64,000 bases of DNA from Nitrososphaeria archaeon. GTDB taxonomy: Archaea; Thermoproteota; Nitrososphaeria; Nitrososphaerales; JAAOZN01. The DNA lies in NCBI GenBank assembly GCA_029775855.1, contig JARVJZ010000003.1, forward strand, positions 1 through 64,000, given 5' to 3'. A program made the translations under genes and the position numbers. Positions within the stretch are counted from its first letter, which is position 1. Each line of letters begins with the position of its first letter. Positions 1 to 64,000 of the stretch are shown here, in pieces. The notes under the pieces were generated by a model. It saw only the letters and a list, made by a program, of their open reading frames with translations, searched no databases and was not told the DNA's origin.

Positions 1-84
1 CAAGATGGGGGGTAGCACCACAACCAACAGCAGAAAGCCTTAAATCAAACCCAAAACCATATAATGGAGCGAGAAAAAGAGTCG
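1..84. other. Sequence preceding the CRISPR array (possible leader end)
   Basis: No repeat copy, not even a degenerate one, is visible here, although a further repeat would be expected within 34-44 nt if the array continued. Because the degenerate repeat lies at the other end of the array, this side is the probable leader-proximal side. It is not clearly the A/T-rich low-complexity sequence typical of leaders. No gene is visible, and most of any leader would lie outside the window. Confidence 0.4.
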
Positions 85-3000
85 GAATCTCACATAGAGA
101 ATTGAAAGTCCTGAGCCAAATCTTCTTCAGACATCAAAACTTAAGCAGAATCTCACATAGAGAATTGAAAGATATCGTTGAGGAAGACATTCCGAAACTC
201 GCGATTCACAGAATCTCACATAGAGAATTGAAAGTCTCTTGTGGCATAAGCGAGTCTAAGGCTTTAGTGTATGGAATCTCACATAGAGAATTGAAAGAAA
301 GATGATCCTCGACCCCTATGACCACAATATTATTGTGAGAATCTCACATAGAGAATTGAAAGCAGCGGCTGAGAGCCAGTGAAGATCGAGATATACGTGT
401 CGTAGAATCTCACATAGAGAATTGAAAGAATAAAGGCAGAGGAGCCTCTTGTTTTTACTACCAAAGAGAATCTCACATAGAGAATTGAAAGTTGGATGCA
501 TCACACCAAGCAGAAACTTCATCTAACCAGAATCTCACATAGAGAATTGAAAGATGTGAGATTCTAGTCTTTACAAATTACACTTTCAGAATCTCACATA
601 GAGAATTGAAAGTTTTTAGGTAGTAGTGTTGCTAGTTTCTTCATGTATGCTGAATCTCACATAGAGAATTGAAAGTAGATAGCAGAGCCACTATGTTTAT
701 CATAAGTCACTCGAATCTCACATAGAGAATTGAAAGTAATCGGAGAAGAAGAAGACCTCAAAACAAAACTAGAAGCAGAATCTCACATAGAGAATTGAAA
801 GTTATGAATTCCACGGGTTTTAGAATAACAAAGTATTCGTAGAATCTCACATAGAGAATTGAAAGGTAAAAGTTTACTTTTTACAGTTTTTCTAAAAAAC
901 ACATAGAATCTCACATAGAGAATTGAAAGACCGTTTGACATAGATCTTCCATAAAAAGAGAAAAAGACAGAATCTCACATAGAGAATTGAAAGTCCTTTA
1001 CTAATCTCAATATAGTCTGTTTAAAGGTCTCCCTCGAATCTCACATAGAGAATTGAAAGATCGCTTTGTATAATGTTTGGTCAAGTTAATAAACGCTGAA
1101 TCTCACATAGAGAATTGAAAGTGACTATGAGCATTTCTATCGGTGGGTATGCGGAGCATACGGAATCTCACATAGAGAATTGAAAGCAAACTTCGGTGCC
1201 TCTATTTCTCTAGGTGTGAATTGAATCTCACATAGAGAATTGAAAGTAGCTAACTCACTTCTTCTCGTTTGGAGTGCTGAGATGAATCTCACATAGAGAA
1301 TTGAAAGAACCACTCAAACCGCTTGTGATTAGAGCACCAACGCACGAATCTCACATAGAGAATTGAAAGTCCCTAATCTCATTTCCATAAAGTGGGAGGC
1401 TACAATTCCTGAATCTCACATAGAGAATTGAAAGAGTTTCTATTTGCATCATGTTTATTTTTATTTCTGTTAGGGAATCTCACATAGAGAATTGAAAGAG
1501 TTCCAGGTATTCCGGTGCCTCTCACTCTTCCTCTTGTTGAATCTCACATAGAGAATTGAAAGGTGACGTTGGTTAGTTCTTTGCAATCTTTGCAGTATAA
1601 CTGAATCTCACATAGAGAATTGAAAGTCTGAGGTAAGGAGCCCCGGTAGGAAAACCCCGTATTCGAGAATCTCACATAGAGAATTGAAAGTCAAACTACT
1701 CGCCCCTCAACCTGAGCTTTTAGCTTGGGAATCTCACATAGAGAATTGAAAGTCCTTGTCAACCGAATAGTCAAAATCCACTGGAATCAAGGAATCTCAC
1801 ATAGAGAATTGAAAGACAACATCCTCTAACCCATATTCTTCAGCAAATTTTAAAAGAATCTCACATAGAGAATTGAAAGCCTACACCCTTTTTAGGTGGT
1901 GCGATATAAATATGGTGAATCTCACATAGAGAATTGAAAGAAAGCTTGGGGGGCGGCGGAGACGCGTAAAACAAGGGTGAATCTCACATAGAGAATTGAA
2001 AGTCCTCGGTTAAGCCTTCGTTGAGTAAATCAACGGTCGAAGAATCTCACATAGAGAATTGAAAGTACTTCCGACACCTCTTTAAAAAAACAGCACATGG
2101 AATCTCACATAGAGAATTGAAAGCAGCATACTTCACTCGAGTCGCTTCATTAACAAGTTTAAGAATCTCACATAGAGAATTGAAAGTTCTGAACACTTCA
2201 GGAAAGTTCTCAAGTAGAAGGAGAGAATCTCACATAGAGAATTGAAAGATAAGATGAGTTCAGAGGAGCTTGAGGAAACGCTTAGGAATCTCACATAGAG
2301 AATTGAAAGGATCATCATCTTATCTTCCAGACCATATAGAATCTATGAATCTCACATAGAGAATTGAAAGCATCTTCCGTGTTAGGTTCTCTTAAGCCTA
2401 AATATTGGGAATCTCACATAGAGAATTGAAAGATACTATAAGAAGGTTATTCCAGCTCATCAAAGAAGATCAGAATCTCACATAGAGAATTGAAAGGCAG
2501 CTACATTTGAAATATATAGTGAGTTGCCTCGACCACGGGAATCTCACATAGAGAATTGAAAGTAAGTCGTCAGCCACGACTCCACATCCGCACTTGAAAT
2601 GAATCTCACATAGAGAATTGAAAGTGCGGCTTGCCCTGCTCTATCTACGGTTATGTGTAATGAATCTCACATAGAGAATTGAAAGTTTTGAGTTTTGATA
2701 AGGTGTATAGTGCTATGTGTGTTGCTAGAATCTCACATAGAGAATTGAAAGACACCATTAAGGTGCGGGGTTAAGCACCGTAAGCGCCGAGAATCTCACA
2801 TAGAGAATTGAAAGACACAAAAGTAGCCGTATTCTTTCAGGAAATAAAGCTTATATTGGAATCTCACATAGAGAATTGAAAGCATAGCCACAGACCTTAC
2901 ATTTCATTTCTCTTTTCGCAACGAATCTCACATAGAGAATTGAAAGAATGACCCTATAGTAGGCTGCTCTCGGAACATTACCAAAGAAAGAATCTCACAT

Positions 3001-3451
3001 AGAGAATTGAAAGTCCACTGCTTCAGCCCCCTCCTTCACAGCCTCCACAGCCCGAATCTCACATAGAGAATTGAAAGTCACCAGATACACCGTTATTATT
3101 AATCTGTTTTTGCCGAATCTCACATAGAGAATTGAAAGTAGAAGTTGAGAACGTTGTTGAGGGTCGTTAATTTGAAGAATCTCACATAGAGAATTGAAAG
3201 ATAACAAGCCATTTGCGGTCACTTGAATGGTGCATTGAAGAATCTCACATAGAGAATTGAAAGAACGTAAATCAGCAAACAATCACAACTGAACAGTCAA
3301 AAGGAATCTCACATAGAGAATTGAAAGCCGTTTTATCTGAGCCCTTCGGCTTCGCAGTAATAGCTTGAATCTCACATAGAGAATTGAAAGATTAAGTGAA
3401 AGCTTTTTCAAGAAAGTGTAGATGGCTAAATCTCATATAGAGAATAGGTTC
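85..3451 (+). CRISPR. CRISPR array, 53 perfect 24-nt repeats plus one degenerate terminal repeat
   Basis: The repeat GAATCTCACATAGAGAATTGAAAG occurs 53 times without a mismatch, with first copies at 85, 148, 211 and 274 and the last at 3367. A decayed copy lies at 3428-3451. Spacers are 34-44 nt and all different. The repeat can form a TCTC-ACATA-GAGA stem-loop directly followed by ATTGAAAG, the classic 8-nt 5' handle of archaeal type I/III crRNAs, so the + strand is the crRNA sense. The terminal copy keeps the TCTC/GAGA stem but has lost the handle, which marks the trailer end. No cas gene lies in the window, so the subtype cannot be assigned. Uniform repeats suggest the array is maintained. 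Track ORFs inside the array (ISHRELK or FNSLCEIL motifs) are artefacts of the repeat. Confidence 0.98.
554..588 (+). other. CRISPR spacer 8 with inverted repeat fragments at both ends
   Basis: This 35-nt spacer begins ATGTGAGATTC, the exact reverse complement of the first 11 nt of the repeat, and ends CTTTCA, the reverse complement of the repeat terminus TGAAAG. Read on the minus strand it is repeat-end, 18 unrelated nt, repeat-start. In the precursor RNA, 530-540 can pair with 554-564 over 11 bp and enclose the handle in a 13-nt loop. See findings. Confidence 0.9.
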
Positions 3452-3550
3452 GGCTTAAACAAGATGTATACATCAGAGGAGAATCCATAGCCCTTATCCT
3501 GCGGCTGTAAGTGAAGGGAAGGCGTACCCGTAAGATTTATCTTTTACCCA

Positions 3551-3886
3551 ATGGGTGCTGTGTTAACCTATAGGGTGGCTGGATTGTCTGATGCCGTTGT
3601 AGCTACTAAGAGTAAATCTGGAGGTATAAAAGAACCTAAACCTAAGAAGGAGAAGATTTTGATAGGTCCGCCTAGGCTTACACGATTTGAGAAGGCAAGG
3701 ATAATAGGCGCAAGGGCTCTCCAACTAGCATTAGGTGCGCCGCCTTTCATACCATTAGATCCGAGCGTCAAAGATCCCATGACATTAGCCCGTATGGAGT
3801 TAGAGGCGAAGGCGCTCCCCATCTCCATTAGAAGAGAGCTACCTGATGGTGAATACCAAGACATACCCATAACAGACCTACTCTAA
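3551..3886 (+). CDS. rpoK: DNA-directed RNA polymerase subunit K (Rpb6/omega homolog)
   Basis: A small RNA polymerase subunit that stabilises assembly of the largest catalytic subunit. The core motif TRFEKARIIGARALQLALGAP lies at residues 44-64, followed by the conserved tail with LPISIRRELPDG near residue 95 and IP near the C-terminus. The 111-aa protein is longer than many archaeal RpoK because of about 40 N-terminal residues that are basic and Lys/Pro-rich. The ATG at 3551 is preceded by no clear Shine-Dalgarno sequence, and an in-frame later start cannot be excluded. It is the first gene after the CRISPR array and is followed by alba on the same strand with a 46-nt gap containing its own TATA box. 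Identification is firm from the family motif; the exact N-terminus is less certain. Confidence 0.93.
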   Translation: MGAVLTYRVAGLSDAVVATKSKSGGIKEPKPKKEKILIGPPRLTRFEKARIIGARALQLALGAPPFIPLDPSVKDPMTLARMELEAKALPISIRRELPDGEYQDIPITDLL

Positions 3887-3888
3887 AA

Positions 3889-3900
3889 ATATATTTATAT
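3889..3900 (+). promoter_or_regulatory. TATA box of alba
   Basis: The A/T-rich stretch ATATATTTATAT directly after the rpoK stop is a good archaeal TATA element. It predicts transcription start near 3922-3926, giving a very short leader before the alba ATG at 3933. Confidence 0.6.
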
Positions 3901-3932
3901 AGCGTAAGCTATATGCGTTGTGCTGATGCGCT

Positions 3933-4292
3933 ATGTCCAAAACCAACAAGACTAAAAACTCTGCTGAAAATGTTGCTGCTGAAGGGCAAGCAGCTGAGAA
4001 GAAGGCAAAGCCTGAAAGATCTTCGCCTCCCAACCATATATTCATAGGGAAGAAGCCTGTGATGAGCTACGCTATGTCGGCGCTCATACAGCTGGCACAG
4101 ATGGGTGAAGTCGTGCTGAAGGCTCGAGGAATGGTAATTTCAAGAGCAGTAGATGTAGCTGAGATCATAACAAAAAGGCTAGGCAACAACGCCTACGAAG
4201 TAAAGAGCATACTAATAGATACAGAGCAAGTAGGCAGCGGCGAAGATATGAGAAATGTCTCAACAATAGAAATCAAGGTAGGAAGAAAGTAG
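3933..4292 (+). CDS. alba: DNA/RNA-binding chromatin protein Alba
   Basis: Alba dimers coat double-stranded DNA and RNA and are major archaeal chromatin proteins. Residues about 34-119 give the whole family fold: PNHIFIGKKPVMSYAMSAL, then the ISRAVDVAEI helix and the terminal STIEIKVGRK strand. The Lys of IGKKP matches the lysine acetylated in Sulfolobus Alba. The N-terminal 30 residues are a low-complexity Ala/Lys/Asn extension absent from the shortest Alba proteins. Its own TATA box lies just upstream. It converges with the phosphoglycerate mutase gene, whose stop is 22 nt beyond the alba stop. Confidence 0.95.
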   Translation: MSKTNKTKNSAENVAAEGQAAEKKAKPERSSPPNHIFIGKKPVMSYAMSALIQLAQMGEVVLKARGMVISRAVDVAEIITKRLGNNAYEVKSILIDTEQVGSGEDMRNVSTIEIKVGRK

Positions 4293-4313
4293 AAAGCATA
4301 GAACAACCAAGAA

Positions 4314-5570
4314 TTAGGGAAGGAAAGAAGAAGCCATCCCTAAAACGTCCCTACCAAGTATATTACCTAAGCTACCCTTTGCACAATCCCTCTCAGTAAA
4401 CCTACATAACCCATCTTTACCAGCCTTACCACCAGTTATAAGTAGCGGCACTGGATCTGAAGAATGTGCCCTAAGAGTGCAAGGGGTTGCGTGGTCAGCA
4501 GATATAACGACCACCACCTGATCTAAGTCTATGTTAAGTATCAGCCTACTAAAGAAGAGCTGATCTATCTCCTCTAAAACCTTCTTCTTAGCCCAAGGGT
4601 CACCATCATGACCAGGCTCATCAGGACCCTTAAGATGAACATAAACGCCACTATATCTTGACAGAAGCTCTAAAGCCTTTCTAGCCTTGGCTGCGTAATC
4701 TCTTACCCCACCCGCCTCAAAGCTATGCATACCCGTTATTTTAGCAACACCTTTCTCAACAGGCATATCGGTCAGCGCCGCAAAGCGCAACCCAAATCGC
4801 TCATAAATCGGCTTAATGGCTGGAAGTTCGTTGCCTGCGTCCCTAAAAAGAACTGCGTTTCCAGGCATTTGTCCACGCTTTATGCGTTCTTGGTTTATGG
4901 TGTGCTCCTTAAGCACTTTTAGAGCTTGCTTATTAAATTCATTTATGAGGTCTGCTGCTAGCTTAGCATCTCTGCTATCTTCCAAAGGTTCTGCGTTTTG
5001 TATATATGGTGAAATCTTGCCTTCTTTAGCTACTCCTAGTCTGCCTACGCGTTCATAAGCTGGATCTGTGTTGCTGATCATTCCTGAGAGCGATTCACCT
5101 TCCGCCCTTATAACGAGCACAGCCCTATGCCCTATGGAGTGCACAAATCTGAAGGATGCACCTTTTAGTTTGACTTGCTCATTCAACGCTTGAGCCAGCA
5201 TTTTAGCCTCTTCATCACTTAGATCTCGCCCAACCCTTCTATCTATGATCCTTCCCGCTTCGTCTACGGTTGCGAAGTTTGCCCTAACAGCTAGGTCTCC
5301 TGACTTGAATTCAAGATCTAAGCCTACAGCCTCTATGACTCCACGACCAGGATACTCTGTGTAGACATCATAGCCCAGCATGGAGAAGACCGCTATGTCC
5401 GATTCTGGTGATACTCCTTTACCTACTGGGTAGACCAAGCCTTTAACCCCTTGTCTAGCCAGTGCATCTAGATTCGGTGTCAACGCTGCCTCAAGCGGCG
5501 TTGTGTAGTTAAGCTGAGGATTAGGTCGGTCTCCAACACCATCTAAAAGAATGTAGAGTAGACGCTTCAA
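4314..5570 (-). CDS. apgM: 2,3-bisphosphoglycerate-independent phosphoglycerate mutase (archaeal ApgM)
   Basis: Interconverts 3- and 2-phosphoglycerate in glycolysis and gluconeogenesis. It is an alkaline-phosphatase superfamily metalloenzyme. The first metal motif LLDGVGDRP starts near residue 8. The phospho-acceptor serine lies in SPESDIAVFSMLGYD (Ser57). Further metal ligands lie in HLKGPDEPGHDGD and VVVISADHATPC toward the C-terminus. The 418-aa length fits the archaeal ApgM family rather than bacterial iPGM (about 510 aa). It reads away from uS10 and converges with alba. With PPDK and PEPCK elsewhere in the window it completes the lower gluconeogenic route to PEP. Confidence 0.94.
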   Translation of the reverse strand: MKRLLYILLDGVGDRPNPQLNYTTPLEAALTPNLDALARQGVKGLVYPVGKGVSPESDIAVFSMLGYDVYTEYPGRGVIEAVGLDLEFKSGDLAVRANFATVDEAGRIIDRRVGRDLSDEEAKMLAQALNEQVKLKGASFRFVHSIGHRAVLVIRAEGESLSGMISNTDPAYERVGRLGVAKEGKISPYIQNAEPLEDSRDAKLAADLINEFNKQALKVLKEHTINQERIKRGQMPGNAVLFRDAGNELPAIKPIYERFGLRFAALTDMPVEKGVAKITGMHSFEAGGVRDYAAKARKALELLSRYSGVYVHLKGPDEPGHDGDPWAKKKVLEEIDQLFFSRLILNIDLDQVVVVISADHATPCTLRAHSSDPVPLLITGGKAGKDGLCRFTERDCAKGSLGNILGRDVLGMASSFLP

Positions 5571-5615
5571 CTACTTACTTACGGTAGTATGCAGATGTGT
5601 AATATAAAATTTTGT

Positions 5616-5930
5616 TTAATGTGTGCTAAGATTCAGCTGTATGAATACATCTTCTGGGATCTTAAGGCGTGTCAGCTGCCTCATAGTCCGCTCATCTGCA
5701 TCTATGTCTATAAGCCTCCTGTGAACTCTCATCTCCCATTTGTCAAAGGTATGGCTTCCTTGACCTGAGGGAGCTTTGCGTGTAACAACCCTAAGCCTCT
5801 TAGTAGGTAAAGGTAGCGGACCTTTCATACGAACCCCAGTCTTCTCTACAATACCCTTTATCTCTCTACAGACCGCTTCTAGATTCTCTAGGTTTGTGCT
5901 TGTGAGCTTGATTCGTGCAGACTGGGGCAA
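5616..5930 (-). CDS. rps10: 30S ribosomal protein uS10
   Basis: Small-subunit head protein. Residues 1-104 match the archaeal uS10 family throughout: ARIKLTSTN at the N-terminus, [20 protein letters not shown] in the middle and [12 protein letters not shown] in the C-terminal half. The start is TTG at 5930, placed behind a GGTGA Shine-Dalgarno-like element. In many archaea rps10 follows the EF-1 alpha gene; here it stands alone between apgM and an HTH regulator, so that linkage is lost or lies elsewhere. Confidence 0.96.
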
Positions 5931-6001
5931 GTAGGTTCACCTGATGATAATGCCGCTTACCTTGAGCTATTTATAGATTTTACTAAGGTTTTTCCTTTTT
6001 T

Positions 6002-6313
6002 CTACCTCTGCTTGAGCAAACCAGCCTTCTCTACAAGTTCTCTTACAGTGTTAGGGTCTTTGACCTCCACTACTCTAGATCTACCGACATCATATATCTC
6101 AACCAAGCCAGCTGACTCAAGTGTTCTGATGTGTCTATAGACGGTTGCATAATCGATTTTAAGAGACCTTGAGACCGCCTTTATATGTAGAGGTCTTCTT
6201 GTAGCCTCTAAAAGCGAGAGTATCCTAAGCCTAGCCACGCTGCTTAATGCGTAGAATACCTTAGCAGCGTCTTTGAACACTTCTTCAGACAAGCCGCCAT
6301 AATATAGCATCAC
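6002..6313 (-). CDS. ArsR-like winged-helix transcriptional regulator
   Basis: A 103-aa DNA-binding protein with one winged helix-turn-helix. Helix LSSVARLRILSLLEA (about residues 23-37) is followed by HIKAVSRSLKIDYATVYRHIRTLESAGLV, the recognition helix, and the wing IYDVGRSRVVEV. No cysteine-rich metal site of the ArsR/SmtB type is visible, so this is probably not a metal sensor. It is a single-gene unit reading away from tRNA-Pro. Its target is unknown. Confidence 0.8.
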   Translation of the reverse strand: MMLYYGGLSEEVFKDAAKVFYALSSVARLRILSLLEATRRPLHIKAVSRSLKIDYATVYRHIRTLESAGLVEIYDVGRSRVVEVKDPNTVRELVEKAGLLKQR

Positions 6314-6387
6314 CTTATAATTAATGTTATCCTTAATTAGAGTTAGATTAACGCAAGACCAACATACAGTTGAGGCAGCAAGGGGAA

Positions 6388-6396
6388 GATATATTT
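6388..6396 (+). promoter_or_regulatory. TATA box of tRNA-Pro
   Basis: The element GATATATTT lies about 30 bp before the mature tRNA 5' end, the normal spacing for an archaeal promoter giving a very short 5' leader. Confidence 0.6.
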
Positions 6397-6422
6397 GGAT
6401 AGTGAGGTAGAGGGGTCTATGA

Positions 6423-6498
6423 GGGGTCGTCGGCTAGTCTGGTCTAGGCTACATGGCTTGGGCCCATGTGATCGTGGGTTCAAATCCCACCGACCCCA
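6423..6498 (+). tRNA. tRNA-Pro (anticodon TGG)
   Basis: A full cloverleaf is readable. Acceptor GGGGTCG pairs with CGACCCC, with A73. D-stem GGCT pairs with GGCT through G-T pairs. The anticodon stem CATGG/CCATG encloses loop CTTGGGC with anticodon TGG. The T-arm is GTGGG-TTCAAAT-CCCAC. There is no intron and CCA is not encoded. Confidence 0.95.
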
Positions 6499-6544
6499 CT
6501 CTAACGAATATAAGGCAGCTCAGATAAGTAGAAAGTAGTAGGGG

Positions 6545-7657
6545 ATGTTATTTAGATATAATGCGCTGTCGTGCTGGGAGGATAAGCGTGTTAGAGAAAG
6601 GTTGAGCTGGTACTATGAAGTTATGCTTAACCGTAAACCAGCAAAGTTCAAAATATGCAGATTCGTTGAGAGCACTGTAAACCCCTCTGAGGTAAATTTT
6701 GATAAGCTTTTAGAGGAGCATAAAATACTTCAGCAGAAATTTATCAACCTTTTAGGCAAGATTAGATCTGGCACTGCATCTTTGGAGGAGATGGAGGAAC
6801 CTAAGAGTAGTCTTCTTGATGTGAAGATTGAGTTGGCTAAAAGGATGCTTAAGAAGTGTAGCTTTTGTGAATGGCGGTGTAGAGTAGATAGGACGATAGA
6901 GGGGAAGAGAGGCGCTTGCAAACTTGGTGAGAAGACATTTGTCTCAACATGGTTCCATCATTATGGTGAAGAGCCTCCTTTAGTGGGTTCAGGAGGCTCA
7001 GGCACTATATTTTTTACAAGCTGCACCTTTAGATGCGTCTTCTGCCAGAACTGGGATATTTCACAAGATTGGAGTAATGGTGTCGAAGTAGACGCTAGGA
7101 GACTCGCTCTAATAATTAAAAGGCTTAGGGTTGAGGGTGCGCTCAACATAAACTTCGTTGGTGGAGACCCAACTATGCATCTACACACTATCTTGGAGAG
7201 TATGCGCTATGTCGATGTTAATGTGCCTATGCTTTGGAACAGCAACATGTATCTTACAGAGGACGCTATGAACATCCTGAAGGATGTGATAGACATCTGG
7301 CTTCCAGACTTTAAGTATGGTAACGATAGATGCGCACTTAGGCTATCTAAAGTGCCTAGATACTTTGAGGCTGTGGCAAGAAACCATCGTATCGCGCACT
7401 CTAATGGCGATGTAATCATCCGCCATCTTGTGCTTCCCAACCACATAGAGTGCTGCACTAAGCCAGTATTGGCGTGGATAGCGGAAAACTGCCCGAGAGC
7501 TTTAGTCAATGTTATGGGTCAATACCACCCAGACCACCTTGTCCCATCAAACCCAGATAGATATAGTGAGGTTGCTAGAAGGCTAAGGCGAGAAGAATTA
7601 GAGAAGGCTTATGGTATAGCTGATAGTCTAGGGTTAGTCTATGAGCCCGTATCGTAA
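6545..7657 (+). CDS. Radical SAM protein, PflX/COG1313-like
   Basis: Carries the radical SAM cluster CTFRCVFC (Cys160, 164, 167), which binds the [4Fe-4S] that cleaves S-adenosylmethionine. It is preceded by a second cysteine set, CSFCEWRC plus Cys125, probably a metal site. The sequence EEPPLVGSGGSGTIFF before the cluster and FVGGDPT after it match the putative pyruvate-formate-lyase-activating PflX family. The N-terminal ~95 residues are extra and helical. An AGGGG Shine-Dalgarno element precedes ATG 6545. Its stop overlaps the next radical SAM gene by 17 nt, so the two are translationally coupled. No pyruvate formate lyase or other glycyl-radical enzyme is in the window, so the substrate is unknown. 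Confidence 0.82.
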   Translation: MLFRYNALSCWEDKRVRERLSWYYEVMLNRKPAKFKICRFVESTVNPSEVNFDKLLEEHKILQQKFINLLGKIRSGTASLEEMEEPKSSLLDVKIELAKRMLKKCSFCEWRCRVDRTIEGKRGACKLGEKTFVSTWFHHYGEEPPLVGSGGSGTIFFTSCTFRCVFCQNWDISQDWSNGVEVDARRLALIIKRLRVEGALNINFVGGDPTMHLHTILESMRYVDVNVPMLWNSNMYLTEDAMNILKDVIDIWLPDFKYGNDRCALRLSKVPRYFEAVARNHRIAHSNGDVIIRHLVLPNHIECCTKPVLAWIAENCPRALVNVMGQYHPDHLVPSNPDRYSEVARRLRREELEKAYGIADSLGLVYEPVS

Positions 7658-8795
7658 AGGTGCCTCAACATGCAAGGTTTGCGAGAGTGAAGATAAACTT
7701 GTCTCATCAACCTTAGGGGTTTGTGTTGAATGCATACGCTCAAAGCCAGATGACGCCCTACCATTAACTTATGAAGCTCATAGGGTAGCAAGAGCGTTAA
7801 TCGGATTACCAGATAAACCAGCTAAAAATAGAGGTGGAATACCTTGTGCAGTCTGCTCTAACAGATGCATACTAGGTGAAGGTGAGGTAGGGTACTGTGG
7901 GCTTAAGATCAACTTCAAAGGTAGGCTCAAGAGTCTAACTTCAATCAAACAAGGGCTCTTTTACCATTACCTTGATCCTCATGTGACAAATTGCTGCTCT
8001 GCTTGGTGCTGCCCAGCTGGAACAGGTATAGGTTATCCTCAATACGCTGCAACAAATGGTGCTGAGTTAGGTTATTATAACCTAGCGATCTTCTTCTACG
8101 GCTGCAACTTCGACTGCCTCTTCTGCCAAAATCATTCGCATAAATCGTTTGCCAACATAAAACCAAAAGACATAAACACGCTAGTAGACACTACACTAGG
8201 CAACAGACGGATAACATGCTGGTGCTTCTTCGGCGGCTCACCAGAACCGCAACTACCCTTCGCCTTAGAAGCCTCTAAAACCGTTCTAGAAAGTGTAGGT
8301 AAGAGGATACTAAGAATCTGTTTCGAATGGAACGGATGCGGTAACCCACATTTAGTAAGGAAGGCTGCTGAGCTAGCATACAGAAGTGGAGGCAATCTTA
8401 AGTTTGATCTGAAGTGCTGGAGTGAAAATCTAAGCAAAGCACTTTGCGGCGTCTCTAATAGAGAAGCATTTGAAAACCTTAGGTTAGTTGCGGAAGCGTT
8501 CAAGCCGCTTAGAGAGGCACCTCCTCTTATTACTGCCACGACGCTGCTTGTGCCTGGCTATGTTGATGAGTTCGAAGTTGGGCAGATAGCTTCTTTTCTT
8601 TCAGAAATTGACCAAAATATACCTTACAGTTTACTGGTCTTCCACCCAGACTATAGGCTCTTAGACCTACCTATTACTAGTGCGGCGCATGTTGAGAGGT
8701 GCCTTAAGGCTGCTAAGAGTTTTCTCAAGAGAGTTAATGTGGGGAATGTTGAGCTCCTTGGCAGATTTGGGATCGAATTTAACAGATATATGTAG
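7641..8795 (+). CDS. Radical SAM protein, PflA-like (COG1180 type)
   Basis: Second member of the tandem pair. The cluster CNFDCLFC lies at Cys155, 159 and 162. Two further cysteine groups precede it: CKVC...CVEC (residues 11-31), like a zinc ribbon, and CAVCSNRC...C (69-86). CCSAWCCPAG (118-125) adds more. The motif FFGGSPEPQ corresponds to the GGEP SAM-binding motif with Ser in place of Glu. The family is annotated as glycyl-radical-enzyme activases, but many archaeal members have other, unknown roles. The 17-nt overlap with the upstream radical SAM gene and the co-directional methyltransferase downstream suggest one transcription unit. Confidence 0.8.
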   Translation: MSPYRKGASTCKVCESEDKLVSSTLGVCVECIRSKPDDALPLTYEAHRVARALIGLPDKPAKNRGGIPCAVCSNRCILGEGEVGYCGLKINFKGRLKSLTSIKQGLFYHYLDPHVTNCCSAWCCPAGTGIGYPQYAATNGAELGYYNLAIFFYGCNFDCLFCQNHSHKSFANIKPKDINTLVDTTLGNRRITCWCFFGGSPEPQLPFALEASKTVLESVGKRILRICFEWNGCGNPHLVRKAAELAYRSGGNLKFDLKCWSENLSKALCGVSNREAFENLRLVAEAFKPLREAPPLITATTLLVPGYVDEFEVGQIASFLSEIDQNIPYSLLVFHPDYRLLDLPITSAAHVERCLKAAKSFLKRVNVGNVELLGRFGIEFNRYM

Positions 8796-8826
8796 GTTCA
8801 ATTTGACTGTAAATAGGTGTTCTGCT

Positions 8827-9336
8827 TTGGGGCCGAAGCCTAGAGCAGCCCGCGCCTTAAGCAAGATACCCTTTGTTCCAACCCCTCAACCTATAGTTGA
8901 GAAGATGCTGCAGCTCGCTGCTGTGAAGCCAGATGAAGTTGTGTATGATCTCGGCGCTGGAGATGGAAGGGTAGTTTTCACAGCCGTAAACAAGTTTTCA
9001 GCAAGGGGGGTTGCGGTTGAACTTGACCCATGGAGAGCGAGCCTAATCAGAGAGAAGGTAGCTAGACTAAGTTTAAAAGAGCAGATAAGGGTGCGGCAAG
9101 AAGACCTCTTCCAAACCCCGCTTAAAAACGCAGATGTAGTCACTCTTTACCTACTTCCAGAAGCAAACCGCCTACTTTCAAAAAAGATGCTAGTAGAGCT
9201 TCCTGATAACGCAAGAGTAGTAGCGCACGACTACCCCATTCCAGAATGGAGACCTAAGGAAGTCCTTTACACAAAATATGATGGCAAGATCCATACTTTA
9301 TACCTCTACCAGCCTAGGATGCTGAAACACTTTTAA
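8827..9336 (+). CDS. SAM-dependent methyltransferase, aKMT (archaeal protein lysine methyltransferase)-like
   Basis: A class I Rossmann methyltransferase. FVPTPQPIVEKML leads into motif I VVYDLGAGDGRVVF, then the acidic GVAVELDPW and the motif-IV region VVTLYLLPEAN. The order PTP...DLGAGDGR...LYLL...VAHDY...YLY closely follows Sulfolobus aKMT4, a broad-specificity protein lysine methyltransferase, so that role is inferred from family resemblance. The track start at 8680 lies 116 nt inside the upstream gene and is unlikely. TTG 8827 with AGGTG seven nt upstream is chosen; TTG 8803 is an alternative. It probably belongs to the radical SAM operon. Confidence 0.75.
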   Translation: MGPKPRAARALSKIPFVPTPQPIVEKMLQLAAVKPDEVVYDLGAGDGRVVFTAVNKFSARGVAVELDPWRASLIREKVARLSLKEQIRVRQEDLFQTPLKNADVVTLYLLPEANRLLSKKMLVELPDNARVVAHDYPIPEWRPKEVLYTKYDGKIHTLYLYQPRMLKHF

Positions 9337-9367
9337 CATGTGGATTAGAGTACTCTGTGGTTAGAAG

Positions 9368-10123
9368 TTGAGCATTGGCAAAAGTAGAGCTAGAACGGTT
9401 GCTTCAGTAGCAATCTTCGCTGTTGTTTATGCTGTGTTGAGGCTCATCCCAACCTTTCCAATGATAGGGGTTTCAGGCGCAGTGTTCTCACTCTCAGACA
9501 TGATGGCGCCTCTCTACGGTGTCATTCTTGGACCCTTTGTCGGACCTTTAAGTGTTATACTCGGGACCTTCCTCGCTATAGCGCTTGGTAAACCTGTTTC
9601 TTTCCTCTTCTTAGACTTCTTACCGGCAACACTTAATGCTTTGGCTGTAGGTTTAATAATGCGTAGAAGGTTTGCTGTGGCGATTGGTCTTAACCTAGTT
9701 GTGTTAGCTATATTCTTAGTCAACCCGCTTACACTCATCTTTGTGAGCATAAACCTTCCTATAGCGAACTTAATTCTTCCATTTCACTGGATGCACTACC
9801 TAGCCTTAGCAGCATTAATCTCGCCTCTGAGTAGATGGGCTTCTGGTTGGGTTAAAGGGGCGTCGACAGCTAACTTAGCGAAGGGTTTGGCTGTCTTGGC
9901 CTTTATAGGCACTTTACTGCAGCACTCCACAGGAGCTATACTGTTTGAAGTTGTGCTTGGTCAATACTTAGGGGTAGTTAAGCCTGAAGCTTATCAAGCG
10001 ATCTGGAACGCGGTGTTTTATATCTACCCAATAGAAAGAGCGATGCTGGTTGTATTGGCTACTGTGGTTGGCACACCTATAGTAAGAAGCCTTAAAGCGT
10101 CGCGCCTAATTTACGTCGAATAA
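9368..10123 (+). CDS. ECF-transporter S-component-like membrane protein
   Basis: A hydrophobic 251-aa protein with about six membrane segments. The first half (FAVVYAVLRLIPTFPMIG, FSLSDMMAPLYGVILGP, FLDFLPATLNAL) resembles substrate-binding S components of energy-coupling-factor vitamin transporters. No ATPase or T-component gene lies nearby, so a shared ECF module elsewhere would be needed. The start is TTG 9368. The substrate is not recognisable. Assignment rests on overall pattern only. Confidence 0.55.
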   Translation: MSIGKSRARTVASVAIFAVVYAVLRLIPTFPMIGVSGAVFSLSDMMAPLYGVILGPFVGPLSVILGTFLAIALGKPVSFLFLDFLPATLNALAVGLIMRRRFAVAIGLNLVVLAIFLVNPLTLIFVSINLPIANLILPFHWMHYLALAALISPLSRWASGWVKGASTANLAKGLAVLAFIGTLLQHSTGAILFEVVLGQYLGVVKPEAYQAIWNAVFYIYPIERAMLVVLATVVGTPIVRSLKASRLIYVE

Positions 10124-10174
10124 TAAGGGAAAAGTTATTATCTTTGGTTTGATGGCTTCAACTTTAGCTGTGCG

Positions 10175-10885
10175 GTGTTCTTTGTGAAGGCAGTAATCTT
10201 AGCGGGCGGATTTGGGAAGAGGCTTAAACCAATCACAGACACCACCCCCAAACCCTTGATAGAAATTTGTGGTAAACCTATCTTGGTTAGGCAGATTGAA
10301 TGGCTACGCAGCCACGGCGTAAAAGATGTAATTCTCTGTATAGGCTTCTTAAAGGAGAAGGTTATACAATATGTTGGCAACGGTAAGAAGCTCGGTGTGC
10401 ACATCGGGTATGTGGTTGAAGACGAACCCTTAGGCACAGGAGGCGCCATATTAAATGCTGAACACCTTCTTTCAAATGATGAACACTTCCTCGTGTTAAA
10501 CGGCGACGTGTTAACAGACCTAAACCCGCAGCCTCTCGTAGAGGGGTTAAAAGGGTATGTTGGTGCCTTAGCCTTAGTTCCTCTGCGTTCACCTTACGGC
10601 GTAGTCTATACAGATGGTAAGGGGGTGATAACCAATTTCGCAGAGAAACCTATCTTACAAAACTATTGGATAAATGCTGGAATCTATTGCTTGAGTCCTA
10701 AGATCTTCCCGTATCTAAAGGAGAAGACGAACATAGAGAGCACAGCTTTTCCTGAGCTTGCGTCTAAGGGTTTGCTTAAAGCGGTGCATTATAAGGACTG
10801 CTTTTGGCGTTCTATAGATGTGCATAAGGATATAGAGGAGGTTGAGCAAGAGCTTTCAAAATTAGCTGTATTAAGTGGAAAATGA
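10175..10885 (+). CDS. NDP-sugar nucleotidyltransferase (mannose-1-P guanylyl / glucose-1-P thymidylyl family)
   Basis: Transfers a nucleotide to a sugar 1-phosphate to make activated sugars for glycans. The signature LAGGFGKRLKPITDTTPKPLIEI starts near residue 8. VLNGDVLTDL (metal-binding Asp) and NFAEKPI follow, with NAGIYCLSP in the sugar-binding part. At 236 aa it is only the catalytic domain; the left-handed beta-helix acyltransferase domain of longer relatives is missing. GTG 10175 or GTG 10184 may be the start. Sugar and nucleotide specificity cannot be read from the sequence. Confidence 0.85.
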   Translation: MFFVKAVILAGGFGKRLKPITDTTPKPLIEICGKPILVRQIEWLRSHGVKDVILCIGFLKEKVIQYVGNGKKLGVHIGYVVEDEPLGTGGAILNAEHLLSNDEHFLVLNGDVLTDLNPQPLVEGLKGYVGALALVPLRSPYGVVYTDGKGVITNFAEKPILQNYWINAGIYCLSPKIFPYLKEKTNIESTAFPELASKGLLKAVHYKDCFWRSIDVHKDIEEVEQELSKLAVLSGK

Positions 10886-10966
10886 GCTGAGTTGGTTTGC
10901 TCAATTCTTTTATCCCATTCTGTCTAGTTTAGTCGATTTAACCTCTTATTGAACCTTACGATTTAG

Positions 10967-11317
10967 ATGTTTTCTGGGTTGAGTGATGGTATAGAGGTAA
11001 GGATGCTGGAGAAGCTCGCGGGTATGATAGATGATATTAAAACTGGGTTAGATCCAGATCTGCTTGCGTCGTGGTATGAGTTTATTGTGGCGCGGGCTAA
11101 AGAAAACTGCCCAGAAAAGTTAAGGGATACAATCTCTGTTGAACGAGACCCAATTCTCACCTTAAAGTTCCACATTAAGGCGTCAAGAAGGGCAGTGCCA
11201 TACATACTCGATGTGATAGAAGAGCATCTACCTCAGATGCCCTTTGCAACTAGACTCTACTTTCAGAAAGTGGAAGAAATTCTAGAACAAGAAGCCGCAA
11301 AGTTTGATGTGAAGTAG
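10967..11317 (+). CDS. Hypothetical protein, helical, 116 aa
   Basis: I do not recognise this protein. It is mostly charged and helical, lacks cysteines apart from one (ENCPE) and has no membrane segment or signal peptide. The ATG at 10967 lies 81 nt beyond the preceding gene. It converges with the peroxiredoxin gene with a 33-nt gap. The open frame is long for chance in its position and codon choice resembles its neighbours, so it is probably a real gene. Confidence 0.6.
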   Translation: MFSGLSDGIEVRMLEKLAGMIDDIKTGLDPDLLASWYEFIVARAKENCPEKLRDTISVERDPILTLKFHIKASRRAVPYILDVIEEHLPQMPFATRLYFQKVEEILEQEAAKFDVK

Positions 11318-11350
11318 AAGATTACCAAATAAAAAAGGTTGTAGGTGTGA

Positions 11351-12016
11351 TTAGTATTCTATCTTCTTGTAGCAGAGCCACCAATCTAAGCACTTTATCT
11401 CTCCAGCCTTCTCTTGCTCACGCCTCTTACCAATCATCTCAACAGTGTTTGCTGGTGGCACAATGACGCTATCTCTTATGAGTTCGTTGTTAGGCCAGTT
11501 GGCTGGGATAGCGTAGCCTTTATCAGCGATTTGCAGCGCCTTTACCATTCTAATGATCTCATCTATATTTCTGCCTAGTTCCATAGGGTAGTAGAGGATA
11601 GCTCTCGTTACGCCCTTAGGGTCGACTATGAAGACAGCTCTTACTGTCTGCGTGCCCGCTGCTTGCTTGTGGCGCATACCTAACCTTGCAGCTACCTCTC
11701 CAGTGTTATCTGCAATTATCGGAAATTGGATTTCAACACCTGTCTTCTCTTTGATCCATTCCTCCCATTTTAGGTGTGAGAAGACTTGGTCTATGCTTAA
11801 GCCTATTAGTTCACATTGTAGCTTTTGGAATTCTTCATATCTTTTTTGGAATGCGATAAATTCGGTTGTGCACACAGGTGTGAAGTCAGCTGGATGGCTG
11901 AACAGAATGAACCATCTTCCCTTGTAATCGTCTGGGAGTTTAACCACCCCTTTTGTAGTTTTGACTTCCATTTGAGGGAAAGTATCGCCTATCAGAGGCA
12001 TTCTATATTCTTCCAT
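11351..12016 (-). CDS. Peroxiredoxin, archaeal Prx6 type
   Basis: Reduces hydrogen peroxide and organic peroxides. The peroxidatic cysteine is Cys49 in [10 protein letters not shown]. The C-terminal CLDWWLC (Cys209, Cys215) matches the extra cysteine pair of thermophilic archaeal thioredoxin peroxidases such as the Aeropyrum enzyme, where they take part in disulfide chemistry. The length of 221 aa is normal for the ~25-kDa archaeal group that forms decameric rings. The start may be ATG 12016 or the second Met at 12001. It is divergent from the small membrane peptide and lhr, with an apparently shared TATA region. Confidence 0.95.
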
Positions 12017-12044
12017 ATCTTTTCCTAGAAATTTGTTCTGGAAA

Positions 12045-12055
12045 ATTATATAAGG
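12045..12055. promoter_or_regulatory. Near-palindromic TATA element between peroxiredoxin and the membrane peptide
   Basis: AATTATATAAG reads as a TATA box on both strands. On the minus strand it predicts a start near 12025 for the peroxiredoxin; on the plus strand a start near 12075 for the 39-aa gene and lhr. Use in both directions is inferred. Confidence 0.5.
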
Positions 12056-12091
12056 ATTTATTTCTCTACCTTGGTTAATAAGTGGTAGGCT

Positions 12092-12211
12092 GTGACATTA
12101 ACAGACTTCTTTACATATGTGGGAGACTCTGCTCTCCTCCTCTTCCTAATTATCCTCGTAATATTCTTTGTCTACGAGTTTGAAGCTAAGAAAGGGGAGA
12201 AGCAAACTTAA
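12092..12211 (+). CDS. Small single-pass membrane peptide, 39 aa
   Basis: Too short for the ORF track. GTG 12092 opens a frame of 39 codons ending TAA. The product begins [14 protein letters not shown], has one strongly hydrophobic segment ([14 protein letters not shown], about residues 15-28), then a charged tail [11 protein letters not shown]. The layout (acidic short N-terminus, one membrane helix, Lys-rich end) is typical of a real membrane peptide. Its stop lies 3 nt before the lhr ATG, so it is probably co-transcribed with lhr. Function unknown. Confidence 0.6.
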
Positions 12212-12214
12212 CCT

Positions 12215-14974
12215 ATGGAGAGCAGCCTAACCGAACTCGAAAGAAAAACATACAAGAAGCTTGCTGAACTAGGCTTTACCACACCAACACCTATCCAAGC
12301 TAAGGTCATCCCAGTGGTGCTTAGAAGAAGGAATTGCTTGCTTGTCGCGCCCACAGGATCTGGTAAGACTGAGGCTGCTCTCATACCCATATTGACCTTA
12401 CTATCACAAGCGCATAAAAAGGTAGGTGTAAGGCTGCTCTACATAACTCCACTTCGAGCGCTTAACCGTGATATATTTAAGAGGCTTGTGAAGTATGCTG
12501 AATATTTTGGGTTAACCGCTGCGGTTAGGCACGGCGACACACCAACCTCAGCAAGAGCTAAGATGGCTCACCAGCCTCCTGATGTGCTTATAACAACGCC
12601 AGAGACCTTAGCGATAATTTTAGTCACTAAGCTGATGAGAAAGGCTTTATCAAATCTAGAATGGGTTGTAGTCGATGAATTACATGAACTTTTGGGTAGC
12701 GAGCGTGGTGCACATCTTAGTGTTAGTATAGAGCGTCTATTGAAATATGCTTCATCAAAGAAGGTTGTTCGAATCGGGCTTTCGGCTACAGTAGGAAATT
12801 TAGCTGAAGCAGCCTACTTCATAAGCGGAGCTGGGCATAAGTGCGCTGTGCTTGTGGATAAGGGTGTCAGAAGATATTTAGTCAAATGCGAATATGTTGA
12901 AGGAGGCATACTTCCACTAGCGGGAAGAATAGTTGAATACGCCAAGGAGACTATTGCAAAAGGTGGAAACATTTTAGTCTTCACAAACACCAGAGACGAA
13001 GCCGAATATCTGGTTTCAGCCCTAAGAGCGGAGGCGCCTGAGCTTGAACCCTCTGTGCACCACGGCTCTCTATCAAGAGAGAGTAGAGAAGAAGCAGAGC
13101 TAAGACTCAAAAGCGGTGAAGCAGGCATTGTTGTGGCAACATCATCGCTAGAGCTCGGTCTTGATATAGGCTCGGTCAATCTAGTAATTCAAGTAGGCTC
13201 TCCTAGGCAAGCCACTAAACTCATACAGAGGATTGGTAGAAGTAGGCATAAAGTTGGTGAGGCAGCGAGAGGCTTTATCTTAACCGATAGGTTAGACGAT
13301 GAAGCTGAGGCTCTTGCTCTTCTAGAGCGTGTTAAGAGACTTTCGCTTGAAGAAAGTAGACTTCACCGCAGAGCGTTAGATGTTTTAGCGCACCACTTAG
13401 TAGGCTTGGCACTGGAGTATGGTAGGTTGAATGTAGAGGAGGCTCTCAACTTAATTAGAAGGGCGTATCCCTATAAAGATGTTAAAGTCGATGATATAGA
13501 GGGTTGCCTTAATCTTCTTAGCAGCAATGGTATAGTGTGGTTTGATGGTTTAATCTTTAGATCTCGAGGGTTAAAGACCTTACAATACTATTATGATAAC
13601 ATTTCAACCATACCAGATGTTGTGCAGTTCGATGTTATAGATATCTCAGCAAACAAAAAGGTTGGCAGATTAGATCAGCTATTTGTAGGTGAATTTGGTG
13701 AAGAAGGAAATAGCTTTACCTTGAAAGGGCTTCCTTGGAGAATAGTTTCTGTTGATGACAGTAAAAGAGTGGTAAATGTTGAACCTCTACCTAAAGGCAC
13801 AACCACAATACCTTATTGGGTTGGTGAACTTATACCAGTTGAGTTTGAGACCGCTCAGATAGTAGGTAGGATTAGAAGAGATGTAGCAGCTGGTAGAAAA
13901 AATGATGTGAGCGAGAATTATAGGAAACTTATGTCTGAGAGCAAAGAGAAACTCGGTGTAATCCCCTCAGATAAGTTGGTTGTAGTTGAGAGGTGTCGAG
14001 GCTCTTCTCAGATAGTTATACACTGCTGCTTTGGGACAAAGGTTAACCATACATTAGCCTCATTGCTCTCAACGCTACTATCCTCAAAACTAGGATACCT
14101 TGTTGAGGCAAAGTCAGATACATATAGAATACTTTTATCTTCTCAATCGAATATTCAGCTCAACCACATCATAGAAGCGCTTTCAGATACATCTAACTTA
14201 GAGGGAATACTTTCTGTAGCGGTTTCAGGCACACACCCCATGAATTGGAAGACTTGGCAAGTGGCAAAAAAGTTTGGGCTTATAGATAAGGCTGCGCAAT
14301 ATGACCGAAGAGCAGCCAGACTTATACAAGAAAGATACATCAACACACCGCTTCACCAAGAAGTTCTAAGAGAAATTACACATGAGAAGTTTGACTTAGA
14401 GAAGGCTAAGAGAGTTATGGAGCATCTTAAGAACGGTGAAATTAGAATGAAGTATGTGGAGGTTGAGGCATTCACTCCTTTGGCGCAGCCTATAATAGAG
14501 TATGCTGCAAAGTTCGCGGCACTACCACATAGTATAGACCAAGCCTTAACAGCGTTAGTGAAAGAGCGTCTTATGAACACCAAACATAAGCTAATATGTC
14601 TACATTGTGGTAGATGGGAGAGTATAGTGAAGACATCAGAAGCCAAAGAGCCTCTCAGCTGCAGCATCTGCCACTCACGGCTAGTAGCATCAACCTACCT
14701 TACAGACCAAGAAGCGCGAAAAATAGTGGAGAAGCAGAGAAGCGGTTTAAAGCTGAACGCTGAGGAGGAAGCAAAGTTAAAAAAACTCTGGAAGACATCA
14801 TCACTAATACAGAACTTCGGTAGGCAAGCACTACTAACCCTCTCAGGAAGAGGTGTTGGCCCTGAGGTTGCCTCCCGACTATTGCGAAACTTTGTGGATG
14901 AAGATAGCTTGGTTAAGTCTATCTATAGGGCTGAAAAGACCTATCTGCAGACAAGAGGATTCTGGGAGGATTAG
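12215..14974 (+). CDS. lhr: Lhr-family superfamily 2 helicase
   Basis: A large ATP-dependent nucleic-acid helicase of the archaeal Lhr family, linked to DNA repair and RNA metabolism. Walker A is APTGSGKTEAA (about residue 45), preceded by the Q-motif region PTPIQAKVIP. The DExH motif is VVVDELHELLGSERGAHLS (about 150). Motif III is LSATVG, and motif VI QRIGRSRHKVGEAARG. A long C-terminal winged-helix/Lhr core follows. CLHCGRWESIV...CSICHSRL near residues 790-820 is a four-cysteine zinc site seen in some archaeal Lhr proteins. It follows the 39-aa membrane peptide by 3 nt and overlaps the ppdK stop by 4 nt. Confidence 0.9.
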   Translation: MESSLTELERKTYKKLAELGFTTPTPIQAKVIPVVLRRRNCLLVAPTGSGKTEAALIPILTLLSQAHKKVGVRLLYITPLRALNRDIFKRLVKYAEYFGLTAAVRHGDTPTSARAKMAHQPPDVLITTPETLAIILVTKLMRKALSNLEWVVVDELHELLGSERGAHLSVSIERLLKYASSKKVVRIGLSATVGNLAEAAYFISGAGHKCAVLVDKGVRRYLVKCEYVEGGILPLAGRIVEYAKETIAKGGNILVFTNTRDEAEYLVSALRAEAPELEPSVHHGSLSRESREEAELRLKSGEAGIVVATSSLELGLDIGSVNLVIQVGSPRQATKLIQRIGRSRHKVGEAARGFILTDRLDDEAEALALLERVKRLSLEESRLHRRALDVLAHHLVGLALEYGRLNVEEALNLIRRAYPYKDVKVDDIEGCLNLLSSNGIVWFDGLIFRSRGLKTLQYYYDNISTIPDVVQFDVIDISANKKVGRLDQLFVGEFGEEGNSFTLKGLPWRIVSVDDSKRVVNVEPLPKGTTTIPYWVGELIPVEFETAQIVGRIRRDVAAGRKNDVSENYRKLMSESKEKLGVIPSDKLVVVERCRGSSQIVIHCCFGTKVNHTLASLLSTLLSSKLGYLVEAKSDTYRILLSSQSNIQLNHIIEALSDTSNLEGILSVAVSGTHPMNWKTWQVAKKFGLIDKAAQYDRRAARLIQERYINTPLHQEVLREITHEKFDLEKAKRVMEHLKNGEIRMKYVEVEAFTPLAQPIIEYAAKFAALPHSIDQALTALVKERLMNTKHKLICLHCGRWESIVKTSEAKEPLSCSICHSRLVASTYLTDQEARKIVEKQRSGLKLNAEEEAKLKKLWKTSSLIQNFGRQALLTLSGRGVGPEVASRLLRNFVDEDSLVKSIYRAEKTYLQTRGFWED

Positions 14975-17640
14975 TCTTTATCCTTTGACACAGTAGCCTT
15001 TACACCTATGCTTGCTTGTGCAGCGGCGAGGCGTGCTATAGGAACGCGATAAGGTGAGCAGCTCACATAATCTAACCCTATTTTGTGGCATATCTCGATA
15101 GAGCGTGGATCTCCGCCGTGCTCACCGCAGATACCTATCTCAAGTTCACCTCTAGTCCTTCTACCGTCTTCGACGCAAATCTTCATTAACCGAGCTACAC
15201 CAGCTTGGTCTAGCGTCTCGAATGGGTTGTCGCTAAGTATCCTCTTCTGAAGGTAGATAGGTAAGAACTTGTTTTCCGCATCTTCTCTGCTGAAGCTGAA
15301 GGTGGCTTGGGTGAGGTCGTTAGTGCCGAAGCTGAAGAATTCTGCTACCTCAGCTATCTGATCAGCTGTTAAGGCAGCCCTAACAACTTCTACCATAGTG
15401 CCATACTTCACCTTCAACTCCATTCCATACTTCCGCTCAACCTCCGCCCTAACTTTGTCGATGACTTCTTTCAAGTACCTCAGCTCCTCAACCAGACCGA
15501 CTTGAGGTATCATTATTTGTGGTATGGCGTTAACACCTTCCTTCTTAAGTTCAGCAAGTGCTTCAAAGATAGCTCGAGCCTGCATCTCATAGATCTCGGG
15601 GTAGGTTATGCCGACCCTTACACCTCTATGCCCAAGCATAGGGTTGACTTCAGATAGAGTGAGAGCCTTCTGAAGTATCTTACGCTTACTATCGATAACC
15701 TCTTTAGGTGCATTCGAAGCCTCAAGATCCATAATTTCTTTTTGAAGCTGTAGCGCATTAGGTAGGAACTCGTGTAGAGGTGGATCAAGCAGCCTTATGG
15801 TTACTGGGTAGCCTTCCATAGCCTTCAAGATCTCCTTAAAGTCTTGCTTCTGTAGTGGTAGCAGTTTATCGAGGCACCGTCTTCTCTCCTCTTCGCTGTC
15901 AGCCATTATCATATCAACGACTATCGGAAGCCTATCAACAGCATTGAACATTCTTTCGGTTCTGCATAGACCTATACCCTCAGCGCCAAAGCTTCTCGCA
16001 AGCGCAGCAGCCTCAGGAGTGTCGGCGTTAGCCCTAACCCCTAATCGCCTATATTCATCAGCCCAGCTCAGCAGCTCATAAAAGTCGCCAGACAGCTCAG
16101 GCTCTATCAGAGGCACTTGCCCTAAGTATACCGCGCCTTGACCACCATCTATAGTTATCCAATCTCCTTCTTTAATCACATAGTCTCCAACGGTAAACTG
16201 CTTCTTCTCATAATCTATGTGTATAGCACCACACCCTGTTACGCAAGGCTTACCCATGCTTCTCGCAACAACAGCTGCGTGGCTAGTCATGCCTCCTCTA
16301 CTAGTCAACACACCTTCAGAAGCGAAGAATCCATGAATATCCTCAGGCTTCGTCTCCTCTCTAACCATTATTATCTTCTCACCAGCTCTGCCTCTTCGCT
16401 CCGCTTCATCAGCATCAAATACTACTCTACCAGTAGCAGCACCTGGAGAGGCGCCTAACCCTGTTGCAAGTAATGTGGGTTTTGCCTTTGGGTCTACACG
16501 CTTATGCAGAAGCTGGTCAAGCACCTCAGGCTTTATTCGTTTAAGAGCTTCTTCCTTTGTTATAAGCCCCTCTTTCGTCATTTCGACTGAGGTTCTAACA
16601 AGCGCTGTTGCATTCATCTTTGCGTTTCTGGTCTGCAGCATGTAGAAACGCCCATTCTCTATAGTAAACTCCATATCTTGAGGTTCTTTGTAGTGTTTTT
16701 CAAGTATCTCAGAAACCCTCAGCAGTTCTTTATATGCTTGGGGCATAGTTTCAGCCAATTCATCTATCGGTCTTGGTGTGCGTATACCGGCAACAACATC
16801 TTCACCCTGAGCGTTAATCAAATACTCCCCATATAGCTTCTTTTCACCAGTAGCCGGGTTTCTTGTAAATACTACGCCTGTTGCGCTATTATCACCTAAG
16901 TTGCCGAAGACCATAGTAACTATGTTGACCGCGGTGCCATCAGCTATATCTGGTGTTATCTTGAACTCTCTTCTATAGTCTACAGCCCTTCTGCCCATCC
17001 AGCTGTTAAATACGGCAGCGATAGCCATTTCTAGCTGCTTGTAGGGGTCCTCTGGGAAGGGTTTCCCAGTTTCTTTCTGCACGATCTCCTTAAACTCTTT
17101 GACAACTTTCTTCAGATGCTCTGCTGACAACTCGTTATCAAACTTCACACCAGCCTCCTTCTTAATCCGCTCAAAAGCTTCAGAAAAGAGTTCATCTTTA
17201 ACGCCAAGCACAACTTTACCAAATAGTTGAATAAACCTCCTATAAGCATCGTAAACGAACCTTTCATCTCCACTCTGCTCTATAAGCCCCCTAGCGGTTT
17301 CATCGTTCAAACCTAGGTTAAGCACTGTATCCATCATACCAGGCATAGAAATAGCAGCACCAGACCTTACTGAAACTAGAAGCGGATTCTTTGGGTCTCC
17401 AAACTTCTTACCTACCGCTGCCTCAACCTTCTTCATATACTCTCTTACTTCATCCATAAGGCCATCGGGCAATCTTCTCCCATTAGCGTAATACTCTTTG
17501 CACACCTCTGTAGTTATAGTGAATCCTGGTGGCACAGGCAACCCTAGTTGGGTCATTTCACATAATCCAGCACCCTTTCCTCCAAGTAGCTTCTTATTTT
17601 TCCCATCCCCCTCATTGAACATATAGATCCTCTTTGCCAT
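14971..17640 (-). CDS. ppdK: Pyruvate, phosphate dikinase
   Basis: Converts pyruvate, ATP and phosphate to PEP, AMP and diphosphate, reversibly. Domains in order are an N-terminal ATP-grasp domain (LGGKGAGLCEMTQLGLPVPPG; SVRSGAAISMPGMMDT), the central phosphohistidine domain with catalytic His in GGMTSHAAVVARSMGKPC, and the C-terminal PEP/pyruvate TIM barrel with CGEHGGDP near residue 845. The length of 889 aa is typical. The ATG is preceded by GGTGATC and a TATA-like TTTTAAAA at 17673-17680. With PEPCK it can interconvert PEP, pyruvate and oxaloacetate, but the direction is not evident from sequence. Confidence 0.97.
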   Translation of the reverse strand: MAKRIYMFNEGDGKNKKLLGGKGAGLCEMTQLGLPVPPGFTITTEVCKEYYANGRRLPDGLMDEVREYMKKVEAAVGKKFGDPKNPLLVSVRSGAAISMPGMMDTVLNLGLNDETARGLIEQSGDERFVYDAYRRFIQLFGKVVLGVKDELFSEAFERIKKEAGVKFDNELSAEHLKKVVKEFKEIVQKETGKPFPEDPYKQLEMAIAAVFNSWMGRRAVDYRREFKITPDIADGTAVNIVTMVFGNLGDNSATGVVFTRNPATGEKKLYGEYLINAQGEDVVAGIRTPRPIDELAETMPQAYKELLRVSEILEKHYKEPQDMEFTIENGRFYMLQTRNAKMNATALVRTSVEMTKEGLITKEEALKRIKPEVLDQLLHKRVDPKAKPTLLATGLGASPGAATGRVVFDADEAERRGRAGEKIIMVREETKPEDIHGFFASEGVLTSRGGMTSHAAVVARSMGKPCVTGCGAIHIDYEKKQFTVGDYVIKEGDWITIDGGQGAVYLGQVPLIEPELSGDFYELLSWADEYRRLGVRANADTPEAAALARSFGAEGIGLCRTERMFNAVDRLPIVVDMIMADSEEERRRCLDKLLPLQKQDFKEILKAMEGYPVTIRLLDPPLHEFLPNALQLQKEIMDLEASNAPKEVIDSKRKILQKALTLSEVNPMLGHRGVRVGITYPEIYEMQARAIFEALAELKKEGVNAIPQIMIPQVGLVEELRYLKEVIDKVRAEVERKYGMELKVKYGTMVEVVRAALTADQIAEVAEFFSFGTNDLTQATFSFSREDAENKFLPIYLQKRILSDNPFETLDQAGVARLMKICVEDGRRTRGELEIGICGEHGGDPRSIEICHKIGLDYVSCSPYRVPIARLAAAQASIGVKATVSKDKD

Positions 17641-17671
17641 AGTTGATCACCCTACACCGCTGTTAGAAGAT

Positions 17672-17681
17672 GTTTTAAAAG
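17672..17681 (-). promoter_or_regulatory. TATA box of ppdK
   Basis: On the minus strand CTTTTAAAAC lies about 35 bp before the ATG, predicting a start near 17650 and a short leader that contains the GGTGAT ribosome-binding site. Confidence 0.5.
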
Positions 17682-17746
17682 TTAACCATTACCTTTATGG
17701 CAAAAGTTCTTAGGCTAGTTCACCAACCTACAGAAATAGTATAAGA

Positions 17747-18508
17747 TTGCCAACAGTCGGATATGAACTTGCCCCCCCTAAAATAATAGGTGTTTCGCGG
17801 TTAGAGTTAGAGGCAGCCCTTTCATCACTTTATAGTAAGGTTGAATCTTTGAAGGCTGTTGTCGATAGGATTTTGATTACAAGTTCGGTCATCGGTATAC
17901 CGAGACTACCTAGCGTCTTTACTGCTGCTCTTGTGAAGAAGTCTATGCCTGGTGTTTGGGTAGGTTGCTCGATAAGGACTTGTGACTATCTTTTGCACCA
18001 ATCTTTTAAGGCTGCTAGCGAAGCTTTCATCGCTGAGTTAAATGGTGTGCTGCTTGTCTACGGTGACAAACCTATCCACGGCTCAAGCTACAAAAACTAC
18101 CCCTCAAACTTACTTAAAATAATTCGCCAGTTTATCCCATCCAAAAACCTACCGAAGATCTATTTATCAGCGAAGGCTCAGAAAGATAAACAGAACATAG
18201 AAAGGAAGCTTGAAGCCAAACCAGATGGTTTTATAACACAGATCGTGACAGAAGTGGAACAGATCTTATGGCTACGCGATATATGCCGAGCAAATAAACT
18301 AGAGCTTTCAGCCACAATACTTACACCAAGCCCAAAGAACTTAACCTCAGCCGAAAAGATTGGGTTAAACTGGCAACCAGATGAGGATGATGCGACACAA
18401 CTTGTTCAGAATCTGCTTAAAGAAGATGTATCCATCTCACTAACATCACCTTGGAGCTTCAGAGAAGGGTTAGAATTCGCAAAGAAGATCAAGAGTTTAT
18501 GTAAATAA
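17747..18508 (+). CDS. Methylenetetrahydrofolate-reductase-like protein
   Basis: A 253-aa TIM-barrel protein with the pattern of the MTHFR family. CSIRTCDYLLHQSFKAASEA aligns with the region where MTHFRs carry RDRN and substrate contacts. GVLLVYGDKP corresponds to the LxLxGDP motif that follows, and PDGFITQIVTEVEQI to the FVQTQ strand. The N-terminal region with the catalytic Glu of bacterial MetF is not clearly recognisable, so it is divergent and the activity is uncertain. The start is TTG 17747. It lies immediately upstream of two purP genes, another C1 step, which supports a C1-related role without proving it. Confidence 0.55.
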   Translation: MPTVGYELAPPKIIGVSRLELEAALSSLYSKVESLKAVVDRILITSSVIGIPRLPSVFTAALVKKSMPGVWVGCSIRTCDYLLHQSFKAASEAFIAELNGVLLVYGDKPIHGSSYKNYPSNLLKIIRQFIPSKNLPKIYLSAKAQKDKQNIERKLEAKPDGFITQIVTEVEQILWLRDICRANKLELSATILTPSPKNLTSAEKIGLNWQPDEDDATQLVQNLLKEDVSISLTSPWSFREGLEFAKKIKSLCK

Positions 18509-18560
18509 CTCTTTAAAGGAGTTATTCTGCACTATTGGCAGCATCGTGGTGTAAGGCTGT

Positions 18561-19658
18561 ATGATAAATCAAAACACTATAAACGCCATAATCAAATCTT
18601 ACGAGTTAGAGAATATCTCGATAGGCACTCTAGGAAGCCACTCAGCCCTAGACATAGCAGATGGAGCCAAAGACGAAGGTTTAAGAACGGTAGTAGTATG
18701 CCAAGAGGGGAGGGAGAAGCCCTACCTCTTCTACAAGAGAATAGTAGATGAGGCTATCGTTCTTAAACGCTTCAGTGACATTATGAAACCAGAGGTTCAG
18801 AAGCATCTTAGAGATAGAAACACTATCTTTGTGCCGCATAGAGCCTTCACAACCTATGTCGACTACGACTCAATAGAGAAAGCGTTTGAGGTGCCTATCT
18901 TTGGTAATAGATGGATACTTAGAGCGGAAGAGAGGACTGCACCCGTAAACCAATATCATATTCTCGAAAATGCCGGCATACGGTTTCCTCGAGTCTTTAA
19001 GAGCTTTGAAGAGATAGATCGGCCTGTAATAGTTAAGGTTCACGAGGCAAGGAGGAAGATAGAGCGCGCATTCTTCGTTGCAACAAGCCCAAAAGACTAC
19101 CTTGAGAAGGTCAAAGAAAGGATAGAGAAAGGCATAATATCTGAAGACGATCTCGCATCAGCAAAGATAGAGGAGTTCGTTATAGGCACCTACTTCAACT
19201 TTAACTATTTTCACTCACCCATCTCCAAGAGAGTTGAGTTTCTAGGCATCGACCGCAGATTACAGACTGACTTATTTGATTATGTAACCCTACCAGCAAA
19301 GCAGCAACTAGAAATCAACATACCACTACAGAATATAGAAATAGGGCACACACCAGCAACTATAAGAGAGTCGATGCTCGAAAAGGTCCTTACAATAGGC
19401 GAAAAATTCGTAGAAGCTACAAAACACCTATTCCCACCAGGCATAATAGGTCCTTTTGCACTTCAATCCGCAGTAACCAAGGATCTTGATATAGTGGTCT
19501 ATGATGTTTCGCCAAGAGTTCCGGGAAGCCCGATTATATCTACCACCTCGCCTTACTCAAAGTATCTCTTCGGTCAGAGCGTATCGACTGGGCGCAGAAT
19601 CGCTATTGAAGTAAAGAATGCTATAAAAGCTGGAAGACTTGGGGATGTGGTTACTTGA
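18561..19658 (+). CDS. PurP paralog (FAICAR synthetase family), degenerate glycine loop
   Basis: Belongs to the archaeal PurP ATP-grasp family, which makes the formyl compound FAICAR from AICAR, formate and ATP in purine synthesis. It keeps ISIGTLGSHSALDIADGAKDEG, VPHRAF, PIFGNRWILRAEE and FPPGIIGPFALQS. However, where PurP has the glycine-rich ATP loop KxPGAxGGRGYF, this protein reads VKVHEARRKIERAFFVA (about residue 160). The later SARVDGGTN motif is also altered to SPRVPGSP. It may therefore be a non-catalytic or altered-specificity partner of the next gene, with which it overlaps by 4 nt. PurP paralogs occur in several archaea. Confidence 0.8.
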   Translation: MINQNTINAIIKSYELENISIGTLGSHSALDIADGAKDEGLRTVVVCQEGREKPYLFYKRIVDEAIVLKRFSDIMKPEVQKHLRDRNTIFVPHRAFTTYVDYDSIEKAFEVPIFGNRWILRAEERTAPVNQYHILENAGIRFPRVFKSFEEIDRPVIVKVHEARRKIERAFFVATSPKDYLEKVKERIEKGIISEDDLASAKIEEFVIGTYFNFNYFHSPISKRVEFLGIDRRLQTDLFDYVTLPAKQQLEINIPLQNIEIGHTPATIRESMLEKVLTIGEKFVEATKHLFPPGIIGPFALQSAVTKDLDIVVYDVSPRVPGSPIISTTSPYSKYLFGQSVSTGRRIAIEVKNAIKAGRLGDVVT

Positions 19659-20680
19659 AGACTATAGCAACATTAGGTTCACACTGCGCACTACAGCTAC
19701 TTAAAGGAGCCAAAGATGAGGGGTTTCATACACTTCTCGTATGCTTAAAGAAGCGCGCCAATCTATATAGGAGATTCAAGTTCATCGAAAAGTTTCTCTT
19801 CGTAGATAGATTTGATGAACTCACTCAACCAGAAAAGCAAGAGGAGCTTCTGGAGGAAGATTCTATCCTAATTCCACACGGCACCTTGATCTCAGAGGTT
19901 GGTGTAGACCTTGTCGAAAAAGCGTTAAAGGTTCCTATCTTCGGCAACCGATGGATCCTAAGGTGGGAGGCAGATAGAATATTAAAAGATATGTTAATGA
20001 AGGAAGCTGGGTTAAACCCCCCGCAGCAGCTCAAGCCTGAAGAGATAGATAGACTTTGCATAGTGAAGCTCCCTGGGGCTGCTGGAGGTAGAGGATACTT
20101 TCTTGTGTCAAGCAAAGAGGAGTTTAACCACTTCAAAGAGAAGCTAAAGGCTTCAGGATTGATAAAAGGTGAAGAAGACCTTTACATACAAGAATACCGT
20201 GTTGGCGTGCCTATCTACTTCCAATACTTTTACTCACCACTCGAAGATAGGTTGGAGCTGCTGGGTATAGATAGGAGATATGAGACTAGTGTTGATTCAA
20301 TAGGTAGAATACCAGCAAAATACCAGATCAATCTAGATATACCTTTAACTTACATTGTGGTCGGCAACATACCCTTAGTGCTGAGAGAATCTCTATTAGA
20401 TGAAGCTTACAATATAGGTGAAGCTTTTGTGAAAGCATCTAAAAAGAATGTCCCACCAGGAATGATAGGTCCCTTCTGCATCGAAGGCGTCTACACCCAT
20501 GAAGGCTTATTTGTACCATTTGAGTTTTCGGCTCGAATAGTTGCTGGAACCAACCTCTACATCGACGGTTCACCTTACTCTAAACTGATCTACGACGAAC
20601 CCATGAGTATGGGGCGTAGAATAGCTAGAGAGATCAAAGTTGGTTTGGAGAGAGGTGCGCTAGATAAGCTGTTGACATAA
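19655..20680 (+). CDS. purP: FAICAR synthetase (formate-phosphoribosylaminoimidazolecarboxamide ligase)
   Basis: The ATP-grasp enzyme that formylates AICAR with free formate and ATP, replacing the folate-dependent PurH transformylase in archaea. The N-terminus TIATLGSHCALQLLKGAKDEGF, IPHGTL, FGNRWILRWEADR, the intact glycine loop VKLPGAAGGRGYFLVSS (about residue 133) and VPPGMIGPFCIEGV match PurP throughout. FEFSARIVAGTN is the metal-binding region. It lacks the ~17 residues that precede the TLGSH motif in Methanocaldococcus PurP and in its paralog upstream. The TTG/ATG start overlap with that gene implies coupled translation and perhaps a hetero-oligomer. Confidence 0.9.
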   Translation: MKTIATLGSHCALQLLKGAKDEGFHTLLVCLKKRANLYRRFKFIEKFLFVDRFDELTQPEKQEELLEEDSILIPHGTLISEVGVDLVEKALKVPIFGNRWILRWEADRILKDMLMKEAGLNPPQQLKPEEIDRLCIVKLPGAAGGRGYFLVSSKEEFNHFKEKLKASGLIKGEEDLYIQEYRVGVPIYFQYFYSPLEDRLELLGIDRRYETSVDSIGRIPAKYQINLDIPLTYIVVGNIPLVLRESLLDEAYNIGEAFVKASKKNVPPGMIGPFCIEGVYTHEGLFVPFEFSARIVAGTNLYIDGSPYSKLIYDEPMSMGRRIAREIKVGLERGALDKLLT

Positions 20681-20693
20681 CGAGGTCTATTTA

Positions 20694-21854
20694 ATGCTTT
20701 CTAGCTCGTTGAAACTATACTCAGCGCTCTACTTAGCCGCCTTTCTCTACGCTTTAGGTTATGGTGCAAGCGTCTATCTGATTCCAGTGTATGCAACATA
20801 TCTTAAGGCTAACTACTATGAACTAGGTCTCATAGGTATGGTTGGTAGTGTGCTCTACATCTTCTTCCCCCTTCTTTCCGGCTGGCTCTCGGATAAAGTG
20901 AATAAAGCACACATGCTTTCAGTCGGCTTAGTTGCTAACATCATAGCAACATCAGCTATAGCGTTAGCAAGCACGGTTCCAGAGCTGTTAATCGTTAGAG
21001 TGATTGGCGGATTGGCTATAGGCTTCTATTGGCCTATTATCGAAGCGCTTATTGCAGATATTGCCCCTGAAGTCTCAAGAATTTCAAAGATAGGGTCTTT
21101 TGGAGCAGCGACAACCTTAGGTATGATCATAGGTCCTCCTTTAGGAGGAGTGCTGGCGCAGGTTCTGGGGTTGAGGCAGACATTTTTGCTATCCTCCCTA
21201 CCTATGGTTGCAGCACTTATTGTTGTGTTATCGTTTGTTATCCCAGCATATAAAATGAAGGGTGTTGTTAAGGTTGCCGCATCTGTTAACGCATCTAACA
21301 GCTTACAAGCATCTAACTTATTCAAGGTCGCCCCTATCGTAGTAACTTATAGTGCATTCTTTAGCACAGTTGTTTCTATTCTGCCTGGGTATCTTTCGCT
21401 GCGTGGCTACTTAGCTTCGGAGGTTGGAGCGCTTTTCTCCTTGGTTAGTGTCGCGAGGGTTATCGCGCTGCTATCTTCACATAAAGTTGGCGGTAGAGAT
21501 GTTTCAGCCTTAATATTTTTTTCACTTACTTTGGCTTTAAGCTGCTTCATAATGTTCTTCTCCGAGACCCTACCGCTCTACATCCTAAGTCTCATAATAA
21601 TGGGGTTCTCATTGGGCTTCATCTTCCCATTATCGTTCAACTTGGCTCTAAAAGGGATTAAGCAGGAATTACTAGGCAGAGGTGTAGGGGTCTATGAATC
21701 AATATTAGGCGTTGGCTTCGCCGGCGGCCCTATATTCTCAGGCTTTATCGCCGAGTCTATTGAGCCAAAAGCACCTTATCTGATCTTAGGTCTACTCTGT
21801 GTATTTATCCCATTATCTCTTAGAAGAATAAAAGATAACTCTGGACGCGGTTAG
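20694..21854 (+). CDS. MFS transporter, 12-TM
   Basis: A 386-aa major facilitator protein. The motif between TM2 and TM3, GWLSDKVNKAHMLSVG, is the family signature (GxLxDrxxr). RVIGGLAIGFYWPIIEALIAD in TM4-5 and GPPLGGVLAQVLGLRQTF follow the drug/sugar transporter pattern. It starts at ATG 20694 behind GAGGT and is 13 nt beyond purP, so probably in the same operon. Its 3' end overlaps the convergent mfnB stop by 4 nt. Substrate unknown. Confidence 0.85.
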   Translation: MLSSSLKLYSALYLAAFLYALGYGASVYLIPVYATYLKANYYELGLIGMVGSVLYIFFPLLSGWLSDKVNKAHMLSVGLVANIIATSAIALASTVPELLIVRVIGGLAIGFYWPIIEALIADIAPEVSRISKIGSFGAATTLGMIIGPPLGGVLAQVLGLRQTFLLSSLPMVAALIVVLSFVIPAYKMKGVVKVAASVNASNSLQASNLFKVAPIVVTYSAFFSTVVSILPGYLSLRGYLASEVGALFSLVSVARVIALLSSHKVGGRDVSALIFFSLTLALSCFIMFFSETLPLYILSLIIMGFSLGFIFPLSFNLALKGIKQELLGRGVGVYESILGVGFAGGPIFSGFIAESIEPKAPYLILGLLCVFIPLSLRRIKDNSGRG

Positions 21855-22576
21855 ACTACCAAGTTATTTTCCTCAACCTCCCTTATGGCTCTGCGCAGTG
21901 AAGCAACGAGACTACGGTCTAGCACTCTTGAGCCATTAGGTTTAACTTTGCAAACAGCTCTCCTAACGCCAAACACCTGAAAACCAAGTTGCTGAACACA
22001 CCCTACATCAGCAGCCTTTAGCCCACCAGCAAGAGCAGAGATGAGACCCAAGTTGCGGGCATCAACACTTAACTTCCTCAACTCTTCTTGCGTTAGGTAA
22101 TCAAACACACACCCACCATCCTTACGCTGCACATCTACAAGCACACCATCAGCGCCAGACGCTGAAGCAACTTTAGGGAGAAGAAGAGGGTTAAGACCAT
22201 TAAACCTCTTGTAGTCTGCATATGCAGCTAAAATAACCTTAGAGCCTGTGCCTCTGCAAGCATCGACTACCTTGCTGCTAAGTCTAATCGCATCATTCAC
22301 TGCCTTAGAGCCGAATAAACCAACTTTAACATAGTCAGCACCAGCCATAGCAGCGCCGAAAGCGGCAAACGAAGCTGTTCCTGGGAGGTTGGGTAAGTCG
22401 CCTAATGTAGCGCTCAACTCAACATTTCTTAAAGCAGCTCGCATCTTAGATACAAGATTTGGTGTGCTTGCTCCAAGCGCTCCCTCCTTCGGATTCTTCA
22501 CATCTATGATGTCTGCGCCACCGGCTAACGCCTCTATTGCCTCTCTAAGTGATGTGACGCTAACAAGCAGCTTCAT
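21851..22576 (-). CDS. mfnB: (5-Formylfuran-3-yl)methyl phosphate synthase (MfnB family)
   Basis: In methanogens MfnB condenses two glyceraldehyde 3-phosphate molecules to the furan precursor of methanofuran. The protein starts MKLLVSVTSLREAIEALAGGADIIDVKNPKEGALGA, the family hallmark, with Lys27 of DVKNP as a conserved active-site lysine. ADYVKVGLFG and GVLVDVQRKDG follow around the TIM barrel. The length of 241 aa is normal. MfnB homologs occur outside methanogens in archaea and bacteria with methanofuran- or methanopterin-linked C1 pathways. No other methanofuran genes are visible here. Confidence 0.88.
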   Translation of the reverse strand: MKLLVSVTSLREAIEALAGGADIIDVKNPKEGALGASTPNLVSKMRAALRNVELSATLGDLPNLPGTASFAAFGAAMAGADYVKVGLFGSKAVNDAIRLSSKVVDACRGTGSKVILAAYADYKRFNGLNPLLLPKVASASGADGVLVDVQRKDGGCVFDYLTQEELRKLSVDARNLGLISALAGGLKAADVGCVQQLGFQVFGVRRAVCKVKPNGSRVLDRSLVASLRRAIREVEENNLVV

Positions 22577-22788
22577 CGCTCTACCCGCTCCAAATCTCTA
22601 TAAAGTCATTCTTAAGCTTGTATGCGTCAAAAGATACATTGCACAGCACTACGGTGAAGATTAGTGAAACTAAGGCTAAAGTTCCAGAGCCTACACCTAA
22701 CATCCATAATCTAATGATAAGCGTAAAGAAGTGAGATACTGCGGTCATTAAAATTTGCTATAAACATTAGGCTAATTGGTAATTAATT
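22577..22788. other. Intergenic region without recognisable gene
   Basis: About 210 nt between mfnB and the tRNA-Ser gene. The track ORF 22389-22664 is antisense to mfnB and not convincing. I see no RNA gene or clear repeat. Confidence 0.5.
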
Positions 22789-22934
22789 TGGCGCCGGGAG
22801 AGGGATTCGAACCCTCGAGACCCAATTGGGTCACGGGCTTTCGTGGAACCACTCAAGGCTTACGCTTCATCCAATCTTATTGGACGAATCCGCGCATTAC
22901 TGTGGATGTTTGTTGTCCACTCTGCCATCCCGGC
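22789..22934 (-). tRNA. tRNA-Ser, interrupted by intron(s), probable anticodon TGA
   Basis: Minus-strand ends are unmistakable. Acceptor GCCGGGA pairs with TCCCGGC, followed by G73 and an encoded CCA. The T-arm is GAGGG-TTCGAAT-CCCTC. A hairpin GACCC-AATT-GGGTC just before the T-arm is a class II variable arm, and G73 fits archaeal tRNA-Ser rather than Leu (A73). D-loop GAGTGG is present. The locus is 146 nt, about 55 nt longer than a class II tRNA. The only Ser anticodon preceded by T and followed by a purine is TGA in CCTTGAGTGG. A second 3' D-stem strand (TGC) lies about 26 nt away, so more than one intron, including one in the D-loop, is possible. Exact splice sites were not resolved. Confidence 0.8.
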
Positions 22935-22960
22935 ACATCTACCTATGTTGACGCTTCATA

Positions 22961-23584
22961 TTAGAGCTTCGCTGCTAACTTATTCAAGGCAACCTTGTTT
23001 AATGTTTTGATTTTTGCGGCTACCGCTTTAGATACGATAATTCCTATTGGTATGGTGTAGAGTGTTATTGTTGCGTTAAATACGCCTATGATTGGCAGAA
23101 GTGGTGTTATTGCTTCTTCTGGCATACTGAATCCTATCGGCGGAGGGTATCGAAGCAGCGCATAATTCATTATAGTCATCACTACTACTCTACTTACAAC
23201 ACCTAAGAATGTGGATAATAAAAGTGGTAAGACTCTCTCAGATGAAGCCAAATGTTTTATGCGGCTGGCTAATGTTACGCCAAGCAGCATGCTCAAAACA
23301 GCAACCATATTGTAGAAGGGGCCGGTTGGCAGAGCACCTGGGAAGAGCGCGATGAGTGCTGCAGTGTTTATGAGTGTTATTATTACACCTACTTTTAGCC
23401 CATATAGAAGGAGTGCTGCGATGATAGGTATTTCCCAAATTTGGTAGTAGAGGAAGGGTGCAAGAGGGAAGGGAATCTTTATTGGGGAGAGGTTAAGAGC
23501 TAATGTTAAAGCTGTAAAGAGAGCGGTGGTGGCTATAAGTCTGCTTCTAAGCGCCGCCATACTTGACCGCCTATCTTTAAGCAA
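22961..23584 (-). CDS. ECF transporter S component (vitamin-type), putative
   Basis: A 207-aa membrane protein with about five or six hydrophobic helices. The N-terminus RLIATTALFTALTLALNLSPIKIPFPLAPFLYYQIWEIP resembles S components of the RibU/ThiT/CbrT type, with the Ala-rich first helix used to contact the ECF T subunit. GPFYNMVAVLSMLLG lies in mid-protein. No ATPase or T component is adjacent. The substrate is not deducible. ATG 23584 or the internal Met at residue 9 may be the start. Confidence 0.6.
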   Translation of the reverse strand: MLKDRRSSMAALRSRLIATTALFTALTLALNLSPIKIPFPLAPFLYYQIWEIPIIAALLLYGLKVGVIITLINTAALIALFPGALPTGPFYNMVAVLSMLLGVTLASRIKHLASSERVLPLLLSTFLGVVSRVVVMTIMNYALLRYPPPIGFSMPEEAITPLLPIIGVFNATITLYTIPIGIIVSKAVAAKIKTLNKVALNKLAAKL

Positions 23585-23674
23585 CCTCTTTTTTAAGTTT
23601 TCTGGTTATTACAAGAAAAATTGTAGAATCTAAAACAGAAAAATTAACTAAAGAGTCCAGCCTATAACAACAAG

Positions 23675-23878
23675 TTGTCTTTCCACCCCTTAGAAGCTGA
23701 TAAAACGAGGAGTAGAAGCAAAAAGAGCATCGTAAAACCTTGCCCAGAGTGCGGCAAAGTACTCAAAGCAAAGTCAGAGAAGCAGTGGGAGTATGTAATG
23801 CTAGCACACAAGACACTCTCAAAGAAACATAGATCTGAAGCAAAAACAGTTAAAGATGGGGCCGCCGGTGGGATTTGA
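23675..23878 (+). CDS. Small C2H2-type zinc-finger protein, 67 aa
   Basis: A basic 67-aa frame from TTG 23675. CPECGKVLKAKSEKQWEYVMLAHKTLSKKH carries two Cys and two His spaced as in a long-linker C2H2 finger. The flanks are Lys/Arg-rich, suggesting nucleic-acid binding. The frame ends inside the opposite-strand tRNA-His gene, which is unusual and lowers confidence. No ribosome-binding site is evident. It could also be a chance ORF. Confidence 0.4.
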   Translation: MSFHPLEADKTRSRSKKSIVKPCPECGKVLKAKSEKQWEYVMLAHKTLSKKHRSEAKTVKDGAAGGI

Positions 23879-23934
23879 ACCCACGCTGAGGGCTCCACAG
23901 GCCCCTATGCTAGCCAGGCTACACCACAGCGGCC
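23857..23934 (-). tRNA. tRNA-His (anticodon GTG) with encoded G-1 and CCA
   Basis: On the minus strand GCCGCTG pairs with CGGCGGC. C73 faces an encoded extra G at -1, the tRNA-His identity element, and CCA follows. Anticodon stem GGGGC/GCCCT encloses CTGTGGA with anticodon GTG. The T-arm is GTGGG-TTCAAAT-CCCAC. There is no intron. Confidence 0.95.
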
Positions 23935-24007
23935 ACGCCTCTAAGTTTAAGAGAGGATTGGTTAGTGGGAATAATATGTTTTACCTTTGATGATTTTATT
24001 CTCTGGG

Positions 24008-25048
24008 TTATTCGGTTTTTCTGGCTTGCAGCTTCTTGACCGCTTTGATTAACGCTGGTATAACCTCTGTATAATCGCCTATAAGACCATAGTCACAGTT
24101 GTCAAAGATAGGTGCATCTGGATCTTTGTTTATTGCGACGACGCATCTAGCCTCTCTTATGCCGTATAGGTGTTGAACCGCTCCACTTATCCCTACTGCG
24201 AAGTATAGATCTGAGCGCACTGTCTTACCGGTCTGCCCAACCTGTTTGTCGTGTGTTATCCAGCCGGCGTCAACAGCTTTTCTAGAACCTGAAATTTCGC
24301 CTCCTATTACTTTTGCGAACTCTTGTAGAATGGTGAAGCCGTCTCTACTTCCCAAGCCTTTGCCTCCCGATACAAGAATCTTTGCTTTCTCTATCGGAAC
24401 TGTGCCTCTGCTGAAGCGTTTTTTGTTGACTAACTTAACACCGTATCCGTCAGCCACCTTAGGTTGAGTATGTATGATTTCTCCTTCACGCGCAGGATTC
24501 CTTTCTGGTGTTGGGAAGACATTCGGGCGTGCGGTAAATATTGCTGGTCTCCTATTTAATGTGCGTATATGCGCTATCAGATAGGCCCCAAATGTGGGTC
24601 TTACACCGAGCACATCTTTTACAGCTGGATCTACTTCAAAGGAAGTGCAGTCTGCGGTTATGCCTGTCCTTAGCGTGTTTGCTACATATGGTGTGAACTC
24701 TCTACCCCTCATAGTGCCGCTTACCAAGATCACTTCTGGCTTATGCTCTTTAGCTAATGAGGCTAAAGCTTCTGCGTATAGCGCTGCATAATATTCTTCA
24801 AATTTTTCGTCGTCTGCTATGAATACTTTGTCTGCGCCGTAGTATATTGCTTCACGCGCTAGTGATGAGACACCTTTTCCAATAAGCACACCACCAACAT
24901 ACGTGTCTTTTTGGGAAGCTAAGTTCCTTGCTACGCCAAGCATCTGTAATCCTCCTTCGCCAAGAACTCCGTCTTCTACTTCGAGGTAAGCCCAGATTCC
25001 TCGGTATTCTCTTGGGTCAATCTTATCCCACTCAGAGCAGATTGACAT
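24008..25048 (-). CDS. etfA: Electron transfer flavoprotein alpha subunit
   Basis: Large ETF subunit that binds FAD. The N-terminal nucleotide-binding-like domain is followed by the C-terminal FAD domain: SGGKGLGSRDGFTILQEFA, SRKAVDAGWITHDKQVGQTGKTV and YFAVGISGAVQHLYGI near residues 225-310, all hallmarks of EtfA/FixB. NKDPDAPIFDNCDYGLIGD closes the FAD site. It is last in the operon fixC-fixX-etfB-etfA and sits 11 nt after etfB. With FixCX it forms a FixABCX-type complex, known to bifurcate electrons between ferredoxin and quinone in some organisms. Which partner it uses here is unknown. Confidence 0.95.
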   Translation of the reverse strand: MSICSEWDKIDPREYRGIWAYLEVEDGVLGEGGLQMLGVARNLASQKDTYVGGVLIGKGVSSLAREAIYYGADKVFIADDEKFEEYYAALYAEALASLAKEHKPEVILVSGTMRGREFTPYVANTLRTGITADCTSFEVDPAVKDVLGVRPTFGAYLIAHIRTLNRRPAIFTARPNVFPTPERNPAREGEIIHTQPKVADGYGVKLVNKKRFSRGTVPIEKAKILVSGGKGLGSRDGFTILQEFAKVIGGEISGSRKAVDAGWITHDKQVGQTGKTVRSDLYFAVGISGAVQHLYGIREARCVVAINKDPDAPIFDNCDYGLIGDYTEVIPALIKAVKKLQARKTE

Positions 25049-25059
25049 CTTTCATTCAC

Positions 25060-25866
25060 CTATATCTTGAGGAGGCGCTCCTCAATCAACCTCTTTATCA
25101 ACCATTCAGCTGCTTGCTCTACATCTTTAGGTTTGCAGACTATCTTCTTTCTAGGCACTTCTGGCACAAAGCTCGTCTTTCTTACTATAGTAGGCGAGCC
25201 CTTTAGACCCACGCAGTTCGCTTCTAAGCCTAAAGTCTTATTGCTCCAAACTTCGATGATTTGCTCACTTTTACAACGTAGCTTGTAGCTGAGCTTAACC
25301 CTTCGAGGGTGAGTTGAATGCATCGCAGCAGCTAGAAGCGCCGGTAAGGTTAATTCATATTCTTCGTAGGCATCCTCAAGTAACCTCTTAGCCCAGATCT
25401 TACCATCACCAAGATAATTTACGTCAACGACATAGTAGAGGTAAGGTATGTGAAGCCAAGAAGCGACTTGCGCACCTATGTGTGCTGTTGAGCTGTCTAC
25501 CGTTTCTTGACCAACCAGTATAAGGTCAAACTTAAGCTTGCTTATAGTTTTTGCGAGGGTATAGGATGTTGCCAACGTATCAGCGCCAGCATATACCATA
25601 TCCGTGAGTAAGATTGCTCTGTCACACCCCATACCGATAGCATGCTCTAAACCCAGCTTAGCAGACGGAGGAGCCATCGTGATAGCAGTGACACTACCAC
25701 CAAACCTATCCTTCAGAGTTAGAGCTATCTCTAAAGCGTGCAGATCGTGTGGGTTGATTACGCTAGGCACACCACTTCTGATTAAAGTGCCAGTTTTCTG
25801 ATCTATGTTCACCGAGGTTGTGTTAGGCACCCATTTTATGCAAACAACAATATCCAAGGCGTTCAC
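25060..25866 (-). CDS. etfB: Electron transfer flavoprotein beta subunit
   Basis: Small ETF subunit. IVVCIKWVPNTTSV at the N-terminus, VINPHDLHALEIAL (about residue 36), the switch region AILLTDMVYAGADTLATSYTLAK and LILVGQETVDSSTAHIGAQVASWL are family hallmarks. The last is the nucleotide-binding loop. It overlaps fixX by 4 nt. The extra FAD-binding features of bifurcating EtfB cannot be judged with certainty by eye. Confidence 0.95.
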   Translation of the reverse strand: MNALDIVVCIKWVPNTTSVNIDQKTGTLIRSGVPSVINPHDLHALEIALTLKDRFGGSVTAITMAPPSAKLGLEHAIGMGCDRAILLTDMVYAGADTLATSYTLAKTISKLKFDLILVGQETVDSSTAHIGAQVASWLHIPYLYYVVDVNYLGDGKIWAKRLLEDAYEEYELTLPALLAAAMHSTHPRRVKLSYKLRCKSEQIIEVWSNKTLGLEANCVGLKGSPTIVRKTSFVPEVPRKKIVCKPKDVEQAAEWLIKRLIEERLLKI

Positions 25867-26144
25867 CCAAATCTATAATGTATGCCTTTGCCGCTAACCG
25901 GGTAATCCCATTGAACAGCGTTGCGGGGACAAATAATTCGACAAGTTCCACATTCTAAACAGCCTTCGTAGCTGAAGACGATCTTAGCGCCTAAAAGAGT
26001 AAAACAGCCGGCTGGGCAGAGGTTAATGCAAGACTTAACATCGCAGTTAACACACTTTTCTGAGTCTACTTTGATATGAGGCTCATAGTCTACGTCCCAA
26101 ACGTTGTTCAAGAGGATGTCTTCTAGGCGTATAGGTTTATTCAT
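25863..26144 (-). CDS. fixX: FixX-type ferredoxin-like protein
   Basis: A 93-aa iron-sulfur protein. Two cysteine groups are visible: CVNCDVKSCINLCPAGC and CLECGTCRIICPRNAVQWDYP. The second is a full CxxCxxCxxxCP motif for a [4Fe-4S] cluster, and the first may hold another or be partly degenerate. FixX normally donates electrons between ETF:quinone oxidoreductase (FixC) and its partner. Overlaps of 4 nt with both fixC and etfB show a tightly coupled operon. Confidence 0.92.
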   Translation of the reverse strand: MNKPIRLEDILLNNVWDVDYEPHIKVDSEKCVNCDVKSCINLCPAGCFTLLGAKIVFSYEGCLECGTCRIICPRNAVQWDYPVSGKGIHYRFG

Positions 26145-27406
26145 ATACTTCTGATCACCTTAAATCCGTCAAGCAGAAGCTTAAGCCAGCTGATATTCTT
26201 CTTAGACCTCTTTAGGGCTTCTATTAGAGTGGGCGTCTCATAGTCAAAGGAGAACAACTCTCTAGCTAGGTTAGAGAGCATCCTTGGATATTCAGAAAAC
26301 AATGTTCTATCATTTAACAGATTATGTATGCCTTTAAATTTAAGCATCTGCTTTAAGACAAAACTTTCCTTAAGCATTTTCCCATAACACTCTAAACCCT
26401 TTTTAGAAAAATCTCCTTGAGCGTGCGCTTTTTCAAAGGCTTGTGCTGCAAGATATCCAGAATAGGCTGCGAAGTCAACACCCCTATAGGTGTAACCTAA
26501 GTTCAGCAAGTATCCAGCAGCATCTCCAGCGACTAAGAGTCCATCAGAATACGGGCGGCTTAGCATAACGCTGCTTGCCTCAGGTATTAGATGCGCGGAA
26601 TACTCAACGATGCTGCTATCCTTCAGATACCTAGATAAAAAGGGACTAAGCCTTAATCTCTCTAAGAGCCTAGAAACATGCTCATTTAATGCTTTGGCGG
26701 TGTTGAGCATCAGCACCAACCCTAAGCTGATTGCTGCGCTATTAGTATAGAGGAAAGCTCCTCCGGGTAGCCCTTCTGTCACATCACCTAACATGATCCA
26801 AGAGAGCCCTTCTTTTTCTCCGAGTCCAAACCTACTTTCTATCTCTGCTGAACCAAGTTTTAGTGTCTCTTTTACACCAAGGGCGACTTGGTCAGTTCTT
26901 AACTCTTCTGCTAAACCAGCCTTTTCAAGGAGTAGCCTATTTACCCCTTCGCAGTCTATAACAGCGTCGGCTTCAACTACCTCATCACCAACCTTAACCC
27001 CCTTAACAAAGCCGTTCTTCTGAACAAGACTATCCACTGTAATCTCAGTGACTACCGTTGAACCAGCATCTTCTGCCTGCTTAGCCATCCAAGACGCTAG
27101 CTCGCTAAGGTAGCAGATGAAACTCCGCCCATCTCTACATTCATAATCTAGTGATATGTTGCTCTCCACGTGAATAAGTGAAAGCCGCTCCTTAACAACC
27201 CAACGCTGTATAGGCGCCTCCTTCAGATTAGGATAGATCTCTTCAAGGGGTCTAGAATATACTCTACCACCAAATATGTTCTTTGAACCAACTACTCTAC
27301 CACGCTCAAGCAGAAGAACCTTAAACCCCTTCTTAGCCAACGTATATGCAGCCGTAGAGCCTGCTGGACCTGCCCCAACAACGATCGCATCAAAGTGTCT
27401 ACTCAT
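26141..27406 (-). CDS. fixC: FixC-type ETF-quinone oxidoreductase flavoprotein
   Basis: FAD-dependent dehydrogenase that accepts electrons from ETF. The dinucleotide motif VVGAGPAGSTAAYTLAKKG begins at residue 9. LLLERG follows. GLLVAGDAAGYLLNLGYTYRGVDFA (about residue 295) is the FAD ribityl-binding motif. The length of 421 aa is typical of FixC, shorter than mitochondrial ETF-QO because the cluster domain is the separate FixX. It overlaps fixX by 4 nt, and the HNH gene starts upstream with a 5-nt gap. Confidence 0.93.
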   Translation of the reverse strand: MSRHFDAIVVGAGPAGSTAAYTLAKKGFKVLLLERGRVVGSKNIFGGRVYSRPLEEIYPNLKEAPIQRWVVKERLSLIHVESNISLDYECRDGRSFICYLSELASWMAKQAEDAGSTVVTEITVDSLVQKNGFVKGVKVGDEVVEADAVIDCEGVNRLLLEKAGLAEELRTDQVALGVKETLKLGSAEIESRFGLGEKEGLSWIMLGDVTEGLPGGAFLYTNSAAISLGLVLMLNTAKALNEHVSRLLERLRLSPFLSRYLKDSSIVEYSAHLIPEASSVMLSRPYSDGLLVAGDAAGYLLNLGYTYRGVDFAAYSGYLAAQAFEKAHAQGDFSKKGLECYGKMLKESFVLKQMLKFKGIHNLLNDRTLFSEYPRMLSNLARELFSFDYETPTLIEALKRSKKNISWLKLLLDGFKVIRSI

Positions 27407-27411
27407 CTCGC

Positions 27412-27903
27412 TTAATTCTCCTTACAACCTACTTTTTCGTGACATTCTGAGCAGAAGGTAATCAGATTAGATGGTACGTTGTAGAGGATGTCTTTATCCC
27501 AAAATATGTGATGTAGGCTAACCATTAAGGGTGAAAGAGGCTTTCCGCAGATGAAGCATTCATAACCATCGCGCTGCATAACTTCTTCTCTAAAAAAGCT
27601 AAGAAGGAAACCATTAAATTCAGAATCATCTTTAAAGACCCTTCCAAGTCTAGTCAGCCTCTCTCTCCATAGCCTCCATTCGCTTTGGACTTGCTCTAAA
27701 CCAAAGAATTCAAGAAGCTCCACAGCATCTATTGGTCTGGCTGTAGCGGCTAGAGCCTTCATCTCAACTTTAGCTACTACTATCTCCTTCAATTCGTCGC
27801 GTCCTAGGAATTTAAGCCGCTTTGAAAGCACCCAGAGTATCATAGATGCCTTTGAGGTTCGAGTAGAGTTAAGTAGGTTAACGCTGCTCAACCTAGCCCC
27901 CAT
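27412..27903 (-). CDS. HNH-domain protein
   Basis: A 163-aa protein with a C-terminal HNH nuclease motif. CFICGKPLSPLMVSLHHIFWDKDILYNVPSNLITFCSECHEKVGC shows the CxxC...HH...N...CxxCH arrangement that binds zinc and a catalytic metal. The N-terminal ~100 residues are helical and charged and not recognised. It lies 5 nt upstream of fixC and may be co-transcribed, though a functional link is not obvious. It could be a housekeeping or mobile nuclease; no repeats flank it. Confidence 0.75.
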   Translation of the reverse strand: MGARLSSVNLLNSTRTSKASMILWVLSKRLKFLGRDELKEIVVAKVEMKALAATARPIDAVELLEFFGLEQVQSEWRLWRERLTRLGRVFKDDSEFNGFLLSFFREEVMQRDGYECFICGKPLSPLMVSLHHIFWDKDILYNVPSNLITFCSECHEKVGCKEN

Positions 27904-27997
27904 CTAACCTAATTATATCACCTTCACAAATATAAGTTAAACACCCTCTCCACCTAAAATAAGAAAACTGAAACTAGAGCTCAGACTTGCTGGATAA

Positions 27998-28007
27998 GAT
28001 TAAATAG
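27998..28007 (+). promoter_or_regulatory. TATA box of hsp20
   Basis: AGATTAAATA about 34 bp before the ATG predicts a start near 28028. A strong AAGGTGG ribosome-binding site lies in the short leader. Confidence 0.5.
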
Positions 28008-28040
28008 GTAGGGTAGAGCCTTATTAGTTAAGGTGGTAAG

Positions 28041-28640
28041 ATGTCTTCAGATGAATGGTTCAGAAGAAGAAGGATAAGACTACCCTTCTTCGACATAGAT
28101 ATACCAAGCTTCTACAGCGGCGACCTAATAGACATGCTAAGAGAACTCGAGCGGAGAATGGATGAAGCCCTAAGAGACCTAGGAGAAAGAGTCCCAGAAA
28201 AGCTTACACGAGAAAAAAGACTACCAGACGGAAGAGTAATCAAAGAATTCGGGCCATTTATCTACGGTTACTCAGTAACCATAGGCCCAGATGGAAAACC
28301 AGTTGTGCGTGAATTCGGCAACCTAAAGCCAATCCCAGGTAGACCAGGATTAACGGTTAAGGAGGCTAGAGAACCTCTAACCGAAGTTATTGAGAATGAT
28401 GAAGTGAAGGTGATTGTTGAAATTCCGGGCGTTGAAAAAGAAGATATACAGATCTATGCCTCTGACAATAAGTTAACAATATCAGTCGACTCTAGAGGTA
28501 AATCTTATCATAAAGTTGTTGAAATACCTAAGGATGTAGAGCCAGAGAAGGCTACAACGACTTATCGGAATGGTGTTCTAGAAATTACCCTACCGAGGAA
28601 GAAAGAAGAGAAGAAGGGTTTCAGGATAAAGGTCGAGTAG
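28041..28640 (+). CDS. hsp20: Small heat-shock protein (Hsp20/alpha-crystallin)
   Basis: ATP-independent chaperone that holds unfolded proteins. The alpha-crystallin domain spans about residues 110-199: EVIENDEVKVIVEIPGVEKEDIQIYASDNKLTISV and, near the end, YRNGVLEITLPRKKE, the conserved GVLxxxLPK motif. The first ~105 residues are unusually long and rich in charged residues, with an RRIRLPFFDIDIPSF start. The last 20 nt overlap the convergent moaA-like gene. Confidence 0.93.
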   Translation: MSSDEWFRRRRIRLPFFDIDIPSFYSGDLIDMLRELERRMDEALRDLGERVPEKLTREKRLPDGRVIKEFGPFIYGYSVTIGPDGKPVVREFGNLKPIPGRPGLTVKEAREPLTEVIENDEVKVIVEIPGVEKEDIQIYASDNKLTISVDSRGKSYHKVVEIPKDVEPEKATTTYRNGVLEITLPRKKEEKKGFRIKVE

Positions 28641-29667
28641 AGTAGGCTTCCTGCCTAACATAGCACGGAAATTCTTTAGGTTTGAAGAAGGGTTCTCTTA
28701 ACCACACCGCTTTCTTGAAGAGCTCAGCCAGATCTTCATCATCAGCACCGTTTCTCATTGCGGTTAAGAAGTCAACGTGATTATCTTCCCTAAGTAAGCA
28801 GGGTTTAAACTGACCATTATAGGTTATGCGTATTCTGTTATTAGCCATGCAGAAGGCGGAGTTATGCATAGGTTTGACCACTTCAACCCATACTCCGTTA
28901 GGCAAGAGGTATTGGTGGCGTAGATGTAGTTGCCTTACTCTCTCTTCTACAGCTCTGCTCTTAAAGCGCTGCTCAAGTGTTGTAAGGTCGACGTGGAAGG
29001 TTCTGTAAAATGTTGAATCTGCTGAGCCTTCTTGAACAAGTTCTATAAACTGCACCTTAGCCTTCTCCCCACCGCCTAGTGAAGCAGCGTAATCAATGAA
29101 GTCTTCAACTTCATCTTCGTTTACACCCTTCATAACCACTACATTAAGTTTAACAGGCGTTAAACCAACCTCTACAGCACGACTAATCGCCTTAAGTGTG
29201 TAGTCAAACTTTGCTGTCTTTGTTATAAAATTAAAGCGCTCCTCTCTGAGGCTGTGAAGACTTATGTTGACCCTATTTAACCCCCGAGCCTTAAGATCCG
29301 CTGCTAATTCAACGAGCCTTGTGCCGTTGGTCGTCATAGAAAGTTCTTTTAGATGTAGTTCACCTAGCTTCTGGATTATATCTAACACATCACGCCTCAG
29401 CATCGGTTCGCCGCCTGTGATCTTTACAACTCTTATCCCAAACCTAATTAATATTCTAGTGATTCTCTGGATTTCTGAGGCTGTCATCATATCTTTAGGC
29501 TCTTCGAATATTCCTTCGCTGTGGCAGAAGATGCAGTTGAAGTTGCATAGACTACTAGGGTTAAGCGAGATTCTCACACCAGTAACTGGTCTGCCAAATC
29601 GATCAAATAACACACCATCGTTCTCAGAAGGTGCCGGTTGCATTGAACTCCATTTTATGGAGGGCAT
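28621..29667 (-). CDS. moaA: MoaA-like radical SAM enzyme (GTP 3',8-cyclase family)
   Basis: MoaA converts GTP to 3',8-cyclo-7,8-dihydro-GTP, the first step of molybdopterin synthesis. The SAM cluster motif CNFNCIFC lies near residue 38, followed by ITGGEPMLRRDVLDI and SMTTNGTRL. The C-terminal part has NSAFCMANNRIRITYNGQFKPCLL, where canonical MoaA has CxxCNR for its second [4Fe-4S] cluster. Here the second Cys of that pair is Asn. This might be an archaeal variant or a paralog with another substrate. No other moa genes are adjacent. The stop overlaps hsp20 by 20 nt. Confidence 0.82.
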   Translation of the reverse strand: MPSIKWSSMQPAPSENDGVLFDRFGRPVTGVRISLNPSSLCNFNCIFCHSEGIFEEPKDMMTASEIQRITRILIRFGIRVVKITGGEPMLRRDVLDIIQKLGELHLKELSMTTNGTRLVELAADLKARGLNRVNISLHSLREERFNFITKTAKFDYTLKAISRAVEVGLTPVKLNVVVMKGVNEDEVEDFIDYAASLGGGEKAKVQFIELVQEGSADSTFYRTFHVDLTTLEQRFKSRAVEERVRQLHLRHQYLLPNGVWVEVVKPMHNSAFCMANNRIRITYNGQFKPCLLREDNHVDFLTAMRNGADDEDLAELFKKAVWLREPFFKPKEFPCYVRQEAYSTRPLS

Positions 29668-29754
29668 TTAGCCTTATTTAAGGCTGTCTAACATCTTGAA
29701 TCATCAGCTACACTTAAATACTTATGCTTTCATGTGTCTCAATGGTGGTCTCAC

Positions 29755-29937
29755 ATGTCTAGTGAAAAATTCACCAAAGGACAAACATGGGGTGCCTTAA
29801 AGAAGGCTTGGAAGGCATATAAAATAGCCAAGGTTCAAAACGACAAAGAGAAGATGAAAGAGTACGCTAAACGCATACAAACACTACAAAAAGAGCTAGG
29901 GCTAACAGTAGCAAAGTTCCCAGACCTAGGCCTCTAA
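29755..29937 (+). CDS. Small basic helical protein, 60 aa
   Basis: The track frame begins at GTG 29734, but ATG 29755 with GGTGGTC just upstream is a better start. The product is Lys-rich and helical (SEKFTKGQTWGALKKAWKAYKIAKVQND). A TATA-like ACTTAAATAC near 29711-29720 precedes it with correct spacing. A T-rich tract after the stop could end transcription. I do not recognise the family. Confidence 0.65.
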   Translation: MSSEKFTKGQTWGALKKAWKAYKIAKVQNDKEKMKEYAKRIQTLQKELGLTVAKFPDLGL

Positions 29938-29946
29938 AACCCACCC

Positions 29947-29966
29947 TCCCCCCTTCTTTTTAAAAA
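29947..29966 (+). terminator. Pyrimidine/T-rich tract after the 60-aa gene
   Basis: CCCCCCTTCTTTTTAAAA downstream of the stop is a plausible archaeal U-rich terminator; no hairpin is needed or seen. Confidence 0.4.
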
Positions 29967-30014
29967 TGCGATATAGTTAAGAGCAAGTTTTGCACATTCT
30001 CTGCTTGTTAGAGA

Positions 30015-31922
30015 ATGGCAGCGTTTCTATCTGAGGCTAAAATGGAAAGCGAAGTATATCACCAAACACTGAAAACCAAGATAGAGCCAAAATACTTAGA
30101 GCGGCTTATGAAGATAGATAACCCACTGCTGCACTCTTTTGTAGCCAAATATATCGACTTATGCCAACCTGATCAAGTTTATGTTTCAGCGGGGACAGAG
30201 GAAGATATAGAATATATAAGGCGGGCAGCCATAAGAGATGGTGAAGAAATCAAGCTCGCAACAGAAGGACACACTATCCACTTCGATAACTACTATGATC
30301 AAGCTAGAGATAGAGAACATACAATCATACTTGTAGAAAAAGGTCTGAACCTAGGTTTCGGCATCAGAACAGGCAACAGAGAAGAGCTGCTAAAGGAAGT
30401 ACACGAAATCTTAAAGGGTATAATGAGGGGACATACCCTATATGTATGCTTCTACAGCCTAGGTCCAGCCGACTCGCTCTTCTCTATACCAGCTGTACAG
30501 CTCACAGACTCGAGCTATGTAGCTCATAGTGAGAATATTCTCTACAGACAGGGTTATAACATGCTTGTGAAGCAAGGTAAGAGTGCACGCTTCCTTAAAT
30601 TTGTTCATTCTCAAGGTGAGTTGGATGAGAGGAAAACATCGAAGAATCTAGATAAACGAAGAGTCTACATAGATTTAGAAGGCGAGACGGTTTACAGCAC
30701 AAACACACAATACGGCGGCAACACAATAGGGTTGAAGAAGCTTGCTATGCGTTTAACGATAAACAGAGCGTCTAAAGAAGGGTGGCTTACAGAACACATG
30801 CTTCTCATGGGTATACACGGCCCAAACAACAGAGTAACATACTTCGCTGGAGCATACCCTTCTATGTGCGGCAAGACTTCAACAGCTATGATGGAGGGCG
30901 AAACCCTCGTGGGTGATGATATAGCGTATCTTAGAAAAGTTAACGGCGAGGTAAGGGCGGTCAATGTTGAAAAGGGCATCTTCGGCATAATCCAAGGCAT
31001 AAACTCTAAGGACGACACTATCCAATGGGAGGTTCTACATAGCCCAGTGGAGATAATCTTTTCGAACGTTCTAATGACAAAGGACGGTGATGTTTACTGG
31101 GATGGGCATGATGGGCCTATACCTGAAAGTGGAATAAACCATTCTGGCGAATGGTTCATTGGGAAGAAAGATAAGTCGGGTAAAGCCATTCCTTGTTCAC
31201 ATCCCAATGCCAGATTTACGGTCGAATTAAAACACTTCAGAAACCTTGACCCTAATTGGGACGACCCTCAAGGTATTCCTCTTAGAGCGATAGTTTATGG
31301 CGGCAGAGATTCCGACACTTCTGTACCGGTTGAGCAGAGCTTTGATTGGGTACACGGTATAATCACTAAGGGCGCTGCGCTTGAGTCTGAAACCACGGCT
31401 GCTGTGTTAGGTAAGGAGGGGGTTAGGGAATTTAACCCAATGTCAAATCTGGACTTCCTTTCTATACCTATATCCAGATATGTTGAGGATAACTTGAGGT
31501 TTGGAGAAGGATTGAGTAATCCGCCTCTGATCTTCGGTGTGAACTATTTTATAAGGGACAGCGGAGGTGAATACCTTACTGATAAGAAGGATAAGAGGGT
31601 TTGGTTTAAGTGGATGGAGTTAAGAGTTAATAAAGATGTTGACGCAATAAAGACACCTACTGGCATGATACCTATATATGAAGACTTGAAGCCTCTGTTC
31701 AAGGAAGTTCTTAACAAAGATTACCCAATTGAGCTATATGAGAAACAGTTCATGATAAGAGTTAGGGAGAATCTAGCTAAGATAGATAGAATAACCAAGA
31801 TATACCGCACCATAGAAGGCACACCACCCATACTCTTCAAGGTCTTCGAGGAGCAGAAGAAGAGGCTACTTGATGCGCAAGCCAGACTCGGCGACTACAT
31901 CTCACCACTTAAGATAGTGTAA
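30015..31922 (+). CDS. pckG: Phosphoenolpyruvate carboxykinase (GTP)
   Basis: Interconverts oxaloacetate and PEP with GTP/GDP. The phosphate-binding loop FAGAYPSMCGKTSTAMM (about residue 277) contains the reactive Cys of GTP-type enzymes. GDDIAYL holds metal-binding Asp residues. NFRNLDP-type and QSFDWVHG sequences and a length of 635 aa match the GTP family, not the ATP family (about 540 aa). Together with PPDK and fumarase it lies at the PEP-pyruvate-oxaloacetate node. A single-gene unit with an in-frame ATG at 30015. Confidence 0.96.
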   Translation: MAAFLSEAKMESEVYHQTLKTKIEPKYLERLMKIDNPLLHSFVAKYIDLCQPDQVYVSAGTEEDIEYIRRAAIRDGEEIKLATEGHTIHFDNYYDQARDREHTIILVEKGLNLGFGIRTGNREELLKEVHEILKGIMRGHTLYVCFYSLGPADSLFSIPAVQLTDSSYVAHSENILYRQGYNMLVKQGKSARFLKFVHSQGELDERKTSKNLDKRRVYIDLEGETVYSTNTQYGGNTIGLKKLAMRLTINRASKEGWLTEHMLLMGIHGPNNRVTYFAGAYPSMCGKTSTAMMEGETLVGDDIAYLRKVNGEVRAVNVEKGIFGIIQGINSKDDTIQWEVLHSPVEIIFSNVLMTKDGDVYWDGHDGPIPESGINHSGEWFIGKKDKSGKAIPCSHPNARFTVELKHFRNLDPNWDDPQGIPLRAIVYGGRDSDTSVPVEQSFDWVHGIITKGAALESETTAAVLGKEGVREFNPMSNLDFLSIPISRYVEDNLRFGEGLSNPPLIFGVNYFIRDSGGEYLTDKKDKRVWFKWMELRVNKDVDAIKTPTGMIPIYEDLKPLFKEVLNKDYPIELYEKQFMIRVRENLAKIDRITKIYRTIEGTPPILFKVFEEQKKRLLDAQARLGDYISPLKIV

Positions 31923-32036
31923 CGCATACAAATCACCAAAATATATTTGATTCGAACAGCTTTCTCTACAAATATTTATAGCAGGAGCTTTTAGCCAATT
32001 AAACTTATATGCCAAAAGAGCTAACTATACCTTAGG

Positions 32037-33461
32037 TTGCCTGGAGCAGAATTAAAACCATCAAGAAGGCTCGGTGTGCTGATTATAGCATCCATCGCGG
32101 CTTTCATGGGAACCTTAGATGGGAGTATCGTGAACCTCGCTCTACCTAGCATCGCAAAAGCTCTAAACGCGGGTTTAGGTTATTTGATATTGGTGCCGAC
32201 GATCTACCTCATCGTCTTAGCTTCCCTTCAAACCACATTTGGTAGGTTAGCTGATGTTAAAGGAAGGGTAAGAGTATTCAACTTTGGGGTAGTGGTCTTC
32301 ACAGCAGCTTCTCTACTCGCTGGGCTTTCACAAGACATCTTGCAGCTGATCTTTTTCAGAGTAATTCAAGGCGCAGGCGCTGCCATAATGGCTGCTACTG
32401 CTACCGCGATAGTAGCTGAAGCATATCCTCCTTCTAAAAGGGGTGCAGCTATCGGTGTAAATACCATGGCGGTCTACATAGGGTTAACAGTAGGGCCTGT
32501 ATTAGGAGGCTTCTTGGTTCAAGTATTCGGCTGGAGATCCATCTTTCTAGTCAACTTGCCGATCGGAGGCTTAGTGCTTCTCTTATCTGTGTATTGGCTT
32601 CGAGGCATGGGAGAAAGCTCTGTAAATCGAAGCTTTGACCTAGGGGGTTCAGCTACATTAACACTATTCCTTACCTCGCTGCTCTTAGTTTTAAGCCAAG
32701 GAGACTTAGGTTTTAACACTGTGCAGACCGCAACACTTGCATCAGTTAGTTTAATATCTCTAGCAGCTTTCGTGCACATAGAAAGAAGGGTAAACGAGCC
32801 GCTGATGGATCTTCATTTATTCACATCTAACAGATTATTCAGCGCAGGCAACATCACCGCGCTATTGAACTATTCGACAACAGCTGGAACCGTGCTTCTC
32901 ATATCTATCCATCTTCAATCCATCTTAGGCTTCTCACCCTCAGAAGCTGGGCTCATAATACTAACTCAGCCGCTAGTAATGGTTATTGCCGCACCTATAG
33001 CTGGATGGCTCTCCGACCATATAGAAGCTAGGATATTAAGCTCAATAGGCATGTTAATCAGAACTTTAGGGCTTCTTATGTTAGCTTTCTATGATGCTGC
33101 TTTAAGCAGCAGCTTTATAGTGATTCCACTATTTATTTTAGGGTTAGGTAATGGGATGTTTTCATCGCCTAACACAAACTCCATACTCAGCTCCGTAAGT
33201 AGGGAGAGGTATGGGTTAGCATCTGGAACAATTGGCACAATGAGGACGATGGGTCAATCTATTGGGATAGCTCTTATGGGTTCTATCGTGTCGTATGCAA
33301 TGCCCTCTGGAACATTTATGCACCTCAGCTCAGATGCAAGTGGATTAACCACGCTCTTCGTTAACGGCGCCAAGACAGCTTTTTTGACTGCGTCAATTTT
33401 AAGTGGAATCGGCGTCTTTACATCCTTAATACGAGGAAAGGAAATCAAGCGTTCAAGTTAA
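32037..33461 (+). CDS. MFS transporter, DHA2 (EmrB/QacA) family, 14-TM
   Basis: A drug:proton antiporter-like membrane protein of 474 aa. MGTLDGSIVNLALPSIAK in TM1 is the DHA2 motif D. TTFGRLADVKGRVRVF is motif A, and FFRVIQGAGAAIMAATATAIVAEAYPPSKRGAA is motif B/C. About 14 hydrophobic segments are visible. The start is TTG 32037. Its stop overlaps the convergent small membrane gene by 4 nt. Substrate unknown. Confidence 0.88.
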   Translation: MPGAELKPSRRLGVLIIASIAAFMGTLDGSIVNLALPSIAKALNAGLGYLILVPTIYLIVLASLQTTFGRLADVKGRVRVFNFGVVVFTAASLLAGLSQDILQLIFFRVIQGAGAAIMAATATAIVAEAYPPSKRGAAIGVNTMAVYIGLTVGPVLGGFLVQVFGWRSIFLVNLPIGGLVLLLSVYWLRGMGESSVNRSFDLGGSATLTLFLTSLLLVLSQGDLGFNTVQTATLASVSLISLAAFVHIERRVNEPLMDLHLFTSNRLFSAGNITALLNYSTTAGTVLLISIHLQSILGFSPSEAGLIILTQPLVMVIAAPIAGWLSDHIEARILSSIGMLIRTLGLLMLAFYDAALSSSFIVIPLFILGLGNGMFSSPNTNSILSSVSRERYGLASGTIGTMRTMGQSIGIALMGSIVSYAMPSGTFMHLSSDASGLTTLFVNGAKTAFLTASILSGIGVFTSLIRGKEIKRSS

Positions 33462-33697
33462 GAGACTCGAATAGAGCGTTTAAAGTAGCTGAGAGTTAAA
33501 GCATAGAGGATCAACACCCAAAGGATAGCCAGAAGCGCTGAGGCAGCCACTTTTATTATAGCTTCAGCCAGAGGGCTAGCTCCCACATCAGAAAGATTCA
33601 TCGGAGCAATGTATCCAAATATTATCACTGTGCCCGAAAGCACCAGCACCCAAGCTACCAACATTATAGTAATCAAAGGTAGAAGCCTACGCCACAT
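33458..33697 (-). CDS. Small two-helix membrane protein, 79 aa
   Basis: Two long hydrophobic segments (residues about 5-32 and 46-70) and a short basic tail YFKRSIRVS. It starts 4 nt after the stop of the GT4 glycosyltransferase, so it is probably its operon partner. No family recognised. Confidence 0.65.
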   Translation of the reverse strand: MWRRLLPLITIMLVAWVLVLSGTVIIFGYIAPMNLSDVGASPLAEAIIKVAASALLAILWVLILYALTLSYFKRSIRVS

Positions 33698-33701
33698 AAA
33701 C

Positions 33702-34685
33702 CTACCACCACGTCAACAAGGCAGTTGCTACCGCTAAAATAGCCGCTACACCCGTTAGCGTTAATATTGCTCTTGTAACTTCAGTCTCATTTAACGGACC
33801 TTTGGCAAGTATTAGCCGAGTCAATGTAATAGGAGCATCTTTACTTTGTGAGGGAGCGAGTCTAAAGTCTGGGAGCACCTTAATAGGTCTCTCCTTCACT
33901 TCACGATGCTCTATAATCCTCCTAACGCTTGATAGGAAGAAGAAGGAGTTTAATATGGCTGGGAGAAGCGCTATTACACCAACAACTTCTGCGCGCCCAC
34001 ATATAGCTAAAGCGCCGTAGAGGGCTCCTAATGCAAGAGTGCCAGAGTCTCCAGGGAAGATCTTTGAGGGATTCCTATGATATAGGTAGAAGATGCTTGT
34101 CGATGCAATAAAGGGAAGCGCTGCTGTGAATATGATCCAATCTCCTCGTAAAGCGAAGGCTACCATTAGGGGTATAGTCGCTATAAGGGTAAAGCCGGAT
34201 ACGACTCCGTTGAAGACATCGATGGTGTTTATCGTGTTTGCTGTTACTGGAATAGCTATTAGGATCAGCAGCGGGTAGACTATAAAGAGCCTAACAGACT
34301 TTCCGTAAATTGGGAATAGGGGTTGAGGAACATAAGCGCCTAAGAGTATTATAGGTAATGCTGCAAGTATGAGGAGGATAGGTTTATAGTAGCCTTTTAG
34401 ATGCTTCACATCGTCTATAAAACCTATGATGCCAGCTAACAGTAGAGTGAATGATAACGCAAGCAACCTAATGTCTCGAGTAGCATAATAAAGTATGCCT
34501 TCACCAATCAGAATAGACACGATTAACGCAGGACCAGCAGGCCTTGGAATGAGTGGTCTATTAGGTTTATGCGCATCTTCCACCACCCAACCATTTCTCT
34601 TAAGAATGTTAATCAAGATCTTCATTAAAAGATATGTGAATAAACTGCTCACCACGATTACGATAAGTGCGAGCTCTATATACAA
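33702..34685 (-). CDS. Glycosyltransferase family 4 (MraY/WecA/AglH-like)
   Basis: A polytopic membrane enzyme that transfers a sugar-phosphate from a UDP-sugar to polyprenyl phosphate, the first step of protein N-glycosylation or polysaccharide synthesis. Motifs along the chain are EDAHKPNRPLIPRPAGPA, GFIDDVKHLKGYYK (the catalytic DD), NTINTIDVFNGV and KIFPGDSGTL. These are in the family's order. About ten hydrophobic segments. In archaea such proteins are usually UDP-GlcNAc-1-phosphate transferases; specificity is inferred. Followed by the 79-aa membrane protein. Confidence 0.88.
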   Translation of the reverse strand: MYIELALIVIVVSSLFTYLLMKILINILKRNGWVVEDAHKPNRPLIPRPAGPALIVSILIGEGILYYATRDIRLLALSFTLLLAGIIGFIDDVKHLKGYYKPILLILAALPIILLGAYVPQPLFPIYGKSVRLFIVYPLLILIAIPVTANTINTIDVFNGVVSGFTLIATIPLMVAFALRGDWIIFTAALPFIASTSIFYLYHRNPSKIFPGDSGTLALGALYGALAICGRAEVVGVIALLPAILNSFFFLSSVRRIIEHREVKERPIKVLPDFRLAPSQSKDAPITLTRLILAKGPLNETEVTRAILTLTGVAAILAVATALLTWW

Positions 34686-34750
34686 GCCAACACCGCCTTC
34701 GAAACCTTACTCTTAAGCATGTTAAAACTATTTTCAGCTAAAAGGTTACT

Positions 34751-34760
34751 TTTTATATAT
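34751..34760 (+). promoter_or_regulatory. TATA box of the OB-fold gene (leaderless)
   Basis: TTTTATATAT lies 25 bp before the TTG start at 34779, so the transcript probably starts at or next to the start codon. A leaderless mRNA with a TTG start is unusual. Confidence 0.6.
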
Positions 34761-34778
34761 CGGGAAAGAGCATAGTGT

Positions 34779-35081
34779 TTGAGTGCCGATTTGAAGATAA
34801 TTGAACTTAAAGACGGTATGCGCAGAGTTGATGTCGAGGGGACAATTCTGGATAAAAGTGAACCTAGAACCGTTAATCTAAGAGCTGGTGGTCAAGCTAC
34901 AGTAGTTGAGTGCACACTTAAAGATGATTCAGGCTCTATAAAGCTTAGCCTATGGGATGACCTTATCGACAAGGTCAATGTAGGAGATACAGTAAAAGTT
35001 GAGAATGGATATGTTAACTCCTTCAGAGGGGAGCTAAGACTTAATGTAGGTAGATATGGTAGGCTGTTTGTAACAGGTTAA
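34779..35081 (+). CDS. Single OB-fold nucleic-acid-binding protein (RPA/SSB-like)
   Basis: A 100-aa protein formed of one OB fold. VDVEGTILDKSEPRTVNLRAGGQATVVECTLKDDSGSIKLSLWDD is the typical first half of RPA-type domains. Then VNVGDTVKVENGYVNSFRGELRLNVGRYGRL. The length matches the small SSB proteins of Thermoproteota, but it lacks the acidic C-terminal tail of Sulfolobus SSB and ends directly after the fold. Probable role in binding single-stranded DNA; RNA binding is possible. Its stop overlaps the convergent TSUP gene by 4 nt. Confidence 0.85.
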   Translation: MSADLKIIELKDGMRRVDVEGTILDKSEPRTVNLRAGGQATVVECTLKDDSGSIKLSLWDDLIDKVNVGDTVKVENGYVNSFRGELRLNVGRYGRLFVTG

Positions 35082-35878
35082 ATTAAGAAGAGTCTAGTTA
35101 TGAGCATGTAGATGCTTATTCCTACTATGACTATGCTAAATACTCTGCGAAGCATTAAGCTACTCATCTTTTTAGCCAGCCTTGAACCTATTTGAGCACC
35201 AACTATTACACCTACTACTAGAGGTATAGCGTATTCAAACAGAATGTGCCCTAGAATTAGATGCATAGCCAACCCGGAGAGGGATGTGAAGATTATTGTG
35301 AATGTTGAAGTCGCCACGGCGTAATGAATCCCTACACCAAACACGATGTTGAAGATAGGCACAACAAATATGCCTCCTCCAACTCCAAACATCCCAGCCA
35401 TTACACCAGCGCCGAAGAGCGTTAACATGGAAGCAAAAACACTAATCTTCCTTGCGCTACCAGGTCTACTAGACTCAAAAGAAGACCTACCTCTATCTTT
35501 TGTAAACAGCATGCTGAGAGATATTAAAAAGAGCATAATGCTAAAGACCACAGCAAGCAGTTGGGAAGACATATACTTTGTTATATCCGCACCTAAAAGT
35601 GCTCCCGGCACAGTCGACGCTGATGTGAGTAAACCGAGCCAAAATATAATGCGTTTTTGCCTAATATACTCTATGGTTGCTGAAGTTGCCGTAGCGAAGA
35701 CCGCTACTAGGCTTGCTCCAACTGCGATATGTGTCGGCAGACCCAAGCCTAAAACTAGAGTTGGTACTATAAGAATGCCTCCACCCAAGCCTAGCATAGA
35801 GCTGAATGTTCCTATTAGGACACCTATAGGCACTAACGCTAAGAAAGAGAGAAAGGAGAGATCGACCACGTTAATCAC
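35078..35878 (-). CDS. TSUP family (TauE/SafE) anion exporter
   Basis: A 266-aa protein with about eight hydrophobic segments and two copies of the family motif. GTFSSMLGLGGGILIVPTLVLGLGLP lies in the N-terminal half and AGMFGVGGGIFVVPIFNIVFGVG in the C-terminal half. TauE/SafE members move sulfite, sulfoacetate or other organosulfur anions. The substrate cannot be told here. Divergent from the mscS gene. Confidence 0.88.
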   Translation of the reverse strand: MINVVDLSFLSFLALVPIGVLIGTFSSMLGLGGGILIVPTLVLGLGLPTHIAVGASLVAVFATATSATIEYIRQKRIIFWLGLLTSASTVPGALLGADITKYMSSQLLAVVFSIMLFLISLSMLFTKDRGRSSFESSRPGSARKISVFASMLTLFGAGVMAGMFGVGGGIFVVPIFNIVFGVGIHYAVATSTFTIIFTSLSGLAMHLILGHILFEYAIPLVVGVIVGAQIGSRLAKKMSSLMLRRVFSIVIVGISIYMLITRLFLI

Positions 35879-35980
35879 ATCACACCGTTGTTTATGTATG
35901 ATATGAATATTATGCTAACACTAATTTTTAGAAAGATTAAATGATAATGTTTATTGAGCCGTGTCTACGGTTAGGTTGCT

Positions 35981-37075
35981 ATGTCCCTAACCATCGTTGA
36001 TGTAATGGTTATTCTCATATCTCTAGCTGCAGCATTTCTGCTCGCCGTAGCCACACTTGTCTTCTTTAGAAGATACATCAGACGTTTTGCAGCTAGAACC
36101 AAAACCAGATTAGACGATGTTATCTTATCGGCGATAGAATGGCCTCTGATGCTTCTTATACTTGGTGTAGGCGTAGTCTTTTCTCTTAGATACCTAAACG
36201 AGAAGATCCCAAACATCCTACCAGACTGGGTGGTTTTGAGCTTGACGCCAATCACATACGCTATCATCACACTCATGATCACTTCTTTATTGGTTGCGGC
36301 AGTTAACCAGTTAAGTTCGACGCGCATAAAGAAACTCGTTGAAAGTGTTCCTGAGAAGGAGACCATGTTTAGGCTCCTTAACCGTCTGCTTGTGTCTCTC
36401 ATCTATATAGTAGGTGGGTTGGTGGCGCTATCCATCATATATCCTGGGGTGACTGGCGCGCTTTCAACGCTGCTGCTAGGCGCAGGTTTCCTAGGTATAG
36501 TGGTGGGTCTGGCGGCTCAGAGAGTTTTAGGAAACTTGCTTTCAGGCATAAACATCAACCTAGCGCATCCTATAAGAGTTGGAGATGCTGTGATGATAAA
36601 AGGTGAATACGGCTTCGTAACCGACATAACGCTTCGCCATACCGTTATCAGAACGTGGGATAATAGACGACTCATAATTCCAAACTCGGTTCTTGATGAT
36701 GAAGTTATAATCAACTATACGCTGGAGGATCCTAAGAAGCTCTTCGGAATAGTGCTCTATGTGCCCTATGATACAAACATAGAAAGGGTGGCTCAAATAA
36801 TGATTGAAGAAGCAAAGAAGCATCCAGATGTGCTGCCAGACCTTGCACCGATATTTCAAATATTGAACTTTGAGAAGGAATCTATTCAACTAAGATTACT
36901 CTTTATGGCAAAAGATCAAGGAACCGCATTTAACACTGCGGTCGAGCTTAGGAGGAGCATAAAGAAGAGGTTCGATGAAGAAGGGATAAAGATGAGCTGC
37001 GTAACTAACTACATAATTCCTAGCCGAATAGCTATGAAGATGCCCTCTGAAGGTGTGCAAACACTTAATATGTAG
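35981..37075 (+). CDS. mscS: MscS-family mechanosensitive channel
   Basis: Three N-terminal hydrophobic helices, then the pore-lining helix GAGFLGIVVGLAAQRVLGNLLSGI with Gly/Ala packing. The MscS beta domain follows: IRVGDAVMIKGEYGFVTDITLRHTVIRTWDNRRLIIPNS (about residues 205-245). The C-terminal alpha/beta domain completes the protein at 364 aa. It relieves hypo-osmotic stress. It starts at ATG 35981; thrC follows 19 nt downstream on the same strand. Confidence 0.92.
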   Translation: MSLTIVDVMVILISLAAAFLLAVATLVFFRRYIRRFAARTKTRLDDVILSAIEWPLMLLILGVGVVFSLRYLNEKIPNILPDWVVLSLTPITYAIITLMITSLLVAAVNQLSSTRIKKLVESVPEKETMFRLLNRLLVSLIYIVGGLVALSIIYPGVTGALSTLLLGAGFLGIVVGLAAQRVLGNLLSGININLAHPIRVGDAVMIKGEYGFVTDITLRHTVIRTWDNRRLIIPNSVLDDEVIINYTLEDPKKLFGIVLYVPYDTNIERVAQIMIEEAKKHPDVLPDLAPIFQILNFEKESIQLRLLFMAKDQGTAFNTAVELRRSIKKRFDEEGIKMSCVTNYIIPSRIAMKMPSEGVQTLNM

Positions 37076-37094
37076 CATAGAGTTGAAGTGAAAT

Positions 37095-38327
37095 ATGGTG
37101 CACATAGGGCTTAGATGCACAAAATGCAAAGCAACTTATCCTAAAGGTACGCTCTACCTATGCCCAAAATGTCAAGGCATACTTGATGTTGAATACAATT
37201 ATGATAAGATTGTTCTAAGCCGCAAAGCACTTGAACAGAGTTTAGACAGAACGGTATGGCGATATCGAGACCTACTCCCTTGCTCAAAAGAAGCAAAAGA
37301 AGTCAGCTTAGGAGAAGGGGGCACACCACTGCACAAAGCAAGTAGATTAACAGCCATTCTAGGCACGAATGTGATGCTGAAGGATGAGAGCAGAAACCCC
37401 ACCGGCTCGTTTAAAGATAGGGCTATCAGTGTAGCGGTTTCTTGGGCTATTGAGCAAGGTGCAAAGCGTCTCGTCTCTGCATCCTCTGGAAACGCAGCAG
37501 CATCTGTAGCTGCTTATTCGGCTAAGGCTGGGCTTGACTGCTACTTGCTCTTTGACTCTAAGTCTCCTCCTACAAAGCATCTCCAACCTACTGTTTATGG
37601 TGCTAAAGGTTTATCTGTGAAAAATCTGTTTACCGGCACCCCTCAAGATTTGAGTGAACTACTCTATACATTATCCAACCGCCTTGACGCATACAATATC
37701 TTCTGCTGGGCGCTCATAAACCCCTATACACTTGAAGGCAACAAAACCATAGCCTACGAGATATGTGAGGCGTTAAACTGGAGTGCCCCGGATGCGGTAG
37801 TAGTCCCAGTAGGTGGAGGAGATAACTTGGTAGCAGAGTGGAAGGGGTTCAAAGAAATGTTGGGAATGGGGTTGATAGATAAGCTGCCTAAGATGGTAGG
37901 TGTGCAGTCAACTAAAGCAGACCCTCTTGTAAAAGCGTGGAAGAGTGGCAGCGAGACAGTAGCCCCCATAGAGACACCTTCAAGCATAGCTTCAGGCATA
38001 AATGTGCCCTACACAGGAGACCACACACTTAAGGCGATAAGAGAATCTAAAGGGGCTGCTGTCGCTGTAGATGATGAAGAGATCCTTTTAGCGGAGAAAG
38101 AAATAGCCAGCTTAGAAGGGGTTTGGGTTGAACCTTCTTCAGCCTCAGCTGTAGCAGCTGTGCCTAAACTTGTGGAATCAGGCATAGTGTCAAAAGATGA
38201 TGTGGTCGTATGTGTGCTTACCGGAAGCGGGTTAAAGGATACGGACGCTGCACGGAAGTTTACACCTACTGTCCAGAAGGTTAACAGAGATTTAGAGGAG
38301 ATAATGCGTGCTTTTAAACGCATGTAA
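37095..38327 (+). CDS. thrC: Threonine synthase
   Basis: PLP enzyme that makes threonine from O-phosphohomoserine. An N-terminal zinc ribbon (CTKC at 8-11, CPKC at 25-28) precedes the catalytic domain. Such ribbons are common in archaeal ThrC. The PLP lysine lies in ESRNPTGSFKDRA (about residue 100), and SASSGNAAASVAAY binds the cofactor phosphate region. VPVGGGDN is the glycine loop. Cysteine or other fold-type II enzymes are alternatives, but the ribbon plus SFKDR favours threonine synthase. No other threonine genes are adjacent. Confidence 0.92.
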   Translation: MVHIGLRCTKCKATYPKGTLYLCPKCQGILDVEYNYDKIVLSRKALEQSLDRTVWRYRDLLPCSKEAKEVSLGEGGTPLHKASRLTAILGTNVMLKDESRNPTGSFKDRAISVAVSWAIEQGAKRLVSASSGNAAASVAAYSAKAGLDCYLLFDSKSPPTKHLQPTVYGAKGLSVKNLFTGTPQDLSELLYTLSNRLDAYNIFCWALINPYTLEGNKTIAYEICEALNWSAPDAVVVPVGGGDNLVAEWKGFKEMLGMGLIDKLPKMVGVQSTKADPLVKAWKSGSETVAPIETPSSIASGINVPYTGDHTLKAIRESKGAAVAVDDEEILLAEKEIASLEGVWVEPSSASAVAAVPKLVESGIVSKDDVVVCVLTGSGLKDTDAARKFTPTVQKVNRDLEEIMRAFKRM

Positions 38328-38370
38328 ACCTGAAAGTAAGATTTTATTTCTAGAAGCGCGTCATAATTAA

Positions 38371-39783
38371 TTGGATGATTTGAACGAAGATTACAGAGTA
38401 GAAAGTGATACTTTAGGGGAAGTAAGGGTGCCCGCTACAGCTTACTACGGCGCCCAAACACAGCGAGCATTAGAAAACTTCCAGATATCTAACCTGAAGT
38501 TTCCAAGTATTTTCATAAGAGCACTAGCTTTGATAAAGCTAGCAGCAGCCAAAACGAACATAACACTAGGACTATTGGATAAGCAGATAGGTGAGGCAAT
38601 AATCAAAGCTTGTGAAGAGCTCCTAAATGGTAAATTCGATGACCAATTTCCATTAGATGTCTTTCAAACAGGCTCGGGCACGTCAACTAACATGAATGTG
38701 AATGAAGTCTTAGCAAACAGAGCCAGCGAGATCCTAGGTGGCAGCAGAGGTGATAAGAAGCTTGTCCACCCAAACGACCACGTGAACATGTGCCAATCAA
38801 CAAACGATGTCTTCCCAACCGCTATTAACATAGCTTCACTAGAAACGCTAAAGAAAGACTTGCTCCCTTCTATGCGCCTATTAAGGGATGCATTCAAGAG
38901 GAAGGTGGAGGAATTTAAAGACGTTATAAAATCTGCTAGAACACATCTCCAAGATGCAGTGCCTATAACGTTGGGACAAGAGTTCAGTGGTTATGAGAGT
39001 ATGGTTGAGCATGCTATAAGAAGAGTAGAGTCAACACAGGATTCATTATGTGAAATCCCTCTTGGAGGCACAGCGGTTGGCACAGGATTAAATGCGCACC
39101 CCTCTTACGCCGCTCTGACTATAGCAGAGCTTAATAGGTTGACTGGACTTGCTTTGAGGAAAGCGGAAAACACATTTGAAGCGATGCAAAGTAGGGACGC
39201 AAATGTAGAGTTAAGCAGCGCCTTAAAAGAATATGCGGTATCCCTCATGAAGATAGCAAACGACCTACGCCTACTATACTCAGGACCAAGAACAGGCTTG
39301 GGTGAAATAATTCTACCTGCTATTCAACCAGGTTCAAGCATAATGCCGGGGAAAGTAAATCCGGTTGTGCCTGAGATGGTTAATATGGTTGCTGCTAAAG
39401 TTATAGGAAATGATGTCACGATAACTGTAGCGGGGCAAGCTGGTAACCTTGATTTGAACACTATGATGCCTATTATAGCCTACACACTACTTGAATCGAT
39501 AAGCATTCTGGCTTCAGCGAGCAGAACCCTAGCGAGATGTGTAGATGGAATCGTGGCGGATAGATTGAGATGCCTAAAATATGCAGAATCTTCCGTCGCT
39601 CTAATAACGGTCTTAGCACCTAAAATAGGTTACGAAGAAGCGGCTAAAATTGCAAGAAAGGCTCTAGAAGGGGGTAAGAGCATCAGAGATCTTGTTGTGG
39701 AAGAAGGCTTGCTGACAAAAGAAGAAGCGAATAGCGTGCTTAACCTAAAGAAACTTACAGAAGGCGGTATAATTCATGCTTAA
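38371..39783 (+). CDS. fumC: Class II fumarate hydratase
   Basis: Reversibly hydrates fumarate to malate. FQTGSGTSTNMNVNEVLANRA, HPNDHVNMCQSTNDVFPTA and GSSIMPGKVNPVVPEMVNMV are the three conserved regions of the fumarase/aspartase superfamily; the last holds the catalytic serine loop. NTFEAMQSRDA and YAVSLMKIANDLR resemble fumarase more than aspartate ammonia-lyase, although VVPEMVN recalls aspartase, so aspartase remains possible. The length of 470 aa fits. The start is TTG 38371. In the window it belongs to the C4/PEP metabolism set. Confidence 0.85.
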   Translation: MDDLNEDYRVESDTLGEVRVPATAYYGAQTQRALENFQISNLKFPSIFIRALALIKLAAAKTNITLGLLDKQIGEAIIKACEELLNGKFDDQFPLDVFQTGSGTSTNMNVNEVLANRASEILGGSRGDKKLVHPNDHVNMCQSTNDVFPTAINIASLETLKKDLLPSMRLLRDAFKRKVEEFKDVIKSARTHLQDAVPITLGQEFSGYESMVEHAIRRVESTQDSLCEIPLGGTAVGTGLNAHPSYAALTIAELNRLTGLALRKAENTFEAMQSRDANVELSSALKEYAVSLMKIANDLRLLYSGPRTGLGEIILPAIQPGSSIMPGKVNPVVPEMVNMVAAKVIGNDVTITVAGQAGNLDLNTMMPIIAYTLLESISILASASRTLARCVDGIVADRLRCLKYAESSVALITVLAPKIGYEEAAKIARKALEGGKSIRDLVVEEGLLTKEEANSVLNLKKLTEGGIIHA

Positions 39784-39830
39784 ACAAAAAAGGGATGGGC
39801 TCCATCTTTTTGCTAGGAGCCCTTAAGAGT

Positions 39831-40172
<342 letters not shown>

Positions 40173-40225
40173 TTACCATAATATATTTAAATTGAACTAT
40201 TTGAGTTGCTCTGTAGAGTTTATGT

Positions 40226-41914
40226 TTAGTATGTGGTGTAGTAGCGGATGAGGCTTCTTGCTATATCGATCTTAGCTATTACACCTATTAACTCGCCTTT
40301 GTTATCGACTACATAGATGTGGTCAGCATTTTTATTGAGCATAATCGTGACAACTTCATTTAGAGGAGTGGTGAGGGGTACGGCAACGGGTTTCTCTGCG
40401 TAGGTGGTTAATACTGGGAGTTTAAGGGATTTTCTAGAGGCAGAGACTAATTCCTCAAGTCTAACAACGCCGATAGGTCTTTTGCCGCTGTCCACTATAG
40501 GTAGAACCCTATATGGCACAGCCTCAAACTTCTTAAGAGCCGTTGCAACATTCTCATCTTCAGTTAATGTAATGGGGTTATCTGACATCACATCAGAGGC
40601 CTTAAGCCGACTTATTATTTGGGGAGCTATCTTTGAGGCTTTACCGTAGATGCGCTCTAACGCGAGCTCCTCTTCATAAACCTTAGCCGAAGGCTGAGAC
40701 GGAAATAAAGAGAGAGAACCAGAAGCGAAGAAACTACAGAGAGATGCCAAAAGCCCTGGGATAATAGCATACGGGCCGGCTGTCTCTGCTATGAATGCGG
40801 CTGGTGCGAGGAAGATTTTGTGGGTTCCTGAGAGCATGGCAGCCATCCCTACCGCAAGATAAGTTGGTTCAATCGTTTGTGTGACTGCGATTGAGTAAGA
40901 TGCGCCTATTAATGCGCCTTCTACGATGGTTGGTGTTAGAAGGCCGCCGCTTCCCCCGAAGTTTAGGAATATGGTTGTTGAGAACAGTCTGAGAATTGTT
41001 AGTGTTAAGAGTAATGGGATTGTGTATGCCGATTTGTTTGACGCTAAGTTTTCTACGGTTTCATACCCCGCGCCGATGCTTTCGAAGTTTATGAAGCCAA
41101 TTAAACCCAGACTTAATCCCCCTATAAGGAGGAGCAGACCAAAACCGCCTCGAACCAAAGATCTTCGCCCTAAGCTATCCGCCAGATTATACACTCTAAC
41201 AAAGAATGCAGAGTAGAGCCCACAGATTACGCCAAGTATGATAGAGTGCGCAATTACATTTAAGTTCAAAGATGGGGTTGAGGGTAAATAGAAGATAGGT
41301 GCGATACCGCCCAAAACCACAGCAACTGAATACGAAAGAGCAGATGCTACTGCAGCTTCGACAAAAGCCTCTTTCTCTACATCCCTTTTATAGGGTATCT
41401 CTATAGCGAATAATATGGCTGTAAATGGGGCTTTAAATAACGCTGAGAAGCCAGCTGCAACGCCAGCCAAATAAATCTTCCTTTGCTTCTGGAAAGGCAC
41501 CTTAAACAATCTTGAGATAGCGGCGCCTATTCCCCCTCCAGCTACTATTGCTGGGCCTTCTAGTCCAGCAGTGCCGCTTAACATAATTGAAGTGGTTGAA
41601 GCAAGTGTCCTTACTGTTGTTTCTCTCATTGAGAGATGTCCAGCCCTTAAATGGAGTGTTTCAAGCATAAGGTGGATGTCGCTGTTTCTCGACTTGGTTG
41701 CAGAGAAGTATTGAATAAGTGTAAAGCTTAGAGTTATAGAGAGTAGTGTAATAATGAAGATTAACTCCTTTTCTTTCAACATAGCTGTCTTTATCAGAGC
41801 CCAAGTATATTGGTAGGCGAATCCCAGCGCTACTGTAATTAATCCTGCGGTAGCTGCTGTGGCAATAAGTATGAGGATATACGCTTTATTTCGTAAGATT
41901 AAGTTGAGCATCAA
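40226..41914 (-). CDS. clcA: ClC-family chloride channel/antiporter with CBS pair
   Basis: A 562-aa membrane protein. The anion-filter motif GLEGPAIVAGGGIGAAISR contains the gating Glu (GxEGP). GVAAGFSALFKAPFTAILFAIE and NFGGSGGLLTPTIVEGALIGA follow, as in ClC proteins. The C-terminal 130 residues hold two CBS domains (ASDVMSDNPITLTEDENVATALKK and the later VPLTTPLNEVVTIMLNKNADHIYVVD), which usually sense adenine nucleotides. Whether it is a channel or an H+/Cl- exchanger cannot be decided with confidence. It is divergent from the MFS gene at 41968. Confidence 0.92.
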   Translation of the reverse strand: MMLNLILRNKAYILILIATAATAGLITVALGFAYQYTWALIKTAMLKEKELIFIITLLSITLSFTLIQYFSATKSRNSDIHLMLETLHLRAGHLSMRETTVRTLASTTSIMLSGTAGLEGPAIVAGGGIGAAISRLFKVPFQKQRKIYLAGVAAGFSALFKAPFTAILFAIEIPYKRDVEKEAFVEAAVASALSYSVAVVLGGIAPIFYLPSTPSLNLNVIAHSIILGVICGLYSAFFVRVYNLADSLGRRSLVRGGFGLLLLIGGLSLGLIGFINFESIGAGYETVENLASNKSAYTIPLLLTLTILRLFSTTIFLNFGGSGGLLTPTIVEGALIGASYSIAVTQTIEPTYLAVGMAAMLSGTHKIFLAPAAFIAETAGPYAIIPGLLASLCSFFASGSLSLFPSQPSAKVYEEELALERIYGKASKIAPQIISRLKASDVMSDNPITLTEDENVATALKKFEAVPYRVLPIVDSGKRPIGVVRLEELVSASRKSLKLPVLTTYAEKPVAVPLTTPLNEVVTIMLNKNADHIYVVDNKGELIGVIAKIDIARSLIRYYTTY

Positions 41915-41967
41915 AGTTATTTACCACTCTACCTTAGCATAGGCATATATTATTTAAGGTGTAGACG

Positions 41968-43236
41968 ATGGGTGGAGCTAATAAGGTTATTAAATCTCTA
42001 GGCCGCTCAGGTTGGTTTTCTCTTATACCCTTTTACGCCGCTGTTCAAGGTGTGTCTGTTTACATTCCACTGGCGATAATTAGGTTAGGTGGAGATGTTA
42101 GAGATGTGAGCTTTGCCGCTTCTGCTTATAACCTTGCCTTGATACCTACAACGCTGCTTTGGGGATACTTATGTGATGTGACTGGATTAAGGAAAGGTTT
42201 GATTTATTTAGCTTCGTTAGTAAGCTTTTTATGCTCAACCGCGTTCTATTTTTCGAATAATGTAGCTCTCTTGATTATTATTTTCGGTGTGTATTCTCAG
42301 ACTGCATCTCTTTTTGCACCCGCTTTTAACTTACTCATATTAGAGACGCTGCCTAAGAAGAGTTGGGAAAAAGGCTACACGCTATCGAATCTTTACATGT
42401 TCATTGGGCAGATAATCGGTATGGTTGCTGGCGTAGTTTGGACAATCTTCTTCTCGGTCTCAACATATCCTTTGCTGTCTGCTGTCTTCTCTATTGTGGG
42501 GCTTTTAACCGCTTTAACACTGCCCAAGCCGAAGGTTCTATTAGAGCGGCGCTCTATTTTGTGGTCAGCCCAAGGGCTTATACATAAGATGACTCATTTA
42601 CCACTAATCTTTGTAAGGCGTCCTCGTTTAACTGACTATAAGTCAGTGGCAGCTATGGGTAAGAGAGCTCTAACGAGGGAAATACCGATGATATTTGCCG
42701 CAGCCTTCCTCTTTATGCTCTCAGCCAACTTCTTCTTCACACCTTATACACCATACTTGAAACATACTGGTCTTTCAGATTCACAAGTAATATTTCTCAA
42801 CATCTACATAGTAGCTGCTAACGCTATCACATCCCAATTCTTGTTAAAGAGGTTTAGCGGCAAAGTTTCACATTCAGTAGCGAGCAGAGCTTTAATGGCT
42901 AGAGCGATTGGTATGCTCTTAGGAGCGTTCTTCGCATCATTCGCGGTGGATGAATGGAGCTTCTACACCACTATGCTCATTTACACTCTACTAGGCTCAG
43001 CGTATGCTACAATTAACATAAATCTAACTTCTCTTCTATTCAAGGCACTGCCCTTAGGAAAGCAAGGTGGGCTGCTAGGTGTGTTCAGCTCATTGAATGG
43101 GCTCGCTTCTCTAGTAGGCGCATTCGCCTCAGGCTATTCAGCATACTACTTGGGCTACACAGCAACCTTCTTCATAGCCGCGCTCTTGGTGTTTTTAGCA
43201 TCAATTCTGCTAGAATTGCACTACCAAGAGCAATAG
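41968..43236 (+). CDS. MFS transporter
   Basis: A 422-aa protein with about 12 hydrophobic segments. The motif LLWGYLCDVTGLRKGLIY between TM2 and TM3 is the MFS signature. A long basic loop (around residues 190-230, RRPRLTDYKSVAAMGKRALTRE) separates the two halves. The C-terminal half ends LGVFSSLNGLASLVGAFASGYSAYYLG. The start is ATG 41968; it converges with nurA. Substrate unknown. Confidence 0.82.
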   Translation: MGGANKVIKSLGRSGWFSLIPFYAAVQGVSVYIPLAIIRLGGDVRDVSFAASAYNLALIPTTLLWGYLCDVTGLRKGLIYLASLVSFLCSTAFYFSNNVALLIIIFGVYSQTASLFAPAFNLLILETLPKKSWEKGYTLSNLYMFIGQIIGMVAGVVWTIFFSVSTYPLLSAVFSIVGLLTALTLPKPKVLLERRSILWSAQGLIHKMTHLPLIFVRRPRLTDYKSVAAMGKRALTREIPMIFAAAFLFMLSANFFFTPYTPYLKHTGLSDSQVIFLNIYIVAANAITSQFLLKRFSGKVSHSVASRALMARAIGMLLGAFFASFAVDEWSFYTTMLIYTLLGSAYATININLTSLLFKALPLGKQGGLLGVFSSLNGLASLVGAFASGYSAYYLGYTATFFIAALLVFLASILLELHYQEQ

Positions 43237-43242
43237 TTTATC

Positions 43243-44445
43243 TTAATCTTCATCCTTCTGTGGGTTAAGGTGTGTAAAGTAGTCGGATAAAGCATCTTTT
43301 TGAGTTGAGGCATCATTTATAAGAAGCGCTTCGATCTCCTCTACAAACTCCTTATTAAAGCCTCGTGGAAGACTTGTATTTAGATCAACCAAATCTAGGG
43401 GCCAAGGTAGACCCGTCGCGGGGTTATGGAATGATTTAAAGTATGAGAGTAAAGGCTCTATATCTGTGCCGGCTTTAACCTCAAACTCAAATGGTGGTGG
43501 TTGGTTGCATCTGACAAAGTGTCTTGAGGTGCCTATTATGCGTTCAACAGCGTACTCCAAAGATTTGTGAATAGAGTGCGACACACTACGCTTCGCTTTA
43601 TCATATAGTTGTTCTATATTTCTAACCTTCTTCTCAGACAGCACTGCATAATTGTAGAGTGACTTTATCTGAGCGTAAAAGTTGTATGCTTCTGGGCGTT
43701 CAAATAACCATTCATATGAAAAGTAATGTTTTGGCGGTAGAAGCGCCGTTAGAATGTGCTTGTCATTTGCGCCTACACACATATTGGGGTCTCTATATTT
43801 GTAGAGGAGCCAGCCGTCTATTGCGGTAGATCGGCTTCTTTTTATTACTCCTACTGCTTTTCGCGAGTCCATTAGGGCTAAAGTCTTATCTCTTATGTTT
43901 GAAATCAACTCTCTTCCGAATCTGTATCCATCGACACCTAAAATTTCTTCTCTGACTTTGTATGCAGCGGCTCTAAAGCCAAAGAAACTCCCATCTAGTA
44001 TAACCCAATCTACATCCATTTTTTTGAGGCATGTATATGCAAGTTCTCGTTCAAGGTTAAGCCTCAAAAGCTCAAGTAGGGTTAAGGTGTTGCTGTATCC
44101 TTCGCTCTGCTCCGCTGTGTAGCATCTTGATATGTAGCCTTCATCCACTTGCCGCTTTCCTTCAAATATAAGATATGAAGCGCAGTATGTCCCAACTCTT
44201 ATACCTAATCTCTCACTCGTAGTTGGAGAGTTAGAGCCATCTACCACCAAAACTCTCCAATTTAACCATTCGTCAGAATCTAGAATAGGCTTACCCTTTA
44301 CTACCGAGCTCAAACTTCTTATCTTCTGCTGCATACGCTGCATTCTTGCTTTGCATCTTCTAGCCTCCTCTTCAGCAAGCTTAAAGAATTGATGTTGTAG
44401 CGGTGGTGGGAGCTTAAACCAACTACTCTCTTTGTCGTTAAGCAA
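43243..44445 (-). CDS. nurA: NurA 5'-3' nuclease
   Basis: Nuclease that with HerA resects DNA ends in archaea. The metal-binding motifs RVLVVDGSNSP (about residue 66), WVILDGSFFG (about 145) and, later, AVGVIKRSRSTAIDG are all present in family order, with C-terminal CNQPPPFEFEVK and HNPATGLPWPLDLVD. The 400-aa length is in the normal range. It starts one nt after the herA stop, in the operon small ORF-rad50-like-herA-nurA. Confidence 0.92.
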   Translation of the reverse strand: MLNDKESSWFKLPPPLQHQFFKLAEEEARRCKARMQRMQQKIRSLSSVVKGKPILDSDEWLNWRVLVVDGSNSPTTSERLGIRVGTYCASYLIFEGKRQVDEGYISRCYTAEQSEGYSNTLTLLELLRLNLERELAYTCLKKMDVDWVILDGSFFGFRAAAYKVREEILGVDGYRFGRELISNIRDKTLALMDSRKAVGVIKRSRSTAIDGWLLYKYRDPNMCVGANDKHILTALLPPKHYFSYEWLFERPEAYNFYAQIKSLYNYAVLSEKKVRNIEQLYDKAKRSVSHSIHKSLEYAVERIIGTSRHFVRCNQPPPFEFEVKAGTDIEPLLSYFKSFHNPATGLPWPLDLVDLNTSLPRGFNKEFVEEIEALLINDASTQKDALSDYFTHLNPQKDED

Positions 44446-44446
44446 C

Positions 44447-45874
44447 CTACTTTACCTCAAATGTGATGAGCAGAGGTATAGGAGATGGATTCATGTTACC
44501 CATAAAATAGAAGTGTCCTGGCGGTAGCGAAAGCAAGAACTTTGGGTCTATGTTGAACGGCGAAAGCCAGTTTCCAGCCTCATTTATGTCCAGTGGATGA
44601 ATCTTTCCTACAAACTGAGTGTTCAGATTCCTCCGCACAGCCGCATTTATGCCTATTTCACCAGCTATACCTTGAGACAGTATGCAAATGCAGAGCCTAT
44701 GAGAGCGCCCGAGAGCGCATAAATCTATGATAATATCCGTAGTTTCCCTTTGTATACCATCTGGGTTAAATGGGCAATATTGAGGTCCCTCATCTATAAC
44801 TAGAGCGAGGTTTAGGTCTTCATCGTTCTGCATCAGATCCATTATATATCGAGCGAAGGTCAAGAAGACAGAGAGCTTCTCATCTTTACCCGTCTTCTTC
44901 ATATCAACGATGATGAGCCTACGCTCCTTAACTAGACGAAGTATGTCTTCAGCACTAAGGGTGCCTAGAATAGTTTGGATATCACTGTCCTTCAGCCTAC
45001 GATAACCCCTCTCAAAACGCTGCTGGTCTTCGAAGGGTTTACCTGAGCCTAAGTTTTTTGGATTTAAAGATTTAGTTATGCTTGTGTATAGAACTCTTCT
45101 AAACTCCGCTACACTTAACCCACGCCAACTTTCTGAATATACGAACTCCTCTAGAGCTTGTGTAACCGTGCCTCTTGCCTGCTGACCCGAGTATCCGAAG
45201 CTACCCATCTTCTTACAGAGGTATGAGACAACAGTCTCAGGATCTAAAGCTATATCAGATATGCCTATAATATTCTGCTTCTGATAGTAAGGAGCGTAGT
45301 CACGACCCTTCCAATCCAAGACCAGAACATCAAACCCTGCGTCAAGAAACATTGGTATCAGCTGAAAACGCGCCAAAAACGACTTACCACCACCAGTAGA
45401 AGCGAACACACCTATGTGATAAGGGATAAATGTTTCATCAACAGGGACAAGCCAACCAGGATGCCCCTCATAGTAGCCTACCGTATATCTATGCCTTGCA
45501 CCTGCTAGATAACGCATCGGGTCATCCTTATCTTCGAAAAGATAGACGATTGAGCCTGGGGCAAGTATCTTTTTGTTCTGCTCTATAGTCTCTTTAACTT
45601 CGCCTATAACTGATAATGTGAAGTCATAGGTTTCCTTGGCTGTAGATGGGGGGCCTCCTGCTCTAGCGTAGGCTACCCCTGGGTTATAGCCTCCAGGTTT
45701 AAGGTTTTCGTTGATGCCTCTTCCTCTTCTTAAGACTGCAAGTATCTTGCCTTCGTTCCTATTGTCTACTAGCACAAGGTCTTCTACTTTAACTCTCTTT
45801 TCTTCGGATTGATTAAGTATGACTCTGGCTTCGTTTTCAGAAGATTCACTGGCTATTAGCCCTATTGGTCTCAT
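44447..45874 (-). CDS. herA: HerA DNA-end-resection helicase/ATPase
   Basis: Hexameric FtsK-like motor working with NurA. The N-terminal HAS-barrel domain (PIGLIASESSENEARVIL; EDLVLVDN) is followed by Walker A GVFASTGGGKSFLARF (about residue 178), Walker B ALVIDEGPQYCPF, and the arginine-finger region LCICILSQGIAGE. The length of 475 aa is normal. It lies 10 nt from the Rad50-like gene upstream and one nt from nurA. In many archaea this cluster also has mre11; here it does not. Confidence 0.94.
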   Translation of the reverse strand: MRPIGLIASESSENEARVILNQSEEKRVKVEDLVLVDNRNEGKILAVLRRGRGINENLKPGGYNPGVAYARAGGPPSTAKETYDFTLSVIGEVKETIEQNKKILAPGSIVYLFEDKDDPMRYLAGARHRYTVGYYEGHPGWLVPVDETFIPYHIGVFASTGGGKSFLARFQLIPMFLDAGFDVLVLDWKGRDYAPYYQKQNIIGISDIALDPETVVSYLCKKMGSFGYSGQQARGTVTQALEEFVYSESWRGLSVAEFRRVLYTSITKSLNPKNLGSGKPFEDQQRFERGYRRLKDSDIQTILGTLSAEDILRLVKERRLIIVDMKKTGKDEKLSVFLTFARYIMDLMQNDEDLNLALVIDEGPQYCPFNPDGIQRETTDIIIDLCALGRSHRLCICILSQGIAGEIGINAAVRRNLNTQFVGKIHPLDINEAGNWLSPFNIDPKFLLSLPPGHFYFMGNMNPSPIPLLITFEVK

Positions 45875-45884
45875 CTGCTGCCGC

Positions 45885-47600
45885 CTACTCTGATTTTAGA
45901 AGCGAGGTAAGTAGGCTGCTTCTTGTAGCTATTAGAAGCTGGGTCTTCATCTTCAACCCTTTTAAGATCGTAGCTAACCCATTTATCCCAGATTCATCTA
46001 AACCCTCTTCAGGCTCATCTAATAGGAGTAGGGGTGCTCTCTCTAACTCGTTTACCGCTAGTAGAAGAGCAAAGCTTAAGGCTACATTTTCTCCAGTGCT
46101 CATTTGATGCGCATAGATCCAAGTGTCATCTACCTTACCCTTAAGGAATAGCACCTCTTGCCCCCTTACTACCCTACTTTCAAAATCTATGTCTTTGAAA
46201 CGCTCGTATGGATAAATTCTTTTGAAGATTTCCTTAAATGACGATTTGAGCGAAGTAAGGCGTTCACTCCTAGCTTCATTTATAGATTCAATGAGTGTAG
46301 CTTTTATATGTTTGAGCTTCTCAGCAAGATTTTTAAGATTTATGAGCTTCTGCTGTAAAACAGCTTTGTCTTGTGAACCTATCTGAGCTAGAGCCGCCTC
46401 GTATGCTTCTCTCTGCTCTTCTAGGCTGCTTAACCTACTCTCAAGCTGCTCTATCTCTCGCCTAGTTTCCTCTGCTTCCTTTAGCAGCTGTGTTGCTTTC
46501 GATAAATCTTCTTCCGATACGGGTTGCACCTTATATTTCGAAACCTCTGCTTCTAGCTTGCTTATCTGAGTTTCGATGAATCTCCTCTGCTCTAGACCTC
46601 TTCGATACTCCTCTACCTCTTTACTCTTCTGCGCAAGACGGCTCTGCAAGATATTATACTCTTCTATAACCTTCCTATATTCATCTTCAAGATGCTTAAA
46701 GCCTTCAAGAGCCTCTTTCGTCAAAGGAGCATTACAAAGAGGGCAAGTCTGAACATTCATATTCCTCTGCAGATCTATCATCTGTATAGAAGCCTCCAGT
46801 ACAGCTATCCTTCTGTTAAGCGCATCATTCCTAGCCTCCATCTCCCTTAACTCATCCTCAAACCCCTCAGAAGGCTCTGGCAAGGTCTTAAGCTGCATCC
46901 GATAATCCTCAAGCATCTTAACTCGACTTTGCAACTCCAGCTCAGCCCTCCTAACCTCCTCAGCCCTACGTTGAACACCTTCAGCCCAATTTAGCATAGT
47001 GCTATTCATCATATGCTTAAGACGAAGGGTTGCAAGCCTATCTTTGATCTGCTTGATCTCTGAAGCAACTTCGTTGCTCCTTTTCTGAATTTCTTCGCTT
47101 TGCTTAAGTGATGTTAGCTGTCTCTCAATATCATTTATCCTACGCTCTACTGGAGCAGCGGTTATTTCGGATGCGACTTGGTTATATCTTTCGAATCCTA
47201 GAAGCTGACTGATCTTAAGAGCCTTTTCTACTGGCGCACCCACGAAGAGCTTCGCTACCTCTCGACCATCTACAAATATCTTTGAAGAGATGTTAAGCGG
47301 TTCTGGTAGATTCGTCTTTACAGAAACAGAGCCCCCACGCTTCTTTCTCCTCTCGATATAAAAAGGTAAATCGTTGATGCGTCCTTCTACCCTAACCCAC
47401 ATATATTCGTATGAAGTGTTAATAAGATCGTCCAAAACCATATTTGAAGGAGCTTCACCAGAAAGCGCAAAGAGAACAGCAAGAAGGCGTGAAGTCTTAC
47501 CAGAACCCATACTACCCGAAAAGACCGTCAAATCATCTAGAACAAATTCATCCTCTTTAAGACCTCGAAAACCATAAAGTTTAACCTTTTCCAGCCTCAG
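45885..47600 (-). CDS. Rad50/SbcC-like ATPase with short coiled coil and zinc hook
   Basis: An ABC-type ATPase of the SMC/Rad50 group. The track starts at TTG 47531, but the reading frame continues upstream through KVKLYGFRGLKEDEFVLDDL, the conserved first strands of such proteins, so the true start is earlier; CTG 47600 is proposed (571 aa). Walker A is GSMGSGKTSRLL, a CPLC zinc hook sits mid-coil, the signature reads MSTGENVALSFALLL (STGE instead of SGGE), and Walker B LLLLDEPEEGLDE. The coils are much shorter than in Rad50 (850-900 aa). No mre11 is next to it. It is in the herA-nurA operon, so a DNA-end-processing role is inferred. Confidence 0.82.
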   Translation of the reverse strand: MRLEKVKLYGFRGLKEDEFVLDDLTVFSGSMGSGKTSRLLAVLFALSGEAPSNMVLDDLINTSYEYMWVRVEGRINDLPFYIERRKKRGGSVSVKTNLPEPLNISSKIFVDGREVAKLFVGAPVEKALKISQLLGFERYNQVASEITAAPVERRINDIERQLTSLKQSEEIQKRSNEVASEIKQIKDRLATLRLKHMMNSTMLNWAEGVQRRAEEVRRAELELQSRVKMLEDYRMQLKTLPEPSEGFEDELREMEARNDALNRRIAVLEASIQMIDLQRNMNVQTCPLCNAPLTKEALEGFKHLEDEYRKVIEEYNILQSRLAQKSKEVEEYRRGLEQRRFIETQISKLEAEVSKYKVQPVSEEDLSKATQLLKEAEETRREIEQLESRLSSLEEQREAYEAALAQIGSQDKAVLQQKLINLKNLAEKLKHIKATLIESINEARSERLTSLKSSFKEIFKRIYPYERFKDIDFESRVVRGQEVLFLKGKVDDTWIYAHQMSTGENVALSFALLLAVNELERAPLLLLDEPEEGLDESGINGLATILKGLKMKTQLLIATRSSLLTSLLKSE

Positions 47601-47746
47601 ACTTCTTCTGCCTCCTCCATCAGCCTAACTATAATATCTCTAATCTTACTTGTTGGAGTCTTAAGAAATAGTTCTAAAAGAGCATACTCCTCTTCACTCA
47701 ACCTCTGCCTCAACTTTGCCTCAACAAGGTCCAACCGACAGACCAC
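47597..47746 (-). CDS. Small 49-aa protein heading the rad50-like/herA/nurA operon
   Basis: Too short for the track. GTG 47746 opens 49 codons ending TGA: MVCRLDLVEAKLRQRLSEEE, then a second helix ending LMEEAEEV. The product is a charged two-helix protein of unknown family. Its stop overlaps the proposed CTG start of the rad50-like gene as CTGA, and GGAGGAGG just before could be the ribosome-binding site for that gene. A TATA-like element at 47786-47797 lies upstream at suitable distance. It is therefore likely to be the first gene of the operon. Confidence 0.6.
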   Translation of the reverse strand: MVCRLDLVEAKLRQRLSEEEYALLELFLKTPTSKIRDIIVRLMEEAEEV

Positions 47747-47785
47747 CTAGCTTGAATGAAATTCTTTCCCTATCTACAACAAAGC

Positions 47786-47797
47786 AATACTTAAAGG
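47786..47797 (-). promoter_or_regulatory. TATA-like promoter of the 49-aa/rad50-like/herA/nurA operon
   Basis: On the minus strand CCTTTAAGTATT lies about 45 bp before the GTG start, predicting a transcript start near 47765 and a leader of about 20 nt. Confidence 0.45.
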
Positions 47798-47854
47798 TTC
47801 TTTACCAGTCGAGTCGAAGCTCGAATTTTCTGCACCCACACAAAGAAGCACACT

Positions 47855-48187
47855 CTATTTACCACTTAACTTAAGAAGAAGCTCAATATATCTTTCTAGC
47901 AGATCAAGCAGATCCTTTTGCCGCTCTATAGAGCGTTCATCCCTCAAAGCAAACGCTACTTCAAGAGCCTTAGTCTCTATAATCTCTTTGAGTGAAGGTA
48001 ATTTAGCTTCAAGTTGAAGGGTAGCAGCACTCTCATCTTTCGCTAATCCACAGACTATACAACTAACTTCACCTCTATACTTAATCTGAACACCACCACA
48101 CTTTGGGCAAGGCTCACGCAAAAGAGTAGCACCCTTCCTCAGCATTTCAGAAGCCGCAGCAAGCCGCTCCCTTGACACCGCAACCAT
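47855..48187 (-). CDS. Autoantigen p27-type zinc-ribbon protein
   Basis: A 110-aa protein of the archaeal family related to Sjogren syndrome/scleroderma autoantigen p27 (COG1645). The helix RERLAAASEMLRKGATLL is followed by CPKCGGVQIKYRGEVSCIVCG, a zinc ribbon with two CxxC(G) knuckles. A long C-terminal helix ends LLDLLERYIELLLKL. Role unknown; it may be an RNA- or transcription-related adaptor. Divergent from UPF0147. Confidence 0.82.
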   Translation of the reverse strand: MVAVSRERLAAASEMLRKGATLLREPCPKCGGVQIKYRGEVSCIVCGLAKDESAATLQLEAKLPSLKEIIETKALEVAFALRDERSIERQKDLLDLLERYIELLLKLSGK

Positions 48188-48302
48188 TCAACCACCATAC
48201 ATCAAACTCGTTATTTTAATGTTATGCATAGCGTTAACAGAAAAGTTAATTATGAGTGTTAAACTTAACAAGGAAGCAGATTATCAAAGAGGTGGAAACA
48301 AC

Positions 48303-48578
48303 TTGAGCGCCAAAAAGAAGAAGGAAAACCTAGAGAAACTCCAGAAAGCTATAACAACACTACAACAAGTAGCAGAAAGCACAATAACCCCAAGAAACAT
48401 CAGAAAGCTCGTCAAAGACGCTATAGCTATGCTACAAGATGAAGAAACAGCCATATCAGTAAGAGCAGCCAACGCAATAAGCATCCTAGACGAAGTCTCC
48501 CAAGACCCTAACATGCCATCATTTTCAAGAGTAACCATATGGTCTGCAGTCTCAACCTTAGAAAGCATAAGAGAATAA
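48303..48578 (+). CDS. UPF0147 family protein
   Basis: A small all-helical archaeal protein of unknown function. TPRNIRKLVKDAIAML, ISVRAANAISILDEVSQDPNMPSFSRVTIWSAVSTLESI is the family core, with the invariant AANAI and DPNMP stretches. The track begins at 48219, but TTG 48303 preceded by GAGGTGG seven nt upstream gives the usual ~91-aa length and an MSAKKKKENL start. The longer N-terminus is poor in conserved sequence. A gap of 10 nt separates it from the convergent hisC. Confidence 0.85.
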   Translation: MSAKKKKENLEKLQKAITTLQQVAESTITPRNIRKLVKDAIAMLQDEETAISVRAANAISILDEVSQDPNMPSFSRVTIWSAVSTLESIRE

Positions 48579-48588
48579 ACAAGCATCC

Positions 48589-49668
48589 CTAAAGGATGTC
48601 ACGTAGAGCATCTAAAAGAGCGTTGTTATCCTCAGGCAAACCAACCGAGACACGTAAACATCGACTAAGAGCGGGATCTTCAAGTCTCCTTAACACAAAC
48701 CCCCGCCTCAAAAGCTCATAATAAACCTCATCTCTATCTCTTTCTAAAAACTCGAGCAAGAAGAAATTAGCAGCACTCGGATAAACCCTCACACCACGTA
48801 TCTTACTTATTTCAGAAACTAGACGAGAACGCTCAGCCAAAGTATCTCTAACCCTCAACCGAACCCATTCAACATCATCTAATGCCAACTCAGCCAACCT
48901 CAACGTAACTACATCAACACTATTGGGAGGCCTAACCTTGTTAAGCACATCAACAGTTTCCCTACAAGCAACAATATAGCCAAGCCTAGCACCAGCAAGC
49001 CCAAACGCTTTAGAAAAAGTACGTACAACCATCAAATTACTGTAGCTTTCAGCTAACTTAACAGACGACTCACCCCCGTACTCTTGATAAGCCTCATCGA
49101 CCACCACACCGACATCACACTCATTAAGAATACGCACCAAATCGTCTCTCCCAATAACATTGCCAGTAGGATTATTAGGGCTGCAAAGAAAGATAAGCCT
49201 AGTCCTATTATTCACAGCCTTAATTAAACCATCGACATCATCCAAAAAACCCACTTTACGAGGCACAGAAACAACTTTTGCACCCATAATCTCACTAACA
49301 ACCCTATACATCGAATAAGTAGGGCTAGAAACTATTGCTTCACAACCATCTTCAAGATACACTTTAGAGATTATATCAAACGCCTCATCCCCCCCATTAG
49401 CTATAACAAAACAATCCTCACCAACACCCAGATAACTAGCCAATCCTCTACGCAAAGCACTGTAAGAGGTATCAGGATAACGATGCACAGCGAGCTCCTC
49501 AAGTTCACCAGCAACCTTCTTCAACCAATGCGAAGGTTTATACGGCGAAGTATTGAGATCAAAACGCCTAATCCTAGAGACATCCAAACCAACGGAAGCA
49601 GCTATCTCAAAATCAGAAGGCTCCCAAGCATAAGCTCTAAACGAATTAATAAACGCTCTAAACCGCAT
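48589..49668 (-). CDS. hisC: Histidinol-phosphate aminotransferase
   Basis: PLP-dependent class I/II aminotransferase of histidine synthesis. LNTSPYKPS near the N-terminus, YPDTSYSALRRGLASYLGV, CSPNNPTGNVI, VVVDEAYQEYGG and TFSKAFGLAGARLGYIVA, which holds the PLP lysine, follow HisC order, and RVSVGLPEDNNALLDAL is the C-terminal signature. The track start at 49713 adds a hydrophobic stretch abutting the rRNA processing stem; ATG 49668 (MRFRAFINSFRAYAWEP) is preferred. No other his genes are in the window. Lies downstream of the rRNA operon on the same strand. Confidence 0.9.
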   Translation of the reverse strand: MRFRAFINSFRAYAWEPSDFEIAASVGLDVSRIRRFDLNTSPYKPSHWLKKVAGELEELAVHRYPDTSYSALRRGLASYLGVGEDCFVIANGGDEAFDIISKVYLEDGCEAIVSSPTYSMYRVVSEIMGAKVVSVPRKVGFLDDVDGLIKAVNNRTRLIFLCSPNNPTGNVIGRDDLVRILNECDVGVVVDEAYQEYGGESSVKLAESYSNLMVVRTFSKAFGLAGARLGYIVACRETVDVLNKVRPPNSVDVVTLRLAELALDDVEWVRLRVRDTLAERSRLVSEISKIRGVRVYPSAANFFLLEFLERDRDEVYYELLRRGFVLRRLEDPALSRCLRVSVGLPEDNNALLDALRDIL

Positions 49669-49719
49669 AAACACAACATAAACAAACCACCCCATATAAT
49701 CTTTCCCAAACACAACAGA

Positions 49720-49743
49720 CGCCGTGCATAGATTGCGCCTCCC
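49720..49743 (-). other. Pre-23S processing stem, 3' arm (partner 52822-52838)
   Basis: CGCCGTGCATAGATTGCG just beyond the 23S 3' end is complementary to CGCAACTATGCACGGCG at 52822-52838 in the 16S-23S spacer: 12 bp, one bulged nt, then 5 bp. The two arms enclose the 23S gene and match the bulged processing stems cut by the archaeal splicing endonuclease. Confidence 0.8.
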
Positions 49744-49749
49744 AAGAGA

Positions 49750-52800
<3,051 letters not shown>

Positions 52801-52953
52801 GATCCTCCCTTTGGAAGCCTACGCAACTATGCACGGCGATAATCGCAGGTGCGTTTCACCTGCTTCGCCCTTCACCCATCAAGATACCTTGATGAGTTGC
52901 ATCTACTTTGGCCGTGTACTCCACTATTCGCAGCTTAGCCCATACTCCAATCT
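52801..52953 (-). other. 16S-23S internal transcribed spacer
   Basis: About 150 nt with no tRNA gene. It holds the 3' arm of the 16S processing stem (52932-52948) and the 5' arm of the 23S stem (52822-52838). Absence of a spacer tRNA-Ala differs from most euryarchaeotes and fits Thermoproteota/Nitrososphaeria. Confidence 0.85.
52932..52948 (-). other. Pre-16S processing stem, 3' arm (partner 54474-54489)
   Basis: AGCTTAGCCCATACTCC pairs with GGAGTACGGCTAAGCT in the leader: 9 bp, an asymmetric internal loop, then 6 bp. The helix brackets the whole 16S gene, as expected of an archaeal bulge-helix-bulge processing site. Confidence 0.8.
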
Positions 52954-54456
<1,503 letters not shown>

Positions 54457-54514
54457 TTGGCGTTTATTTTTTAGGAGTACGGCTAAGCTTATGCGAGGGC
54501 ACACGGCCTACATC

Positions 54515-54540
54515 AGATTCAACAATTGTCTGTTGAATCT
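54515..54540 (-). other. Perfect 10-bp hairpin in the rRNA leader
   Basis: AGATTCAACA-ATTGTC-TGTTGAATCT forms a perfect inverted repeat between the 5' end of the primary transcript and the 16S processing stem. There is no T-run, so it is unlikely to be a terminator. Confidence 0.7.
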
Positions 54541-54552
54541 TCATTTCTGTTA

Positions 54553-54627
54553 GCGCGTCTGGAGGTCTATAGTGCATCGCTTGGGTTTAACCCATGTGCT
54601 AACTATAGACGCCGCCTTGCGACGCGC
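54553..54627 (-). ncRNA. Structured RNA element at the 5' end of the rRNA leader
   Basis: Two coaxial helices are visible: GCGCGTC/GACGCGC (7 bp) and GTCTATAGT/ACTATAGAC (9 bp). They are separated by an asymmetric internal loop, and the second is capped by a smaller GCA/TGC plus TGGG/CCCA hairpin. It starts about where the rRNA transcript is predicted to begin. It could be a leader element of the rRNA operon or an independent small RNA; I do not recognise a known family. Confidence 0.55.
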
Positions 54628-54650
54628 AAATACTTAGTAGGTGTTAGACA

Positions 54651-54666
54651 TAGATATAAGTGTTTA
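54651..54666 (-). promoter_or_regulatory. rRNA operon promoter (BRE and TATA)
   Basis: On the minus strand TAAACACTTATATCTA has a purine-rich BRE-like part followed by a TATA box. A start near 54630 is predicted, which leaves a ~175-nt leader before 16S. Confidence 0.6.
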
Positions 54667-54671
54667 CTTTT

Positions 54672-55604
54672 TTAGTCTGTGAGTAGGTGGTGTAGTATTG
54701 CTTTTTGTGTGTGTAGTCTGTTTTCAGCTTCTTCCCAGACTACTGACCATCTTCCGTCTATTACGGTGTCTGTGACTTCTTCTCCTCTGTGTGCTGGTAG
54801 GCAGTGCATGAATATAGCATCGGGTTTGGCTTGGGTCATTAGGTATTCATTTACTTGATATTTAGGTAGGAATATGCGTAGTCTTTGATCTCTTTCGTCG
54901 TCTTTTCCCATAGAGACGTATGTGTCTGTCATTACAACATCAGCTTCTGAGACTGCTTCTATGGGGTTTTCGGTTACAATGATATTCGCTTCACCGGCTT
55001 CTTTTAGTATTTCTTTTTTGGGTTGGTATGGTTTTGGGCAAGCTAATGTTAGTTTAAGATCAAGTTTTGCGCATGCTATTATAAGTGTGTTGGCTACATT
55101 GTTGTCTCCATCTCCTATCCATGCTATCTTTAAGTTGGTAAGCTTGCCTTTTGCTTCTTTTATCGTTTGGAGGTCTGCTAAGATTTGGCATGGGTGGTAG
55201 AGGTCAGACAGCCCGTTAATTACTGGGATGCTTGCGGCTTTTGCGAATCTTTCTAAATCTTTGTGGGAGATTACGCGCAGCATAGCTATGTCTACATATC
55301 TTGATAGTACTCTTGCGGTGTCTTCTATCGTTTCGCCTCTTGACAACTGCATTTCGTTTGAGTAGAGTGTGATGCTGCTTCCTCCTAGCTCTTTCATAGC
55401 AACTTCAAAGCTGATCCTTGTTCTAGTAGATGGTTTCTCAAATATTAGTGCTAATGTTTTGTCTGGTAGTGTTTTGTTGAGAATACCTTTTCGTCTTTCT
55501 TTTTTGAATTTGTCTGCTGTGTCGAGTATTGTGAGTATTTCTTCTGTCGTTAGTTCTTTCAGCGAGAGTATGTCTCTACCTTTTAGCGACATTTGCTTGT
55601 TCAT
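54672..55604 (-). CDS. argF: Ornithine carbamoyltransferase
   Basis: Makes citrulline from ornithine and carbamoyl phosphate in arginine synthesis. The carbamoyl-phosphate motif FEKPSTRTRISFEVA (about residue 52), ISHKDLERFA, PVINGLSDLYHPCQILADL and the C-terminal HCLPAHRGEEVTD are specific for OTCases. Conversely, SMG (VSMGKD) fits ornithine rather than aspartate. 310 aa, normal. No other arg genes adjacent. Reads toward the rRNA promoter, from which it is 6-10 nt away. Confidence 0.95.
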   Translation of the reverse strand: MNKQMSLKGRDILSLKELTTEEILTILDTADKFKKERRKGILNKTLPDKTLALIFEKPSTRTRISFEVAMKELGGSSITLYSNEMQLSRGETIEDTARVLSRYVDIAMLRVISHKDLERFAKAASIPVINGLSDLYHPCQILADLQTIKEAKGKLTNLKIAWIGDGDNNVANTLIIACAKLDLKLTLACPKPYQPKKEILKEAGEANIIVTENPIEAVSEADVVMTDTYVSMGKDDERDQRLRIFLPKYQVNEYLMTQAKPDAIFMHCLPAHRGEEVTDTVIDGRWSVVWEEAENRLHTQKAILHHLLTD

Positions 55605-55646
55605 AGTTAGCTCCGTTTTTAGGTGTATAATTGTGTTTCCGATTTG

Positions 55647-56558
55647 TTATTGTGCATTCAGTATGGATTTTATGAACTCATTTGGATCGAAGGGTTTGAG
55701 GCTGTCGTAGTTTTGTCCTGTGCCTAAGAATAGTATGGGTTTACTCGTTACGTAAACTATTGAGAGAGCTGCACCACCCTTTACATCTGCATCTACTTTG
55801 GTTAGCACTGCTGCATCGAAGTCTGTAAACTTTTGGAACTCTTTTGCTTGTGATACAGCATCATTTCCAGCTAGGGCGTCGCCAACGAATATCTTTAGAT
55901 CGGGTTTAGTTACTCTTATTATCTTCTCCATTTCATCCATTAAGTTTCTGCTTGTCTGCATCCTTCCTGCTGTATCGACTAGGACTACATCTACCTTGTG
56001 TTTTTTAGCGTAGATTACTGCGTCCTTAGCTACTGCAGCTGGATCTGCGCCGTATTTTTGCGTGATAACTTTTAGACCTAGCTTTTCTGCGTGTGTTGTT
56101 AGCTGCTCTATAGCGCCAGCTCTATGCGTGTCTGCGCAGGCTAATATGATGCTGTAGCCCTTTTGCTTTAGATAGTGGGCGAACTTGGCTATTGTTGTAG
56201 TTTTTCCTGTTCCGTTTATGCCCAAAAAGAGTATAATGTATGGTTCACCCTGTGTTTTTTTAGCTTCTATGAGAGATAGTAGGTTTATTGGCTGAGCTTT
56301 AAAGAATTCTTCTTTTATTATTGATGCTAACCTTTGTTTAAGATATTCATGTGTTGGTGTGCTTCTGCTGAGTTTTAGCCCTATGACTTCTTGTTTGATC
56401 TTTGAAGTTAGTGCTTTTACGACTTCTTCTGCTACATCGCTCTCAAGGAGAGCTATTTCAAAGTCCCATAGCGCTTTTTCAACTTCTGTTTCAGACAGAG
56501 TCTTTTGTGTTGCTAAAGTTGTTAGCGTGGAGATAGCCTTTTTTAGCTTCTCAAACAT
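55647..56558 (-). CDS. ftsY: Signal recognition particle receptor FtsY
   Basis: GTPase that docks SRP-ribosome complexes at the membrane. The N domain (residues 1-100) leads to the G domain: G1 GINGTGKTTTIAKFA, DTHRAGAIEQL, G3 DTAGRMQTSRNLMDEM, G4 TKVDADVKGGAALS, then GTGQNYDSLKPFDP. The short N-terminus without the acidic A domain is normal for archaeal FtsY (303 aa). It is last in the gene order eIF6-pfdA-ftsY, with a 6-nt gap from pfdA. Confidence 0.95.
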   Translation of the reverse strand: MFEKLKKAISTLTTLATQKTLSETEVEKALWDFEIALLESDVAEEVVKALTSKIKQEVIGLKLSRSTPTHEYLKQRLASIIKEEFFKAQPINLLSLIEAKKTQGEPYIILFLGINGTGKTTTIAKFAHYLKQKGYSIILACADTHRAGAIEQLTTHAEKLGLKVITQKYGADPAAVAKDAVIYAKKHKVDVVLVDTAGRMQTSRNLMDEMEKIIRVTKPDLKIFVGDALAGNDAVSQAKEFQKFTDFDAAVLTKVDADVKGGAALSIVYVTSKPILFLGTGQNYDSLKPFDPNEFIKSILNAQ

Positions 56559-56564
56559 TTCTGC

Positions 56565-56993
56565 TTAACCCGTTTGTAGGCTTGCTGCCAGGTTATTTAC
56601 TTCAGCTCGGTGTGAGTTTATTTTGTTTTCGAGTTCGGTCTTCTGAGCGCTTATGTTTGACAGCGCATTTTCTAGTTCACTTATGCGTGTAGTTAGGTAG
56701 TTTAATACATATTCTTTGTTCTTCTCGATGACTACCCCTGCGCCTAAGTTAATTAGAAGAGTATCTGCTTTTGGCGATTTGACTCGCATTAGAACGCCTG
56801 CGCCCAGAGGTAATAGTATTTCTGAATCAGAGCCTTCTGGAATAGATTTAAGTGCGTTTAAGGTAGCTCTGCTATCTAAGATAGCTCTTGCTACCAATGT
56901 TTCTCTAGTAGTGAGTTCATTATAGTATGTCTCAAGGGCTCTTAGCTCTACAAGCATCCTTTGAATTTTTTCTTCTACACTCAACCCAAGCAT
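56565..56993 (-). CDS. pfdA: Prefoldin alpha subunit
   Basis: Chaperone subunit that captures unfolded proteins for the thermosome. The 142-aa protein has two long coiled-coil helices flanking a beta hairpin region LLPLGAGVLMRVKSP...INLGAGVVIEK, the prefoldin alpha signature. The position between eIF6 and ftsY is the usual archaeal context, though ribosomal protein L18a/LX, commonly between eIF6 and pfdA, is absent here. Confidence 0.93.
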   Translation of the reverse strand: MLGLSVEEKIQRMLVELRALETYYNELTTRETLVARAILDSRATLNALKSIPEGSDSEILLPLGAGVLMRVKSPKADTLLINLGAGVVIEKNKEYVLNYLTTRISELENALSNISAQKTELENKINSHRAEVNNLAASLQTG

Positions 56994-57013
56994 TGGTGGC
57001 TCTTAACCCACAT

Positions 57014-57679
57014 TTAAACCTTGAACACTCTACTGAGAATCATCAGCTCCGGTCCTGTGGTTAGAGAGCCTACGACTGCGTTATTTTTGTTAACTAATAT
57101 GCCTGATGTGACGAATGGTACACCACCATTTATCGTTGCTGGTTCAACCTCTACTGAAAGAATTTCTGAGAGTCTTTCTAATTCTTTTTGTGAGGCTTTT
57201 GGGTGGACTGCTGCACCTTTATCCGTTGCGGTGACCATGGAGCCTACTTGCGTATATCCGGCTATTGTTAGTGTTTCCACGGGCACATCCAATATTTCCT
57301 TTACAGTTTTAAGTGATTCTGAGTGTAGGAGAGGTGAAGCTACTGCACCTTTGTTGTTGGCTGCTATGAGATTTCCTACGCTTGTATATTTACTTGGTAG
57401 TCTCGCTACTCTTAGACCGGTATCTCTGCTTAATGTTCTGATTTCTTCGTCTTCAGCTAACTTTGATACGAGTATGCCGTTGTCGTTTAGAGCTACTAAG
57501 GGGCCTAAGAGGCGTGAGCCTGCTATTGAGGTTCTAATTGGTGTCACATTTAGTAAGATGGAGAGCTTAGAGCATTTGGTTTGTGCTAGGCCTTTTGGTG
57601 TCAGTATGAATCTATTATTTGCTTTGAGGAAGACACCTATATTAGGTGACCTATAGATGTCAAGCATGTATATACCCAT
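57014..57679 (-). CDS. eif6: Translation initiation factor 6 (aIF6)
   Basis: Binds the large ribosomal subunit and prevents premature joining. Five-fold repeats of the pentein-like fold are visible (NDNGILVS, ANNKGAVASP, ATDKGAAVHP, NKNNAVVGS-type segments), with DIYRSPNIGVFLKANN at the N-terminus. The start may be ATG 57679 or the Met just before DIYRSPN at 57667. Upstream L39e/L31e genes, frequent partners elsewhere, are not seen here. Confidence 0.95.
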   Translation of the reverse strand: MGIYMLDIYRSPNIGVFLKANNRFILTPKGLAQTKCSKLSILLNVTPIRTSIAGSRLLGPLVALNDNGILVSKLAEDEEIRTLSRDTGLRVARLPSKYTSVGNLIAANNKGAVASPLLHSESLKTVKEILDVPVETLTIAGYTQVGSMVTATDKGAAVHPKASQKELERLSEILSVEVEPATINGGVPFVTSGILVNKNNAVVGSLTTGPELMILSRVFKV

Positions 57680-57796
57680 GTCTTCTAGCAGCCTCTTGAT
57701 GTCAAGGTTCCTACCTCTGAGACTTTAATGTAGGTGAACTTAAGTCTTAAGGCTTAGGAGAGGGTTAAATAGATCGTATTTGCTTGGGGGATTGGT

Positions 57797-58843
57797 TTGG
57801 ATTCACATGTAATGGAGCTACCTCGTGTAATTCAGATAGGGTATGGGGTGATTAAAGAGGTTGGAGAGTTTCTCTCCAAATTTTCGCCGGAAAGTGTGCT
57901 TATAGTAAGTGGGCCTATTGTGTGGGCTAGGGTTAGTAAAGTCGTTGAAGACGCGTTTAAAGAGAAGGGGCTTACCTACCGATGTCTTCAAATTAACGAT
58001 TCGACTAGCAAAGAGGTTGAGGTTGCAGAGAAAACTGCTAGAGTATTCAAGGCGGATTTGATAGTAGGCTTAGGAGGCGGGCGGGCTGTAGATGTAGCAA
58101 AACTTGCTGCATATAATTGTCAATCAATGTTTGTAAGCATACCTACAAGTGCATCTCATGATGGGATAGCAAGCCCATTCGCATCTATAAAAGGTGGAAA
58201 TAGACCTTACTCATACACCACAAAGCCTCCGCTTGGCGTTCTAGCTGATGTAGATCTGATAGCACAAGCCCCGCAGAGACTTCTTGCTGCTGGCTGTGGT
58301 GATCTTATCTCTAAGATAACTGCAGTTAGGGATTGGATGCTAGCTAGAGATGAGAAACATGAATACTATGGTAATTATGCAGCAAACTTAGCGTTGATGA
58401 GTGCGGAAATCGTGTTATCAGAGGCTAAAGGTATTGGGCGTGGTAATAAAGAGTATGTTAGAGATGTTGTTGAAGCTTTGATTAGCGCTGGTGTAGCTGC
58501 CGGTATAGCTGGAAGCAGTAGACCTTGTAGCGGCGCCGAACATCTATTCAGCCACGCGTTGGATATAATTGCACCAGGCATAGGTCTTCACGGCGAAAAA
58601 TGTGGCCTAGGCGCTATTATGATGGCCAAGCTGCATAATTTAGATTGGGTTAAGTTAAGAAGCGCGCTCTACGATGTTAACGCGCCGGTGAATGCTTTAA
58701 AGATTGGGCTTGATGCAGATCAAGTTGCGAAGGCTCTTGTTTTAGCACCAGACATTAGACCAGAAAGGTACACCATTTTGCATAAGCTACGGTTAAGCTT
58801 TGAGGAAGCCAAAATGCTCGCTAGAGAGGTTGGTGTGGTCTAA
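57797..58843 (+). CDS. egsA: sn-Glycerol-1-phosphate dehydrogenase
   Basis: Reduces dihydroxyacetone phosphate to sn-glycerol-1-phosphate, the backbone of archaeal lipids, so it is diagnostic for Archaea. LIVGLGGGRAVDVAKLAAYN binds NAD(P)H, followed by VSIPTSASHDGIASPFASI with metal-binding Asp. The histidine metal ligands lie in SGAEHLFSHALD and GLHGEKCGLG. The length of 348 aa is typical. Start TTG 57797. Confidence 0.96.
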   Translation: MDSHVMELPRVIQIGYGVIKEVGEFLSKFSPESVLIVSGPIVWARVSKVVEDAFKEKGLTYRCLQINDSTSKEVEVAEKTARVFKADLIVGLGGGRAVDVAKLAAYNCQSMFVSIPTSASHDGIASPFASIKGGNRPYSYTTKPPLGVLADVDLIAQAPQRLLAAGCGDLISKITAVRDWMLARDEKHEYYGNYAANLALMSAEIVLSEAKGIGRGNKEYVRDVVEALISAGVAAGIAGSSRPCSGAEHLFSHALDIIAPGIGLHGEKCGLGAIMMAKLHNLDWVKLRSALYDVNAPVNALKIGLDADQVAKALVLAPDIRPERYTILHKLRLSFEEAKMLAREVGVV

Positions 58844-58854
58844 CCTTCTTCTTT

Positions 58855-59628
58855 CTAATGGTCTTCGGTCTTCTGAGACTCTATCTTTTTGACTTCTTGT
58901 TGCGGCTTCTCTTCCTTCTTCTTTTCCGCTTGATATTCTTCTATAAACACAACTTTTTCTACGCCAGATACGTATTTGAAGATGTCTCTTGAAATGCCTC
59001 TTTTGCTTATCTGCAAGCCTTCGAACAAATAGGTTTCCTCAGGCAGCTGTATTTTTACTATATTTCCTTCAATCGCAAAGGAAATCTTCTTCTCATCTAT
59101 GTTGAGCCAGCGTCTAATGAGATATAGTATTTTTTCTGCTGGTTCTTCAAGTTTCTTCACTACTTCTATGGTGTAGGTTAGCACTTTTCCGGCTAAGCGG
59201 TGGTTAAAGTCTACTTGCACTCGACCTGACCCTACAAACCTTACTACGCCAACCCTCCCTTCAACTTCTACCTCATCGCCGACTGCTATTTCGTGAGCTT
59301 TTTCACCGAACTTTCTTAGCGGAATGAGCTTGATCTTACTGGCGTCTCTCTGCCCAAAAGCCTTTTCCGGCGGGATGTCGATGTTGACCTTCTCTCCTAC
59401 TGATGCTTGTTTGAGCGCGTCGTCTAAGCCGGGTATAACCCAGCCTTCTCCTACTGAGACTAGCCGCGGCTCATATCTTCTGGATGGGTCGTATATGCCT
59501 AGAGCCTTAGCCTCTTCTTCTACTGTTGTCTCTAAGGGTTCGTTTGTATCTTTTACTTTACCGGTTAAATTAACCAGCACCAAAGTTCCTGTTTCGAGCG
59601 CCAACTTAGAGCACAGATACGCCATCAA
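58855..59628 (-). CDS. FKBP-type peptidyl-prolyl isomerase (archaeal long form)
   Basis: Protein-folding isomerase with chaperone activity. LVLVNLTGKVKDTNE, LVSVGEGWVIPGLDDALKQASVGEKVNIDIPPEKAFGQRD and the insert-in-flap part up to DFNHRLAGKVLTYTIEVVKK follow the FKBP26/SlyD layout. The C-terminal ~90 residues form an extra domain ending in a Lys/Glu-rich tail with EKKKEEKPQQEVKK. The first nine residues may not be translated; an internal TTG before ALETGTL is an alternative start. Confidence 0.92.
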   Translation of the reverse strand: MMAYLCSKLALETGTLVLVNLTGKVKDTNEPLETTVEEEAKALGIYDPSRRYEPRLVSVGEGWVIPGLDDALKQASVGEKVNIDIPPEKAFGQRDASKIKLIPLRKFGEKAHEIAVGDEVEVEGRVGVVRFVGSGRVQVDFNHRLAGKVLTYTIEVVKKLEEPAEKILYLIRRWLNIDEKKISFAIEGNIVKIQLPEETYLFEGLQISKRGISRDIFKYVSGVEKVVFIEEYQAEKKKEEKPQQEVKKIESQKTEDH

Positions 59629-59703
59629 AGACTCTGCTAAAATACTTGTCGCTAACTATGCCGGATACTAGATGCTGGATGACGAATGTCGAAGGTGCGT
59701 TAC

Positions 59704-60855
59704 CTAGTTTAATTGTGAGAGTACTTTGAGAGCTTCATCTAAAGCAGCTGCGGTGCTGTTCTGGTATCCCAGCTGGTTGAGTGCGGCTGAGACTGCTGTA
59801 ACGGTAGTCAAGACGTGCGGTGTGTTTACTTCACCCATGCAGCCTATTCTAAAGACTTTACCTCTGAATTCTCCGAAGCCTCCTGCTACTAGCACATCAA
59901 ATTTGTCGTCAAGTAGCTTTCTGAACTTTGCATCTTCTATGCCAGTGGGATAATTGAACGCTAATACCACGTTAGACCTTACATCTTCTTTTGCGGTTGG
60001 TTTAAGGTTTATTGCTGAAAGTGATCTGTAGAATGCTTCTGAGCAGATCTTGTGTCTTCTTATGCGGTTATCTAAACCCTCCTCTAAGAGCATTGTTAAT
60101 GCTTCATCTAGAGCGTAAAAGAGTGGTAGGGCTGGTGTAAATGGTGTTTCTCCTCTTTCAGCGAATTTAAAGTATCTAGGCATATTGAAGTAGTGTCTTG
60201 GCGGCGGCGGATTACTCTCTAGATACTTCTTGACCTTATTACTTACCGAAACTATAACGACACCAGGTGGGGCAGCTAGGCACTTTTGGCTACCAGCTAT
60301 GCAAATATCGACACCTAACTCATCAACTGGAAGCTCATCTCCACCCAGTATGGAGATCGCATCAACGATATAGAAGGCGCCTAGATCTGAGGCTAGCTTA
60401 CCTAATTCTTTGAGCCACCTAAACGTGACTCCAGTTGAAGTCTCGTTATACACCACAAAAACAGCTTTGATATCTTTGTTAGCTTCTGCTAAAGCACGAA
60501 TCTTATCCATTCTCGGTGCATCGCCAAGAGGTGCATCTGCAACAATAGCTTTACCGCCTGCAGCTTCAACTTGCTCTGCGGCTCTCTGCCCGAATTCACC
60601 AAATACGGTGACGAGCACTTTATCCCCTGGTCTGACTATGTTTGTTACAGCAGCTTCTACGCCACCTGAGCCTGATGCCGTGAAGACTATTATGTCGCTT
60701 TTTGTTAGAAAGACTTTCTGGCATTTTTCGATTATACCTTTATAGAGCTGTGTGAAGGCTGGACTTCTGTGGTTTATTATCGGTTTAACCATGGCTAGCA
60801 TAACTCTTTCAGGCACATTTGTTGGACCTGGTATCATGACAAGTTTCTTTCGCAT
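59704..60855 (-). CDS. Class V aminotransferase (serine/alanine-glyoxylate aminotransferase family)
   Basis: PLP enzyme of the COG0075 family; substrates include serine, alanine or aspartate with glyoxylate or pyruvate. MIPGPTNVPERVMLAMVKPIINHRSPAF is the N-terminal hallmark, and SQKCLAAPPGVVIVSVS carries the PLP lysine. ATG 60855 is preferred to the track start at 60915, because a TATA box lies 27 nt upstream of it, implying a leaderless mRNA. The specific substrate cannot be told. Confidence 0.88.
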   Translation of the reverse strand: MRKKLVMIPGPTNVPERVMLAMVKPIINHRSPAFTQLYKGIIEKCQKVFLTKSDIIVFTASGSGGVEAAVTNIVRPGDKVLVTVFGEFGQRAAEQVEAAGGKAIVADAPLGDAPRMDKIRALAEANKDIKAVFVVYNETSTGVTFRWLKELGKLASDLGAFYIVDAISILGGDELPVDELGVDICIAGSQKCLAAPPGVVIVSVSNKVKKYLESNPPPPRHYFNMPRYFKFAERGETPFTPALPLFYALDEALTMLLEEGLDNRIRRHKICSEAFYRSLSAINLKPTAKEDVRSNVVLAFNYPTGIEDAKFRKLLDDKFDVLVAGGFGEFRGKVFRIGCMGEVNTPHVLTTVTAVSAALNQLGYQNSTAAALDEALKVLSQLN

Positions 60856-60877
60856 ATTTCGAAGAATGTTTATGATA

Positions 60878-60918
60878 GATATAAGCTTTAATGTGTTATA
60901 TTTGACAATCGTCAAATA
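60878..60918 (-). promoter_or_regulatory. Promoter with adjoining 8-bp palindrome upstream of the aminotransferase
   Basis: TATA-like GCTTATATCT (60878-60887) precedes the leaderless start at 60855. Next to it TATTTGAC-AATC-GTCAAATA (60899-60918) is a perfect 8-bp inverted repeat in the position of an operator or activator site. Confidence 0.55.
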
Positions 60919-60958
60919 TTCTTTGGATTATATTTGTTTTCTATCGGCGTTTACTTGA

Positions 60959-61477
60959 TTATTTTTTATCGCTTAGTTGCCTAAGCCTCTCCACCCCTTT
61001 TATCTCAGAGATTATCACAGCAACGGCTCTTGGGACAAGTTCTTCCCACGCTTCTCCACTTAACATTCTCCGCCTCACTTCAGTAGCAGAGTAGGTAGAG
61101 CGCTCATGGAACGGTATATCTAGCACCTCTACATTCTCTTCTTGAAAAAGTCTTCTTGTTAACGGGTCGTTAGAGAAGACTACATCGAACTTAGGTACCA
61201 TAGATTTAACCGAAGCAACCCAAAGTGAATGTGCTGAAGCATCAGGTAGGGGTATAATCATCACCCTTCTGCAATCTATGCTTGCTTCTTCTAATGCAGC
61301 CTTTATCATACGAATTCTCTCCCCGGCTGTAAATGGGTTATCTGTTTGATGGCTCTTCTCCGCCGAACCTACAATGATATACAAAGTGGCAACCTTCCCA
61401 AGAGCGTATTTCACAGCAAAGAGGTGCCCGAGATGAAATGGTTGAAAACGTCCTATCAAGAGACCGCTGTGCCACAT
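60959..61477 (-). CDS. nadM: Nicotinamide-nucleotide adenylyltransferase (archaeal NadM type)
   Basis: Makes NAD from NMN and ATP. The nucleotidyltransferase motif GRFQPFHLGH (residues 8-17) and the second motif ERSTYSATEVRRRM (about 145) define the family, with IIVGSAEKSHQTDNPFTAGERIRMI between them. 172 aa, as in archaeal NMNATs. Divergent from rtcA. Confidence 0.93.
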   Translation of the reverse strand: MWHSGLLIGRFQPFHLGHLFAVKYALGKVATLYIIVGSAEKSHQTDNPFTAGERIRMIKAALEEASIDCRRVMIIPLPDASAHSLWVASVKSMVPKFDVVFSNDPLTRRLFQEENVEVLDIPFHERSTYSATEVRRRMLSGEAWEELVPRAVAVIISEIKGVERLRQLSDKK

Positions 61478-61538
61478 ACCCGCCTCTTTAGAAGAGGGAG
61501 AATTATTTAAACACCTAACTAGAGTTAGAGAAGACGCT

Positions 61539-62597
61539 TTGAGCGAAGTTACAATCGATGGGTCCTATGGCGAAGGGGGAGGGCAGATACTCAGAACAGC
61601 GGTAGCCCTATCTGCCATAATAGGTAAGCCTGTAAAGGTCGTTAGGATTAGGGCTGGTAGACCTAATCCTGGTCTTAGACCTCAGCACGTCGGCACTATA
61701 AGAATCATAGCTTCCATGTGTGATGCAGAAGTAGATGGTCTTGCTGTAGGTTCGGATACGATAATCTTTAAACCTAAGAATCTTGTCGCCAGGAGCGTAA
61801 GATATGATATTGGGTCTGCTGGCGCTATAACTCTTTTACTGCAAGTCGCGGTTATAGTTGCTGCTAAAGTTGGACAGAGGTGCAGTTTTGAAATTGTAGG
61901 CGGCACAGACGTTAAGTGGAGCCCAACTATAGACTACTTTAACCAAGTCTACATCAGAGCGTTGAAAGCGCTAGGAATTAATGTGAAGCTGAGTGTAGAA
62001 AGGCGTGGCTACTACCCTAAAGGAGGCGGGTTAGTTAAAGTTGAAGTTGAGCCAACTAAGAGCATAAAGCCCATAACGCTGCTGGAGCATACACCAAACC
62101 CTATAAACATAATCAGTGTATGTTCACAACTGCCCTTTGAAGTAGCTAAAAGACAGCTCAACGCAGCCTTAACCACGCTTCAGCGGCATAAAGTTGAGAT
62201 AGGTGAAGTTAGACCCACATTAGAACAGTCTTTCGGCGCTGGAACATCTATAACGATCTATAGTGTAGATGAAGACAAAGGAACTTACGTGGGTGCAGAC
62301 GCTGTTGGTGAAAAAGGTAAGCCAGCCGAACTTGTGGGTAAGGAAGCTGCAGAGAAGTTTCTGGTCGAATGGTCTGCAAATACACCAGTAGATTCTCATC
62401 TTGCAGATATGCTTGTGCTACCTCTGTGTTTAGCAGATGATGTGTCAACATACAAGACACCTAAGCTTACGCAGCATCTTGAAACCAACTTATATGTTGT
62501 AAGTAGAATAACTGGATGCAACTATGAGCTAAAAAGGCGTAGTTCTGAGGCTGTTGAAGTCAAGATTACACCAAAAATGTATTGGCGAGCGGTTTAA
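61539..62597 (+). CDS. rtcA: RNA 3'-terminal phosphate cyclase
   Basis: Converts RNA 3'-phosphates to 2',3'-cyclic phosphates with ATP. GSYGEGGGQILRTAVALS and RAGRPNPGLRPQHV at the N-terminus, DVKWSPTIDYF, GYYPKGGGLV and SHLADMLVLPL, which contains the nucleotidylated histidine, are family hallmarks. The length is normal (352 aa). The start is TTG 61539. Confidence 0.95.
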   Translation: MSEVTIDGSYGEGGGQILRTAVALSAIIGKPVKVVRIRAGRPNPGLRPQHVGTIRIIASMCDAEVDGLAVGSDTIIFKPKNLVARSVRYDIGSAGAITLLLQVAVIVAAKVGQRCSFEIVGGTDVKWSPTIDYFNQVYIRALKALGINVKLSVERRGYYPKGGGLVKVEVEPTKSIKPITLLEHTPNPINIISVCSQLPFEVAKRQLNAALTTLQRHKVEIGEVRPTLEQSFGAGTSITIYSVDEDKGTYVGADAVGEKGKPAELVGKEAAEKFLVEWSANTPVDSHLADMLVLPLCLADDVSTYKTPKLTQHLETNLYVVSRITGCNYELKRRSSEAVEVKITPKMYWRAV

Positions 62598-62640
62598 ATA
62601 ACATTAGTATTTTAAGGAAGGTTAAAACTAGTGGTAGCGT

Positions 62641-64000
62641 TTGAAAAGTCTAATTCTCCAAACACGAACATTCAGCCTACCTATACTTTACTTAGTGACC
62701 TTCATTACACGCGTTGGCTTTGGAGCCATTGTGATAGCATTCCCCCATTATGTGATTGCAGATAGCTTTATGACTGGCGTAGTGCTTTCGATCTACCCTA
62801 TCTTTGAGGCGCTTTCAGCAGCTCCTGTTGGTATGTATGTTGATAGGAGAGGTCGCAAGAATATGTTATTCTTTGGGTTAATGAGCATAGCAATTTTAAC
62901 CTTCTTGATTGGTTTATCGAGGGACGTGCTTTACATCACTGTGGTGCATGGTTTAATGGGTATCTCAGCGGCTGCGGTAATAGTATCAACCCTCACTATG
63001 ATTACAGACCTTACAAAGATAAGCGATAGAGGAGTAGGGATGGGCGTATTTGACCTAGCAAACATAGCGGGCTACGCTGGAGGGATACTTATAGGCACTT
63101 GGCTCTACACAACATTCGAAACTAATCCAAGCTATGTATTCTTCTCAGTAGCTGCTCTTCTATTAGCAGTAGTTATCTTAGTAAAGGTGTTAGTAACTGA
63201 GCCGCCTCACGAAACCTTGAGAGCACCGCTTACATTCAACTTCTTTAAGGCGCTCAGCTGGAAGATAAAGGCTCTTCTACCCTTATGGTTCGCACTTACA
63301 ACCTTAGTTGGAATAGCTTTCTTCATACCAAAAGCTCTAACCTTAGGCGGCTACACAATCACCGAATCTGGACTACTATTATTTGCTGGAGCAGTAGGCA
63401 TGGGAATTGGAGCAGCATTTTTCGGTAGGCTCTCTGATAAGATTGGAAGAGAGAAGACTATGTGGATAGGAATAGCTGGCATGCTTATGCTGCTTCCATC
63501 ATTAGCTCTATCACTATCACCAGATACCAACCCCAGCTACCCCAACTTTGGAACATATCTTTATGCCATTGCGCCCTCAGCGCTTCTAACCTCAGCTCTA
63601 GTCCCCTCTATCTTGGCTCTAGTAGGCGATACAGCACGCTCAACCTTACGCGGCTCTGCTATGGGACTCTACAGCATAATGCTCAGCATAGGAATAGCTG
63701 CCGGCAACTTGATCGGAGGCATATCTGGACAAATAGGTGGACTGCCAACAATACTTTATGCTGCAGAAGGTGTCTTTATATCAGCAGTCATCATCTCACT
63801 TCTACTAAGCCGATTAACAAATAAAAGAGAACTGGGAGTCAACACAGATCCAAAGACAATACCCAAAATACTAACACTGAGCTACTGGATGAGGTTCATA
63901 AAATTCAACATAGTCGGATTAACCGGAGTCTTTGTCAACCAAGGACTACTAATCCTTTTAACCACCTTAGGCTTATACTACCTCTACTCAGCCATCATAG
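62641..64000 (+). CDS. MFS transporter fused to a GtrA-like membrane domain (3' partial)
   Basis: Not in the ORF track because it has no stop in the window. TTG 62641 begins MKSLILQTRTFSLPILYLVTF and runs in one frame to the window end (at least 453 aa). About residues 10-400 are an MFS transporter with motif GMYVDRRGRKNM between TM2 and TM3 and FFGRLSDKIGREKTM in the second half. After a linker near residue 405, YWMRFIKFNIVGLTGVFVNQ resembles the first helix of GtrA-type polyprenyl-linked sugar flippase proteins. Such a fusion is uncommon to my knowledge; the C-terminal part is only partly visible. Confidence 0.7.
   Translation, partial: MKSLILQTRTFSLPILYLVTFITRVGFGAIVIAFPHYVIADSFMTGVVLSIYPIFEALSAAPVGMYVDRRGRKNMLFFGLMSIAILTFLIGLSRDVLYITVVHGLMGISAAAVIVSTLTMITDLTKISDRGVGMGVFDLANIAGYAGGILIGTWLYTTFETNPSYVFFSVAALLLAVVILVKVLVTEPPHETLRAPLTFNFFKALSWKIKALLPLWFALTTLVGIAFFIPKALTLGGYTITESGLLLFAGAVGMGIGAAFFGRLSDKIGREKTMWIGIAGMLMLLPSLALSLSPDTNPSYPNFGTYLYAIAPSALLTSALVPSILALVGDTARSTLRGSAMGLYSIMLSIGIAAGNLIGGISGQIGGLPTILYAAEGVFISAVIISLLLSRLTNKRELGVNTDPKTIPKILTLSYWMRFIKFNIVGLTGVFVNQGLLILLTTLGLYYLYSAII

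Follow-up and report, generated by a model that had tools for sequence, protein, structure and literature searches.

A CRISPR spacer that begins with an inverted piece of its own repeat, and its possible capture from a CRISPR array, in a Nitrososphaeria archaeon

The eighth spacer of a type I-A CRISPR array in a Nitrososphaeria archaeon starts with an exact, inverted 11-nt piece of the array's own repeat, cut in the register that the protospacer-adjacent motif (PAM) of the system would demand. We give roughly an even chance to the proposal that this spacer was captured from a CRISPR array that uses this same repeat, in which case it would comprise 11 nt of inverted repeat and 24 nt of an adjoining spacer that is now absent. 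An array origin is the likely reading of the evidence, and spacer 8 is accordingly treated here as a likely rather than an established member of this class.

Organization of the array and of spacer 8

The window, i.e. the whole 64,000-nt stretch of DNA analysed, begins within the leader of a CRISPR array. The leader end (positions 1–84, forward strand) is at the contig edge, and the same leader is found upstream of the other arrays, sharing an identical 101 bp with C2:1-101 and matching the leader of array C5 at 96 %. The array itself (85–3390, forward strand) consists of 53 perfect 24-nt repeats, GAATCTCACATAGAGAATTGAAAG, and 52 spacers of 34–44 nt. The genome (1.5 Mb in 6 contigs, 98 % complete) contains five arrays with this one common repeat, approximately 300 units in all, and a congener carries about 104 further repeat units. 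The 398 spacers of this genome and the congener were used as the comparison set, and genome-level comparisons were made on extracted stretches and by pattern searches.

Several variants of the repeat were also detected. A degenerate terminal repeat, AAATCTCATATAGAGAATAGG, is located at 3429–3450 of the window, downstream of the last perfect repeat. A solitary CRISPR-repeat-like unit, TAATCTCAAAAAGAGAATTGAAAG (G000:C3:69980-70003; L024:7981-8004), is located between genes outside the window; it differs from the array repeat by three mismatches and is perhaps the relic of another array. In the congener (G002, C100; L028), the repeat at about 4903 on the minus strand is expanded by 14-nt units, GAATCTCACATAGA-GAATATCACATAGA-GAATCTCACATAGA-GAATTGAAAG. 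The repeat has two GAAT motifs, between which slippage would leave such a pattern. Identical spacers within one array were found in L019 (spacers 45 and 51) and L021 (spacers 13 and 22).

Spacer 8 (554–588, forward strand; 35 nt, the eighth counted from the leader) is flanked by repeat 8 (530–553) and repeat 9 (589–612), both on the forward strand, and reads ATGTGAGATTC-TAGTCTTTACAAATTACA-CTTTCA. Its 5' part, ATGTGAGATTC (554–564, minus strand), is the exact reverse complement of repeat nt 1–11; the middle 18 nt (565–582, no strand assigned) are present as a single copy in the genome; and the 3' end, CTTTCA (583–588, minus strand), is the exact reverse complement of repeat nt 19–24, a match that we judge to be coincidental. 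The initial annotation had described two inverted repeat pieces around an 18-nt middle, and its coordinates and letters proved exact throughout. A contiguous 11-nt piece of repeat thus runs up to the repeat boundary and is followed by unrelated sequence, as expected for a fragment captured from an array. Spacer 8 has a normal length, and the repeats on either side of it are also normal and keep the phase of the array. In-place inversion of a repeat was ruled out by the intactness of both flanking repeats, and a tRNA origin was rejected: GAATCTCACAT occurs in the T-arm of some tRNAs, but the GTTC that precedes it there is absent from spacer 8.

CRISPR type and PAM

Effector genes csa5-cas7-cas5-cas3'-cas3''-cas8a and the regulator csa3 were identified on C4, and the adaptation genes csa1-cas1-cas2-cas4 adjoin array C5. 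The gene set that marks type I-A (csa5, cas7a, cas5a, split cas3, cas8a and csa1) was recovered in the PADLOC matches on C4 and C5, and a search for a Cas10 palm domain found none. By its gene content, the system is type I-A and is predicted to target DNA.

As these spacers have no known viral origin, the PAM was read from spacer pairs whose overlap points to one invader or to two related ones, and the partner spacer supplied the upstream flank of the later one. The eight informative cases, for which the overlap score cut-off of 12 was fixed after the list had been seen, gave GCT, TCA, CCT, TCC, CCC, TCA, TCA and CCC, with weaker overlaps at L025 spacer 10 and L023 spacer 3. The motif YCN was present in seven of the eight (p ~2e-6 by composition), in agreement with the published type I-A PAMs, CCN and TCN (PMC8482600).

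Read in inverted orientation, the repeat divides as CTTTCAATTCTCT/ATGTGAGATTC, with TCT, a valid YCN PAM, directly before the start of spacer 8; the source position that array capture implies therefore has a correct PAM. Among the 14 registers that permit an 11-mer, only three have a YCN PAM. With TCT ahead of the 11-mer, spacer 8 starts at a point where a repeat/spacer junction would be open to cutting by the adaptation machinery.

Comparison with chance

The frequency of repeat fragments was estimated under a first-order Markov model built from the spacers themselves, and all the match forms that were scored had been picked after spacer 8 was seen. The 11-mer of spacer 8 is the longest repeat fragment among the 398 spacers, the next being of 10, 9 and 8 nt. 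A repeat 11-mer anywhere in a spacer, on either strand, has a probability of 2.6e-4 per spacer, or about 0.1 expected in 398, whereas the 11-mer of spacer 8 flush at the first base of a spacer has one of 3e-7 per spacer. The probability of CTTTCA as a spacer end is 5e-4, and a start-anchored fragment in any register combined with a reverse-complement repeat end is expected ~1e-6 times over the 398 spacers. The anchored form of the match is thus more than chance, whereas the loose form, anywhere in the spacer, is only suggestive. The verdict on chance hinges on whether the anchoring matters, to which the PAM gives a partial answer.

Spacer 22 of the L022 array and spacer 42 of the L023 array also begin with ATGTGA or ATGTGAG, in the inverted-repeat register of spacer 8, with about 0.1 such starts expected; these starts are possibly a coincidence.

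Origin of spacer 8

Capture from an array would account for the 11-mer, its position and its register. In the proposed course of events, an array with a nick or a free end, either the cell's own or that of a related cell or element, would release DNA fragments, from which the Csa1/Cas1/Cas2/Cas4 module would pick one beside the PAM TCT within the inverted repeat. Insertion at the leader end would then be normal, and both flanking repeats are indeed perfect. Type I-A interference would act against cells that retain the source junction, and the source spacer would be lost through recombination between repeats, or might never have been present in this cell. The predicted source junction is a spacer ending ...TGTAATTTGTAAAGACTA, followed by GAATCTCACAT. 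Loss of this source is to be expected: with its valid PAM, it would expose the cell to self-targeting. Deletion of spacer-repeat units is known, with recombination between repeats as the presumed route (PMC8047081).

Self-derived spacers from active CRISPR loci in Pyrococcus furiosus, and from near CRISPR loci in Haloferax, are reported in work cited in PMC7521656. Like those of the P. furiosus and Haloferax volcanii adaptation experiments, as that article outlines them, spacer 8 plausibly represents array DNA taken by the Cas1/Cas2/Cas4 module with a matching PAM. In its outline, however, those cases are experimental hotspots with a known source, whereas spacer 8 is one natural spacer with its source missing.

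None of the 301 repeat junctions of the genome could be identified as the source: the closest matched spacer 8 at 25 of 35 positions, approximately the chance level (0.24 such sites expected). The middle 18 nt had no other copy within two mismatches in the genome or congeners and no exact copy in 60 relatives, in which scattered matches with one or two mismatches occurred at about the rate of a reversed control. A scan of GTDB contigs for the repeat and for the junction also returned none. The anatomy, the YCN PAM, the PAM-correct register, the I-A genes and the normal insertion are observed, whereas the release of fragments, their selection at the TCT, the loss of the source and the identity of the source are inferred. 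The initial annotation had listed acquisition from another array among its explanations; this is the likeliest origin, to which the PAM register adds support. Assuming capture rates of 1e-5 to 1e-4 per spacer, array capture is favoured over chance by roughly 2:1 to 20:1 before a penalty for the missing source; the probabilities that we attach to the individual explanations are judgements.

An ordinary virus or plasmid protospacer, both ends of which resemble the repeat by chance, is a possible but somewhat doubtful alternative. In its favour, about 0.1 repeat 11-mers are expected anywhere in the 398 spacers, and spacer 8 has one open frame, CEILVFTNYTF. A further argument for this explanation comes from the runner-up, spacer 49 of array C5, in which a 10-nt fragment of the repeat is part of GAATTGAAAG, 18 nt ahead of the next repeat, so that the spacer shows a TGAAAG-N18-repeat geometry. 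An independent spacer of array C2 overlaps C5 spacer 49 on the opposite strand, with 25 exact nt in common, and then runs into repeat-free sequence; joined, the two give 55 nt with an open frame. The repeat-like piece of C5 spacer 49 is thus ordinary invader sequence, and long chance matches do occur here, which counts against array capture, as does the CTTTCA end that array capture leaves to coincidence. The two further ATGTGA starts may likewise count against it, if this seed is common among protospacers generally. The chance explanation is opposed by the 11-mer being flush with the spacer start in a PAM-correct register, and by viral contigs that yielded no protospacer of spacer 8, even in a codon-degenerate search. 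The missing source in itself says little, since none of the other spacers of the window has a convincing match in phage records either. If chance is the answer, spacer 8 is a caution against taking repeat-like spacer ends for mini-arrays.

A further candidate source of spacer 8, which we consider unlikely, is a mini-array or solitary repeat on a virus or plasmid that serves superinfection exclusion or acts as an RNA anti-CRISPR; the repeat pieces would then enclose an 18-nt insert, and the host would be targeting a decoy. Virus mini-arrays are present in hyperthermophilic archaea (PMC6858448), and solitary repeats act as RNA anti-CRISPRs (PMC10651486). Both ends of spacer 8 match repeat boundaries in phase, and the AT that would come after CTTTCA fits the mostly A or T second position downstream of other protospacers. 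The resemblance to virus mini-arrays lies in repeat pieces that flank a short stretch, but for spacer 8 neither a virus nor a leader nor a complete repeat was found, and the spacers of these arrays are all far longer than 18 nt, none of the 398 having this length. With RNA anti-CRISPRs it shares repeat-derived sequence outside a normal repeat, but it is inverted, is located in a host array and contains no complete repeat. In IMG/VR contigs, the repeat was absent, and a looser version gave one match, which was not an array repeat and was not convincing. These viral contigs thus contained neither a virus with at least one complete repeat nor a repeat mimic in a mobile element, where such units usually follow a promoter. 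Sixty-three viral matches to TGAAAG-N-GAATCTCACAT were found, none with a full repeat around it. Scans of viral sequence with the middle 18 nt, half spacers, the reverse-complement junction and codon-degenerate forms gave nothing or matches with unrelated flanks. The searches with the middle of spacer 8, which the initial annotation had recommended, and with its halves thus left no match that survived inspection or extended past the query, and its proposal of a viral mini-array or anti-CRISPR repeat is not supported by IMG/VR. In addition, C5 spacer 49 has the same geometry without a mini-array. A fragment cut at the TCT of its junction would carry the same two ends as spacer 8, and the two ends are therefore no evidence of a mini-array. 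A search for short spacers in 300 genomes of the order recovered only two, C5 spacer 49 and one of 29 nt in the congener. An assembly or amplification artefact, such as a chimera formed by fold-back where repeats are dense near the end of a contig, is very improbable. The array does adjoin a contig edge, and a run of N is present in another array, but spacer 8 is of normal length between normal, in-phase repeats, and fold-back would not leave both of these repeats perfect.

Returning to capture from an array, a cut at a PAM in the cell's own repeat would mean that the arrays themselves feed adaptation in this type I-A system of an archaeon, which is uncharacterised, and that autoimmune captures can persist once their source is lost.

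Predicted hairpin and properties of crRNA 8

Hairpins of spacer 8 with the flanking repeats were present in silico. When the 398 repeat–spacer–repeat units were ordered by stability, the spacer-8 unit took rank 12 at 37 °C, rank 13 at 60 °C and rank 33 at 75 °C; by this modelling, the hairpin is real but unexceptional and fades at 60–75 °C. The predicted Cas6 stem of repeat 8 was 0.005 at 37 °C, compared with a median of 0.549, and 0.055 at 75 °C, compared with a median of 0.058, a temperature at which hardly any unit folds the stem. The earlier proposal that a hairpin disrupts the Cas6 stem therefore holds for the predicted hairpin and for 37 °C, where the stem is abolished, but not for 75 °C, where the stem is at the median.

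Spacer 8 is complementary to array DNA and to the precursor, as had been pointed out. The sequence TCT-ATGTGAGATTC occurs 302 times in the genome, and crRNA 8 has a PAM and a contiguous match of 11 to 14 nt at every repeat (~300), a repeat-wide match that the initial annotation had not mentioned. At its own locus, which is protected, the preceding bases are AAG. The crRNA is probably near-inert, but with this PAM and a seed match of at least 11 nt it may dwell on the arrays. There is a slight chance that spacer 8 has recorded a viral repeat-bearing decoy, the host having immunised itself against a CRISPR mimic, or that, whatever the origin of the spacer, crRNA 8 is held at the ~300 repeats and influences adaptation at the arrays of its own cell. 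Because each repeat offers it a PAM-supported seed, crRNA 8 represents a natural test of seed-only binding to arrays.
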